64,000 nt of DNA. Origin: Eutreptiella sp. 'Long Island Sound 2002'. Taxonomy: Eukaryota > Euglenozoa > Euglenophyceae > Eutreptiales > Eutreptiaceae. The DNA is taken from NCBI GenBank assembly GCA_964036045.1, contig OZ038381.1, positions 154,832,352 to 154,896,351 of the forward strand, written 5' to 3'. Positions 1 to 64,000 of this stretch are shown piece by piece; the stretch's first letter is position 1; each line of letters begins with the position of its first letter. The position numbers and the translations under genes are program-made. The notes below the pieces were generated by a model. That model was not told where the DNA came from and did not search any database. It saw only the letters and a list, made by a program, of their open reading frames with translations.

Positions 1-1898
1 AAAGCGGTAAAAAAAAAATTGTTGGTGCATCCCAAAGAGTCCACGACCCTTTTAATTCACTCACAACACAATGGCATGTTGCTACCTCACCCCTAAGAGG
101 TGTATAACAAAGGTTCTCGAGACCATGGAAACTCTGCAGCCATTTGGTGGGCGCGTGGGACACCCCGTCCTGTGGCAACTGGTGGGAGGGTGCGACTCTC
201 AACACGATGTTCAAAAGGAAACTAAGCGGCAATGACAATAGTGGAATAAAACAGTAAAACCCCTGTTTCCCGACGGCACACAGGAGTTTCACTCACAAGA
301 CAATGCAACAAGACACATTGCTACCTCACCCTGGTCTACTTATCCACGCTGGCCCCGGTTGAAGGACGGATCTGGAATCATGCAGAACCCAAAACACTAT
401 TCTCTAAGTTCTGGAATGCCCCATGACGTCCCTTGGGAAAACTTAGAATCCAAACCAGTGTCAGCGGACTTCATAAGCCTTCAGACCTAAGAAACTATCC
501 AAAGCCGATTGCTGTGCATTCACAAAATTCCCTGACCACTCCGAATCAATTTTGCATAAACAGTGTGCTGGGCTCAAGGTGCCTGGCGCCCAACCAAGAT
601 ATATCATCGACTGTAGGTGACACTAGACATCAAAAAAGGCGCCGGAGGTGTGTGTCATGTTGCGACTATGCGCAGCGATAGATTGACCCAAGTGACACGT
701 AATGAGCTGGCTCATAGTAAGATTAGGGCTCAACAAAACATGGCACCCCCCCCCCCACCCCTTGAGGGTGCAACCCAACCAGGCAACTTGGGTGGATGTT
801 GACTGGTAGATGCCAAATAGCCTTGATGAATCACACTCAGTCCTCACTCTTTTGTTGGGCTGCACTTTCAGCCGACATCAAAGATCAAGGGGCTCAATAA
901 CACACCGAGTATAGCGGACGCGGTGAAATTAGCAACTCATTCTAGTGTGAGGGATTGCAATCAAGAAGCAAGAGGAGATAATGGACTTGTAGCCGTAGAT
1001 AAACTGCCCGTGTGCCACCGAGTTCTTGTGAAAACTTCCGCATCGGCAGCCGCCCCCCATGGGGGGATGTGATGGGTGTATAGCTGTTTGTGGCTGGTCA
1101 AGGCAGTCTTTTTGGGTTGTCTGGCGAGACCAATAAGTCACAACAATGCTTTGACACGCGGCATTCGAACGTAGCTCAGTGATTGGGCCCATTAGTGGGA
1201 TGTAATGGCTTCAATTGCTAGGTAGGGCAATGTTTGCCATAGGCACCATTTGTTCGATATTCGTCCTTGTTTGATAAGGACACCTTTTAATGACATATGG
1301 TTGGTACATGTTTGTTTAGAGGTCATATGGTGGGTGGGGTCTAGGACAGTGTGCACTGAGCCCAAGCAGTACGCGGCTAGAAACACGCCGCACAACCACA
1401 GGAAAAGCACCGAGGCAAACAATCAACTCACCATGGCTGCGCACAAACACGATCAAATTTTCTGATTTGGCTGCTGCGGCATGTTGAGTCATGCAAAAAC
1501 CACACCCCAAGGATTTGCCATCCTTAATTGCGGGATGCAACATTTTGCTGTGTATGTTTCCTACTCTTGGGGCCAACGCACTTGCATGCCTGCAACGCGT
1601 GGACCTTGGGAGTGGTATCGAGCAGCGGCACTGCTTTGGTCAACAAATGGTATTGCGGTGATGCACATCTACCGAGTGTGAGACCCCCCTTGGACGGCTT
1701 ACGAGGGCCCAGGCATTGCTTCCATCTCCCATGCAGAATGGGTCGCTCCCTTGGCAGAGAATTTGCATAGTGTGCTCATGGAGCACACTTTCTAAGGTGA
1801 ATTCCAAGAAACCTTCAAGGTAAGCAATCTACGTGGTGTGCATCCTTGCAAAATGTGCATCCATGGACTAGTGCACCGAACAACACTGTGCAGCGGTC
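1..1898. other. No recognisable gene
   Basis: Only short open frames without family resemblance are seen. Two related stretches near 79-92 and 318-331 share TTGCTACCTCACCC and suggest an old local duplication. Confidence 0.5.
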
Positions 1899-2640
1899 TT
1901 GAAATGAGCAATTTTAGGACAGGCAGTGTGTATGGGGGGTCCAGGGGGTATGTGCTGTGTGTGAATGCCATGGATTGCCTTGTGATAATTAATAATTATG
2001 AAGAGGATTGCATCCAATCTAATTTTGCTCAGTCAACACAATTCAATCCCCCATTACAGTGGTACAGTGCGCACAGTGCACACGCTTGGGTAGGGTCACA
2101 TGGGTCACCGGTGGATCCAAAGGTGTTCCAAAATGATTTTTCCAAAATTGTTCCCAAACCACTTGGGGAGCTCAAACAAGTGGTTTAAGGCTATTTTGAG
2201 CTGTATTTGACCCATTTTAGCCCATGCAAGTTCCAAAACCCCTTGAAATGGGCAATTTCAGAATTGGCAATGCGCATGGGGGAGGGATATCTAGGGGGAA
2301 TGTGCTGTGTTTGAATGCCATGGATTGCGTTGGGCACGCTTGTGATGACAAATAATGATGAAGGGGATCACTTCAAACCTATTTTTGCGCGGTCAACACC
2401 CTTCAATGCCCCATTGGAGTGGTGCAGTGCGCACACTGCACGTGCTAGGGTAGGGTTACGGGGGTCACCAGGTCACCAGTGGGTCGAAAAGTGGTCAAAG
2501 ATTAGTTTTTTCAAAGTTGTTCCGGGGTGCTGAAACAAGTAAATTAAGGCTATTTTGAGCAATCTTGGACCCCTATGAGCCCATGCAAACTCCGAAAGAG
2601 CCTTGAAATGGGCAATTTTGCGGCTGATAGTGCAGTACAG
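1899..2640 (+). repeat. Tandem duplication, ~350-bp unit, about 2.1 copies
   Basis: The motif TTGAAATG(A/G)GCAATTT recurs at about 1899, 2243 and 2603. Between the occurrences the two long units share many blocks, including GAATGCCATGGATTGC, GTCAACAC.AATTCAAT, CAGTGCGCACA.TGCAC and TTAAGGCTATTTTGAGC. The copies are clearly diverged by substitutions and small indels. No coding potential is evident. Confidence 0.75.
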
Positions 2641-3710
2641 GAGGTCACAGGGGGAACGCAGGTGGAGGGGTGATACGGGAGGGATGCGGGAGGAATGCTT
2701 GGGGAGCATGTCTCTCGAACAAGCGAAGCGAGAGGAAGGGTTTTGAGGGCATCATAGGGGAAGCAGTGGCAGGAATCATTTATGGTGTCCCTCCACATGC
2801 ATCCGTATTCAGACCCTTAGCTCATGTTCCCTCCCCCACCAGCTCGGTCCCCATATTCAGTCTTGATTAGGATTAGGGATGGGGAGAGGGGCTTGAAGGG
2901 GGTTTCCAGCGCCGGTGCAAAGGCAGGTACTGGCGGCCGGAAAGGCGTTGCACTGGCATGTGCAGAAGGTGTTGTGCACAATCTTAGGGGGATGGCCAGG
3001 ACCTGAGGGTCAGGGTTCGGGATGTTGCATCCCGGACCAAGACCATGGGTGAGTCAAAGTGAGTGGCCACAGCAGTAGTTAGTCACAGCACACAAATTCA
3101 TATGTGAGGCCCATTGATTCATCTGTGGGCAAAAGGCAGAATGATTTTCCATGTCAAGTGCAGGCGTCAGATGGTGGTCGGTGGAGAAACCCGGTGACCT
3201 TTGGGCATTCAGAGGTCCATCTGTCCATTGCTAGGGCCCGCCACCCCCACGGCCACTGGTGCCTACCCGTATGCTACCCCCCAACAGCGCTTGGGAAACC
3301 TTTCTGTCGTACAACTGCTTTGCTGCCTGGGGCTGCCGGGCTAGTTTCGACCGCGTTTACGAAAACGGTCACGGGCGGCTGGCTCTAGCAGGGACAAAAA
3401 TTAGTGGGCAAGGTTGGGAGTTGGTTGGATCTGACTATCACCCGCAAATGTGTTGGGGAATCACCTTCCTGAGGTCAGTTTGCCAACAAGGAGGGCCGGC
3501 AAGATGCCACCCACCCCCGTCTCTGATTGGGGACTGAAGCAGGCGGAGGGCGGATCACAAACGGCGGTGTGCGGCAGAGCAAGTCAAGGCTGATGTTACA
3601 GACTGCGATGTCCATGGCAACGGACGTGGGGGTTAACGCCTGCTTCGGCACAGCAGCAGGTGGGCAGAGCAGCGGGAATGGGGGCCCAACTTCTGCGCTG
3701 AACGGTCCCA
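2641..3710. other. No recognisable gene; downstream flank of the hydrolase gene
   Basis: This lies immediately downstream of the minus-strand hydrolase stop codon, so part of it should be 3' untranslated sequence. No clear polyadenylation signal or other feature was recognised. Confidence 0.4.
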
Positions 3711-4392
3711 TCACAATTGGGGGCTGTGGCTCGACGATTGAGGTCGCAACCCGTTCCCCTGAGCCCCTGCACTGCCCCGCCCCTCATCTCCGGAAGAAAG
3801 AGGGAAATCTCCCACGGATCGCGGGCTGGACGGACCCGGCGCAGAGGCCGGGCTGAAGGGGCCGCTGGGGCTCGTGAGGCGGTCCAGGGACGTGTCCTCT
3901 TGCCCGTTCCCCGGGTCCTTCAGCCGGTCCAGCGGGAGTGTGCCTTTGACGATGGGCAAATGCAGTGCCGAGGGGTACCGGAGGTCGTGATAGATTTCCT
4001 GCGTCACGGGCTCAGAGGTCAACGTGTTGGCCATGTATCGGGGGTGCGCAGCGGAGCAGATCAGGAGCCGCAGGTACTGCCCGGGGCTCCACCGCTGCGC
4101 CGTGGCCCACATGTCGATCTCAATCCTCCGCACCCCATTTCCCACATCTTGGCCGTCCCCAGGGCCGATGCGCAGGTACCCGTCCGTCACATTCTCCGTG
4201 AATTTCCGGCCCAGTTTCCCGGTCTTGACAAGGCACAACCGCGCGAAGAAATCCGCCGATGCCGCCGAGGACCGCACGAAGAGCGTGAGCCGGACACGGC
4301 CGATGACCTCCAGTTTCCACTTGAGCTCCGGGGACATGAATTTGATCACGTCCTTGCGCTTCTCGAGGACTGCCATGGACTTCCTCCCGGCC
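3711..4392 (-). CDS. CocE/NonD-family hydrolase, exon 4 (C-terminal jelly-roll domain)
   Basis: Last exon, residues 513-739. It carries the typical end of the CocE/NonD (X-Pro dipeptidyl-peptidase C-terminal) domain: DVIKFMSPELKWKLEVIG, then DGYLRIGPG, RIEIDMWATAQRW, and LRLLICSAAHPRYMANT followed by EIYHDLRYPSALHLPI. The acceptor is CACATTTAG|GGCC, preceded by a strong C/T tract read from the GGGGGAGGGGGA on the plus strand. Phase 2 matches exon 3. After the domain there is a Ser/Pro-rich tail of about 70 residues ending at TGA (3711-3713). The plus-strand frame across this exon is a shadow. Confidence 0.9.
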
Positions 4393-5785
4393 CTAAATGT
4401 GCGGTAGGGGGAGGGGGAGGGGGAAGGTGCTCAGGACGTACTTCATAGGGGTTGGACCATCCGGGAGGCGGAAATTGACAACCGTCGGCAGTGGTGGGGG
4501 GCGCGGGGTTGACCTGAAATGAGGGTGCAGTGTAAGATGTGCAGGGATCCCTGGCCCGCCAGCCAGTCACATACTTATGTGCCCCCCTGCCCCCTCCCGT
4601 GTGACATTTCGCCCCGTTGGTTTCCTCACGGGGCCCTGAACAGTCACCCGTTTGTCCCCTCGCTGCTCCCGTTGGGGTATTTTGGCATGTCCTCTGCAGG
4701 CCCGTGGCACCCGTGCCCCCCCCCCCCCTCTTCGCGAATGCACTTCTCTATGATAGTTGTCCTGCACGGAGGATGCCCAATTTCGGAACATTCAGCTCTT
4801 GCAATGGTATTTCTGCGATACATGTGGCATATAGTTGTTGTATGAGTAGCACCGAGATGCCTTGTTCGAGTGTCGGATGGTATTATGGCTGACACAACTC
4901 ACACCACACGCCGCACCCTCCACACTGTGATAACCAGGTTCTCTGTCGTCCCCCCTCCCCTCCCCCTTGCACTCCCAAGTATAGCACCCCCCCCACACAC
5001 ACACAGTGCGGGGCCCGCTCACCCCGGACAGGACCGCTGCCATTCTGCGCTTGCAAGGCAGGGAGGATAAGGGTGGGCAGCAATCCAGCGCCCCGCCTCC
5101 GCCTGGGTGTGTCCTTTGAGAGAGCTTCTCTCTGCCCCCCCCCCCCCCCCCTGCAAACGGCTTGTCAAGAAGGAAAAGAGTTCTGCAGCGTGCGGCTCAT
5201 GTGTCCGACTGATCTCCCGGCCTTGCACCGGGTGGGAGGGGGGGTCTGGCACAAAGCCTTGGTGTTGGTGTCGGGGGGGGGGGGCGTTCTCGGGGCAAAC
5301 AAAACCCTGAGAATGGTAATTTGGAATCAGTGTGTTGAGTTCGGTCGGGAAAATGGTGGTTTACCCCCCGCCCAAAAAAAATTTAAACAATTGTTTTCCG
5401 TAATTGCAAAATTTTGGTTCCCGATTACGAGAGCTCATTCTCCAGACCTCACCGACGTTGGGCCCCCCATGGGGCCTTTCGGAGCCAACACAGGGTGGGG
5501 GGTTGGTGGACCAAACATAGCCCAAATATTTTTGGGGTGTGCCATTTGATATCCCCTTTGAGGACTTCTCTGTCGGGCCCTCAGGGGAGGGGGGAATGAG
5601 CCCCCGGGGGGTGCCTGGTTAGGTTGGGTGTATGCACCTCACCAGTCTTGATGTGTCCTGGAGCAGTGCCATTGTCGTGAACTGGGAGCCGACCTATCAG
5701 GGCGTATAAGGCTGCCCAGCGCCAGGCTCGGAGCTCTCATACCACCGCTGACCCTGTCTGAGACAGACACAGTGAATCCTGTGGT

Positions 5786-5787
<2 letters not shown>

Positions 5788-5832
<45 letters not shown>
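5788..5832 (+). repeat. (AC)n microsatellite followed by (CACT)n
   Basis: An uninterrupted AC run of about 22 units is followed at 5833-5860 by ACACTCACTCACTCACTC. It accounts for the Thr-His and Val-Cys repeat reading frames here. Confidence 0.95.
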
Positions 5833-5837
<5 letters not shown>

Positions 5838-6559
5838 ACACTCACTCACTCACTCACTCACACTGAGTACTCCCCGGCCCAAGACCCATGGGCTGGGTGC
5901 CACGTGCAAAGCCCCCGAAAACAGGGCCCGAGTGCCACCCTCAGGCGGTGTACTAACAGTGTCGGGTGTATGCGTGCTCCAGCACCAAGTCGCACGCCCA
6001 AGGAGCACGCACCCCCTGAGTACCGGCCCTCTGGAGCCCAGGAACGGGTCAGTGACCCCCTAAAGAAGCCGCCCGGCACGGCCTCCCCCTCACCCCCCCA
6101 CACACCACCCCGACACCCACCCCGCCCCCACAAGTCGCCCCTCCAGCCTCTCTTTCCCCGCCCACTGTGCCCATGCCCCATCCCCTACCGTGCCCATGCC
6201 CCATCCCCTACTGCCGTATCACATAGGTGCTGTTGCAGCGTGGGGGGTCATAAGGAGTCCCACGGGACCCGGGTTGAGATGTACAATGCAGCGATGATCT
6301 CGGCACCATGGCATGATGCAAGGGGACAAGTGTTGATCAGTTGTGCCCAGTTTCCCTAGCCAAGGGGGCCCCCACGTGCCCAAGGCGTTGAAGCCGTGAA
6401 GGAAGTGGTGCACCCCCGCCCCCAAGTGTGGCCGGGTTGCTGAGCTCTATGTTGCTTTGGGAGGCGGAGCGGTCCACAAAGGAGTGGATGGGCGCTAGTC
6501 CCCCATGCCTAGCGCCGATTCCGACCGTTGTGTCCCTTGTTTGCATGTATGTGTGTGTG

Positions 6560-7168
6560 TCATATCCATGAAACAACCTCGGTACTGCATTTTATTTGAT
6601 TCCCCGAAGGGCCGAACCCTGGCCTCCCACCCAGCGTGCCCACAACAAGGGAGTGGCGCTGGGCCGGGTAACAGTCCCAAACCCTTAGAGGGGAGGCCCC
6701 TAAGGTGTGGAATTGCATCCATCTGGTCCCTGTCCTTCCGAGCAACAGAGCACAAATCACGGGCATTGCTTGCTTCATCACTTCCCAATCGAGCAGCCTA
6801 CAAGACTTTGTAGAAATGACCAGTCCTTTGGCCCGTAAGAAATTGCGGAGTGCTTGCGTGATGACCAAGTCTGTGGACATCAATATTATATCATCAAGAT
6901 AGTGGACATTGATGACCACCTGTGGGTCCAAATCTTTTGGAAATTCAGCAATTAAATGCCTCAATGACTCATGTGCTACTACAGCGCAAAATACCACCCA
7001 AAAGGGAGTGTTGTAATTATATGACCCCGGTAAGCGGAAGCAGTTCCAAAAATTCTCAAGCATTGCGCAGGACCAGTAGAAATTCGAGACATCCATTGTG
7101 CTGGCATGTACAAGTCCTTTGAACCTCAGGTGTGTTGCCTCCTCAACGACATAGGAAATGCTTGACAT
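6560..7168 (-). pseudogene. Reverse transcriptase fragment with YLDD motif
   Basis: The minus-strand frame reads MDVSNFYWSCAMLENFWNCF (motif A region), a degenerate motif B region (FWVVFCAVVAHESLRHL) and VHYLDDIILMSTD (motif C), then LRAKGLVISTKS. This is the fingers-palm part of an LTR/DIRS/pararetrovirus-like reverse transcriptase. No RNase H or integrase follows in frame and motif B has lost its usual LPFGW pattern, so this is probably a dead copy. It lies in sense orientation in hydrolase intron 3. Confidence 0.7.
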
Positions 7169-8311
7169 CTAGCACTTTGCGGGTTTGTAGGATTGCTGTT
7201 CAATAATATTCCTCATATCCACGATGAAAGAGCATTTTTGTGTTGTTTTTAGTTTTGGGAACACAAAGCAGTTTGTGTCAATTTCTAGTTGTTGTCTTTC
7301 CAAGAAACCGCCAGTGACCAGCTTGTCACACACCATTTTCCCCACATCACAAAGCGGTCAACTTTCACAGTTCACTTTGGACCCATCCAGGTCACAACTC
7401 TTTATGTGCCATAGGACTTGGCCCGGTACACATCTGTCCCACACCACTAAAGGGATTCTGCACTCCCCCCGTCTTGCCAAGGGCTTTCTTGTTGCCTCCT
7501 CATCCACCGGTCCACTTGTCATCGGGCCATCATACCCATCATGATCACCATCAAAAATTTCCCAGTCTATGGTGTGGAGCTCGTGGACTGCTTCGAGGAT
7601 TGATTTCATCGTTGGTGTTTCTCTATGATAGGCACCTGCATCTGTGGCGTGCCGTCAGTAGGATCGTGAGGAGGGCCGAGAACACCTCTCCTCTCGTCGA
7701 GTGTAGATTTGGGGCCAGTGGTTTGGCCACTTGCCACGCTAGTTGGCAAAGATATTTATAGTTCTTCCACTTGGAAGGAGTCTCCTCTCGGAAAATTGGC
7801 CCATGGCCTCCACCCCCGCCCGGGGGGGGGGGGGATTCGGGTCCTGTTTCTCTAAACTTACATCTTGTGGAGTTGCTATTGGTGACTGTCCTCCGTCCAT
7901 TGGTACTTTCACTGGTGGTTGAGCAATTTGAACCTAATGCGGACTCTTCTAAGTTGGATATGTGTGGCTCACATGTCTTTGTTGGGGCAGCCTCAGATAT
8001 GGTGCACATGCTGCTTTCCTAATACGCATCGCTGGACCTTGGAGACTGGGTTTGGGGGTAGTGGGACCCATGGGGACACAAATATACGTTTTGCTTGTGG
8101 GCAGTCCATATGATGTTGCGTTGTAGATGTACTTTGACATCGACACGACTACTCGATCTTTTGTGTTGAGGAGCGTGCCGTTGCCGGTGTCGCTGCACAG
8201 AGTCTTCTCCAACCATGCCATCGCAAGGTTTTGAATGTGGTATGTTGAAGGGGTTTTGCGATGATTCTCTCCAGTTGTTTCGTGCCCAAGAAGATGTATC
8301 GGTCACGGCTT
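7169..8311 (-). pseudogene. Broken middle part of the 6.5-10.2 kb retroelement
   Basis: Several short minus-strand frames (for example 7358-7609 and 7949-8439) overlap in different phases between the gag-like and RT fragments. One contains SILEAVHELHTIDWEIFDGD. No protease or other domain is recognised. The stretch is probably decayed spacer or pol sequence of the same element. Confidence 0.35.
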
Positions 8312-10225
8312 CTACCGAGTTTCTTTGTGGACACGTAGTGTAAGACCATTGCCCACAACGCTCCATACTGCGTGAGCCATCTTGTACACCACTTGTGGTT
8401 GACTTTTTGGTCCCGGAAAGTGATCCAGTTTCCCAACATTTTGTACCTTCAGGGCTGCCACCTCACAGATTAGCCCCGCAATTGTTGATAATACCACTGC
8501 TGAGACGACACACCATTCCATTGATGTTGTCGCTTTTTCAGCCATTTCCGTGAGTGCCACAGAAGAGCCCCATTTTGGTGGTTCTCTTTGGGTCCGTTTT
8601 TTGGCTGCCTTGGGCATCTTTGCCAGGTGGGGGGGGGGGGGGGTGCTGGCCCTTCCATGATTCAAACAGCCCACATCAGGGTCATTGTTGGTAGGAGTGT
8701 TCAAACCACACTTGGTGACGATCATCTTTGTAGCACCTTTGTGATTTGGGCATCTAATGCCTTGGCTGCTGGCCATTCAAGTTTGGCCCGATGGTCTTAA
8801 GGGTATTTGTTTCACATATCCACGCTTTGTTGTCCCAAGCATATTTTTCAATGCCCCTTTCTCATCTCTAAATGATCCCTTCAATGGCAAAGAAAGCTGT
8901 GGCGAATACCGGCCAGCTCCCGGGGAGTCCCCACTCATCTTCTTGCTCCCCGGCTGCTCCCTCTGTTTTGGTTCAATGACCGCAACATTGTCTCCTTCTC
9001 CACGTAGACCACGGTCACCTCCTTCTTCTCCTGTAGGCACGCAGTCATCTTCTGAATGTCATAAATCGGGGTTGTGCCATACCCAGTGTGCTTTCCCACG
9101 ATGGTTGCAGCTCATCGCGGGTTGTCCTCAGATATTAGAACAAGGGATGCCGCTCTTTGTGATGGAATAGACCACATCTCCACATTTGACAAATTTGAAT
9201 CTGCCTCTTGAAGTGTCGTTAAAGAAAGTTTTACGTCTTTCCGCAATTACTTTTGCTAGGGGGCTAGTAGTCTTTTTGGTCTTCACTTTGCCACCAATTC
9301 TTGCTTTGAGTCCTTGTTTGTGTCCTGCTCCCCGGCCCAGAGTGAAGGTCCCAATCCTGCCAGCATATGTTTGTGTGTTGCCTGCGATGAGTCCCCATGC
9401 TGCCTTGGGTAGTGTTTCTCCTGTATTCAAGTCATGTGATTCACGATAATCGATGAGCGAGGCACACATACTATTCATCCATTTTGGCGGTGCGTCTTTG
9501 TCCATGAAAGACTTGATGCTATCCACAGTTACCTCCTCCAATTTGTGTTTTCGAGCCAGCTTCGCCTCCAGTCCCTTCACTTCTTGTGTGAGCATTTCGA
9601 TTTCGTTGTCTTAGGGGCCGCTGCGTTCTCTTTTCCCTTCGTCGTTTTCGGCAGTCCTAGCCTGCTTTGGGAAGGTCAGTTTAGGTTTTCAATCCACTTT
9701 GCCACATATCAACTGTGTGCTTGAGAACTTTTCATACGCCGCCGGTGCCTGAATGCTTCCTGTTCATTGGGCTCCTCTCCTTCCGGCTAGGCATTTAATT
9801 CACCCAAGACTCTTCTTCGATTCAGCCCAATAGCCACTAGCGTCATAACCAAAACAGCTGGTGCTTGTCCCAACTTTATGAGAGTACTTTCTTGAAGACA
9901 TTGTACCCTCTCATGAGGAAATTATCAATGTCGTGTCTCTCAGAGTCAGTCCATTCAGCATCCGCGTCCAATACCCAGTCGATTGCATCTTCAAAAATAC
10001 CTGTCGGCACTTTCATGTGTTTGTCAAAATGCGTTTTGTAGGCCACCATGGCTTGCAAGAGCATATTTGGTTCTTTGTTCCGTCCCGATGAGCTCGCCAC
10101 TGCCTTGAGCTAGGCCCCATGTTCAACTCCTGCTCTGTGGATCCTAGTAAAAACCTCCAATGCGCCCTTGCAATCTCCTCCTTTTCTCGAGCCTCAATGA
10201 ATAAGTTCAAGTGTTGGCCGTTCAC
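8312..10225 (-). pseudogene. Gag-like/ORF1-like remains of the same retroelement
   Basis: Successive minus-strand frames run from 10225 to 8312. They include IFEDAIDWVLDADAEWTDSE at 10100-9876, a basic segment (LKARIGGKVKTKKTTSPLAK) at 9595-9128, and a Cys/His-rich stretch (IRCPNHKGATK...KCGLN...GCLNHG) at 8776-8312. Their order, 5' of an RT on the same strand, and the Cys/His cluster suggest a nucleocapsid-like ORF. Frames change several times. The identity is inferred from context. Confidence 0.4.
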
Positions 10226-10990
10226 AAAGGGGTTGTCTTATTGGGCAAAATAATGATTTTACAAAGGGTTGGACATCCAATATCATGCCTTGGGGTATGC
10301 TACGTGAATGACCCAAAAAAAGGGGGGGGGGTATACGACGCTCGCGCCTGCGCTTGATCTAACAACCTCTCTTCTAGGTGATTCATAATATAAATCACAA
10401 ACACCATACTTCCGCATTTATCTCATGAACTCTAGGCTTTCCCCGATGAAATCGGCCACATAAAGCACATCTACCACGGAAATCATGGTGCCCCGGTAGG
10501 GACGCCACAAAAATTCTAGGGGGGCTTAAGATAAATCCGGGGTGCCCATTTGTCTTAATGACATTTCATAAGGTGATTCCGTCATTGAATGACGTTGACC
10601 AAGTTGTTGCAAGCCCTATTGATGGTGAGGCACGTTGACATGACTGGCAGCTTAGGATGGCAACGGGCGCGGGTAGTAAGGTAGGCGGGAGTGCAGATAA
10701 ATGGTTTCCAAGGTTAAAACACTGTTTGTGCCAAAATCATGCTGGTGACGGCGCTCATGAGCGGGTGTGTCTGATCCACGACACCTGCCGCCCGCATTGG
10801 TCAAATAAAGGATTGGTACCAATAAAAGTTGGTACTGAGGGCAAAATCCGGAAAACTCCTCCCCCAATGGATTTTTTGATTCTGAGGCCTCTATCCCCTA
10901 AAACCGGATAACACTTTTTTTGGGGTGGGGGGGGGGTCAAAAGTTTTTGCTGAGAAGGCTCCAAGCAATGGGAGACACATTTCTGTCACA
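10226..10990. other. No recognisable gene
   Basis: Intronic spacer with a poly-G tract near 10323-10331 and another near 10929-10938. No coding or repeat signal recognised. Confidence 0.4.
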
Positions 10991-11062
10991 TCCACCGCCG
11001 GTCGAATGGTAACAAACCCAGCCGCACAATTTTAGGTCGGCGGTTCGAATCCTGTTCGGCGG
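10991..11062 (+). repeat. tRNA-like unit (SINE-type), plus strand
   Basis: CCGGTCGAATGGTAAC resembles a tRNA D-arm/A box. It is followed 40 nt later by GGTCGGCGGTTCGAATCC, which contains a perfect B box GGTTCGAATCC at 11042-11052. The cloverleaf is not convincing, so this is a tRNA-derived repeat rather than a working tRNA gene. It faces a second tRNA-like unit on the other strand. Confidence 0.6.
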
Positions 11063-11097
11063 ACGCCGGCGATGGCGCCGCTGCCGTATTAGCCGCA

Positions 11098-11335
11098 CCG
11101 GGGTTCGAACTGCCGACCAAAAGGTCTACAGCCGCCTGCAGTACCATTCGGCCACTGCTAACTCAAGCATGTTTGTTCTCCCCACTGCTTGGACCCGTGT
11201 CTGCCACTGACAAAAAACCCAAAGTGTGTGTTTCTGTTTGACTGACTGCTGACCTGTCTAACTGATGAATTGGCTAACTGTTAGCCTCTCTTTGAGGCGC
11301 ACTGCCGAAGGCAATAGAATTTGAAAGATAGAAAA
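11098..11335 (-). repeat. tRNA-like unit plus ~165-bp body, related to 44.1-44.4 kb
   Basis: Read on the minus strand, 11335-11175 is a body shared with the copy at 44.13 kb: CTATTGCCTTCGGCAGTGC, AAAGAGAGGCTAACAGT, GTTTTTTGTCAGTGGCAGA. It is followed by CAGTGGCCGAATGGTACTGC (A-box-like) and GTCGGCAGTTCGAACCCC (B-box-like). The tRNA-like part is at the 3' end of the body, unlike an ordinary SINE with a 5' tRNA head. Confidence 0.65.
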
Positions 11336-11600
11336 CCCCTTTTTCATAACATAAATTCTAAAAAATGGTTGTTGGGATTTATATTATGAAAATGTTCCAT
11401 TACTATATACGCTTTGCCAACGGGGAAGTGGCATGTTTCAATGTAGAAAACCGTTTTTTCATTGACATAAAGGATAAATTATGGTTCTTGAGATTTATCT
11501 TATGCACATGATCCATTACTACATATGCCATTGTTATTGGGAAGTAGCATGTTGCTACTTCCCCGTTTTTCATTACACAACACCTAAATTATGGTTGTTG
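11327..11600 (+). repeat. AT-rich tandem repeat, ~115-120-bp unit, about 2.3 copies
   Basis: Units share TAGAAAACC.TTTTTCAT, AAATTATGGTT.TTG, ATTTAT.TTATG, CCATTACTA.ATA and GGGAAGT.GCATGTT. The second and third units begin near 11447 and 11566. The AT-rich composition contrasts with the surrounding DNA. Confidence 0.65.
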
Positions 11601-11734
11601 TGTCTCTTATGTCTTGGCGGCACTTTGTAAAACCCCAGGGTATACCCAAACCCGAGAATATTAGAAAATTTTTTCAAGCATTAACACTAACTAGCAACTG
11701 GAAAGACCAAGAAAGCACATTGCTTTTATGTCCT

Positions 11735-11990
11735 GCCCGCATTGTTTTTCAAGCAAAAAGTTTCCCATGCAGCCACCGATTCAAGGAAGGTGGCATAAAA
11801 AATTGCACCCCTGTTACTGCTTGCGTGCAATGTTTTTCAAGCAAAAAGTGTCATATGCAGCCACAAATTCACATAAGCAGGCATAACACAAACACAAGTC
11901 TGCATACCAGAAAGTTTGTAGAAGTCTGCACAAGTTTGCACAATCCTACACAAGTCGGCACAAGTGTGCACAAGTCTACACAACACAAAC
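11735..11990 (+). repeat. ~97-bp direct duplication followed by a CACAAGTCTG-type short tandem array
   Basis: TTTTTCAAGCAAAAAGT plus the following ATGCAGCCAC..ATTCA occurs twice, near 11742 and 11836. From about 11895 to 11990 a degenerate 10-12-bp unit (CACAAGTCTG and variants) repeats around eight times. Confidence 0.65.
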
Positions 11991-12044
11991 ACTGCTGCTG
12001 GTAGGCAATTTTAATAAAATATCATCCTCAAAAAGACCTGATCG

Positions 12045-12711
12045 TCACGCATAGCTTGACAAATGCGGGGCATTCAAAGCTGTGCAACGAACAAGCTGTG
12101 CCGGGGAGCTGAATCCAGCTCCTAATTTTATGCACACAGGTCCACAATGTGGAACTTCAATTAGGGATGTTGCACCGCACACACTAGACATTGCTGTTTC
12201 TTTCCTTTTTAGGAGATTCCTTCTTTTTGGCCGCCTTCTTGCAATAGGAGTCCGCTTGACCTGTGTAAGACAAACATCAGCATCATACGAAATGTAGTGC
12301 TTCTGTTGTTGAATGATTTCTTCTTTTCTTTTGCTGTACGCACTCTCCCAAGTTGATGCCCCAACTATACCACAAGTTTGTTTTGCATCTATTGCGTGCA
12401 CCATGCATCACGTTCCGCGTTAGCACTTCTGACCTCTTGCAATGATTTGTTGTCTAACGAGTCGCCATGTACCCTTGCCGAGGGATCACGCATGTTCGGC
12501 GCTCTTGGAGACACATCGTGTACCACAACACGTTTGTCTTTCGCTTTTGCGTGCCGACTGTGTTTACATCTTTTCTGTTGAACAAGTTGAAGCAACTGAC
12601 CAGGCGCATAGGGGGATCACACACCACCGTAGTGCCTAGGTCAACTTGTGAAGGAGCTGGTTGGAGCAAATGCTCAACTGGTGAAGAAGCGCACGGCACA
12701 GATGATGTCAT
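12045..12711 (-). pseudogene. Decayed ORF, frameshifted, unrecognised
   Basis: Three minus-strand frames seem to continue one another: 12711-12454 (QVDLGTTVVCDPPMRLVSCF), 12595-12389 (KRVVVHDVSPRAPNMRDPSA, KSLQEVRSANAERDAWC) and 12404-12045 (MVHAIDAKQTCGIVGASTWE, YSKRKEEIIQQQKHYI). The composition is protein-like, with charged helices and basic clusters, but I do not recognise a domain. It is probably a dead transposon-encoded protein in hydrolase intron 3. Confidence 0.35.
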
Positions 12712-13084
12712 GCCTACATCTCGTGTGTGTGTAGAAATGCTCGCTCACACCCTTGGAGCTATTTTTGCATGGTGCACAACGTTTCGGCTGTCACACACAT
12801 TGTGGGTGGCATGCACACACTAGGCTCATTGGAAGTTGAAGTCTACTCCTCTCGCTGCATCTTTTGAGTAGCACCGCACAACACTGAATCGCATTTGAGA
12901 TGTGAACCCTTGCTCTTTATTTTATTTATCTATTTATAATATTTGTGTGTCACGCTTGCCTCCACTCTGATGTAGTTGCTGTGTTCAGCGTGGTATTGAT
13001 GAAGGTCTACAGTCATAAGCCGGGGCGCGCGCCATCCAGCCGCGGGTTTTTTCCACCACCCCTTGAAGTTAAACTGGTTAAACT

Positions 13085-13645
13085 GAAGGATACCCAATGC
13101 CCACTACCCCATGCAAAGCAAAGCAGCAGTGCTCTGAAAGGTCCCCACCGCCCACTATCCCCCGCACTGCGGCACTTCCCTAAAGAATACACAATGCCCA
13201 CTACCCCCTACAGTGTGGAAATGCTCTGAAGGATACCCAATGCCCACAGCCCCCTCAGTGTGGTGATGCATCGAAGGAAACCCACTGCCACTGCCCTCTA
13301 TAGTGCCCTCTACAGTGTGGCAGTGTACTGAAGGATGCCCACCGCCCACTACTTCCCGCAGTGCGGCAATGCACTAAAGGATGCCCACTGAACAATACCC
13401 ACTGCCCATTGCCCCATACAGTGTGGCAGTGAATTAAAGGATACCCACTACCAACTGCCCACTGCGGTGTGGCAATCCACTGAAGGATACATACTGCCCA
13501 CTGCCCAATGTCCACCGCAATGCGGCAGTGCACCAAAGGATACCCACTGCCCACTGCCCTTGCAGTGTGGTGATGCACTAAAGGACACCCACTGCCCACT
13601 GCCCTCTGCAGTGTGGCAGGCACCGAAGGATACCCGCCGCCAACT
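13085..13645 (+). repeat. Minisatellite, ~57-80-bp degenerate unit, about 8-9 copies
   Basis: The core CAGTGTGGCAATGCACTGAAGGATACCC is recognisable in pieces (CAGTGTGG.A.TG, GAAGGATACC, ACTGCCCACT) at roughly 13210, 13255, 13315, 13360, 13420, 13470, 13520, 13565 and 13605. Spacing varies because the CCCACTGCCCAC segments expand and contract. Confidence 0.85.
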
Positions 13646-13800
13646 CACACACAAACACACTCACACACACATACACTCTCTCTCACACACACTCACACTC
13701 CCCCTCACACACACAACCACAGTCACACTCCCTCACTCACGCTCACACACACTCACACACACTCACACACACACACACTCACTCACTCACACACACATCA
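13641..13800 (+). repeat. (CACA/CACT)n compound microsatellite
   Basis: About 160 bp of AC dinucleotides interrupted by CTCA/CTCC units directly follow the 57-80-bp minisatellite. Confidence 0.95.
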
Positions 13801-14415
13801 TGTCAATTCATGGTCCTGCCGGGAGCACTAGGGGCTTTACACAAAGCAGTCAGTGGAGTGAGCATCTGCACTCGCTCCGGTCACATGGGCAGTGGTGCAC
13901 AGTCTGAGACATGATGTCACACTACAAGGTCGGAGCCAGGCCACCAGACCACACCCTGGATCTGCCTGGTAGGTCTCGCGGCAGGTGAGGCGTACTAGAG
14001 GCCATCACACTCACCACAGCTCCCCACCACGGGGTGGGGGGGGGGGTGGCATGATGCCTAGATGGATTGCTGTCTGGAACTGGCGGCGCCTACTGGCCTC
14101 TCGCAACATACCCTTTTCCTCTCCATAGGCGGGGATGCCCTTTGGAGTGTCCAACCTTGTGCCCTTGTTCTCCCAGTCTGGCCTGTCCTTCCGTGCCTGC
14201 ACACTCGTCCTTTCCCTTGGTTGGTTGTGCCCCCAGACTGTCCCTGTTTCACAGCTCGGTTTCCGGTCCACACACCATTGGCCGTTGGCCAGGTGTGTCC
14301 AGGCGGACACCAGGGGGGTGGGGGCGCAGCGGGTGACACTCCTCCTTCACGAACCTCTCCATGCAATGGAGCCTGGACCATCAGTGCCCCTCCCCGACTA
14401 CAACGCTCTGAGCAC

Positions 14416-14963
14416 CTCGTGGGATGGAACTCCGTGCCACCAACGCTCGGCGTGGGATCTCGAGGATCATACACGTACGTTGTGGGGTCCGCGGGCGGCC
14501 GCGCACACATGCAAAGGCGTTGGTTGGGGGCCAGAAAGTACGGTGTGTCCTCCACTGGAGGGGGCCAGGCATCAAACTCCTGCCACGCATTGCGGCCCAT
14601 CACGAAGACACGCACGGGCTTGCGCTGCCGCTTGGCCTTCCCGGTGGAGTCCACCGAGGCCCGCGGTGCATCCGCCGGCGTGTCCACGGAACTGCTCGCC
14701 GACACCCTGGCCACGTCGTCGGGTGTGGGGTCGGAGCTGGAGGAGCGCGATGGGACCTCATCTGTCGGCCGGATCTCGGGACTGCCGCGACTCGCTCTCA
14801 TCCAGGCGTTGATGTCGACGGGCGGGGTTGTGGGCAGACAGGCGTCGTCGAAACCGGGGCTGCTCGAGTCGCCCTTGGGGCTTGTGGGGCTCGTGGGGCT
14901 TGTGGGGCTCCTGGGGCTTGTTGGGATCCGGACGATGGGCGTGGGGCTGATGCCGTGGGACAC
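14416..14963 (-). CDS. CocE/NonD-family hydrolase, exon 3 (linker plus start of C-terminal domain)
   Basis: Residues 331 to the first two bases of codon 513. The acceptor is TTGGTGTAG|GTGTCC (phase 0) and the donor ACGAG|GTGCTC (phase 2). The exon first encodes about 115 residues of low-complexity sequence (SPRSPTSPTSPTSP, then Ser/Asp-rich, then KAKRQRK), which is not part of the usual family fold. The C-terminal domain then begins: VRVFVMGRNAWQEFDAWPPP, YFLAPNQRL, TTYVYDPRDPTPSVGG. These are hallmark strings of CocE/NonD jelly-roll domains. The long plus-strand frame over this exon is a shadow. Confidence 0.88.
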
Positions 14964-16721
14964 CTACACCAAGCGCACATCCCAACCGAGCAGCACAGGG
15001 CGTCCCCGGAGCCCAAGAAGTGTGGTACCGCGCAAAGAAGAGGTCGGGAAATTTTGCGCCATCCCCTTTGGAACCTCCAAAAGTTGGCAGGCCCCACTTG
15101 CCCACTCTGTTGTCTTCTACTGTGACCATGGAACTCACCGCCACGGGTCCGATTTTACAGCCCAAACCATTCCTGCTTCGGTGATTCATTCTTCACATGT
15201 GTCACTAGTACAGTGGCCCATGCCAGGCCCCTGCCACCCCCCCCCCCTCAAATCGCCGAAGAAATCCCAACAAATCAGCGGAACAAATCGGCGGACCGAT
15301 TTTTCAGCAAAACAGGTTCCCAGTGCCCTGGATCTCAGTCCCAGGCCCCAAGCACACCTTCCTTTTGTTTGCTCTTTAGTTGGCGTCATGTGGAAAGCCA
15401 AAATATGTCTCAATTTTCAAAAACAATTTTCATCCCCCGGTCTGTACATGGTCCTTAAGCATTAGTATCCCAGATGCAGTGAGTACTCTAATGGTATATG
15501 CTCAGTGTTACAAACCATATGCTGGTGGTTTAATTCCCACCCAGACACTTTGTGTCACCTGTCCTGCAGTAGTCAATCTGCTGGAAAATTTGTTTTTCCA
15601 TGCACCAACAAACCCTGCCACAAGAAGACAAATGCACACAGGTCTCCCATGCTTGAAGAACGGCAGCTGAAGAACGCACTCGGGCGTGCAGAGCGAACAC
15701 ACAAGGCGCAAACTGCCCTCTGACCAGCATCAGGGTACTTGTCCCGCAGAAAAATTTGATCAGTGGGGGACAATGAATCCCAGGGGACCAGAGACACGTC
15801 TTTTTGTGGGCAGTAAAAACACTTCATGGTGCCAATCTGAACAAACAATATAGAAAGAAAAGGTATTATCCAGTGTCCCAAAGTAAATGATGCACATCTT
15901 AGCCTGATGCCTCCAAATCAGATGTCCTAGAATCCAAGAAGCCCCAACAGGTCGGCAGAACGAATCGGCAAAATCACAGAAACCCCATAAATTGGCAGAA
16001 CAAATCGGCGAAGTCGGCCGAATTCGGCCACCGATTGGGGGGGAGGGGGGTTGCACCGCTGAATGGCCCAGGGATGGGGGGATGGGGGTCATGTGGGGCC
16101 TTGGCCAACCCTAACCACCCACCCACTCATCCTCCGAATCATCCAGATCAAAACTTTTCTCCTTGTCCAAAATGTAATCCATGAAAGCAGCCGGAAATTG
16201 GAGGCCGCATTGAGGTGCGAAATCTTTTTTTTGCCCTCAGGACCCCCCGGGAGAGGGGGAAGTGGGGTGCACTAAGCAATGGCCTGGCCCATGCCCCTGC
16301 GCGAGGAGAGAATTGCGCCACGTTCATCATCGGCAAACAATCCTCCTCACAGGGCTGCCGCTCGATGTGATCCATTTGGAAGTGGGGGCCCAGGGGTGGG
16401 AGTCTCCCCAAATACCATGGACGCGGACGCATGATATCTTGTGGAAGAATATGCTCGCCACTTGGGCCCCTCCTGGCGACCCTGCCTCTGGTACCCCAAC
16501 CGACCCCATCTGGGACCAAGCCTTCGGGCCAGTTGGGAGGGAGCGGCGGATAGGGCAATCTGGCACAGGCCTCAGGCCTGTGTGTGTGACTGATTTACAG
16601 GGTCCAATGTGCCAACTGTCGCTCATGCCATATGGCCATCTTTCGATCCTCAGATGATTGCGGGCCCCTTCCCCAAATGCCGTGACCACTCTTGCAGTGA
16701 CAGTTCGAGCATGGGCAACAC
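14964..16721 (-). other. Intron 2 of the hydrolase gene (1758 nt)
   Basis: Donor AAG|GTGTTG (16721-16720), acceptor GTGTAG; phase 0. It holds poly-C (15238-15247) and poly-G tracts and scattered copies of AACAAATCGGCGGA / AACGAATCGGC (15286, 15958, 15994). No gene recognised. Confidence 0.75.
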
Positions 16722-17132
16722 CTTCAAATGCTGGTTGAACCAGTGCAGCGCCTCCTTGATGCCAGTCAGGGCCGCCCCCGGGTCGAAGTGCATCCACGCG
16801 CCAATGGTCAGGTACGGCGTGTGCCCGGCCGCACGGAGCCGTTCGTAGTCCGCGAGGACCTCCCGCAAAAAGAAATCGTACCAGCCGCCAATTAGATGTG
16901 CCGGGGGACTTGAAGCATGACCCACTTCCGAGGAGAAGTCGCGCTCCTGCCAAAACTGGCACTCGGGGGACTCGTGGATGTGCTCGACCAAATAGCGCCC
17001 CAGAAGCGACAACTGCTGCTGCCCCGTAATGGCACGGTCGCACTCCTCCATCGTCCGGCCGTTCCAGAGCTTGTCGCAGCACGCATCCATTTTGCCACTG
17101 ACCATGCGCAAGACGTCCAGTGGCGTCGTGCC
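16722..17132 (-). CDS. CocE/NonD-family hydrolase, exon 2 (end of catalytic domain)
   Basis: Residues 194-330, 137 codons, phase 0 at both ends. The acceptor is CACACAATGCAG|GGCACG and the donor CATTTGAAG|GTGTTG. It contains HLIGGWYDFFLREVLADYER, with Asp279 in the GWYD motif that supplies the catalytic acid, and LTIGAWMHFD, with His308 in the GxWxH motif that supplies the catalytic histidine. It ends in HWFNQHLK, the normal end of the alpha/beta-hydrolase domain. A much longer open frame running through this exon into the CA repeat is in a different phase and is not coding. Confidence 0.9.
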
Positions 17133-17214
17133 CTGCATTGTGTGGAGTCACGCAAGGGTCTGAGAGCCCACACAAGAATAAGTACTGCCAAGTGCTAAGT
17201 GACGACCGGCAGTC

Positions 17215-17217
<3 letters not shown>

Positions 17218-17308
<91 letters not shown>
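17218..17308 (+). repeat. (CA)45 microsatellite
   Basis: Ninety-one uninterrupted bases of CA/AC, the longest pure dinucleotide run in the window. It begins about 85 nt upstream (in gene orientation) of exon 2 of the hydrolase gene. Confidence 0.98.
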
Positions 17309-17311
<3 letters not shown>

Positions 17312-17507
17312 CCAAGTGTGCAGATGGCTACACCCACGCACACACACACAGACGCGCGCGCACACACACAATGCGGACACGCCAACACCCAACAAACACC
17401 CTGCAGATGGCATGACGAAGCACTGGGCGTGGGCGCGAAGATGCCTCGTCGGGCAATGAAAAACAATGTCATGTGGCTAGGTGCCTTTCTGCAGGGCACA
17501 GCCGCAA

Positions 17508-18475
17508 GATTGTGATGGCAAGCAGAGTCTGTGGGGCGGTCCAGAGCACAGCGGCATCTCTCTCGGGGACGTTGGGGAACCTGCCAACTTTCTGGGTTTT
17601 CGAGGGCCGGTGCCATTGTTGCCTCATTTGTGCCCACTGAGTGTTCCGGAGGTAGGGGTATGTGGGGTATATTTGGAAAGCCCTTGAATAGGGCTTTTCG
17701 GAGATGTATGGGTTGGGGGGGGGGTCCGGAACCATATTTTTTCGAAAATTGGCCGTTACCGTTGACAAGTTGGGTTTTTTTTGCCTGTTCTGATCCGGTT
17801 TCAGACAGACTGCACCGCACTCCTACCCCCATTACTCCAACATATGGGCATATAAGGGTCAAGTCATTCGGGTGGATTTGTTGCATTTGATGTGTAGAAG
17901 ACATGTGCAACATGGGTCCCCCTAAGACCCCAATATGTTGATCACTTTGACCAATAACTACCTTGGACACCCGGGTGATGCGTGGTGCAACTTGCAGCAT
18001 CAAGCTCACCAGAGTGCAAGAAATCAAAGATGGCAGAAATTCTCAAACAGGCTGTCAAGTTGGGACATGAGACCACAATATTTGGATTCAGCACGTCAAA
18101 ATGCATCCATTTATCTCCGTTCACTTTGCTCCAACTCCACAATATGTTGGAGCACCCATGGGAAAACCTGTGAGTTGGTGTCCCGCATGCGTGAGCGGAG
18201 CAGGCTGAGGCCCGAAAACCCTGAAACACCGAAAAGTTCAGCCTCAGTACTCAAAAATATGGTCACCTATCCCCCCCCAACCCATACATTTCTGAAATGG
18301 CCTTTTCTCACAGATTTCAAAAAGTATACACATACCCCCCCCCCCAGGTGACGACATGTTTGCACATCGAAGCCAAAGTTGTAGAAATTGCCGAAAAGTG
18401 TCAAAACCCAGAAAGTTGGCATGTTATGAATGTCCCCGAGAGAATCTGTCCACCCCTGAGGACAAAGACAAGCAA
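17508..18475. repeat. Diverged long inverted repeat, arms ~230-260 bp
   Basis: The left arm (17508-17770) contains TCTCTCGGGGACGTT, TGCCAACTTTCTGGGTTTT and GATGTATGGGTTGGGGGG in that order. The right arm (18240-18475) contains their reverse complements in mirrored order: CCCCCCCAACCCATACAT, AAAACCCAGAAAGTTGGCA, AATGTCCCCGAGAGA. The loop is about 470 bp. It may be a foldback element or two inverted copies of one repeat. Confidence 0.6.
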
Positions 18476-18579
18476 TCACTCGTGGTCGGCACCCCCCACA
18501 CACACATACACACACACTTGGTGAAGGGGATCAGAGAACGCAACTGCGAAAGCGCACCGTCAGTGTGGTCGAGAACACG

Positions 18580-18841
18580 CGGGCACGGCACTGATCACCA
18601 AAACAAACTCATCGGGCCATTGAAGACAAAAAGTAGGCAAGGTCCTTTCTGCAACAGGAGTACAGCTCAAGGATGCACAGTTATCACAAGTACCGCTAGT
18701 CACATCTAGCTCCTCTAGTTGATAGGCCCCGGTTAGCCTGGGGTTGTGAGGTTGAGACTAACTGCCCGCAGCGCTACTTACATGTCCACTCGTGTCGCGG
18801 TGCACATGTCTGGAGACAGGTGTACCCACCTGCTCACAGAC
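18580..18841 (-). repeat. Terminal direct repeat (3' copy in element orientation)
   Basis: Matches 23579-23840 with an offset of 4999 bp and, by eye, about eight differences in ~262 bp (about 97% identity), nearly all transitions. Shared blocks include GGGCACGGCACTGATCACCA and GGCCCCGGTTAGCCTGGGG. Confidence 0.9.
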
Positions 18842-20553
18842 ACATCCTCCCACTTTGGACTCGTGGTCACGGTGGCGTACTGTGGTTGTGTGGTCGAGCA
18901 GGACAGCCCGGTCAAAGCACCAGTGCCCTGATATCCCATCAGGTGACAGGGAAGGCGGGAGGAACCAGCTGCTATATTTGTCCCCCACCCAGTGTGCGTG
19001 GTTACGTATCCACGTAGCGCAAGACGTCAGGTGACAACAGTGGGGCATAGGGAGGTGGGGGAGGAGAGAGTACATGTAACAGACTGTCTGTGTGGGGGTG
19101 TTTGGGCTTGTGGCTAGTGCTCTGGTGACGGCCGAGTGTGCTGCCCGGGCTACGTGTTTCCTTTGGTATCCGCTCGGCAGTGCAATTTGTAACCACGCGC
19201 CCAGTGAGAGCATTTCCCTTGCCCACGTGTGGCACCATGACGGGCGTTACTCAGGGCACCTGTGACGATGCCTGCTAGGTATGCGGGGTACGCCAGGGAC
19301 GGTGTGGCAGGCGTGCAAGGAGGGGTCACCTGGGGCTGACATGCACTCACACAGCACTTGCAGGTTCCAGCTGCTGCGCAAGATGTCACACACGGCTTGT
19401 ATGATAGGGGTGGGGGGGGGGGTCCTTGAAGTTGAATGTGGATGCAACAAGAATGTTATCCCAAAATTGGCAAAGAGTAATGATTCCGTGAGGGGACTCC
19501 CAAAACGGAAAACCGGAATCTGATATGTGTAGTGTTCCCAGGCGCCGGAACAGGTGCCTGTTATTGTATACCCCCAACAGGCTGTGAAGGTCTCGCTTGG
19601 CGGAAAAAGACCCACCCATTGGGATACACCCGTGCCGGGACCACAGACTACCAAGCGCACGGATGAAGTTGTTGCAGTGCATCTCAAAGCTGAGTGTATC
19701 TCGCATGGCTGCATGGGTGAGGTACCAGAACTTTTCTGCCTTTGCGCGCCCTGGGCGGTCCAGTTTTTTGGTGTCTTTGTGTATGGACCACTCTACCTCT
19801 GTCATTCTCCATTTGTTTCACGCCGCAAGCCATTCAAAAGCCTTTCCCATATGGTCCGCAACAACTATGGGGCAGATATTGTTGAACTAATCTTTACAAT
19901 CAGCGTCTGAAATGTACCTTGCATTGATGGTGTCCAGCCACTGGAACCATGTGGAGACATCGGAGATGCTCTGCGCCAAAAAATAGCATGGCACCTCGTT
20001 GCAAAGGAGTTTCAAGATCGCATTGTTGGCTTTGGCGGCGATGCGCAGTTTTTTTTTCGGGAGCAGGGGTTGGGGGAGGGAGGTGATTCCACACCAGAGC
20101 CATTGTCTCTTGCGGAGGGACTTGTATTTACCCAACAGGTACAGCAGGGGCATTTGTCCAGATGAATCTGCTCACCACCCTCTTTTTTCTATCTTGGATC
20201 CAATGTAAGACAAGGCCTGCGGTAAGAATAGAGAGGACGCGACATAGCCTTCTGCAGTCAAGAAGTCGTCCAGCACTGACAATACCTAGTGTTTCCAGAA
20301 GGCCCACATCACACCTACACCCTTGTTTACGATCCTCACATAGTGGGTGTCTGAAACGACTGCAGCAAATAGCCATGTGGTGTGAAGTGCAGACCTTGAC
20401 TCTAGCCACATCGAGTGCGGTAGGTGCATGTGCAGAGGGGGCAGATCGGCGCCCAGCTGGTCGGCACACTTGGTAAGGTCTTTGATGAGCTGTGCACGCA
20501 CTTTCTATCGTCGAGGGGTAGGGGGTCGTTGGGGCGGAGGTACGAGCCCTCAC
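18842..20553 (-). pseudogene. Reverse-transcriptase-like region of the Penelope-like element
   Basis: Frames at 20553-20128, 20153-19887, 19805-19386, 19714-19247 and 19213-18842 follow one another with shifts. Clear motifs are CIPMGGSFSA, matching RT motif B (PMGxxxSx), then FRRLGTLHISDSGFPFW, then TLCQFWDNILVAS, which occupies the place of motif C (normally YxDD). Downstream sequence (CDILRSSWNLQVLCEC; LQIALPSGYQRKHVARAAH) looks like a thumb region. The noncanonical motif C makes assignment less certain. Confidence 0.55.
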
Positions 20554-21088
20554 AGGGTACTAAGAGGGGGGTGTAAGCGACATGCCCCTAAATGATCTAT
20601 TTTGACCCTGGGAGGGGACGGGTATCATGGCACTGGCACGTGGGTTGGACTACCGTCTTATCAAAGCATGACGCGTGACTACCGAAAATCTGCTTCACTG
20701 TGTGGGGGTTGCTTCGCACAATCTTGATGGCCTTGGACGGTGCCCGTTATTCCCATGCTATCCGGTAATTGAAGAAACCAGCTTTCTCGATACTTGGTGT
20801 ATGGCACTTTTTTGATGGGGGAGGAGGTTCGGAACAACGATTGACCCTACCGCGTACAAGGGGACGGATATTTGGGACGCCAATTGTTGTAGGTCGGTGC
20901 GCAGGAACCTCAACCGGGCCGAATCCTGAATTTTGGCGGGCTTCTTTAATACTGTGTAGAACCACACAAGGCCCTCTGATTCAACCACCCTCTCGGTCCC
21001 GACCCTTCCCCATCAGTATTGATCCCCTGCACCAAATCGTTGCATGCGTATTTTTGAACTACCAGTGGCGCTATGTGATGCTTGCATA

Positions 21089-21445
21089 TCAGGGGTCAGT
21101 TACGTATTGGAGGGGCAGGATACCCCAATGGGACAGGTTTGTCTGTAACATCATACGGTGCAGGGTGGAGTAGTCTTGGTAGCTGGTAGCATCATTATGA
21201 TGTTTTCGGAGGCGGATTGCTAGGGCCTTTGCGGTGACACCGATGTATACGAGGTGCAGGAATATGCGGTACACCATGTATACGGTGGGTCTTGGGGGTG
21301 GCACGTTAGTATACCACGTGTGTGCATGGCTGAGGCGGCGTGCCATCCTAGGGGCGGTGTGAGAGTGCAGCAGTAGGTAGGAGGTACGCAGTTGCAGCAA
21401 AGCTACCCACTTACCCATGTTTTTGTCTTGGAGTGCCCGGGCCAT
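21089..21445 (-). pseudogene. GIY-YIG endonuclease domain fragment
   Basis: VYMVYRIFLHLVYIGVTAKA followed by LAIRLRKHHNDATSY matches the GIY-YIG core: the two Tyr-containing strands (here VYMVY and VYIG), the Gly-x-Thr turn, and the Arg of the following helix. About 60 residues of the domain are readable. The open frame ends at 21089 before the RT-like region, so the two are not in one frame. In Penelope-like elements this domain nicks target DNA. Confidence 0.7.
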
Positions 21446-22492
21446 TTGTAGCGACAGGCACCTGAGGACGTCGGGGGCGTGGGGTGGGCTAGTATACGTG
21501 ACGAGGCTGGTCCCCTCGTGTTGGAAAAATAATTGCAGTCACTGGAGTTGTAACATATCAAATGTAGACAGAGCTTTGTTGGAAGCGAGGAGGTGTACTG
21601 GGTCATGCTTGCCATAGGACCCCACAATATCGTGATACCGGAATTGGCGCCTGGCTGTAACGAGTAGCGTGTCTGGAACCCAAACCCAAACATGCAATGG
21701 GGGGGGCGGGGGGGTGGAAGGCTGGACCTACAATTGAGGACCATGTGACATTAGTCCAAGGAGGTGAGGGCATGGGGAGAGGAGTTCAGCTTGTAAAATG
21801 AGCCGCAGGGCAACTGCACGTGGCATGCTGTGAGCCAACCATGGGGGGTGGACCAACCGGATGTCGCGTAAAGGATATGGCACACTCTGCGAAACACCCA
21901 CCCTTTTACTGTGTCAGTAAATCTGGACTTTGTGTGTTTGTATACCGGACGTGGGGAGGGATGTTTGCCGGAATGGGCCCACGTGCCACTAACGTTGTTA
22001 GATCACCTCTCATCACATAATTGGGACTCATTTCTCTGTGAGTGGCAGTGTGACACGGCATTAGCGCAGGCTGTTGTGTTGGCTTGTGTGTCTCACGCAT
22101 GGTTCAAGGAAAGGGGAAAGTAGCCATGGAGGGGTAGGGAGTCGACATATTCAGTGGTCTATTGAAATATGTACTTTGCCACGCCCAATTTTTCATGTAC
22201 CCACTATAGCGACGGCATAGTGGTCACCATGTGGTCCACTGGATCTCCTATGGGTTGCTGGGGGGCACGAGGGTCGGAAACTGGTACAGCGCTCTATCCT
22301 AGTTCCCACCCCCCTAGGTCACGTGTTTATATTGTTGAACAGGCGAACTGGCACGTAGCCGCTCCGTAGGACTGTGGAGGTGTCGCTACGTTCGTCGGGC
22401 GACGTAGGGGGACGGACCAAACAATCAACGGTATGTTTCATTTCACTGGCCATGTGTTTTGTAGCCCACTATCGCAATTGTAAGTCCGTATG

Positions 22493-23577
22493 CTATGCAT
22501 TCTCGGAAAAGCAGATAAAGGGCAAAACTAGAGCATTGGCTTTCTTCCGTGGGGTGCATAGACAACGTTGTCCTAGGCTACCAATTTCGGGCGAGTCATC
22601 GATTTGAGATGCTATTCGGCTAGCACTTGTGACTCGCTCCGGTGTCATTGCGTCATCCTCTGGGGTAGCTTTGAAACCAGCTTTTTCCATCGTGGACACG
22701 TACTCAGCAAATGACTTTGCCAACAATGAGGTTTGCACAATTTTTTCAACCTGGGTGAACGGGGTATTGACAAATGAATCGAACGCCGACTGTGTAACCG
22801 CCTGCTGTGCCGTATGCTCTACTGGGGTGACTTGCTCTGAAACGAATTCGTCGAGCCGCAACGGAGACAAGAGCGGTGAAGCATGCATGTCACATCACTA
22901 GCCCTCAAGCGCGGCTCTGTGGAACTTTTCCATGACATGTGAGATGACATCCGGCCCTCCAGATTTCATACTTTGGGTCCCAGCTCTTTGCAGGCCGGGA
23001 CTGCCTTCTGCACCGCATCCACCCGCTGACTGAGTCCCATAATGGCTGAAGCATTTTCGTTTGCTTGGATTGGAGAATGCCGCGTGCAGCACCAGTGAGA
23101 ATGGCCTTTGATGGAACACAAGAAACGTACATCGTTGAGGTTAGACGCATCAGAAGCAGACGGCAGGAGAATAGGCGGGTTTGTGGATTTGCAGTCCATC
23201 GTGGGGTGAACCCCCTTTTTTCTGCATCGTAAGCACCATGGAATTACCGCTCTTTTGGGACCCGTGGGTAAATATGTGGTGATTGGCAGCTTTGCCGTAT
23301 GTTTGTCTGCAATATACTTGTCACATCCCTTTTTCCAGTGATCAAGCGAACCGCACAGCGTGCACAGCCTGACCTTGAGGCGGTGCGCCGCCACTAAGCA
23401 CTCGTCTCCCCAATGGGCACTGCCGGCGCGTGGGATCAATTTGCAAGTCCAGCATGGCGCACGGGGCGATCCGCAATCCCCACTTGAGGACACAGTCCCA
23501 AACGTGGCCTCAAGACACTGGCTAGTGTGATGGCAGCCTTTGTTGCGGCGGCGGCATATGCGGAGAGCGTTAGACAT
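22493..23577 (-). pseudogene. Zinc-knuckle ORF (gag/ORF1-like) of the same element
   Basis: The 23577-22966 frame has four successive Cys/His clusters: CRRRNKGCHHTSQC, CWTCKL...HWGDEC, the canonical CX2CX4HX4C knuckle CTLCGSLDHWKKGC, and CLRCRKKGVHPTMDC. The frame 22888-22493 (RLDEFVSEQVTPVEHTAQQA, helical and acidic) probably continues it after a break. Zinc knuckles bind nucleic acid, so the expected role is a gag-like RNA-binding protein. Confidence 0.6.
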
Positions 23578-23578
23578 A

Positions 23579-23833
23579 CGGGCACGGCACTGATCACCAA
23601 AACAAACTCATCGGGCCATTGAAGACAAAAAGTAGGCAAGGTCCTTTCTGCAACAAGAGTATAGCTCAAGGATGCACAGTTATCACAAGTACCGCTGGTC
23701 ACATCTGGCTCCTCTAGTTGATAGGCCCCGGTTAGCCTGGGGTTGTGAGGTTGAGACTAATTGCCCGCAGCGCTACTTACATGTCCACTCGTGTCGCGGT
23801 GCACATGTCTAGAGACAAGTGTACGCACCTGCT

Positions 23834-23840
<7 letters not shown>
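23579..23840 (-). repeat. Terminal direct repeat (5' copy in element orientation)
   Basis: Partner of 18580-18841. Its outer end merges into a (CA)n tract at 23834-23861, whereas the other copy has GCTCACAGACACATCC at the same point. Confidence 0.9.
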
Positions 23841-23864
<24 letters not shown>

Positions 23865-24744
23865 CCTCACAGTATTGGGCACCCTCCACCTTGCCAAACA
23901 CAATTAAGTTCACAGACCGGTGCTTACACCATCGCCACGCTGATGGCGACTCATTTCCATGGCCCAGCAACATAGTCCAACTGCGCTGTGTATCTTTCGG
24001 CACGAAAAAAATCGCACAAAACGTCCCACAATCCACACCAGTGTCCGCGAGGTGGCCAAAGCTTTCCGCACACGAAAGTAGGGAAAGAGCAAGCCCGTAC
24101 ACAAGCAGATTCCGCGCCCCGCGGTGCCTGCATCGAATTTCTCCGACCCTGTGCAACATGTGAATGCCCGTGAGCCTGACAGTGAAGGGAGGGCCGAGGT
24201 ATCTGCTCATGCCCATCTATGGCCTTTGCGGCCGGCAAACCCCTCGGTGACGGACCATCCTTGGCCTCCTTTGGAGCAGCCAAGCCCAAATCAATGGGGG
24301 GAAGGGGGGGGGGGGCATACAAATTGGTAACTCGCGACGAGGATTCGGCTGGCGCCCGCCCGCTTCTCCGACACAGCGGAGGACCCCCGGCAGGCGGAGG
24401 CCACCTCCGCTTTCTTTGCGTACCCTCACGCCCGATGCCTGGGAAGTCCGCCACCACAACTCCATGTCCCCGGTTTCCTAAGCGATTGGGTTGCACGAGG
24501 GGTGTTGGACATCAAAGCGGCTCACTATATGCGGTTCATAGAGGGCGAAATACTTAAGAAATAGAGCAACGTTGTTGGTGCTTCCAGTGCAACAGCTGAC
24601 CATTTAAGTACATCATCCACACCTTTCACACCGAGGCTCCCGGTGAGTAGGCATGTGTGGTATTTGGTACCCATCACTCCAATTTCATAAGGTGAGGAAC
24701 GCGGACGCTACCCCTGCACTTCGATCTCGCCTGGCCCACGCGGG

Positions 24745-27700
24745 GGGGGGGGTTGGTCCCAAAGCGAAGGAGGCCCCCATGCCTACACGGCGGGGGCCGC
24801 AGTGCTCCCAATGCGAAGGAGGTCCCCATGCCAATGCGGAGGGGGTCTCGGTGCTCCGAAAGCGAAGGAGCCCACGTGGCAGGGGTCTTGGCAGTCTCAA
24901 AGCGAATGGGGCCCCCGTGCCCACACGGCGGGGGCCTCGGTGCTCCAAATGCCAAGGAGGCGCTTGCGCCGTTGTGGCGGCAACCTCCGTGGTCCCGAAG
25001 CGAAGAAGGCCCCCGCACCTTTGCGGCGGGGGTCCTCTGTGGGTTGGGGACCGCCGAGGCGCCGTTTGCATTGGCGTGGGGGCATCCTTTGCTTTGGAAC
25101 CACCGAGGCCCCCGCCGCAAGCGCGCGGGGGCCTGTTTCCCCTTGGGACCACCAAGGCCCCACCACAAGGGCGTGCTGGCCTCCTTTGCATTGGGAGCAC
25201 GGAGGCCCCCTCCGCAAGGGGTTTGGGGTCCTACTTTGCATTGGGAGCTTCAAGGCACCTGCCGCGTGGGTGCGGGAGCCTCCTTTGCTTTTAAACCACC
25301 GAGTCCCCCTCAGCAAGGGCGTGGGGGCCTCGTTCGCTTTGGGACCGTTGAGGCCCATGCCGCGTGGGGCGCGGGTGCCCCCTTCGCTTTGAGACCACCG
25401 AGGTGCCCTCCGCAAGGGCGTAGGGGCCTCCATCTCTATGGGACCGCTGAGCCCCCCTATGCAAGGGGGTGGTGTCTCTTTCGCTTTGGGACCAGCAAGG
25501 CCCCCGCCGCAAGGGCGCGGGGGCCCCCGCCGCCTTGAGACCACTGAGGCCTCCGCCGCGTTGGCGCAGGGGCCTCCTTCGCCTTGAGACCACTGAAGCC
25601 ACTGCGGCGTTAGTGCAGGGGCCTCCTTCGCTTTGGGGCCACCGAAGCCCGCCGCGGGGGCACGGCGGCCTCCTTTGCTTTGGGATCGCCAAGGCCACCG
25701 CCGCAAGGGCGCGGGGGTCTTCTTCGCTTTGGGACCATGGAGACCCCCGCCACGAGGGCGTTGTGGCCCTCTTCGCGTTGGGAGCACCGAGGCCCCCGCC
25801 ACATGGGCGCAGGGGCCTCCTTGGCTTTGGGACCACCGAGGCCCCCTCCGGGAGGGCATGGGAGCCTACTTCCCTTTGGGACCACCGAGGACCCCGCCAC
25901 GTGGGCGCAGGGGCCTCCTTCGCTTTGGGACCACCCAGGCCCCCTCCACAAGAGCACGGGGGCCTCTTTCCCATTGGAAGCCCCGAGGCCTCTTCCGCGC
26001 GGGGGCGGGGGGCTCCTTCGCTTTTGGACCACCGAGTCCCCCTCCGCAAGGGCTTGGGAGCCTCTTTCGCTAAGGACCTCCAAGGCCCCCGACGCAAGAG
26101 CGTGGGGGCGTCATTCCTATTGGGAGCCCTGAGGCCCTCGCCCCCTGCGGACGGGGGCCTGTTGCCTTTGGAATCACTGAGGCCCCTCCGCAAGGGCGTG
26201 GGGGCCTCCTTTGCATTGAGAGCACCGAGGCACCCGCCGTTGGGCACGGGGGCCTCCTTCGCTTTGGGACCATCGACGCCCTCGCCGCAAGGCCGCGGGG
26301 GTTTACTTCGAATTGGAAGCACCGAGGCTCTCGCGGGCGCGGGGGCCTCCTTCGCTTTGGGACCACCGAGTCCCCCTCTGCAAGGGCTTGGGAGCCTCTT
26401 TCACAAAGGACCACCGAGGACCCCGCCGTGTAGGCGTCGCGGGGGCCTCCTTCGCTTTGGGACCACTGAGTCCCCCTCTACAAGGGCTTGGGAGCCTCTT
26501 TCGCAAAAGACCACTAAGGCCCCCGCCGTGTAGGCGCCGGGGCCTCCTTCGCTTTCAGACCACCGAGGCCCCCGCCGCAAGGGCGTGGGGGCGTCCTTCC
26601 AATTGGGAGCACCGAGGCCCTCGCCCCTTGCGGGCGGGGGTCCGATTTGCTTTGGGACCACCGAGGCGCCTCCGCAAGGGCGTGGGGGCCTCCTTTGCAT
26701 TGGGAGCAGCGAGACCCCCGCCGCGTGGGCGTAGGGCCTCCTTCGCTTTGGGACCATCGAGGCCCTCGCCGCAAGGGCGCAGGGGCGTCCTTCACTTTGG
26801 GACCACCAGGGCCCCTTGCACTTGTGCATGGGGGCCTCCTTCGTTGTGGGACCACCGAAGCCCCCGCCGCCAGGAGGCAAGGGCCTCCTTCTCTTTGGGA
26901 CCACCAAGGCGCCCTCTGCAAGGGTGTGGGGGCCTCCTTCGCTTTTGGACCTTGGAGCCCCCCCCCGCAAGGGCGCGGGGGGCTCCTTTGCTTTGGGACC
27001 ACTGAGGCCGTCTCCGCAAGGGCACGGCGGCCTCCTTCGCCTTGCAACCACCAAGGCCCCCACGGCAAGGGGGTGGGCGCCTCCTTCCCATTCGGAGCAC
27101 CGAGGCCCCTTGCGTGTGGGCGCGGGAGCCTCTTTCGCTTTGGGACCACCGAAGCCCCCGCCGTGTAACCGTGGGGGCCTCCTTCGCTTTGGGACCACCA
27201 AGGTTCCCGCCGCGTGGGCTCGGGGGACTCATAGGCTTTGGGACCACCGAGGCCCCCGCCGCAAGGCCTTCAAATTGGGAGCACCGAGGTCCTCGCCCCT
27301 TGCGGGCGGGGGCCTGTTTCGCTTTGGGACCACCGAGTCCCCTGTGCAAGGGCGTGCGGGCCACATTTGCATTGGGAGCACCGAGACCCCCTCTTCATGG
27401 GCCCGGGGGCCTCCTTGCCTTCCCGGCCACCGAGGCCCCCTCTTCATGGGCGCGGGGGCCTCCTTCGCTTTGGGACCACCGAGGTCCCCTCCACAAGGGC
27501 ATGGGGTCTCTTTCCCTTTGGGACCACCGAGGCCCGCTCCGCAAGGGCTTGGGGGAGTCCTTCGCTTTGGAACCACCAAGGCCCCCTCCACATGGGCTTG
27601 GGGGCCTCCTTCGCTTTGGGACCATCAAGGCCCCCGCTGCGTGGGCGCAGGGGCCTCCTTTGCTTTGGGACCATCGAGGTCCTCGTCGCAAGGGCGCGGG

Positions 27701-27786
27701 ACCTCCTTCGAATTGGGAGCACCGAGGCTCTCGCCGTGTGGGCGCGGGGGCCTCCTTCGCTTTGGGACCATCAAGGCCCCCGCTGA
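24745..27786. repeat. 48-bp GC-rich minisatellite, ~60 copies, with an internal inversion
   Basis: The forward unit is built from CCTCCTTCGCTTTGGGACC + ACCGAGGCCCCCGCCGCAAG + GGCGCGGGG. Period 48 equals 16 codons, which explains long open frames on both strands (up to about 350 residues) with 16-residue repeats. Units from 24745 to about 25030 run in the opposite orientation (TCCCAAAGCGAAGGAGG). From about 25070 to 27786 they run forward. Unit variants (CATTGGGAGCAC type; CTTGGGAGCCTCTTTCGC type) recur in blocks, showing higher-order duplication. It lies in hydrolase intron 1 and I regard it as non-coding. Confidence 0.92.
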
Positions 27787-28778
27787 ACACCAAGACCGGC
27801 ATCAAATTTCTAACAAACTAAATCCAATCCAATTACAAATCCCAGAGAGCCCATAAGTGAGGGGATGGCGCCCCCCCCACACCAAGATCGGTATGCCTTG
27901 GGGGCCAACCCGTAGTCCAAAGGATATCCCAAGGGGGCCTTTGCAGCTCCTTGACGCCGCGCATGCCCCGTGGAAGCCGGCCTGGGCTTCCTCGAAGCAC
28001 GTCATGTCCCCATGTCGGCGGAAGAGGCCGTGAGGGCCTCCTCGAAGCCCACCAGAAACCCTCACCCAAGATGGACCTGTGAAGGACCAGAGCAGGAGCA
28101 AGCGGGTGAGAGGGAGGCACACTACAAGCCTCGGAGCGGGTCCGGCCACATGGAGGCCTAGCAAGCCCATGCAAACCGCCACCCCCCCGTGGAGCCCGCC
28201 CTGTACCATCGTGGCTCCCCCATGGTGGCCAGCGAGGGGTGGGGCACGCAACCTCACGACCCAGCCGCCACAGCTGAAGCTAGGTCGTCCCCCAAGTTGC
28301 ATGTTAGCCTAGGGGATCCCCCAAATGGTTGCACCCCAACACTACGGTGAGGTCACGCGCCCCTGGGCGGCTGTGGGGGACCCAAAAGGGGGCAGAATTG
28401 CTACGTGACCCTGCGTTCTCGGGGGTCCGCAGAACCGGGGAAAAAATCAAAATTGGCTACATCGGGGGCCAAGGATGATTGTAGATGTGTTGCCCAAAAG
28501 AAGGTCGGCAGAAAAAAATTTCACCAATGGTGTGCTTGTGCCGAAAAAGAAACCCTTAAAAACCCCCCGCATACCATTTTTAAGAAAGGGGTGAGGTTTC
28601 CGAAACGCCTCACATTAGCAGATTTGTGAGATCGCCGCCCCCACCCCCGCGGAGGCCATCCCACGCCCCGACGACCACATCCTATATGCGGAGCACTTCC
28701 GGAGCAATGGCGGCCAACGGCTCCATTAGGCAGTCCGTACTTGCCCACTGTGGACGTTGTTGCAGGTCAAAGTACGCA
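27787..28778. other. No recognisable gene
   Basis: Intronic sequence between the minisatellite and the next retroelement. Nothing recognised on either strand. Confidence 0.4.
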
Positions 28779-29588
28779 CTACACGATGTGGCCCACCATG
28801 GCTACACAACCAACTCGGTGAATTAGAAGCAGGCAGTTGGAGGGGAGGGGGGCTGTTGAACAAACCCAATGGCAGGGTGCCCAACCTCTTCCCATCACCC
28901 ACAGTGCGGTGCCATTGCTTGGTAGGAGGCCCACACATGAGACGGAAAATAAAGGGCCTTGAAATGAACCAGGGTTGCCAAGGTGCAGTGTTTCCCGGGA
29001 CCAATACTCAAAGGTGAACTTGCCTAAAAAAGTACACTCCTCGGGGCACCGATTGAGGCACTTCCACTTGAACCATGCCATCCGTTCCGCGCATGCAATT
29101 GCTCCATGAAAAGTAGACTCCAAGTGGCCCATGGGGTCCGCCGGCGGAAGCTCTGTGGGGCACCAAACCACTCATAATACTAGGCAAGAAACCCACAGAC
29201 ACCACGCAACAACACACAACATGCACATCTGCTTAGCCAATCAAGGTTTGGCACCCACTGCCACAGTTTGAGAACCACCCGCCGTACTATCGGCAAAAAT
29301 ATTAACCACCTTCCACCCCAAAGCAGCTGCCAACCGAACCACCCACGCCATGCCCTCCAGCTCCGTTTTTTGCTGGGGGATGACCGTGGCCGTTGGGCGC
29401 CACGATTGTACACCTTTCCCGGGGATGAGGCCACCCACCCGGTACCCACGAAGGTCCCAAGCTGCATCGACAAAAAACACCGGTCCAAAATATCTCACGA
29501 AGGGTCCACAAGATGGGATGATTCGTCGGAAACTCAAAAAGTGCAGGACTAGGAGGTGTCCACTCCTCCGCATCGATGGCCATGACAA
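28779..29588 (-). pseudogene. RNase H-like domain of a retroelement (DIRS/pararetrovirus-like)
   Basis: The frame 29588-29241 reads VFFVDAAWDLRGYRVGG, then QQKTELEGMAWVVRLAAALG and VVNIFADSTAGG. The Asp (FVDAAW), Glu (KTELEGM) and Asp (FADSTAG) are the RNase H catalytic acids. After a frame break, 29171-28779 gives CPTELPPADPMGHLES, the conserved 'PTxLxPADPMSR'-like end of this RNase H type. The domain follows the RT at 29.7-30.6 kb on the same strand. Confidence 0.65.
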
Positions 29589-29729
29589 TGGACGACACGT
29601 GCAACACCCTCAGGTGGAGGCCTAGAAATGATTACCCTGGCGCATCCAACAACATGGCCCTAGAAAATGGAGGACCTGCACCCCACAGCGGTATGACATG
29701 CCATGGCGGGAAGCCAACCATTGTACCGG

Positions 29730-30590
29730 TCAGCCCGCTCTACCATGCATGCACACAGAAACCCTCATCAAGGATGCAACCATCCAAAGAACAACGTCCA
29801 AAGAAATGGTGTGTGCAATCAGGTCTAGCCACTTACCAAAAAAGAAAATCCTAATCATAGGGTGCAATGTAGACTTAGCGTTGACGACAAAAGCATGCCG
29901 GCGCAACGCCTCCGTAACCCATTCAGCAACTTGGGTCAACAACTGCACACCATAGTTTACCAAGGGGAAGTCGTCAAGATAGTGCAAAAATACTACCCCA
30001 TCCAGCACCAAAAGCAACACTAATATCCGACAAAGCAAATTGGCATATCGCCGGTGAAAACTGCAAATGGCCGGCGGTCAAGATTATACATTGGGCTTCC
30101 ACTGCAAGCACAAAAACGGAGGGCACCCCAAGAATGATCAAGCAAACTGAAAGACCAAAATGTGCTAGACAAACCTACATGTGTGGCGTAAAACTGGGTA
30201 CATAAGGGGGGGGGGGGGGGCTGGCAAGAAGCGGGCGGCCCCCTCCCACAAGGGCAACTCAAACTGGGGCGGTTTGCCTGTGAGTTCATTCACCACCACA
30301 CAGGACAAGATCAAAGTAACCTTCGCACTGCTCTTTGGGGAAATAAAAGGCAAATGCTCTTTGGGAAAACAAAATGGAAAACGGACTGGGGGGGATAAGT
30401 GGCACTCACTACACTCATCTCCCCAAAAGTATTGGAAATGGCTTGTACCAAAACTTGATTCTCCCCACCACACCATCGGGGTCCTCCTCCACGCTATTGT
30501 CTCGGGCCGGCTCGAGGAAGTTCTCCAGCACCACCCTATCCCACAAGGCCTATGCCACCAGGGTACCCAAGCCCCTTGCCGCAAGGGCAA
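29730..30590 (-). pseudogene. Reverse transcriptase of the same element (YLDD)
   Basis: Frames 30590-30165 (VVVNELTGKPPQFELPLWEG), 30289-30020 (LSSTFWSFSLLDHSWGALRF, motif A region; FAVFTGDMPICFVGY, degenerate motif B region) and 30038-29730 (VVFLHYLDDFPLV, motif C; then RRHAFVVNAKSTLHPMIRIF) lie end to end with frame changes. The pattern after motif C (AKSTLxP...FFGKWLD) is typical of LTR/DIRS-class RT. No integrase or tyrosine recombinase was recognised, so the class is undecided. Broken frames indicate a dead copy. Confidence 0.65.
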
Positions 30591-31716
30591 AATCCGTGCA
30601 CATCAAGACCAGCACAGGGAAGGTGCTTGGCTCTTGCTGGTGGCACTGAGCATGCCCAGTGGCAAACTCCTCCAACCCACAGATCCCCGACACAACAATG
30701 GGCCTAAGGCAAGGGATGATGCTTGCAATTCCATCAGAGCTTTTGTGCATAAGGTCAATGGCGTCTTGCCTAATCTTTCGTGTTCCCTTCCGCGATCGCT
30801 CGCTCGCCCACCCTGTTGGTGAGGAGAGTGAACTGGGTCTCAGCGGGGAGCATCTAACCGCTCATTGTCCTCAGTGGTACCCAAGGCCGCAGGGATCTTT
30901 GCATGCTGCAGAGGTGGAGGACTATAATGTCCCCATTCCCCCTGAACTGCAGCCCATGTTTATCGATTTCATGTTGGCGGTGGCCCCGCATGTTTAGTGG
31001 CTGGTACGCAGGTTGCTAGCAGCATTTGTGATTGACGACGCTGCAATTGCTGATGGACACCTTTTTGCGACACCTTTTTGCGACACCTTTCGGCAACGGC
31101 GGAGGACTGGCGGTTGCGGTGGCAATGAGCGTGTGGGTTGATCCCCTGCGGGAGTTGCGGGACCATGCTAGGGGATTCTTGTTGCATTTATGCACCCTTT
31201 TGTTTCCCTGCACGGTCCCCATGGTCTGCAGGAGTGTAGAATGTTGCTTGCACGAGCATGTCGGTTGTCAATGTGCCAGGTTCACAGTGCAAGGGTGTCC
31301 TTAAAAGCACAAAAAAAAGGGGGGGGGGGAGCCTTCGCAACCCCCACTAGAAACGAACGTTCATGGGGACACTCTCTGCTTCATGGGCAAGACATGGGCA
31401 AGTTACAAGACCACAGAAACAGCAATGAACAATGGTTGGCGGTTGGCGGTTGGCAGGTTGGTGGCGGTTGCAGTCGGTCAGCGGTTGGTCACCTTGGGGC
31501 TGTCCTTAAGGGCTGTCCTTAACAAAACAAACAAAAATCGGGCTTCTTGAGAAAGCCCCTGCCGCGGTGCGCGATGCGCGATCAAAAACGGTATGCAGTT
31601 TGTGAGGACTGGTGCGCACAACGTGAATGAATCGGGAATATGCCTGTCGCTGCCAGGCTTTCAGTGTCATGCTCCGCATAATCCGTCGCAAAATTCAGCA
31701 AACCGCCGTCTCCTGA

Positions 31717-31719
<3 letters not shown>
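30591..31719. other. No recognisable gene
   Basis: May include upstream remains of the retroelement (short minus frame 30750-30550). A poly-G tract lies near 31320-31329 and a short direct repeat CTTTTTGCGACAC near 31060-31086. Confidence 0.35.

Positions 31720-31787
<68 letters not shown>
31720..31787 (+). repeat. (CA)22(GA)12 compound microsatellite
   Basis: Pure CA dinucleotides to about 31764 switch to GA dinucleotides. The tract lies about 35-100 nt downstream (in gene orientation) of the exon 1 donor of the hydrolase gene. Confidence 0.97.
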
Positions 31788-31821
31788 CGCACGCCTGGGC
31801 AGCACACTACAGGGTCAATAC

Positions 31822-32400
31822 CGCGTTGATTTTTGTGGTCATATAGTGCCATCGCAGCAGCAGGCCAAAGGCAATGCCATTGTCAGGGCGGAGGACGGAG
31901 TAAATTGAGGAGCTGCTCATCATGGGCACCATGGCATCGGGCTGGTCTGCAGGGTGGTCTGGACTGAGCATGGCCCACTGCACAATGCCAAGGAATGAGG
32001 GCCCCCATGTGCCAATATATGGGCACTGCTGGAACCACGGCTGCGCCCGGATCCAGCGGATTGTGTCGTGTCCGTCATTTTTGTCCGTCAACACAGGGTC
32101 AAACTCGCCCTCGGAGTCACAGCGGCCCCGAGAGTCCTGCAGTATCACATGGTACCCGTTCGCCGTGAACCACCTTGCGATGACGCGCATGTGTCTGCGA
32201 TGATACGGTGTCCGAATCAGTACCGTTGGGTAGGCCTCAGGCTCTCTTTTGGTGCGGGGGGAGGCGGCCTTGGCCTTGGGGCTGTAATGGGATGCAACCA
32301 GAGAAATTCCATCGCGCATTGGGACAGACACGTACTCTTTCTCATATCGCGACGGCCCGATTTTCAGGGCCTTGGACAGCAACTGGACGGTCAGAGCCAT
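31822..32400 (-). CDS. CocE/NonD-family alpha/beta hydrolase, exon 1 (start and nucleophile)
   Basis: First recognisable exon, residues 1-193 of a 739-residue protein made from four exons. Family features: YVSVPMRDGISLVASHY, TVLIRTPYHRR, GYHVILQDSRGRCDSEGEF (the conserved QDxRGRxxSxGxF), and YIGTWGPSFLGIVQWAML with nucleophile Ser135 in GxSxxG. CocE/NonD and S15 enzymes hydrolyse esters or X-Pro dipeptides; the substrate cannot be told from sequence. I chose the ATG at 32400 (context CACCCATGG). An upstream in-frame ATG at 32451 would add 17 residues, and an acceptor-like TTTGCACAG at 32437 leaves open an upstream exon. The donor is ACGCG|GTATTG, phase 0. No signal peptide is apparent. Confidence 0.88.
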
Positions 32401-34915
32401 GGGTGTGGGGGGTTCGTCCACGACCCAAGCCTCAGCTGTGCAAATCAACATAGAACAAGTGCAGGCTGTGTTGCTGGCGGGGCTGAGTCGAGGCTGATGC
32501 CCCCATGGATGGTTTGGGGGTTGACTTCGCTGGTACGAGGTCTATGGGGGTTTTTTTGGGGAGCACAGGCCTGGGATGGAGGTCTAGGACACATGCGAAA
32601 AAATTGCGCGCTTGGCTGTGCACCGGGAAAACCCCACCCCCTAACTTGCCGCACAGTTCAACAAACGGCGGAACGAAACAACCACCGACCCTAAGGTTCT
32701 CAAACGTTCAACAGAAACGGGTCGCTGCGACAAGATTCCATCCCTACACCCAACACCCTTTTTCTTGTATCAAAGGCGGTAACATGTTTACTGAAACACA
32801 AATGCCATGTTGCATGCATTGCACCATTTACCCTCCATTTACCCTGCTAGAGAGATAAAACAGAGCAGTACAAATTTTCCATGGCTTTTGAAACTTTCGA
32901 AACAACCACCAATCTTTTTGGACCATGTGGAACAATTAGCAACACCACGACTGCAGCAATACACGCCCCGACAACATCCAACTACCAATCAGGCAATTTG
33001 TCACAATTGGTTAAGACTTGTTTATAATGGTTTCAGGTTTTTTTTTGCTACTCTGATTACTAGGGGGGGGGGGGGGATAGGTAGGCAACTTTGTTGTCAG
33101 TGCAAAAAAAGTCGTTTTCCAAAACCACTTTATACTAAAAATGCTATCCACAAACTGATGTTTGGGCGACAAAAAAAAACCATTGGCACCAAAACAGACC
33201 AGTTCTGCTTTTGGGGCCACCAAAGATACCAATGTTCTGGGCCCAAAAATCAGAAGGACCCTGGTTTGGTTCAGCCAAAAAATGAAAGAAGAAGAACTCA
33301 GATTTTTGGGCTAGAAAACAGTCCACCTCTGATTTTTGGGTGAAAGCAATGTGTGGATGATGCATCCGGGAGTACCTCGGTGCTGCACAATTTGGATATT
33401 GTGGACACCTGGAACGTTCTGGATTAGGGAACACCTGGGTAGATATTTCAAGTGCCATTTTGGATATTGGAGAAATAACAGTTGTTGCCAATCGACACAA
33501 GCAGGTAAACGTGCGAGGACGGAATCCAAAACACCAGGGTTCGAAGTTCGGGTTTTTCCCATTTCATGTTGCTTGCCGATGGTATTGCTGTTTCTGTAGC
33601 TTGTTATTTGTTGCGCTATTTGTTGGGTCGGAATTCCAAGGGCCATAAGCAACGGATACTGAGCTCACAGATACCCCTGTGACACAGGCATATGGTCATA
33701 GCCACCACATTCAGTTCGTTGTTTCGCCTGGCTGCACCGCAGCACAAACCAAACCTAACTTGCTGCACTGCAGCGCATCCCAAATGGTGCCGAGTGTTTC
33801 ATGGCCCGCTTGGGTAAGAGCATACACCCCCCAGTGGCTCGGTTAGGCAAGCATCCCATAAATACAAAAGCGACGACTCCACAGCAAGCCAACCGGGAAA
33901 GTTTCGAACCTGCGCTTTGTGGCGCGTGTGTGCAGTGCATTTCCGGTTTGTTGCTTGGCCGTCACCAATACAACCGCTCATCCTACCACCCGCTTCCATT
34001 TGACGTTTCACCACTCTAGGGCTCGAACTGTCTTTCGGTTCTCATCACATGCTGGAGCCCGGAGGCACGGCTAGCCCCATCGCCTCCACGGGAGGCTCCC
34101 GCGGACCTAGCAGGTGCACAGTGGTATGCTCCTTCCTTTCGCATTGCTCTTTTTAGCTTGTTATGGGACAAATGTTGGCCAGAGGTCTCGACTCAGCTCA
34201 GTACCATTTCGCTGTCCATGGACAATGGGTCGCATTGTCCGAGGTCTCGCCTCGATTTTACCATGCCGTCAAAAACAATCTCCATGCGGGTTGGGAGCTG
34301 AAGATTTGAGCAGAAGAGAAGCCACATATTCATTGAAGATACCTTTATGTCGACCATCTACGTGCCGCCGCCCGTGTTCGAACCCCCCCCCCGGGCGGCG
34401 CAGGGGTCCTCGATGATACCACTATTGTATGCTGGCTATACTTGTTATGTATTAACCCTCGTCCCTTCCCTTCCCAAACAGTGTGCAGTGTCATGGTGGT
34501 GTTCTACTTGTATTCGATCTGCCCCATTCTCATGTGCCGGCCGAAAAAAAAACTGGGGGATTCGGGAATTTCGGTGCATCCCACTTATCCCGAGGACCTG
34601 GGCTTCGGGCTTCCGGCTATTCCTGACTCCCATGCAAGAAAAAATGTGGCGTTCCCACCCCCGCTCAGGAAGATGGACATCGAACATGATGCCAATGCAG
34701 TGATGTCTCTGCTGACGGCACTAGAGGTAAACAATTCGCTTGTCCTGTCTGAACTCACTTTTTCAGTAGCCTGGCACACTTTCTTCTCACGTGTCCCTCC
34801 CCATCACATACCTCCGTGCTGGGAGCCGACTCAATATCCTCAAGGTATCCAACCATCAGATTCGCATATAGACCGTGATCCTGTGTTGGGGCGAAGCCAA
34901 ACGCTTCGCTAGATA
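32401..34915. other. Intergenic; upstream of the hydrolase gene
   Basis: The promoter of the hydrolase gene should lie in the left part. No TATA box or other element could be identified. Poly-G (33062-33076) and A-rich stretches are present. No gene recognised. Confidence 0.4.
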
Positions 34916-35748
34916 TCATGGATCCTGAGTTGTGTCCTGAACTAGCTGAGCTCCTCTGTGATCTGCAAGATCTACCGCAAACTGTCGCAGCAACTCATCG
35001 TCGCGGCCCTCAGATGATGACACCGACGGGGACCAGACTTCCGGCTCCGTCAGTACTCCCACAACCGGGGGTGGGGTCGGTCTCCCATGAACCACCCCCC
35101 ACGATGAACTTTGGCTCATGCCAAACATAGCCAGGTTAGTAGCAATTTCGCTGCCTTCTAGCCCCACATGTGATGGGACTTGAACCCACTGCACTGTGTC
35201 ACCCATGTAGGACGGGACGTCCAGTAACTCAACCCACAATGCCACGTTTGTCAATGGCCCCCTAGAGCCCACCCAACCATTTTGTTGCCATTTGCGGGCT
35301 CCACCCCCCCCCCTAGGCCCCTAACACCACATAATTGGAGTTTGTGATCACATATACCTTACAATCCGAAGTTTTAAAATGTCTCAATGCTGCAATCACG
35401 GCCACTAGCTCAGCGGCGTCCTTTGTTTGTCTCTCCTCCTCACTTAACGACTGGGAGATCCTCAATTTTGGTCCTACCTCTGAGGGGGGGGAATACACCC
35501 CATACCCCCCCCCCCCCCCACGCTTGGCACTCTCATTGAACCTGTCCTTTCAACGAGCCGTCCGTGTATACCAGACAACACCCCTTCCGTACTGCCTCGG
35601 ATATTTTGTCCTCAACACATCGCAATACCTCGTCATGTATCTTGCCTTTCTTCAGACTCACGTGAACCGTTGCCGCCGCGCGCCCGTGGTGTTGTTGAGT
35701 TTTGCAGCATGGGCTGGGGACTGGGGGCCTTTGTCGACCAGGCCACAA
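34916..35748 (-). pseudogene. LINE RNase H domain, broken
   Basis: Three minus-strand frames carry ordered RNase H motifs: KGCCLVYTDGSLKG (35748-35533, first Asp), TKDAAELVAVIAALRHF and KVYVITNSNYVVLGA (35498-35313; the normal TDSxYV Asp is Asn here), and VQWVQVPSHVGLEGSEIATN (35272-34916, the final HxGxxGNExAD-like motif). The domain is split by a poly-C tract near 35507-35519 and by frame changes. It follows the RT on the same strand. Confidence 0.7.
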
Positions 35749-35938
35749 AGCCCAGGCCTTGTGTACAAACCATACCCAACTGTAAGTATGGGAACAAACG
35801 CGGTTCCAAGGGTATCAAAGCAAAACCACCCCGATCCACACTTTGTGACAGTAGAGGAAAATACAGTCCCCGGCTGTTTAAGCGGAGGGTAACTCTCTAA
35901 ATCATTTTCGCCTGTCTTATAACCGACTCAGATGGGCA

Positions 35939-37363
35939 CTAGGCCTTTGCCGTCCAGCCCACGACAGGCAACATCCAGACTTTCAACAGAAAGATGCGCC
36001 GTGGCAATTGCACAGGCAAGGATGACACGATGTGAACTCTTCTGAGGCATTCGTGAAGAGCTAATGCAAAAACTTGGTCCAACATAAGGCCCCACTCCGT
36101 ATGGGGTCCGCCAAGGGGCAACATGATGTTTCCTAGTCTACTGCCTAAGTACCGCACCCATTGCCGTACCATAATTCCTTCGTTTTGGAAGGCCTCGACC
36201 CAAGGCGCCAAGTCCATATTGCGGACATTTGCCGCTGTTTTCTTAATGCTTAGTTGTAGTCCGGAAAATTCTCCTAACCCATACAATACTTGCTTCGCTA
36301 TATGTAGTATTCCTAGCTTGTAAGCAAACGGGGAAGAAATGTTCAGGTCATCACTATACATCATTATCTCCACACCTGGTAGTTTTGTAGTCGGGGGGTA
36401 GATAACCACCGACGACACTAACGCAAACATGGCGGGTGACAGGGGGTCGCCCTGTCGTGTCCCTGCTACATACCCTGATACATGTTGTACCCCTGCCACA
36501 AACGCACCTGCCACACAATACAAGTATGGGGACTTCATTGTCCATAGCAGACACTTTATCAATGGGGCCGGAATACATAATGAAATCAACACTGCCTTTG
36601 TTAGCTCATGACTCATTGTGTGATATGCATTGGAAAAATTGATGTTCAACCCCGCCCCCGCTTCCATATGATCCCACAGTGCTCGGGAGCTGAAAATGTG
36701 GTCCAAAATGCATCTTTGCTTCAAAAATCCTTTTGGTTGTCGTAGGACATTCTCTAGTTGGATCAATATGACGTTTGTGTTCCATTTTTGTAACACCGAC
36801 TATAGGGCAAAGGGTCACAACAACCTGGGGCAGCCCCAGCGCTTTTGGGATCATAGTGACCACAGTTGTAAACCACGACTCAGGAAGGTGGTCCCCACCC
36901 AAACCCTCACACAACAAGGAGTACATTTTGGGAGCGAAGACCGGAGACAACGCTTTCGGGACTGAGGCTGGTAGGCCGTCAAGGCCCGCCCCCCCCCCCC
37001 CCCCCCCCCCGAGTAAAGCCGCTTTGAGGCCTCCTCAACTATTGGCAGTGACAGTGGGCAAAACAAGGCCTTACCATACTTCCGTAGTACCTTATGTGCA
37101 CCTATAGCGCGCAGATACTCTATACATTCAGGAACCGTTTTACTTGGAGGCTGGGATATGCCATCCCAGTGTTGGGCAAGATGCCGGGGAATCGCAGTCG
37201 GCTGTGTGAACACAGGCCCGTTGGGCAATTTTAAGCACTGGAGTCGCTTGTGTGTCTGCGGCTCGCGGATCAACGTATAAAGGTATACGCTCGTGCCGGA
37301 CCGCCAGGAGCATACCCTTTTTGCCTCAAAAATTGCAACACCATCTCGGACACATGCACCCAT
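35939..37363 (-). pseudogene. LINE reverse transcriptase, inactive
   Basis: The 36796-35939 frame has GTRQGDPLSPAMFALVSSVV (motif B), IMMYSDDLNISSPFA (motif C, YSDD) and LSIKKTAANV. Motif A reads NINFSNAYHTMSHE, where the usual (L/M)DFSKAFD is expected, so the first catalytic Asp is replaced by Asn. Upstream frames 36950-36606 (FAPKMYSLLCEGLGGDHLPE, PTTTKRIFEAKMHFGP) and 37363-36851 (TQPTAIPRHLAQHWDGI) supply the fingers region. A 22-base poly-C run at 36989-37010 interrupts it. Confidence 0.8.
36989..37010 (+). repeat. C22 homopolymer inside the LINE
   Basis: One of the longest of many poly-C/poly-G tracts in the window. It falls within the decayed LINE ORF2. Confidence 0.97.
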
Positions 37364-38226
37364 GAGAACGTTGTAACAAAATGCAACAACCGTTGCTCAT
37401 CCGTCGCTTCTGGACGCTTTTCAGAGGAATATTCCAACGCCACCTTTTTCACCGGCGTTAATGCCGCTTCCCACCACCCCACCCCCTCCCCTCGCATGTT
37501 ACCCAGGGCGGCAGTAAGTTCGTGGACAGTGTCCTCATCAGCCAAAAACGATGTCAGGCAGTAAAACCTTCTGGCTACCCCCTCCATGGACACACTCGGT
37601 GGTTTCAAGGACGCCACAACTGCTTTGTGATCCGATTGGGCCACAAATGTGGTACACCACTTGCTTACCGACTCAATTAAATTCGTTGGCACATGAATTC
37701 TATCAATTGGGCGCAACGTAGCAGGTTCCAGCAGCTTACCTTCAGGCGGATACCCAAACGTGAAACCTTTAGAAACAGCCATCTCATGCTCAGTGGAAGT
37801 ACCGTCAAAAGCTGAGGAATCATTAACTTCTGACCACACGCCCCGTAGCCCCTACTAGCTGAGGACCTGTGTTTCCATGTCTCGTGCCGTTAGAGCTCTG
37901 GGATGTTCAAATTCCAGAGGCCTGTACGCATCCCTCCCGTTTATGACCAGGCTGTTATGGTCTGCAAACATGATGACAGCTGGGCCACCTAGCACTCCTT
38001 TCAGGCGATTCCACTGATCAAAGCGGAGTTTGTGTTTACGGTGGAAGTGTGGAACCACCACCTTTAGGACGAAGTCGCCCTTCTGCAACTTTACCACCAT
38101 CACACGACAATTAAGCACTTCTAAGTGAAGCAATGTCCATTCCGATGTTTTCCACGCCAGCGCCACCCCCCCCCCCCTGCCAGCTGGATTCCGCGTACTA
38201 GAAACTGAACACCCAAACTTGCGCAA
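37270..38226 (-). pseudogene. LINE apurinic-type endonuclease region and linker
   Basis: The 38226-37855 frame reads RNPAGRGGGVALAWK (the GGVAxxW strand of exonuclease-endonuclease-phosphatase domains), RFDQWNRLKGVL and VIMFADHNSLV in place of GDFN. The 37839-37270 frame (SDHKAVVASLKPP, then EQRLLHFVTTFSWVHVSEMV) contains the terminal SDH motif of the endonuclease. Frame breaks show decay. Confidence 0.7.
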
Positions 38227-38350
38227 TTCCCAAGAACACGTTTATTCTTGCGCCGGGGTCGTGATATGTGGTTCCTGGATGCCAATCACTTCCCGCGAGG
38301 CGGCGCGAGCGCAGTTTGCTAATTGATACAACCAAGACTTTTTTCCAGGC

Positions 38351-38382
38351 TCCTTTACTTTACTTTACTTTACTTTACTTTC
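38351..38382 (+). repeat. (TTTAC)5 microsatellite
   Basis: CTTTACTTTACTTTACTTTAC-type run between the endonuclease and the ORF1-like part of the LINE. Confidence 0.95.
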
Positions 38383-38583
38383 CACATCAAACCATTCACG
38401 TTACATTTCATGACCCTTAATGGGGCATGCAGGAAACCCTCACCTGGCATCCGAACTAGTAGTCGACACTTCAGATCGATTGCGTTTTAATTTGGACCGT
38501 GAAGTTCAAACTTCCTGATCCAGAGCCATGGCATCATCCATTTCCTTGGCCGTCATCAAAGGTGCACCAACCCGTGGTCTCGA

Positions 38584-40003
38584 CTAAATGGCCCGGGAAA
38601 CTTGGGCTTTCTTTGCCATATAATCAGCCTCTGCCATTAACGAGACAATTTTGGTACCCCGCACACCATGAAACACCATTCCCGCTAGCTGGCCAATGGA
38701 TTCACCAGAGACACGCCATGTGGCAGTTCGAATCTCGCCCACACTAAAACGAACACGATCAATCACCACTTCTATATTATTAGTACAAGACGCAAAAATA
38801 GCACCCAAGTCAGATATGTCCCACCATGGGGGGTACGTAAAAAGTGGACAGCTTATCACCATTGCAATGTTCTGGGATGGGCGTGCCCTTTTCTGCGGAG
38901 GACGAAAATTCGCCAATGCATACATCTTTGAACGACAGGCCCATGTTGATGGCCAACTTCCGACACACAGTTTTGAGCAGATCCCAGTGTGCCTCTGTCA
39001 CCCCAAGCACCACTTTGGCCGGGCCCAAGAACTGAATGTGTATGAGAGATTTATCACCGAAGAGATCCCAAGTACCCCAAAATGCCGCCAGCAGGCTGGA
39101 ATACATGAAGGGAGACCAAGCAGAGCGGAACGACTTTTTGATGAACACTTCAAGCACACAATGCATCCTTTTGATGCCGTCTCCCCTATACCAGTGGACG
39201 GGCTGGACGGCAAAGAATGGAATGGATCCGTCCCAATCCGCGAGAAGCTCAACCATCTTTGGCTTCATCCGTGTGAAAAATAGCTGGGAGTGCTTTGAGT
39301 CTATTCCAGGCATCAGGTAGTGGTCATACGGATCTAATTGCAACGAAGCCATAACTCCATTGATGCCGTCCCTATGCCCTGCACCATGTATTGGTCTAGT
39401 TTCACTATTGGTGCCCGGAAGACACGTTTCTCTGGTGAACCCCCAGGTTGCATCAATCTAAGCATTTTAAACGCTGGAGAACACCCTTTCATGGATCTCA
39501 TCTCACGGGTGGATATTGCCACCCACACATCATGCATAGATTGATCAACCAAATCAGTGACTTTACGGTCCGCCAGATGAATACGGACAAAATGCATGGG
39601 AACATTACCTGATAACCTTATCCCACGCTCCAAAAAAAAAACCTGTCTCTTCCTCGGATTGAAGCAGGACAAAAACCACATTTCCCAGATTGGAAACTGT
39701 GTCCGGAACGCGACGCATGTTTTCTTGGACTTTGTCACAATCCTCCATAAGAGCCACAAACACTAGCAATGGACTAGAGCCTCAAAAGACTTCTGTCAAC
39801 TGCTGGCGCCCCTTGCACTATGCAACACCGTCAAAAGACAACGAACTCACGTCTGCAAACCCTTTTTGGAGGAACCTCACGTCCTCCAGCACGATGTCGA
39901 AGCCGTAAAGCATGCCCAAGCATACTATCTGGTAGCTCTTAGAAGCGAGAAGGCGTTCCTTTCCCTTTGGAGCGAGCTTCTTGAAGTGGTTGCTGACACT
40001 CAT
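38584..40003 (-). pseudogene. Probable ORF1 of the LINE, broken
   Basis: Frames 40003-39818, 39759-39334, 39352-38810 and 38925-38584 follow one another on the minus strand just 5' of the endonuclease. They include KKTCVAFRTQFPIWEMWFLS, VPMHFVRIHLADRKVTDLVD, MVELLADWDGSIPFFAVQPV and VVLGVTEAHWDLLKTVCRKL. No domain is named with confidence; the position suggests ORF1. If so, the whole LINE covers about 34.9-40.0 kb. Confidence 0.45.
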
Positions 40004-41738
40004 TTGTTCAGTGGGGCAGTTGTCACTGAGGATGTAGGCAGCAGTGTTGCTGCTACCCTGTGATGACTATTTCAGCGGCCGGTTGTCATACAACTGCCTG
40101 CCAGGAGCTTTGGATGGCAAAACAAAAGACAGCGAAAACAAATAGACACTCAGAAAGTGCTGCTCAGCCTGTTCCGGGCTGCACTGGTTGCGTCGAGGGT
40201 GCTTGAGACCACACAGCCCCCGTCGGTGCCGCCCCATGCTGCGGGGCTGTCGTCCCCGCCACTCCTGTTTGTGTGTTTATTGGCTTGTCGGGATCAGCCA
40301 TGGTGTTGGCAACGTGGCAATGTGGCCTGCAGTGCCGAACTCACAAAAAATTGAACTACAATACAGAGAGATTTCATCGTGCCTCGCATCCCTGCAATCC
40401 CCGCCACCCTCCATGCGGAACTATCGTTCCTTCCGAACCAAAGTTTTGCATTATACAGGGTACAGTGGAGTGCCTTGGATGCAAGAAAACTGAAGTGCAC
40501 ATCAATAATACCACCTTGGCCAGCCAGCAAACGCACCGGAGAGGCTCAATATCCAACCTTATGCATAAATTAGCAAAACGGAAAGTGACGGTTCCCGCGC
40601 CACTCCAAATGCTATGCAAGAGGGGGGGACGTGTTGTGGTTCATGCAAGAACAAGGGACATAGTGCCTAAGGTGAGAAAGGAAATGACAGGCTGGGAATG
40701 GGAGAAATAGTTGGAGAAGGGGGGGAGGAGGGCCGGCATTCTACTGGGTTGTGGTGGACCCGAACCAACACACGTGCAACAATACACATGAAGCATTGCA
40801 CTGTGCATGTGGACTCAGGATTGAACCAAAATTGTGAATGAGGCGCAGCACGTGTCATAATTTTTGTGCATTGTGGGTTGGGAAATTTGGTGTTCTGTAG
40901 TGTTTTCTCTGCATGTCCTCGCCTCATCTGGTGCCAACTTCAAGTGTACAAATCTTGCCCACAATGTTTGCCCTCTGCATGTGAAATCGGGACCCATGCA
41001 GTGGATGAACCGAAATCAGGGATAAAAGAGATGTATGTATATCATATCCCAAGTTGATGCCCGTAAGCCAAGGCTTCGGCATGTCCTTCATCCACATGCA
41101 CGCTGCAAAGCCTCATGTGTACTGTTTCATATATCTAGGGTCAGGTTCACTATCCTCCTTTATGAAATCTCTGTGCTATCTCCACGAGCTCTTGTCCCCA
41201 GTTTTTTGTGTGCCACGTGTGCTGTGCCATTACGGACGGTGGCTTTGCCATGATTCTCTGCTTGGGGCCGAACTTTGGACTTTGACCTTGGACTGAACTT
41301 TGTGAATACAAAAGTAGCGCACCGGGCATGCACCGGGCAACCTCCCCCCCCCCCCCCCAAAAAATAGTGTGTGTTGAGAGAGCATGGGAGAGGGAGGCAT
41401 ATAACAAGGTTCCCCTTTTTCCTTCATACCTCTAGAAATCACTTATTTGCCATGCAAATCCTCCTGTACCCTCCCTTTGAGACACTGTCAAGAAACCACA
41501 CATTTTCTTGCACTCCGGGATGTGCTTCCCAATTGACATCAAAGTGTCATTCCCCCTCTCATTCCCCTCTCCAAGGTACCCCACCCTCACCTCAAGAACT
41601 CGACAAGCCTTTCAACATTGAGGGCTAGATGTTCCCCTGTCCATGTAATAGCTGGCAAAATATCAAACATGCCACTCGATTGTCAGACTAGTCTTGGCCG
41701 TCTGATAAATTCCGTTAGCGGTGGCTTAATGGTCCTTA
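40004..41738. other. No recognisable gene
   Basis: Only short frames. A poly-C tract lies at about 41344-41358. Confidence 0.4.
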
Positions 41739-42440
41739 GGGGGAATCTTTGCACTGCGCGCGCACTGCACGCTACTTTTAGACTATGTTCCCCCCGAAGA
41801 GCGCCCAAGCAAACCCCTTGGAAACGCCCTTAGAATTAGGTGACCGAAACTGCCCTAGCTCAAGAAAGTTGCAAACTACCTTCCCTTCACATAACACACA
41901 TCATGCACAACTGGAAAAGCCATGAACAGGCATTGGTCGCCACCCTCAAGAACACACAACTGTCTTTCTGTTCCATTGTCAACTAAGTACACATGGACTC
42001 CATCTTGCATTGGCGATTTACCACCCGTAGTGCATCTTGGTAGTACTCCAAGTGGATGAGCCCATCTCCCGCCATCCCAACCACCGTGGCGAAAACTCGC
42101 ACGCCATTGGAGCGGGTGTAGAACACCCGATCGCCAAGACTCAAATCCATGCAGAAAGTGTTTCTAAGAAAGGAGGAGGGGGGTATGAAGTCCTGTAGCA
42201 TATCTGCAAGAACGATAGATCAATGTGTGCACACGAGCATTGCGCCTTGCCATGCCTTGGCACAACCATGCTACGCCTTGCCATGCCTTGACCCAAACGT
42301 GCTACGCCTTGCAAAACCTCCGCTAGGGGGTCACCATGATGCCCCTAGAGGCCCCTAGTATCTCAAAGTATGGGTCTCTAGTACGGCCAGACGCCCAAAT
42401 AGCTGCAGTGCGCGCGCACTGCGCGCGCACTGCGCTTAAG
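41739..42440 (-). mobile_element. ~0.7-kb repeat element, copy A, with GC-palindrome ends
   Basis: Its ends match copy B (48640-49310). The left ends share GGGAATC.TTGCACTGCGCGC, CTAGCTCAAGAA, and TGCAAACTACCTTCCCTTCA. The right ends share TCTAGTAC.GCCA.ACGCCCAAA. Both ends of copy A carry GCGC-rich palindromes such as GCAGTGCGCGCGCACTGC. Inside, a 72-residue minus-strand frame (42201-41983) reads LGDRVFYTRSNGVRVFATVV then GLIHLEYYQDALRVV, which looks like a small Tudor/SH3-like beta-barrel. The element type is unknown. Confidence 0.55.
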
Positions 42441-42572
42441 GCTCCCCCTTAGGCCATTCTTCCAAATCTTTGTGGCTTTCTTAATGAAATGAAACGAAAT
42501 GAAATGAAATGAAGTTTGAATTTCAGCACAACCAATCCACAAACTATGTGATGAGTTGTTTGCTTTGCACAA

Positions 42573-43500
42573 TTGCCCCTGCCCCCCTCCCCCCAATATC
42601 CGATCTTTGTGTTGCCCCACCCTACCACCTTCCATAAGTTGCTCCCCCCAAGCCCCCCCTCTCAGAGGAGGTGTGTCCTTGGTCTGTCACCTAGGCATGT
42701 GGAACAGTTCGAGTTGACATTGTCAAAGGGCCACTTCCGCATTTCATGTGCCCATCGTCTTGTGTCCTCTGTGGAGGCTCAGGCTACCCATTGGGCTGTC
42801 CACACCTTCATTGCTGCTACTCAAGTGGGGGCTACCAAGTGGTCAATTTCCACTAGCATTGGTGGCACCACCTAGAGGATCATGTAGGACCTTTAGCTCT
42901 GGTAAGGCGGCTTTCATCGTTCGAGGAGAAGAGAAATGAATGCTTGCTCCAAGCGTGGTAGATGAGAGACAATAGAATTTGTGCCCCCTTTATGTTTTCT
43001 TCGCATCTCGTAGTGCTTCCCCTGTGGTGCTTGTGGCATCCCTGCTTGGCTAATTATCCCAAAATACAGCCGGAATTGTGCCGCGTAGGGCCCCCACGGA
43101 TTCTTTAACCTTCCGATGCTATTGAGGATAACTGGTTCACAATCTTCTCCTCAACGTTGAAGGCCCCTCAAGTTGGGGTGATGGATTCCCACACTGTGTG
43201 CCGTGACCCGTGCACCAAGTTGGGGATTAACGAGGAGGAGTGCATCCTATGACTCCATTGGATGGTCCATGCTGTGATGCACATCCAACAGTTCATCAAC
43301 CATATGGTTCATGAAGCCATCTCCCAAAGGAGATGTTTGGGATGAAATTGTGTGCCGTTGACAGCGACTCGTCCACATCTGACTCCAACTCTAACTCCAA
43401 CTCCAACTCCAACTCCAACTCCAACTCAAGGTCGAGCTTGACCTCATGCTTTGTGGACCCTTTGTCGTCGGAACCCGATTACTTACCCAATGATGAGTAG
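42573..43500 (+). pseudogene. Decayed ORF with Asn-Ser repeat and acidic C-terminus
   Basis: The frame 42573-42875 contains RHVEQFELTLSKGHFRISCA and ATHWAVHTFIAATQVGATKW. Then 43127-43335 reads DNWFTIFSSTLKAPQVGVMD and KLGINEEECIL, hits TGA, and continues LHWMVHAVMHIQQFINHMVH. After a frameshift, from about 43340, it reads MFGMKLCAVDSDSSTSDSNS, an (NS)n run, and VDPLSSEPDYLPNDE before TAG at 43498-43500. Protein-like segments are separated by a stop and a shift. The family is not recognised; it is probably a dead transposon or cellular gene copy. Confidence 0.45.
43384..43427 (+). repeat. (CTCCAA)7 hexanucleotide repeat
   Basis: Encodes the Ser-Asn run of the pseudogene described above. Confidence 0.95.
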
Positions 43501-44129
43501 TCTTGGTTACAAGCGAAAGGCAAAATGTATCGAAACGAACATCATCAAGAATGAGATCCTCTTGACCAAATTTCCAAACGCAAAATGACTCGAGACACCT
43601 ACATCAGTGGATTGGACACCCTATAATGTAGGGGATCAGGCAACAAAGGGTGATGGTGGAAGTTGCCTAATTCGAGGAGTATTGGGGAAGGAGTAGCATA
43701 CGGGCTCTGCTACTCCTTAACCACACTAAAAGGGTGGGATTCCCTACCATGCTTTGCACATGGAGCCTTTGAAGAGAGCGATGGTGTCAAAAGATTACCG
43801 TGCCCGGAACTTTTTTGTTGTGTTGTAAATTTCTTGGACAGCGTACACTAACCTTAATTACCCTTTCCCTGCGGCGCCCGCGGCACACATGAAGCATTCC
43901 CTCTCCCCTTGTGAATACCGTCCACTTTGCTTTGCCCCCCCAGTTAAGTTGTTTCAATCACTTACTCATCAAGACACAAGCAAACAAGCACTGGAGACAA
44001 ATGCATGTACATGAGGGGTGTGGGGGGAGGGGAGGGGGGGATGCATAAATCAGCCGCCATGTCCCACAAATTGATATACAGGGTATTTGGTAAAACTTAG
44101 TACCAGACGAGGTAAAACTAGTAAAATTC
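43501..44129. other. No recognisable gene
   Basis: Short frames only; a G-rich tract lies at 44017-44040. Confidence 0.4.
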
Positions 44130-44362
44130 TATTGCCTTCGGCAGTGCACATCAAAGAGAGGCTGACAGTCAGCCAATCAATCAGTTAGGCAGGCCAGCAA
44201 TCAGTCAGACAGAAACACACAGTTTGGGTTTTTGTCAGTGGCAGACTCAGCTCCAAGCAGGAAAGTTGGGGAGGAAAGTTGTCCTCAGAGCAAGCAGTAT
44301 CCGAATGGTAATGCAGCCGACCGCAGACTTTGTGGTCGGCGGTTCGAACCCCGGTCAGGCGA
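44130..44362 (+). repeat. tRNA-like repeat with ~160-bp body (second copy of the 11.1-kb repeat)
   Basis: 44138-44285 is the body (CTATTGCCTTCGGCAGTGC, AAAGAGAGGCTGACAGT, TTTTTGTCAGTGGCAGA). It is followed by CAGTATCCGAATGGTAATGC (A-box-like) and GTGGTCGGCGGTTCGAACCC, with B box GGTTCGAACCC at 44341-44351. A 9-bp hairpin (CCGACCGCA/TGTGGTCGG) lies between them. It is in opposite orientation to the 11.1-kb copy. It is probably a tRNA-derived retroposon. Confidence 0.65.
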
Positions 44363-47300
44363 AAATGGCGGCGGCGGCCCCACCCAGGCCAAACCATCAT
44401 GCACACCAACTAGTTGGCACTCGGCCAACATAACTAAGTTTTACCACGGACCCCGATACACGTCTCATTCCTGAAAACATTGCTTGACCGTGGTAGGTGA
44501 GAAGTTGGTGCAGACCTGTGATGCACTATTGCTTGTGAGTGTGGCTCCCTACTATCCCTCACCTGCCTCTGCCCCCACAAAAGTGGTGCTGGGAGAGACA
44601 GCCCTGCAAACCAATAAAATGGGAACCAATCTGCTGATTGCTAGGCAAACAAAAATAGCTTGCACTCGCATCTACACACTGAGCCAGTGGTCCAAGAAAT
44701 TAAAAAAAAAACTGCACTAAAGCTTTGCCATGATAGAACTCCAGTATCCGAGACTCAGTGGGCTGTGTTGGAAATCGTCACATTTAACCACAAGTTCTGT
44801 CATTCAAACATTGACCAGACTGGAGGTGGTATGGGGTTAGATGAGGTAAAAACTGGGCCCTTCTTGTTTGCATACATGCCACATGCCACACACAGCAAAA
44901 TCGCATGTGCGCACAGCCCACTGGCCTGGGGTGGTGAGGACACTACCCCCCCCCCTTTTTGTTGTGACGCCCCCCCCGCCTCCCCAGATTACACCACATC
45001 ACTGAAGCACTATGGCTGCAGCAGTGCATGCAAAACGCCAGTAGTGTCAAACTCATTGAAACATGACGTTGCCGTTGTGTGTGTGCCCTTTCCACACTTC
45101 TTTTTACCAGTCCAAACAACCTTGAACTCCTGGACATGTTCAGTGGGCAATTCAGGGACAGGCTGAGGATTGGAAGATGAGGCGGAAGCAGACTGTGCAG
45201 CCTGCTTTACTTGGCTGCTGTATGGTCCACAACCTTGTCCCCAGTACCCTGGTATTGAAAGTGCAGCAACTCAGGTGAGTGACCAATGAAAGTTGCTAAC
45301 AGTGGCGCACCCTTGCTGTGAGAGTGGTACCAAACATGAGCGCCTGTGGCATTTGTGTCTGAATGTGAAGAGGGAGTCAACGCCAACAGGGGGCACCAGC
45401 GGAGAAAGAACAAGAGAGAAGGAAAATCACAGTGACAGGAACTGCAAAGGGTGGGGGGGGGGGGGATTTCAAAGGGGAGGGGGGTACGGGAGGGCACAGA
45501 ACGCCAGTGGTGTAAGAAAGGTGCCCAGCACAAGACAGCCCATGCCACATAATTTTCAAACACAAAGCATTGTCAATGCATCTGATGCTGTCAAATAAAA
45601 TGATTGAGCAATCGAATGGCCGATCTGTGCAGGACGCACCCCTCTCAGCAGTGGATCAGGCAGTGTGTATGCAACACACCTATTTTCCAGTGAAGTGCTT
45701 TTCCAGGGATGGAACAAAATTACCACCAACACCACATGAAGCGACTTGAACGCCAGAACACATCTGCACAACAGCGAATGCGACACTTGTAACAACGCCA
45801 CGCGCTACAGCACCACACAGCCACCGCAGACCACACAGACCGGGGCAGCAATTGTGCGTGTCTGCATGTGAAAAGATCACTGAACAAACGCGTGCCGTAC
45901 AGTGACTCAACTTCGAAAATAAAAGTAAAAACTCAGACTCCACAGAACCCGTTGGTCCTGTGTTTTTACCCATGTGGACAATGAGCACAGCCCGAAGCCT
46001 TGCTCTCTCTGTATTGAATGACGGTCTTGAGTGGCAGTGTAGGTTGACAAGATAGAAGCGGGTCACAGGTAAAACACGAAATGGGACATGCGTGTTGGGG
46101 AGGAAGGATCCTATGTTAATTTCATTGTACACTAAATACTTGTTGCTGGGATACTCTTTGGTGAACTTCAGCCTACCCCAAGCTTGTGTCTAGTATGGCC
46201 TGGTGCCCTATGGGAACACATGGGGTGCGACCTCCACCTCCCAGCACCACCATCACACCACCTGGCACCACACCATTTTCCCGCAACACAACATTGGTTG
46301 CTACTTGCTGGTTGTGGGTGCTTGTCGTTTTTTGCGTCCTCATGGGTGGAGAAAGACTTCAGGTCCAAATCCTCCCTACCTGTTTTAGCCTGGTGTCAGG
46401 GAATATGGCAAACATAATACAACACATCAGATTTTCCATGTTTTGCATGGCATGAACATGGGACCCCTCCGAGGGCAAACACTTGCGAGAGATACAGCGA
46501 AGCCGCGACCCCAGGCAATGGTTGGCTTCTCAGCCTTGCAGTTCTTCGGACGCAAGGGAAACGGTTCGCCAATTTGCCGACACAAATGCGTACAAAGTGT
46601 AGAAAGAAAAGCGATTCACAAATTTGGTGATGTTGCTTTGCATTATGGAAGAATAAGAGTGACAGCAAGGCCGACCCCCTGCAACTCTACCAAAAGTAAT
46701 GGAGGTGGGGGTCATAGAAGTGAGGTAGCAGACAAAGAAGCACAGCCCGGAAGCAAAACCACATAGCCATTGAACCGTCCCACCCGTGCCAGGGAAAAAA
46801 TGAAGGGACCAATTGCCAACACGTTTATAGACGCTGGATGTCGAAGACCCATCCCCATGTCTTTGAAATTTGGTATCCCAAAATTGTGTTTTTGTGACGT
46901 GCCCATCGTTGGTGGTCTCTGTGGAAGGTGTTTTCTGCGTTCTGACGGCAGCTCCAGTATTGTATTGTCACGAGTGTGCGCACGACAATGAGGAACTGGA
47001 ATCAGGCTGGTATCCCGCCCCTCACTTCATAACGAAGAACAATTACGATAGATACAGGCCTCAGTGTGCTGAGCAACCTCACCCGGTGGAGAGGTGTGGA
47101 AATATTCAGCACCCTGCATTGATGGCACATTGCTGGCCAGTCCGGACACAAAATGTGGGTGCTCAAACGGGCAAACGTGTCCCAACGGCGTGCTTGAATT
47201 ACACTTCGTGCTGGCCCTGACCGGGGAGACATGCCCGTGCAGCAAGATGAGTTCTCAGATGTACAGTGCTTTATTGCAATTTCAATTGTGGCATGTATTC

Positions 47301-48639
47301 CATATGATCCCTTTTTGCAAGGCAAATGGTCGGTCAGAGCTCATGTTCATGCTTTTATGGCATTGTGCACGGCCGCCCCCTTGTGAATTGTGAGAGTTGC
47401 TGATGCTGGTGGATTTGGACATTTCTTGGGTGGCGCGGAGGATGCGGCAAGGGGTGCAAGGGAGCTGTACCCCGCGCCCAGGGAGGGGGGCATGCAGACC
47501 GGTGCTCATGCATGTTCCTGGATTTGTGCCCCCCTGGCCTCGGGGTGCTGGGTCCAACTTGCCCAAGCAAAGATGCATGGCGTCCTGGGCAACTCTTGGG
47601 TGGCCCTAGAGGTATGGTGGGTCTCTTGTTTGGTTGACGACGCTCACTGTCTTGCGTGAGGGCTCACCCCCCCCCCTCACATGCAAGAAAACCGGTAAAG
47701 TTCCATAAATTGCAGAAACGGCACCTACTGTTGTTCTGACAATAGGCTGTTCTCGCAAGGGGGAGGGGTGTGTGCACAGGGGTACACAGTGGCCACACAG
47801 AGGTACAGGGATACACACGGCCAACAGACATACAGAGGGACGCACAAACACACACAGAGGTACACAGGGATACCCTGAATACAGAGAGGCCCCCTCCACC
47901 CTTGTGGAACACAACGATGCCTCCAGAGGGAGCATCCTTACTTTTGCTGAGCGCTTCACCTAAGTCATTGGTACTGATATGCTTTTGCGCAGCAGACGTG
48001 AGGGTATGGGAGGCTTGTTTTTACAGTATGCAGCACGAACGACCGGCGCATAAACACGCTCATCGTTGTTTGGCTTGAACAAGGATGAATTTTCGCGCAT
48101 TAATCTGGGCATGCTGAGCACTATCCGAGGAACGGACTTGCGGGGGCTGGACAGCGTAAGATGGGACCTGTTGGGAGCGATTGTTGTTCGGACGTGAGGG
48201 CGAGGGGATTGGGCGGGCCCAGGGGTCCGTTCCCCTCCCCCGTGGCGTGGCACAGGAAGTGGTTGACAAGAAGGGGTCGGGGTCAAATGCGATGAAACTT
48301 CGCCGTTAGAAAGCGGGTGGGGGTTGATGGACAGTAGCGCTGCAAATCGGCAATGAGGACGGTCACTGCACCGCGCCCTATTCCACAGGAGTAGACAAAG
48401 CGGTATGGGGCAGCATCCGGGACTTGAAAGTGGAATGCAACGTGACAGCCATACACGTGCTCAGGGGCGAGGGGGTTAGTGAGGGCACTGCAATTTTGTA
48501 AGAATTTTGTAGGAAGGGCCCCGTGTGCAGGACTCCACCGTGTGCAAGGAAAGGGATGCTAGGGAAAGTGTTCCAATCAGCACAAATGGTCAACAGCAGG
48601 CGTATTCAAGCCACTGTGCAGTTTGAAGCTGCTCATCAA
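44363..48639. other. No recognisable gene
   Basis: Short frames without family resemblance on either strand. Features seen are poly-C (44947-44956, 47667-47677), poly-G (45451-45464), and a degenerate ACACAGAGGTACA-type short repeat at about 47770-47880. Confidence 0.4.
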
Positions 48640-49310
48640 TGGGGGAATCCTTGCACTGCGCGCGCGCAGTGCACGCTACTTGTAGACCAAGTTCCCCCCC
48701 AAAGAGCCCCCAGGCACGCCCCTTCCAAAGGGCCTTAAAATTAGGCGACCCCAACTACCCTAGCTCAAGAACTGTTGCAAACTACCTTCCCTTCACATAA
48801 GACTAATTGTGACGGACTGCGGGGTCGCTTTCCCCTTCTTGACATGCGAAGGACTACCTGATGTGCAGCCTCCATAAGGCACCGTGCTGCTAACCAATGC
48901 TCACACAGGCCCCCATCACTGGTGGATTGGATGCAACAGTGAGAGGCGTGCCGCTCAACACAGAGGAGTGCGTGAGCGGCTCGTTGATACATCCGAGATG
49001 CCTCGAGCATAGAAGCCACCATCCATGAGTCCGTGGCGCGGAGGTAGTAGTGCGACATGGCCGCCCACATCTCAAAGCGTTGGAATGCAATATGCAGGTC
49101 TTGCAAAGCCAAGTTGCCGAGGGATGACACCTGTCGCCTATGGTCATCACAGTAGCCGAATGCACAGCGGGCCCATCGATCGAAGGACGTGCACATGTAG
49201 TGTACCCATGCGCCCGCAGTAGGGCCTTTGATCTATAGTGAGCAATACTATGTACGGGTTTCTAGTACAGCCAAACGCCCAAAAGTAGATGTGACAATGC
49301 ACTGCCGCGG
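48640..49310 (-). mobile_element. ~0.7-kb repeat element, copy B
   Basis: Shares both ends with copy A (41739-42440) but has a different middle. A minus-strand frame of 143 residues (49196-48765) runs through it (FDRWARCAFGYCDDHRRQVS, LGNLALQDLHIAFQRFEMWA, EHWLAARCLMEAAHQVVLRM). It ends inside the conserved terminal segment, with LCEGKVVCNSS followed by a stop codon. I do not recognise the protein. Confidence 0.55.
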
Positions 49311-50652
49311 CATCGCTCCATGTCCCCGTGTCCCTACGGACCATTGAGGGGGACCTAAGCGCGGTGCGACTCGGGTGGGCATGGCAGGTGAGTGTCCTGC
49401 GTGACGGTTGCATCCACACCCTCAGGAGTGGCAGATGTCAGCAGAATGTACGGCACGCAAGAAACACCAAACTCCCGCAAAACCAGCAATCACGCCCGTG
49501 TCTGGCAGCAGAATTCCGGAAGACAAAACATCATGCCCCAAACTTCTGAAAGCCAAGAATTACACCCCCGGACAAGGGGGAAAGGGGGGGGGTGAATTTG
49601 GGCCCTAGCCGATCTCGACCAACCAACCCAGGCACCCGAAATTTGATATCCAGTGCGGCAATCGTGTGAGCAGAGACCGCGCAACCCCACCACTCTCGCA
49701 ATTACCCCCTGTCACAATGATATGCATCTGGTGCGGAGGGGGCGGGGATGCCACAAGCCAAAATATGAACTTTGTTGACCTGATTTCAGGATCCAATTTC
49801 CGGCCTCGGTCATACGTTTCACCATTCCCCCTCAACAAATGCAACAGAGGATCAACCTCCCAAAAAGAATATCCAACAGCAACGGATGTTCTGGCCGGTA
49901 CAGACGTACACAGACCTCAGGTCAAGATTGACATTTGGGTCAGCAACAGATCAGTGAACAGAAACACCCAAATTGCGGATGCAAACACACACCAAAGCAG
50001 GTAAACGTAGAAGCGTGCGCCTTAGAAAATTTAGGCAAAGAGAACCTCACAACGCTTAACTCTGAGTGGCCACAGGGGGTAGGGGGCATGAAGGCTGGTG
50101 GGGTAATGTGCAGTACAACATGCGTTCGGTGCCAGGTCTGATGTGTGATCTGCGCGTTGATCGAGGTCAGTTGGGTGTGCATGTGGGGGGCGTTGAGTAG
50201 TCTTGGGGGTGAGAGTAGAATGCCTGTCCCACTGCTCACAACTGCAGCCTTCTGACTCGGCGTCCCCTCCCCTACCAGCACTGACAGGATTCACCTTCAG
50301 TCGCTCCAAGACCGTGAAGTTTTGGAGTGTGCTGTCCACCACAAATGATGTGGGCACTTGTAACACAGGGCCAGAGGTTTCCGGGTCAGCGGGTGTTACA
50401 CATCAGCGCTGCGCTGCAGCTCCAAGCGTTGCTATTGAAGTGTGCCCTGTGTACCACAGGCAGAGGGCGGGGGTCATCCTGCCCCTGACGGAAGCAATTG
50501 GCTCTCAGCCCAGGCGGTGAGTGGGTATCAGTGAGCCGGTCAGCAGATCAAGGGGCAGTTTGATGAACCCTCAGCCCCCTGGCCGTGCTTTCGACCAGCC
50601 ACTGGGTGGCCTTGATGTTTTGGCGTTGGACAAGCGTCTCAAGACGCCTCAG
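49311..50652. other. No recognisable gene
   Basis: Only short frames. Nothing else seen. Confidence 0.4.
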
Positions 50653-51287
50653 TCACGATGCTTGGCTTTCGATCTCCGTCACCGCCCCGGTATCGCACGG
50701 TGCAGGTGCAGCACCGCCACCAGGGCTCGTGACAAACTTCACAGCAGAACGGGGCTGGCGCCTCCACGGCCTGTCCCGGAGGGCAGCAGCAGCAGGGCTT
50801 AGTAGAACAGTCTGGGACGCCTCCGGCTTGTGCTGCTGCTGTTGTTGCTGCTGCTCCCACCCTGGGTCAAGCCCAGGGGCCGCGTCATCGCTCAAAATAT
50901 CCTGCAGCATCCGCGACATGTCCGCATCCAGAGCCCGGCCCCAACCCCCGGTCCTTCCCCGTTGCACACACTGGTCCAGAGCCAGGCCCGCAGACGTCGT
51001 TCGGGCCCGCAACAGCGCTTCAGCTCCTGCGACCTGCATGGCAAGCTCCACGCCCACGTCGTGTGCCTCGCCGTTGTCTTCCCAGAGCCCTGGATAAGCG
51101 CCCTTCAGACGCGCGAGCGATGGGCACTGCAATTGTATTTCGGGGTTGCCCTGTCCCGTGGTGGCCTGGTGCACTTTTGGGGCGGTATGGACGATTGTCG
51201 GTTTTGTACGCCTGGCGGAGTCGCAGCTGCACGAAACGGAGGAGACGGAGAACGGGGGGTTTGAAAGGGGGACACAGACCAAGTCAT
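50653..51287 (-). CDS. Possible gene with polyglutamine run, function unknown
   Basis: A plausible intron (donor ATACG|GTGAGT near 51384, acceptor TTCCACAG near 51290) is followed at once by ATG (51287) and MTWSVSPFQTPRSPSPPF. A second possible intron, GTACAA to ACAATTGCAG, phase 0 on both sides, would join this to CPSLARLKGAYPGLWEDN. The frame continues through HDVGVELAMQVAGAEALLRA, LDADMSRMLQDILSDDAAPG and a Gln7 run to a stop at 50653. The helical, Gln- and Ala-rich composition suggests a regulatory protein. The splice model is speculative and no domain is recognised. Confidence 0.35.
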
Positions 51288-51859
51288 CGCTGTGGAACAC
51301 GAGACGGGGGTTGAGGGCCGTATGCAGTCCTATGCTTGACTCCCATCCACCGACCACTCAACCCCCTCCCCATACACTCACCGTATGAAAGGCTCAGACA
51401 ATTACACCATTAGACAAGAGGACTCGTGTGCCTCAAAAGCCGTCTCAATAAGCCATTTGCCAACGCATCCCTTGCCCATCTCATTGATTAGTGTGCAGTG
51501 AGTGAGTGTGGGGCCCATCACTGACATTTCATTACCTGTCCACTATCCCAGTAGCCACGCAAACGCTGACACTATGATGACCCGTTTGCGTTTGGACAGC
51601 CGCACAAGGAGTACACGCAACTGTCTGCAGCACAGTCTCAATTGAGTGCATCTGCATTCTCCAGACAATGGACAGCACCTCGAATGAAAAAGACAGACAG
51701 ATGCCATCCCAAGACGATACAACACATGACAAACAAAGCAAACGGGAGTGCAAGTCAATTGGGCCTGGGGAGGAAGGAGAACCGATGGAAAAAAAGAGGA
51801 GGGGGGGAGGAGCGGGTAGTTGGGGTCGTGGTGCCAGGCGCGCCACCTGCATTGGTCAG

Positions 51860-52061
51860 CATCAAAGAACCTGGGGGACTTCCCAGTGACGCTGCCTGTG
51901 AAATGCGCAACAACAACAACAACAACAACAGCGCAGCTGAATGGTGAAGGAGCAGAGACAGGAGACCTGGACCCCGAAAATGCGTAGCTGGCCTCCGGAG
52001 CCGTCTTCAGAAGCTCCCTCAGTGCGGTGGCTGGCACAGAATTGTTCCCTGAAATGAGCAT
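51860..52061 (-). CDS. Possible small exons of an unrecognised gene
   Basis: After acceptor-like TCATTTCAG the minus strand reads GNNSVPATALRELLKTAPEA then SYAFSGS. A 49-nt stretch bounded by TTTCACAG and AATGCAG|GTGGCG reads GSVTGKSPRFFDADQC. Both look like short coding exons, but the joining order and frame are not established. A (TTG)n tract lies between them at about 51911-51931. Confidence 0.25.
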
Positions 52062-52211
52062 GGATGAGGAGGATGGCGCACGATCACAAACACAACGTGC
52101 GTTGAAGCCTGCCGAAGCTGGCAGGTTGCGCTTGTGGGCTAAGCGACGGCATTTCTCTCAGTGAGCACTGCTGGAGCAACAGGCGGTTGCAGTCTGAGGG
52201 TGGGCAGCAGA

Positions 52212-53114
52212 TTAGCGAATGGGTGGAGCTTCAAAATTGCTCCCATTTGAACGGCGGCTTGTGGGGCAAATGACATGATTGGATGGCAACGAACAGCAGA
52301 TAGCGCGACACAACATACGAATCGTTGGACACCAGTGAGGGGTCTTGCGGTCTCCAGTGCTAGATACCCGTGAAGAATTTGCGGCTTGTCTGTGTGATGA
52401 TGCGGAGCCCAGGCGCATCCTTCGTAGGTGCCGTGGCTGGGGTGTGGCTATCACAGCCGCGGCCTCCTCGGCTCCGTGTTTGGCTAACGGCACTACATAC
52501 ACCGGCACAGCCTGCCATAAGGAGGGGCCCTGCCATGCACACGCAGCTTGCAAAGCACCAGAGGCTCTTGAGGTGCAGAGCTCAGAGGTTGTGGAGTACG
52601 ACATTGGCACTTCGCGGCTCAGTGCGTTCGCCACATCGGAACCGACACGTGCCCTGTGTCGGCGCGACCTCTCAGGCCGCGGCAGTGCTGTGGGCACAGA
52701 GACATTGGCGGCAGGGGAATATTGCAAAGTTGCCCAGCTCTCATCCAACTCGTGCAGGACTTGAGACACTGCCCGCAGTGTGTCGGACATTTGCCCAGCT
52801 GCATGGCCCTCGGCGCAAGGCAGGCGTGCTGGTTTCGACTTCGCAAGCACACTAGTGTTGGGGCCTTGGAGCGTGAGCTGAGGGGCCTGGATTCGGGGGT
52901 AACGCCTGGGCGAGGGATGCGGAATCGGAGAGGCGGTCTGCAGGAGGTCCCAAAGGTCGTGAGCAGTGTCGCAAGCAGCCGGGATAGCAGACACCTCCGC
53001 ATGGTGGGTGCGGTGTCGTAGCTTGCGACCCACCGTAGGCGCAGCGCCCCTTGAGTGGTGGGTTGGGGCAAGCTTGCCGTGCATACCTAGTCCGGGACAC
53101 AATTGTGCCAACAC
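52212..53114 (-). CDS. Candidate exon, 300 codons, unrecognised
   Basis: The longest simple open frame of the region. The middle part (MSDTLRAVSQVLHELDESWA) looks protein-like. Other parts are Ala/Pro/Arg-rich and could be chance coding in GC-rich DNA. No domain is seen. Confidence 0.25.
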   Translation of the reverse strand: MLAQLCPGLGMHGKLAPTHHSRGAAPTVGRKLRHRTHHAEVSAIPAACDTAHDLWDLLQTASPIPHPSPRRYPRIQAPQLTLQGPNTSVLAKSKPARLPCAEGHAAGQMSDTLRAVSQVLHELDESWATLQYSPAANVSVPTALPRPERSRRHRARVGSDVANALSREVPMSYSTTSELCTSRASGALQAACAWQGPSLWQAVPVYVVPLAKHGAEEAAAVIATPQPRHLRRMRLGSASSHRQAANSSRVSSTGDRKTPHWCPTIRMLCRAICCSLPSNHVICPTSRRSNGSNFEAPPIR

Positions 53115-54774
53115 ATGAAACTACTAGAGTAAAGGCAGGTACGTGGGATTGCGCATTCGGGCATAGTAAGCACCGATTATCATGACTGCAACGCAAATTC
53201 CAGCTACGCCATGAAAGAAAAACACGTTCAAAGTCGCGCCATTTGCTTGCCCGAGAGAAGTGACCAAAAGTCTTCGGGCCCCCATTCTGGTCCCCCAAAA
53301 AACAATTCTTCAAGGCCAACCTGGCGTTGAAATGCACATGGCTTTTGTCCTCAGAGTGCAACAACGCAATCACGATTTCGCAATCATGATTTCTGTGGCG
53401 CATCATGCAAGCTTGACTTTCCCTTCGCGCACTCTATTCCACAGCATGAAACACGCAGATGGAACAAATGGTTGTCGTATACGAAAGGCACCCCATCTTG
53501 TAAACCCCCCAAATGGTGGATTGTGGTACCAAAGCGGGGTTGTTAGGGTTCCATGTGTGTTTGGTGACCCCAAAACACTTATAGGGACTGTGGTTCACCA
53601 CCTTGGAGTGGGTTGATGCCCTTTTTCAAAAATGGGGTACACCCCTTGTTGCACCCTTGTTGCCCCTGTTGTTGCGCAACAACCACCCCTTGTTGCGCAC
53701 TTGTTGCACCCTCTTGTTGCACCCTTGTTGCAACCCCTTGTTGCACACCAAGAAACATGTACAAGACATCCATAGCACGTGGCCCATGGAAAATTTGGAC
53801 AACCTTGGTTTCACCAAGGCCCAGCCCTTGCAACTATTGTGCGATTGCCTTGTGAAAGGGCTGTTTTTCTTTTCACTAGAAATGCTTGAAAAAATATATA
53901 TGTTCCTATAGTGTTGGGCAAAATAGGGTGAATGAGCACGGGTCAGCTGCTGTTTGCGGGTGACCTCCTTGAGTGGCTTCATTTGCAGGCCTTCAATGTC
54001 AGTACAACACTGTAGGACTGCAGCGGATGCCTTGGTTTTCATTTTCAAACACTGTCAAAAGGAGAAAAGTGAATTTGGGGGGGGGGGGGGGCAATTAACA
54101 TTGATAGAGCGTGCACAACAAAAGATAGGCTGTTCTTGAGTTTCAGTCTGGTGAGCCACAGTGCCATCCACCACATGGCAATCCACAGGGTGCCAAATCA
54201 TGCCTCAGCAATTCACCTTAGTCGCCCTCTGAGGCCTTTGTAATACTTCCACCATTGTACAACACCCGGGACCATCTCTCCCCTTTCCAATCACAAGGGC
54301 AATGTAGGGCGGCGCTGCTGAACACCACCCCATTGCGGGCTGAGCACACAACCCCTAGCACATCCTCGTCCCGATACCTCAGCACATGGGTCACCTCCTT
54401 GCACTTGGGTGCCCACAACTTGCCACCGCAGTCCACCCAACTCACAACCAAGCACCCTCAAAATCACCCAACGCAAGGGCTACACTGAGTGGAGAGCCAT
54501 CACGGGGGTGTGTGTGGGGTTGCATGGGTGTCTATGGGTGTCTGTGTTGTGTGCACCACTGGAAATGGGGGAGGGTGGCCAAAGCTCATGCCCGCACCAA
54601 ATGCAAAAACAGCATGGCAACAGGTTGCCCTGTTGTGTTTAAAATGCGTCCAACTGAATTGATCAGTTCAGATTGGTGCCCCAAACCGCACACCCACCTT
54701 CAACTGAAGGCCTCGTGCACATTGCAACAGCTCGGCATTAGTGGGGGGTGTTGCACTTCACGGACTACAATGAG
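53115..54774. other. No recognisable gene; short TTGTTGCACCC repeat at 53642-53750
   Basis: 53642-53750 holds about nine copies of TTGTTGCACC(CT/C) and variants, including a GTTGTTGCGCAACAAC palindrome. A poly-G tract lies at 54077-54091. Nothing else recognised. Confidence 0.5.
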
Positions 54775-55146
54775 TCACTCCCCATACAAAGGGTGCTTTG
54801 AGGGGCTAGCAGGCCAAGTGGTGGTGGTGGGTCTTGGAGCCTTGAAGGGGGTGGACAGCTCAGTGCCTTGGGAGGCGCGGGGGCTAAAAGCTAGCACACT
54901 CAGTGCTGCATTCAAATTGTCCTGCAAATTTGCCTTGTCCGTTTCGAGGTTTTCAACCTGGTCTCGCAATCGGTCCCTCTCAACCATATATCTTGCTGCA
55001 TCTTCCTGTGCAGAGGCCAATTGCTGCCTCAGTTGCACACTGCTTGCCTCTGCTTGCTCCTTCTCCTGCCTCAGTTTGGTTAACTCAAGGTTATCGTGCC
55101 CCCTTGGCGCAAGATAAGGTACCTTGTCGCGCCCCTTGTTGCACTA
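54775..55146 (-). CDS. Terminal exon encoding a coiled coil
   Basis: After an acceptor-like GCATGTGTAG at about 55147, the minus strand is open to the stop at 54775. It reads a heptad-rich helix, LTKLRQEKEQAEASSVQLRQ, LASAQEDAARYMVERDRLRD and VENLETDKANLQDNLNAALS, followed by a Ser/Thr/Pro-rich tail ending KHPLYGE. This is a typical C-terminal coiled coil with a disordered end; such segments do not identify a family. Upstream exons were not found. Confidence 0.5.
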
Positions 55147-56612
55147 CACATGCACTTCACATCACTTGGCAACAAAGGAGCTAACATGGCCATGGTTGGA
55201 GCGGCTGGTGGATGAAGAGGAGGCGGAACCCCCCCCCCAGTAGGCTAGCTGCGGCTGGAAGCCATTTTTTCATAAACCCCAAACGGTGAAGAACGCGTCA
55301 CCATATGGGTAGTAGGTATGTCTATTTCATGAAACACAATTGCAGTGGACATGCACATCAGGAGGGGAATAGTGTTGGATTGCATTGTGTTGCTTTGTCA
55401 CAAAACGAAGACATGGGACACATGCAAGGCAATGCGTGTCGGACCACTTCTTGACACATGACAAACTGTACCCAAAGCTGCGGGGATTGTATCCCAGCTG
55501 CCAATCGAGTGTGGAAAATGAGGCACACTATTGTTTTTATGCCGAAGATGGACCATTGACACCTCACACATAACACAAACTCAAATGTTGTAAACCCCGT
55601 TTCACATGCCGGCGTGCAGCAAAGACACCAATCTGTCGCAAATGCAATGGTTGGTAGCGGACCAACAAAGCATCAAGTGGATAATGCTTCAACCACGCTA
55701 GGGTGAAGTACGACGTCACCCTTGAAATGTCAAAGGTTCACAGTAGTTCTCATACAAGAGTTCCAAAATCCAAATGCGCAACCCCGTGAGTTTGACTGCC
55801 TTGGAGTAGCCGCCACAACCTTGTATCCAAAAGCCAGCACCATGGAGTTTGGCCTCCCATTTTGAAGTTGGCACATCAGACATCACGAATGAGGAGATGA
55901 GGAAACAAATTGAATGTATTTATGGTAGGGTTGTATTGTGATATGCAAACACAAAAGAAAAAAACAGTCCACACATGCATGTTGATAAAAAAATTGTTCA
56001 AAGCTGGCCAATGTTAATGCCAATTGTGGTGTGAGATGCAAGGACAAAGCAAAACAACAATACAATGGTACCCTTTGCGAACGGCCGGTAAGAAAACTTT
56101 TGGATGGGGAGCGAAAATCGCGCAAATATGGGTGCACAAATGAACGATTCTGGCCGGAAACAACTATTTTCATAGAGTTGGGATGGTAGCAAGATTTTTT
56201 AAAATTCTAAAAAATTAAAATCCGGGTGCCTACGAAAAGAAATGGCCCCTTTTTGAGACACTACGGTGCCACGGTGCCCCACAAATAGCCCTACTCCTAC
56301 CGCGGGCTTTCCCTATGTCTACGTACGCCGCAACAAATTCGCGCAAAAAGCGCGCAATTTTCGCATTCATTTTCACGCACCCGCGCACCTCCACCGCGTG
56401 GCGTGCATCAACTCAAGTGCCCAGAGCCACCACAAGCCGTGGTCCAATGTCCGCATGTCCTAGGCCTGCCGCTTGCGGATTCTGAACAGCTGTAAGAGGA
56501 CATGTACATAGTTGAGGTCACTAAGTGCCCTCTTGCGGGCACGCCAGGCCAATTGCCGCACTGTCACGGGCCCTTGTCCACGCATGGACCTCTTGGTGAC
56601 ATCCCACCCCTC
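55147..56612. other. No recognisable gene
   Basis: More AT-rich than its surroundings, especially 55880-56230, with only short frames. It may include the 3' flank of the gene ending at 56613. Confidence 0.4.
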
Positions 56613-57599
56613 TCAACGGAGATTGTCATCTATGCTGTGGTTGTCAACCACAACCTGCACACCTAGGCGGCCACGCAGGAGGCTTAGGCCCCCGCTATTG
56701 CACAGCATGCGCTTTAGCCTACGGTGGCTGCCTTCCATGGCAAAGCATGAAAATTTGGAGAGGATTCTCCACTTGCGGGCAAAGAGATACATGTGGTCAA
56801 TCCACAAATGTGGCAACAGCAGCTCAGGCCACTGTAACACTAAGTGGGCCTCGCCCATTCTTATTCTACATTCGCGTAGCCTTCCTACCTTCCCTCCGGA
56901 CAGCCAATCCGTTTGCCATGCATACACGCACACCTGGGCAAAGTTGTCCCACCACTCCCTACAAACATCACCCCATAGTCTGCTTCCCACCCGCTCGTTG
57001 TTCGTTCCCCCCTCCTCAAGGCATATCGTAATGAGTGTCTCCCACCGCCGGGTGCGCATGAATTGCACGGCCGCGGCACACTCCAACCTAACCTTTCCCT
57101 TCCCGTTTGCCTTGTCATTGTTTGACCTCCCCTTTGTTACCGTCTTCGCTTGAATGCGGGCAACATCTAGAATGGGCTGAAACAAATTGCGCACAACGAC
57201 GGCCGCGGACTTGCCCTTTGCTGCCGCCACTGCGTCGCGCATGCCCGAGATACCACATATTCCATTGTCTACAGAGGGGACGTTCCTGTCCGGAAGCGCT
57301 CCGCGCGGCACAATACGTGCTGCGCGTGTTGCTTCAAAACGCGCAGCACGTGCAGAACGCAAACAACACACGCATCACGCGCAGAACGCGCAGAACGCGC
57401 AGCACGGCGTTCTAGAGGCAGACTTAGAAGCAGACTTCCGGCACGCGCAAAACGCGTAGCACGCGTAGCACGTCACTATTGCACACGCGCGCACTTTTGG
57501 GGGGCCGCGTCCTCACAGTTTGGGTATCCAGCCTACGCGGTTGTCCCCCAGGGTTCGCACTGGTCCCATGGGTAGGGATGGCAGAGGCTTGGCGGCCAT
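56613..57599 (-). CDS. Small two-exon gene just downstream of the piggyBac gene, transposon-like, unrecognised
   Basis: Exon 1 is 57599-57517 (ATG; MAAKPLPSLPMGPVRTL), with donor AAACT|GTGAGG, phase 2. Exon 2 is 57285-56613, with acceptor CCGGACAG, phase 2. The join gives 251 residues. Exon 2 has a basic stretch (TKGRSNNDKANGKGK), then FMRTRRWETLITICL, WGDVCREWWDNFAQVCVYAW, LQWPELLLPHLWIDHMYLFA and FSCFAMEGSHRRLKRML. The Trp/His-rich C-terminal part resembles terminal regions of DDE-type transposase proteins in general feel only. The intron (57516-57286) contains introner-like sequence. The start lies 46 nt after the piggyBac stop. The exon 1 assignment is less certain than exon 2. Confidence 0.5.
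57286..57516 (-). repeat. Introner-like intron in the small gene (231 nt)
   Basis: Contains GTGCTGCGCGTTCTGCGCG and CTGCCTCTAGAACGCC on the minus strand. It is more diverged than the others at its 3' end (TTCCGGACAG). Confidence 0.55.
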
Positions 57600-57645
57600 G
57601 AAGTTCACGATTCCACCACGTCCGCCCTCCACCACCTTCTCCTTC

Positions 57646-59445
57646 CTAATCTTCGTCATCCTCCATGTCCTCGTCCTCTTCCCCGTCACTCTCCTCCTCC
57701 TCCTCACTCTCTTCCTCCTCATCCTCCTCCCCCTCCTCCTCACTCTCCTCCTCCGTGTCATCCTCACTCTCCTCCCTCTCGCTTCCATCCTCCTCGGCCT
57801 CTTCGCCCTCCTCCTCCACATCCGCCTCTACCACCCCGGTCACCCCATGCGCCACGGCAAAGCACCCCACATGGCACCACTTGCCGCACCCACAACAAAC
57901 GTAGTGGGTCTTGCCCCGGTTGCAATGGGCGCACACCCGGCGGCCCGGCATCCGCACCGGCACGTGGATGGGCTTGGCCACCGCCACTGTACAAAAGCGG
58001 CGCCGGATAAGGTCCCACTGCCAGTCAAACATGGTACCCGTTCGGGCCCCCCCGAGGAACCGGCAGGTCGCGTATGCGTTGACCACGGCATACCGGAGGA
58101 CGAACGCACGCACCGCATGCGACCACGTCATCTGACGTCCCATCTGGCGCATCTGGAGCGCCATCTGGTTGACGCCATCTACCCCACGCGATAGCTGGCG
58201 GTAGCTGGCGACCACCGGGTTCACCTCATTCCCGCTGCGGCGATGCACGGGTCCGGCTTGTGGGAAGTGGACGTTGGTGAGCATCGGCACTACGCGGGGC
58301 GGCTTGTGACCCACCTTTGGGTTCTTAAAGACCACCATGGCGTACCTCGCGTCGTCCACAGTGCACGTGGCGGTTTGTCCTTCTCCTAGAAGCTCTCCTG
58401 CCCTGTCCACCCCGTACGTGGAGCGCTTCGTCATCATCAAGAATGCGTGCCCCTCCGCAGCGAGGTCACGCGCTAGCTCGTGGGATCCAAAAAAGGAATC
58501 CGCACAAAGGATGATCCCGGAAGGGAGGAGACCTGCCCACATGGTCATGATCTGCTGGGCATTGTAGTTGCCCGCACTGTTGCCGAACCGCCGCAGGTGC
58601 CCGCGTCTACCCGTGTACAGGTACATGTCCACCAGGTACCCACTAGTGGCATCGGCAAGGCAATAGAGCTTGATGCCGGTGGAGTGGGGCTTGCGGGCGA
58701 TGAACATCCGCAGTGGGCCGGCACGTATGCCTTTGTGCGGCACCACGGACTCATCCCCACAAGCCGCGCCACCCAACCGCCAAGCACCAGCCCACTGCCC
58801 ATTGCACTCCTCCAGTAGTTCAACAACGTCGGGCCGGATGTTACGGCGCAAGGCGTAGTACTGCTTGCGGCTTAGCAATTGTGCCATGAAGGGGTTGTAC
58901 AGTAACCCGTCCCGTTCCCAGATGCCGTCTACTTGCATGGGCCGTACCATGCCTAGTAGGAGGATGAAGGCGTTGTACCTACGGAAATGGAAGCCACATC
59001 GATTGGGGCAAACACTACAATCGATTGGCCGAACCGCTAGAATCAAGTGGGACACACCTTGGTACTAGGGGGATCAAGTGGGAGAGGTTCGCCTTCCGGA
59101 GGGATGCCCGCTGTAATTCCTGGATGGGAGCCAACATGTGATCCCACACCTCATCCTCGGTGTACCCGACTAATTTAGTTTGGCCTGGCCGGACTCCATG
59201 CATGATATTTGCTGCACAGTCCTCCACGGGGACTGAAACCGCCCAAAGATTCGTGGGAAATGGCATTTTTGAAGAGCGGTGTGTCTGCACAACACGGAAC
59301 ACGGACTTTTAGGCTCCAGAGGCAGAACCGGAGGCAACGCCGAGAACGCGCAACACGCGCAGAACGCGCCACACGCAGTCCAGAGGCACAGTCAGAGGCA
59401 ACACGCAGCACACGTAGCACAGGGCACTGTGGGTGTTTTTTTCAT
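57646..59445 (-). CDS. piggyBac-type transposase, apparently intact, with introns
   Basis: Exons 59445-59428 (ATG), 59284-59058 and 58978-57646 join in phase (0, then 2) to 525 residues. The DDE_Tnp_1_7 fold is clear: NAFILLLGMVRPMQVDGIWE, LYNPFMAQLLSRKQYYALRR, then catalytic Asp191 (YCLADATSGYLVDMYLYTGR), Asp242 (IILCADSFFGSHELARDLAA) and Asp349 (LSRGVDGVNQM), and MTWSHAVRAFVLRYAVVNAY. Near residues 431-454 is a Cys/His cluster (CAHCNRGKTHYVCCGCGKWC then HVGC), the usual C-terminal zinc finger. An acidic tail of about 70 Glu/Asp-rich residues follows. No stop or shift is seen. The first intron is introner-like; the second (79 nt) is ordinary. I saw no flanking TTAA/inverted repeat pair, so it may be a domesticated copy. 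The 18-nt first exon is the least certain part. Confidence 0.85.
59285..59427 (-). repeat. Introner-like intron in the piggyBac gene (143 nt)
   Basis: Donor ACA|GTGCCC and acceptor CGTGTTGTGCAG. It contains GTGGCGCGTTCTGCGCGTG, TTGCGCGTTCTCGGCG and CTGCCTCTGGAGCC, matching introns of the neighbouring gene. Confidence 0.7.
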
Positions 59446-59456
59446 GGTGGGGCTGG

Positions 59457-59549
59457 TTTGAGCCTCAATTCCCCTACCACACAGCAACCTGCAGCGGAGG
59501 GGGGGGGTTTCAACCTCGATTCCCCGACCGCAGAGCAATAGGCAACAGG
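59457..59549 (-). promoter_or_regulatory. Presumed 5' flank of the piggyBac gene with a short tandem duplication
   Basis: TTTGAGCCTCAATTCCCCTACCACACAGCA and TTTCAACCTCGATTCCCCGACCGCAGAGCA are two copies about 51 bp apart, separated by a poly-G tract. They lie just upstream of the proposed ATG at 59445. A regulatory role is inferred from position only. Confidence 0.3.
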
Positions 59550-59885
59550 TTTGGTATCTTTTTTTGCGGGAAACCACCAGTTCGCTTGTGCTGGGCGCCG
59601 GGCACTACATGTCCGATCGCCATAATACTCCGTTATCGTACAGCCAAGAAACCCGGTATAGCTACCACATATTACGACGCCACCAGTCCGGCGCCTGTTG
59701 AGAAAAAGCGCCTGTCTGCGCTGAAACTTCCCAAGGGGGGACCCGCAAAGCGGGCTGCGAACTCTGCCGCCCCCGGGACTCGTCGGGGTCCGGCCATCCC
59801 GGACTCGGCTCCCCAAGCGGGGAGAAAAACCCCTGGGGCCCCTCCCCCTCCCACCCCTCCTCCCCCTCCCAGCCCTCCCAACCCT

Positions 59886-62800
59886 CTACACTTCTTGGAT
59901 TTCGCCGTCCGTCATCTTGCCCTCGGTTGCCGTCTCCGTATCTGGATCCCCCTCCGGTTCGGCATGGCGTTCCGGGGAGTCGGGGGGCTCCTCCTTCACT
60001 CGCACAGGCGCCTGCAGAACGCGGAAAACGGGGTGCTGTCCTCCAGAGGAAGGCCAGAATCGAGACACGTGTAACGCGTAACACGCGCAGAACGCGCAAC
60101 ACATGCCAGGGCGGATTCCAGAGGCACAACAGAACCATACGGGCATGACGCGCAAACAGCAGTGACCCCGCAACGCGCACCTGCTCACCTGCCGGACCAC
60201 CATCGCCCCCTGCTGAGACCTCCGCGTGTGCGGCAGCGCCTTCTGCAGCGCCTTCTGCGGGCTCCTTGGGTCCTTCTTTGGCCCCCTGACCTTCCGTCTC
60301 CGGGGGAGGCTTCTGCAGAACGCGAACGACGTGACGTCTGTCCTCCAGAGGCACGGCGGAGGCAAGACATGTAGAACGCGGAGAACGCGCAACACGCGCA
60401 ACACGGAGCGTACCAGCCTCTAGAGGCGACAAAGAAGCACGCATGGAGAACACGCAGCAAAGCGACCTGCTCCACCTCCATCCCAACGGCGCCAGATCCT
60501 TCTGTTTTGATGCTCTGGGGATCGTCCCGCGTCTCGCCCGTCTCCTGCGGATCCTGTGGAAACACGAGGGGGGCAACCAAGTGGCAGAACATGGGGCAGA
60601 CGAGACCGGGCCTCCACATACATGTGACTCACGGCTCCGTACAAACCACGCATTGAAAGCCGCAACGGAGGACGTACGATCGGGTTGGTTCCGCAGCCGC
60701 CCACGCACCTTCTTGCTCTCTGCCACATCGGTGAATGGGCCGAGCAGCGCCTTCGGACGAAGCTCCGGCGGCTCGCCCGATGCGCCGGGGGGCGCGCCAT
60801 AGGGCAGGGGAGGCGGGGGACCCCGCGGCGGCGCGCCATACGGCAAGGGAGGGGGGTGGCCCCGCGGCGGCGCGCCATAGGGCAAGGGAGGCGGGTGGCC
60901 CCGCGGCGGCTCGCCATGCGGCGGCGGGCCCCGCGGCAGTGGCAGATAGCTGGGCCACTGCGGGTCTTCGTCGTACGACTGTTGGTACTGCGGTGGCGGG
61001 GCTGGCAGGTGCGGGTACCCGCTCATGTGCGGGGGCGCCCAATCCCAAGCGGCAGTCTGCACAACGTGTAACACGGCAAGTCCTCCTCCAGAAGCGTGCA
61101 AGGAATCATACGTGTAACACGCGTAGAACGCGCATCACGCTACCATGGGCCTCCAGAGGCGGCGCGGAGGCACCAGCGCGCACACCACCGAGACCACAAA
61201 GCACACAGATACCCGCGGTTTCTTCGCCGCCAGCTCTCGGGTGCGCACCAACGACCATGCTCCAGACGCCGGAAGTTCGAGTAGCCGTTCCTCTTCCAAT
61301 CCGTACGCCATCAGGCTGGCCATCCGGACAAACCGGACAAACTTCTCCTGCAGAACGCGGAAAACACGATCGGTCCTCCAGAGGCACAGTAGAAGCAAAC
61401 ACGCAGAACGCGCAGAACGCGCATGACGCGCGGAGCGACTACGTAGAAACACAACAGAGGACGCGCGCAACACCTGCAAAACATCCGTGTCCATGTCAAC
61501 GATGTCTTCGATGCCCATTGCGCTAGCTCACCTGATCGCTGACCCCACCTCCACGACCACCTCGCAGGCCCTCCATTTTCAGCTTGGCCAAACTCAGGCC
61601 CTCTGCCGGCGGGCTGAGGTCCACCGGCCATTGCGGCGCGGCGGCGCAACCCGTACAAACCGAAAGGCCCTTCAAAATCCCCTCCGCCACTTGTCTCGGG
61701 CTGCTCCATGGGTAGCGCTTCTCGAAGTGCTCACGGGCTGCTGCAGCCGACTGGGCGTTCTTGGTCCCGCATCTCAGCACGCTTTGCACGCTCAGGGCCC
61801 GCACACTGGTGTGCAGCAGCAGGGCCAACCCGAGCTCTTGCTTGGACTTGGGTTCCTCCGACAGGCACTCCTTGTAGTGCATCACCAGGCGACCCACGGT
61901 GGCGTTGAAGTCCGTCTCCAAAATTCTCTGCATCGTCTCCAGATCACGGTCGTACCCGCCTTCATGCTGGAACTTCTCTGCTCTTGTCGGTGCGGCGCTG
62001 ATGCTCTTCTGCGGGCCCTTCCCGCCGATCGCAAAGGACACGTTCCCACGGGCCGGCTTGTCCTTGTCCTTCTTTTTCTTGGGCATCTCGGCCTCGGACT
62101 TCTTCGGTGGCACCTTGGGCGGGCTCCGCTCCTCTGCCTTCCGCTTCTTCTTCTCTGCCATTGTCTGCGGCTCCTGCTTGACCTCCAGCATGGTGGACCA
62201 TGCTGCCTTTCCAGAAGCCTTTGCAGCAGAAGAGGAGTGTTTCTCCGGCACATCATCTGGCTCGTCCTCTGAATGCTCCCTCCTCCTCCTCCTCCTCCTC
62301 ACTCTCTTCTGCCTCGCCCTCCAACCAGGTCCACAACCGGTTCGCTTGGATCTGCAGAACGCGCAGCACGCGTAACACGGTGGTGGTGCCCCCAGAGGCG
62401 GAGCGAGAGGCACACTGGCGGAACGTGCAGAACGCGCAACACGCGCAACACACGTAGAACAGGGGGCAGAATCACGTACAGATGCAACACGCAGCACGCC
62501 CAGAACAACCTTTGTGTACTCGAACCATCCATCCGGCTTAGCGCGGCAATCTTGGACTTTTGCGGGATCCCGGGGCTTGCTTGGCTTCGTCTTGATCTGC
62601 AGGCAGTTGGTGGGGTAAGCAGCTTATCGAAAATGGAGACTAGGGACCGGCACGGTGCGACGAAACGGAACATAATGGCACTTGTCATGCATGCATACTT
62701 GATATGCGGTGACGTTGGTGAGGCACATCTCATCTTCTGGGCGATCGTTGCTGCCGGGCTTCTTGCGGTTGACCCAGGCTGCGTGCCACCCAGCTGTGCA

Positions 62801-63045
62801 GAAATGTGTGGCACGGCCCAGAAACACAAAAAAAAAATGTGAAACGAACGACATCGACGTGGGGGACATCCAAAGGCACAACACCCGTACTCCACCCCAT
62901 TGAACAATCACATACATGTCTGTTGTTTGATCTGGAACACGATGAACGCGTTGTGCTTCAGCGTGGCCGCGTTCCCCCAACTGCCCAGGTGGCCCCCCTT
63001 GGCCAGCCACTGCTTGTGGCGGTCCGGGAAAAGCGGTGCGGGCAT
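59886..63045 (-). CDS. Nine-exon gene, lysine/acid-rich nuclear-type protein, unrecognised
   Basis: Exons 63045-62916, 62793-62699, 62596-62510, 62351-61532, 61347-61213, 61056-60709, 60553-60467, 60312-60181 and 60011-59886 join in phase to about 652 residues, provided one base in exon 4 is discounted. The start at ATG 63045 is tentative; an acceptor-like CTCAG at 63056 suggests an upstream exon. The N-terminus looks globular (DRHKQWLAKGGHLGSWGNAA; GWHAAWVNRKKPGSNDRPED). Then come an acidic run, basic clusters (AEKKKRKAEERSPPK; MPKKKKDKDKPARG) that suggest nuclear localisation, and a helical part (YDRDLETMQRILETDFNATV). Next is a proline-rich region with four ~13-residue PPRGHPPPLPYGA repeats. 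The protein also has three psi-K-x-E sumoylation-type sites (VKQE, IKTE, VKEE) and an acidic C-terminus ending EIQEV. Several introns belong to one repeat family. No domain is recognised. Confidence 0.65.
60012..60180 (-). repeat. Introner-like intron (169 nt)
   Basis: Donor GAGCAG|GTGCGC and acceptor CGCGTTCTGCAG. It contains GTGCCTCTGGAATCC, TGCGCGTTCTGCGCGTGTTA and CCTCTGGAGGACAGC. A donor eight bases earlier in gene direction (GGCAG|GTGAGC) would break the frame of the last exon, so I use GTGCGC. Confidence 0.8.
60313..60466 (-). repeat. Introner-like intron (154 nt)
   Basis: Donor GAGCAG|GTCGCT and acceptor TTCGCGTTCTGCAG. It contains CGCGTGTTGCGCGTTCTCCG and GTGCCTCTGGAGGACAGAC. Confidence 0.8.
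61057..61212 (-). repeat. Introner-like intron (156 nt)
   Basis: Donor CGCGG|GTATCT and acceptor CGTTGTGCAG. It contains CGCCTCTGGAGGCCC, GATGCGCGTTCTACGCGTGT and CTTCTGGAGGAGGAC. Confidence 0.75.
61348..61531 (-). repeat. Introner-like intron with ambiguous 5' boundary
   Basis: Acceptor CCGCGTTCTGCAG at 61348. The 3' 126 nt (from 61473) match the introner family (CATGCGCGTTCTGCGCGTTC, GTGCCTCTGGAGGACCG). The donor could be ATCAG|GTGAGC at 61531 or TTTTGCAG|GTGTTG at 61473. The 58 nt between them read as a small open frame starting with ATG. Both choices are phase 0. Confidence 0.7.
62358..62509 (-). repeat. Introner-like intron (152 nt)
   Basis: Donor ACAAAG|GTTGTT and acceptor TGCGCGTTCTGCAG. 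It contains GTGTTGCGCGTGTTGCGCGT, GTGCCTCTCGCTCC and CGCCTCTGGGGGCACC. Confidence 0.78.
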
Positions 63046-63055
63046 GAAGAAAGGG

Positions 63056-63290
63056 CTGAGGTACAGGAGGACGCGTAGCTCGCGCAAAACATGGGTTCCG
63101 GCCTCCAGAAGCGTGATGTCGGTTACGTGCGGAACGCGGAACACGCCTTGCACGGATATGCGACACGAGTTATTCGAGTTCCAGAGGCACACCTAGAAGC
63201 GAACGCTTAGAACACGTAACACGCGTAACACGCGCGGCACACGGAGCACGAAAGCCAAGGTAGAGGCAACGGCAGGATACGCTTCTCACA
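63056..63290 (-). repeat. Probable introner-like sequence upstream of the nine-exon gene
   Basis: The minus strand carries GCGCGTGTTACGCGTGTTAC, GTGCCTCTGGAACTC, GTTCCGCGTTCCGCACG and GCTTCTGGAGGCC, ending in TGTACCTCAG at 63056. A donor CAT|GTGAGA near 63290 would make an intron of about 235 nt. The upstream exon is not established. Confidence 0.5.
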
Positions 63291-63717
63291 TGGAAAACGG
63301 TGGAAATGAACAAAACGGATGCTTCCATGACGTCCGGCACGTTCGAAAACCCCCCGGAACAACAAAACTTTATGGATTCATTTTTGACGAACAAAAAACG
63401 TTGATTCCGTTCTGCGCGTGGTAGACAAAGGAATATAGTGACACGCAACATCCCCTGCAACCCGTAGTCCGGAATGCGGCGATCAGCTGCAATGCGTCAA
63501 TATATCGCTGTAATTGGGAGCACCACATCCCACCAGCCGTGGATGGTGTCTTCCAAGCCGAAGTTGGCAAGACATTGTGCCCTTGGGATGCAGCGTTCTA
63601 GGGCGTGGTGCGGAACCCCCCCAATCGCGGGGGTTATCGCGTGGGTTATCGCGTGTGTTTTTTGGGCCCTTGCTTCAAAACCCTCCCTCATTTCGTGTCC
63701 AGGTCCTCTTATTCTTC
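63291..63717. other. Region between divergent genes
   Basis: Lies between the leftward nine-exon gene and the rightward partial gene, so it may hold both promoters or first exons. TTATCGCGTG occurs twice in tandem (63634-63655). No core promoter motif recognised. Confidence 0.35.
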
Positions 63718-64000
63718 ATGGACAGTGCTGTCAATGAGGCCCTGCGGGCTCTCAACACAGCTAACCTCCGGCGGTACACCGATCTGCAGTGCCCCAAGGC
63801 CCGGCGGCGGCGTTTGAAGGCGGTTCAGCGGCTGGTGCGAGTTCTATTGGGTGACCCAGACGTCGTGTGTGGCACCAACACCAAAGGCGAAGTTTGTTTA
63901 AGTGGTGGGGCGTGCACTGCCCTGTCTGGCCCACTTGGCGGCCATCTTGCATTAACAGCTCAGGAGCATGAGGCCCTGAGCATGCTACGCATGGCATGCA
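63718..64000 (+). CDS. Partial gene running off the right edge, unrecognised
   Basis: From ATG at 63718 the plus strand stays open to the end of the window (94 codons): MDSAVNEALRALNTANLRRY, KARRRRLKAVQRLVRVLLGD, VVCGTNTKGEVCLSGGACTA and TAQEHEALSMLRMAC. It may be an internal exon, because an acceptor-like TTTCGTGTCCAG precedes it at 63691-63702 and the frame is open back to that point (VLLFFMDS). Helical and basic; no domain recognised. Confidence 0.5.
   Translation, partial: MDSAVNEALRALNTANLRRYTDLQCPKARRRRLKAVQRLVRVLLGDPDVVCGTNTKGEVCLSGGACTALSGPLGGHLALTAQEHEALSMLRMAC

Follow-up and report, generated by a model that had tools for sequence, protein, structure and literature searches.

Shared motif arrays in the introns and other non-coding parts of a two-gene Eutreptiella transposon with a piggyBac-type transposase

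Introduction

Several introns of neighbouring genes in the window (the whole 64,000-nt stretch of Eutreptiella DNA analysed here) contain the same sequence blocks in the same order. What are these introns, and why do they resemble each other? The original prediction considered them introner elements, i.e., near-identical introns inserted in neighbouring, unrelated genes. According to PMC9860276, introners are sequence-related GT-AG introns occupying several positions, as is the case here. We asked whether the genes are indeed unrelated, how far the blocks are distributed in the genome and how they vary between related elements.

Results

Both genes were found to belong to one DNA transposon of 6.17 kb, located at window positions 57261-63432 and possessing inverted ends, an ATAT duplication, a PF13843 transposase and the accessory gene A (Table 1). 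The genome contains at least 64 matches to this transposon, which is a lower bound, and all but 8 of them share 96-98% identity. Among 18 copies inspected, ATAT was present on the 5' side in 12/18 and on the 3' side in 15/18, and an empty site of the ATAT type was found for one copy. The target duplication of piggyBac is TTAA. The transposase (DDE_Tnp_1_7, PF13843, E 1.3e-24) is placed in the piggyBac superfamily, with which the element shares the transposase domain, a 4-bp AT-only target duplication and short inverted ends; we do not classify it as a canonical piggyBac because the duplication, at the sole empty site and at most copy ends, is ATAT and not TTAA. It also differs from the superfamily in its accessory multi-exon gene and its motif arrays.

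Table 1. Features of the transposon in window positions
Feature	Position	Strand	Basis
Complete two-gene transposon, inverted ends TCC(T/A)TTGTCTAC	57261..63432	-	ends of 18 copies compared, window included
ATAT target-site duplication, 5' side (partner copy 57257-57260)	63433..63436	.	empty site of one copy
Lone array unit, inverted orientation, just inside 5' end	63408..63420	+	18/18 copies inspected, 2 with one change
Gene A, accessory protein of no known family, nine exons	59884..63045	-	708-aa frame in 3/13 copies
Gene A, exons 1-5	63045-62916, 62793-62699, 62596-62510, 62351-61474, 61347-61213	-	
Gene A, exons 6-9	61056-60709, 60553-60467, 60312-60181, 60011-59884	-	
Leader A, putative block-bearing 5'-leader intron of gene A, 234 nt	63056..63289	-	GT donor 13/13, AG acceptor 12/13; unit match 48.5 bits
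I1, plain intron without blocks (gene A)	62794..62915	-	
I2, plain intron without blocks (gene A)	62597..62698	-	
IE1, block-bearing intron, 158 nt, phase 0	62352..62509	-	counterpart in L029 (acceptor changed there), same residue in L043
IE2, block-bearing intron, 126 nt, phase 0	61348..61473	-	same residue and phase in L029
IE3, block-bearing intron, 156 nt, phase 0	61057..61212	-	same residue and phase in L029
I6, plain intron without blocks (gene A)	60554..60708	-	
IE4, block-bearing intron, 154 nt, phase 0	60313..60466	-	no counterpart found in L029
IE5, block-bearing intron, 169 nt, phase 0	60012..60180	-	counterpart in L029
IE6 (leader B), putative block-bearing 5'-leader intron of gene B, ~204 nt	59285..59488	-	GT donor 12/13, AG acceptor 13/13; 62.6 bits
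Gene B, piggyBac-type transposase (PF13843), exons 59266-59058, 58978-57646	57646..59266	-	Pfam E 1.3e-24
Plain intron of gene B	58979..59057	-	
Near-invariant non-coding segment 3' of gene B stop	57508..57588	-	almost the same in 7 sequences from 3 families
Array units, 3' non-coding/subterminal region	57336..57472	-	

The spliced model of gene A, made without RNA, gives a single 708-aa frame across nine exons in 3/13 full-length copies, while the unspliced gene has 8-16 stops in this frame (four copies checked). The frames and the splice sites thus support splicing of the predicted introns. The 126-nt intron 61473-61348 fits the majority of copies, in which 61531-61474 is coding, but in the window copy a 4-bp insertion just upstream of it introduces a stop; this copy, whose frame is broken, also has a 113-bp loss in exon 4. 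Introns 61531-61474 and 61531-61348 were dropped as candidates, since the former segment is coding in most copies. The gene A protein contains proline-rich repeats and gave no matches in Pfam, and AlphaFold gave no informative fold for the middle of the protein (mean pLDDT 43).

Gene B has a stop-free frame in 5/13 copies, the window among them, and an ATG start in 13/13. Thus, the piggyBac gene does have a putative block-bearing intron, as had been proposed, but it precedes the start codon. Similarly, blocks are present at the low end of the region, where a small gene had been suggested, but this unit is internal to the element, located past the gene B stop. A 253-aa frame continuing into the flank found no match in a Pfam search. 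The conserved segment downstream of gene B matched no Rfam family at E<=1, and the Rfam search of the whole element gave a single match, under its gathering score. Neither transposase relatives nor the block pattern were found in viral contigs, and a phage search also gave none; records of the same genome may lie outside the sets searched in all three cases.

Five gene A introns of 126-169 nt have the ordered blocks in common with the 3' region and the two 5' leaders. The blocks comprise arrays of the 9-nt units GCGTTCTGC/GCGTGTTGC, along with GCCTCTGGAGG and CGTTCTGCAG. In the window units they stand in the predicted order on the sense (minus) strand. Eight units (IE1-IE5, leader B, leader A and the 3' region) were compared as majority letters of 13 copies, and 26/28 pairs exceeded 60 dinucleotide shuffles by z>4, the exceptions being IE1-IE3 and IE3-leader A; among pairs involving the four plain introns, 0/38 did so. 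This supports a sequence family common to the introns and confirms that three other gene A introns and the plain intron of gene B stand outside it. The family members are not near-identical, with 61-71% identity across the 26 listed unit alignments. A profile combining six units of the window with four of the related family L029 gave 16 matches at E<=1 in the window, all on the minus strand and within 57336-63238, and none elsewhere in it.

In copy L009 all nine-mers (29/29) and all GCCTC[TC]GG sites (8/8) are non-coding, with non-coding sequence making up 2624 of 6294 nt, and the three plain introns of gene A contain zero such motifs. The motifs of this copy are thus restricted to leaders, most introns and the 3'/subterminal region. 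Such a location bears on the possibility that the arrays are transposase binding sites of the subterminal type needed for transposition, and that their intron copies are a spill-over by internal duplication. Arrays near the 3' end and the single inverted unit adjoining the 5' end in 18/18 copies inspected agree with this explanation; nevertheless, we consider it rather unlikely, as most arrays are distant from the ends, within introns and leaders.

The arrays could also lack a function and represent slippage-prone 9-nt repeats homogenised between units by gene conversion. The 9-nt units are indeed periodic. In a single family, 9-bp indels were revealed in IE1, IE2 and the 3' region, which also fit the cis-motif reading discussed below, and one in coding exon E6, which speaks against that reading. 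However, all families compared repeat the order of unlike blocks within the unit (array, quasi-palindrome, 3' end), and the copy tested has no arrays in its coding sequence, which makes an absence of function improbable. Versions shared across a family could nonetheless arise through slippage or gene conversion with no function involved, which counts against the cis-motif reading.

A role at the RNA level was considered as well: the blocks may be intronic splicing or export enhancers, or the introns may be retained since intronless transcripts are silenced in a HUSH-like manner. The sense orientation of the motifs in gene A introns and the termination of the unit at the splice acceptor are consistent with such a role. 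It is quite improbable given that the motifs are absent from plain introns of the same gene but extend to the 3' region and, in family L030, precede gene B in inverted orientation, and that the consensus fold of the unit has 15 pairs, of which 2 are changed on both sides (no shuffled control).

To estimate how far the arrays extend beyond the window, an exact array 18-mer was used, which occurs at 353 places in the 2.28-Gb genome. All 31 places examined (31/31 of 353; from contigs C1 and C2, among the first 100 matches listed for C1-C3) are inside this transposon superfamily; such an exact sample is biased toward well-kept arrays, and rare or decayed host copies could escape it. Copies in other genes, as the original prediction implied, were therefore not found among these places. 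All 13 aligned full copies (13/13) hold every intron of the window transposon, and no intronless site was found among them. By eye, the intron flanks show the CAG splice consensus alone.

We next compared the window family with families L029, L030 and L043, each represented by one complete copy. Intron positions were taken from a spliced aligner, and only those with good flanking alignment were used. This aligner was unreliable at low similarity: it split IE1 of L029, which has an altered acceptor, and the introns it placed toward the C terminus of L030 are doubtful. Gene A of L029 is 43% identical to that of the window family, and the two ordinary introns have no common sequence: I1 and I2 scored 23 and 21 against L029 introns at matching positions, with 17-47 for comparisons involving a plain intron. 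The scores of block-bearing units were 46-110, whether or not the positions matched. Blocks have thus persisted while all resemblance between ordinary introns has vanished. Matching pairs of units score somewhat higher than non-matching pairs (means 91 and 79), so part of this likeness may be inherited.

The positions of block-bearing introns differ between families: one at residue 311 is found only in L030 (one copy), that at residue 433 is present in the window family and L029 and absent from L030, and 60466-60313 has no counterpart found in L029. L049, tried as a second cover for the extra intron of L030, does not span it. These differences indicate that block-bearing introns are gained or lost between families, inside the transposon.

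The motifs themselves also vary. Sense/antisense counts for L009, L029, L043 and L030 are 8/0, 16/2, 1/2 and 0/1 for GCCTC[TC]GG, 1/0, 0/3, 0/3 and 9/7 for TCCC[TC]GG, and 9/1, 1/0, 0/0 and 0/0 for GCGTGTT[GA]C; the unit GCGTTATCC occurs 0, 0, 5 and 0 times. The family versions are not clean-cut, because GCTTCT[GA]GA, common in L043 (4/2), is also present in the window family (3/0), and GCGTTCTGC is present in all four families. As far as single complete copies of L029, L043 and L030 show, only L030 stands clearly apart, and the window family, L029 and L043 overlap partly. L030 has weaker unit matches (11-16 bits) in inverted orientation as well, including two immediately before gene B, which argues for a role at the DNA level.

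With these data the introner explanation, i.e., a family of mobile introns entering many host genes and also this transposon, can be evaluated. The resemblance of GT-AG phase-0 introns located at different positions, and the gain or loss of block-bearing introns across families, would fit it. Against it are the 18-mer places, all 31 examined being in the superfamily (well-kept arrays favoured), the lack of profile matches elsewhere in the window, the blocks in 3' non-coding DNA and the 0/13 full copies without an intron. As sampled, the block-bearing introns belong to one transposon superfamily, are 61-71% alike and form part of a larger mobile unit, unlike introners as described in PMC9860276. 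We regard this origin as very improbable; the blocks are better described as parts of one repeated transposon.

Discussion

Our preferred reading, to which we give a probability of about 0.5, is that a two-gene transposon encoding a piggyBac-type transposase carries the shared blocks as its internal cis motifs, probably bound by a protein. An element-encoded protein, either the gene A product or the transposase, would bind the dense arrays in DNA. Such binding might, like that of VANC in VANDAL21, hold the chromatin of the element active, or it might help assembly for transposition. The arrays and the binding protein would then co-evolve, and introns would serve as sites keeping arrays along a long gene with the protein undamaged. 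A DNA-binding role of the gene A protein is a guess, because it has no Pfam match and its fold prediction is uninformative.

The element thus appears to keep its own short motifs in introns and other non-coding parts much as the plant transposon VANDAL21 does. The VANDAL21 transposase is Mutator-type and that of the present element piggyBac-type, and the motifs are unrelated; the second, quasi-palindromic block is found only here, and unlike VANDAL21, arrays occupy five of the eight introns of one gene. According to PMC5735166, VANC21 binds a 9-base motif arrayed one-way in non-coding DNA, both within introns and in intergenic and terminal regions, and the bound repeats evolve together. VANDAL21/VANC (Arabidopsis; PMC5735166, PMC10398659) and the present system both have: (i) a 9-base motif in dense same-orientation non-coding arrays; and (ii) genes beyond the transposase, with tandem peptide repeats in an accessory protein (here the proline-rich gene A product). 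Joint change of the motif within a family, as known there, may hold here too: L030 is clearly distinct, and the other families overlap partly. Binding and demethylation are shown there; here, binding is proposed. The confinement of arrays to non-coding parts of the element, typical of the VANDAL/VANC type, was found in one copy (29/29 and 8/8 sites).

Judged by titles, no published description of motif arrays in introns of a piggyBac-type transposon was found. En/Spm elements encode the accessory protein TNPA and have short repeated subterminal binding motifs. Both that system and ours thus combine an accessory protein with repeated short motifs, which are subterminal there and mostly in introns and leaders here.

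It is also conceivable, if doubtful, that the superfamily makes its own private introns: cis-regulatory array units would be repeatedly inserted into coding regions and rendered harmless by splicing, spreading over the element a self-recognition code whose version co-evolves in each family. If true, a single transposon would host an introner-like process of its own, and VANC-like self-marking would have been invented a second time, independently.

At the least, these data caution that sequence-related introns in 'neighbouring genes' can belong to one multicopy transposon. If the preferred reading of protein-bound cis motifs is right, a transposon with a piggyBac-type transposase independently evolved self-marking by motif arrays as in the VANC system, with introns as the main carrier. 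Intron gain would then be tied to transposon defence against silencing, in a system where the motif, a candidate protein and natural family variants are at hand.

A two-gene transposon carries the shared blocks

The building blocks claimed for this region are indeed present in its sequence (Table: Features). The whole stretch is repeated in the genome (2.28 Gb, 2205 contigs): scoring of 27 candidates out of 1982 from the first look yielded at least 64 matches. Identity is 96-98% in all except 8 of them, and the window copy is one of the 8. The same ends were found in 18 copies, window included. An empty site for one copy, L023, was located in the flank of another, L009. Once joined, the flanks of L023 read CCATATGTG, the same as this site (316 aligned columns at 91% identity; a gap of 17 nt lies close by), and the match defines the duplication as ATAT and sets the limits of the window element. 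ATAT was present at the 5' side in 12 and at the 3' side in 15 of the 18 copies shown. A further copy, L034, adjoins or interrupts a P0068-type relative from the same superfamily.

Both genes of the element lie on the same strand: gene A, an accessory gene with nine coding exons for which a Pfam search gave no family match, and gene B, a transposase (PF13843). Because a repeated element with common ends holds both, the neighbouring, unrelated genes of the original prediction both belong to one transposon. All introns were present in 13/13 aligned full copies, whose mean pairwise divergence was 2-4% in exons and introns alike. A putative eight-intron model of gene A gave a 708-aa frame in three of them; gene B had no stop in five. 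In the window copy, a 113-bp loss and a 4-bp insertion disrupt gene A.

Relatives of both genes at ORF level turn up in numerous long contigs (59, 63 and 117 proteins in separate searches), and some of them, P0063 and P0082, are fusions of parts of gene A and of the transposase. A single long open frame appears to join a gene A part and the transposase in many copies with internal deletions (genome places matching P0001 residues 1-197 or 44-197; also L033, P0063 and P0082). Many P0001-matching places have open frames of 500-700 aa, and the fusion derivatives are themselves multicopy; possibly they are repressor-like.

Features of the window and of a related copy
Feature	Position	Strand	Remark
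Claimed building blocks	57286-63290	-	
Transposon of the window	57261-63432		
Inverted repeat of array units	57314-57352		imperfect, near 3' end of element
Non-coding segment, ~80 nt	57508-57588	-	right after gene B stop
Array of diverged repeats	24650-27830		long, type CCTCCTTCGCTTTGGGACCACCGAGGCCCCCGCCG
Reverse transcriptase domain, RVT_1	35939-36799	-	E 3.5e-10, another mobile element
Related copy L029	C2:93575300-93583000		both ends, same gene order as window element

Structure of the units

Eight units were compared, namely five gene A introns (IE1-IE5), the gene B leader (IE6), the gene A leader and the 3' non-coding region, using majority letters of the 13 copies and 60 dinucleotide shuffles as control. 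Similarity exceeded the shuffles (z>4) in 26/28 pairs of block-bearing units, all except IE1-IE3 and IE3-leader A, and in 0/38 pairs involving a plain intron. With 61-71% identity in the 26 listed alignments, "near-identical" was too strong a description. A profile built from six window units and four of the related family L029 gave 16 window matches at E<=1, each of them inside the element and on the minus strand, and in the single copy L009 all motif sites (29/29 and 8/8) lay in non-coding parts. The inverted repeat near the 3' end weakly matches a miRNA model, below the model's cut-off.

Distribution of the array motif in the genome

The 18-mer GCGTTCTGCGCGTTCTGC occurs at 353 places by exact search, and its reversed control at 0. 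Thirty of 100 listed places lie within 7 kb of a known transposon part, the chance expectation being ~0.2% with the length of contig C3 assumed. We inspected 31 places (the first six listed, five chosen by eye that all lay away from known transposon parts, and twenty more taken from the places away from such parts), and 31/31 were inside the transposon superfamily, which speaks against introners. Rare or decayed units could sit in host genes outside this sample, which is biased to well-kept arrays and two chromosomes. We consider it about 90% probable that the blocks belong to the transposon as internal parts and are not introners.

Conservation and turnover between families

L029 is a diverged, frame-broken relative, identical to the window family at 299/699 aligned positions in gene A and 303/519 in gene B (spliced alignments). 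IE2 and IE3 keep residue and phase; counterparts exist for IE1 (acceptor altered), IE5, the two leaders and the 3' region, the limits of some being drawn by eye, and none was found for the I6-IE4 part. The plain introns I1 and I2 share their positions with L029, and their similarity is gone (local scores 23 and 21). Comparisons with a plain intron scored 17-47 and those among block-bearing units 46-110; over IE1, IE2, IE3, IE5, IE6 and the 3' region the mean was 91 where positions matched and 79 where they did not, and 82-88 between units of one element. Judged from the sequences, the block grammar is preserved while two ordinary introns lost all similarity.

The ~80-nt segment after gene B is nearly invariant in seven sequences of three families (window, L029, L030 region, L038-L040, L042) with transposases only about half identical. 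Single-base indels disfavour coding, and neither an Rfam family nor a folding excess was found. L043 has a more altered version.

Motif counts, sense/antisense where two values are given (one complete copy each for L029, L030 and L043; L043 is a deletion derivative without most of gene A)
Motif	L009	L029	L043	L030
GCCTC[TC]GG	8/0	16/2	1/2	0/1
TCCC[TC]GG	1/0	0/3	0/3	9/7
GCTTCT[GA]GA	3/0	0/0	4/2	0/0
GCGTGTT[GA]C	9/1	1/0	0/0	0/0
GCGTTATCC	0	0	5	0
GCGTTCTGC	12	6	4	5/2

By these counts the mix of motifs running through the units varies from family to family, most clearly in L030 and partially among the others; GCGTTCTGC is common to all four. L030 also has weaker inverted matches (11-16 bits), two directly before gene B. 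Its single copy lacks the residue-433 intron and has a block-bearing intron at residue 311, where neither the window family nor L029 has any, and probably a further one near residue 119. L043 keeps IE1 at residue 104 and is missing the plain intron at residue 75. Since positions differ between L030, L029 and the window family, block-bearing introns are, at the level of gene structure, seen to have come and gone inside the superfamily. Of the introner idea, variable position (residues 311, 433) survives inside the transposon, and spread into unrelated genes was not seen at the 31 places inspected.

Possible role of the blocks

The motifs here are dense, run mostly in one orientation, lie in non-coding parts (all sites in L009) and vary with the family; introns, leaders and the regions close to the ends carry them. 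This pattern resembles what is described for the target motifs of the anti-silencing protein VANC21 in its transposon VANDAL21 (PMC5735166, PMC10398659). A different type of transposase is encoded here, and no kinship between gene A and VANC is known, so the likeness would be one of working, not of membership in VANDAL/VANC. By this analogy, we give an even chance to the blocks being a protein-bound code with which the transposon marks itself; a protein would bind the element's motifs and may thereby affect silencing or transposition.
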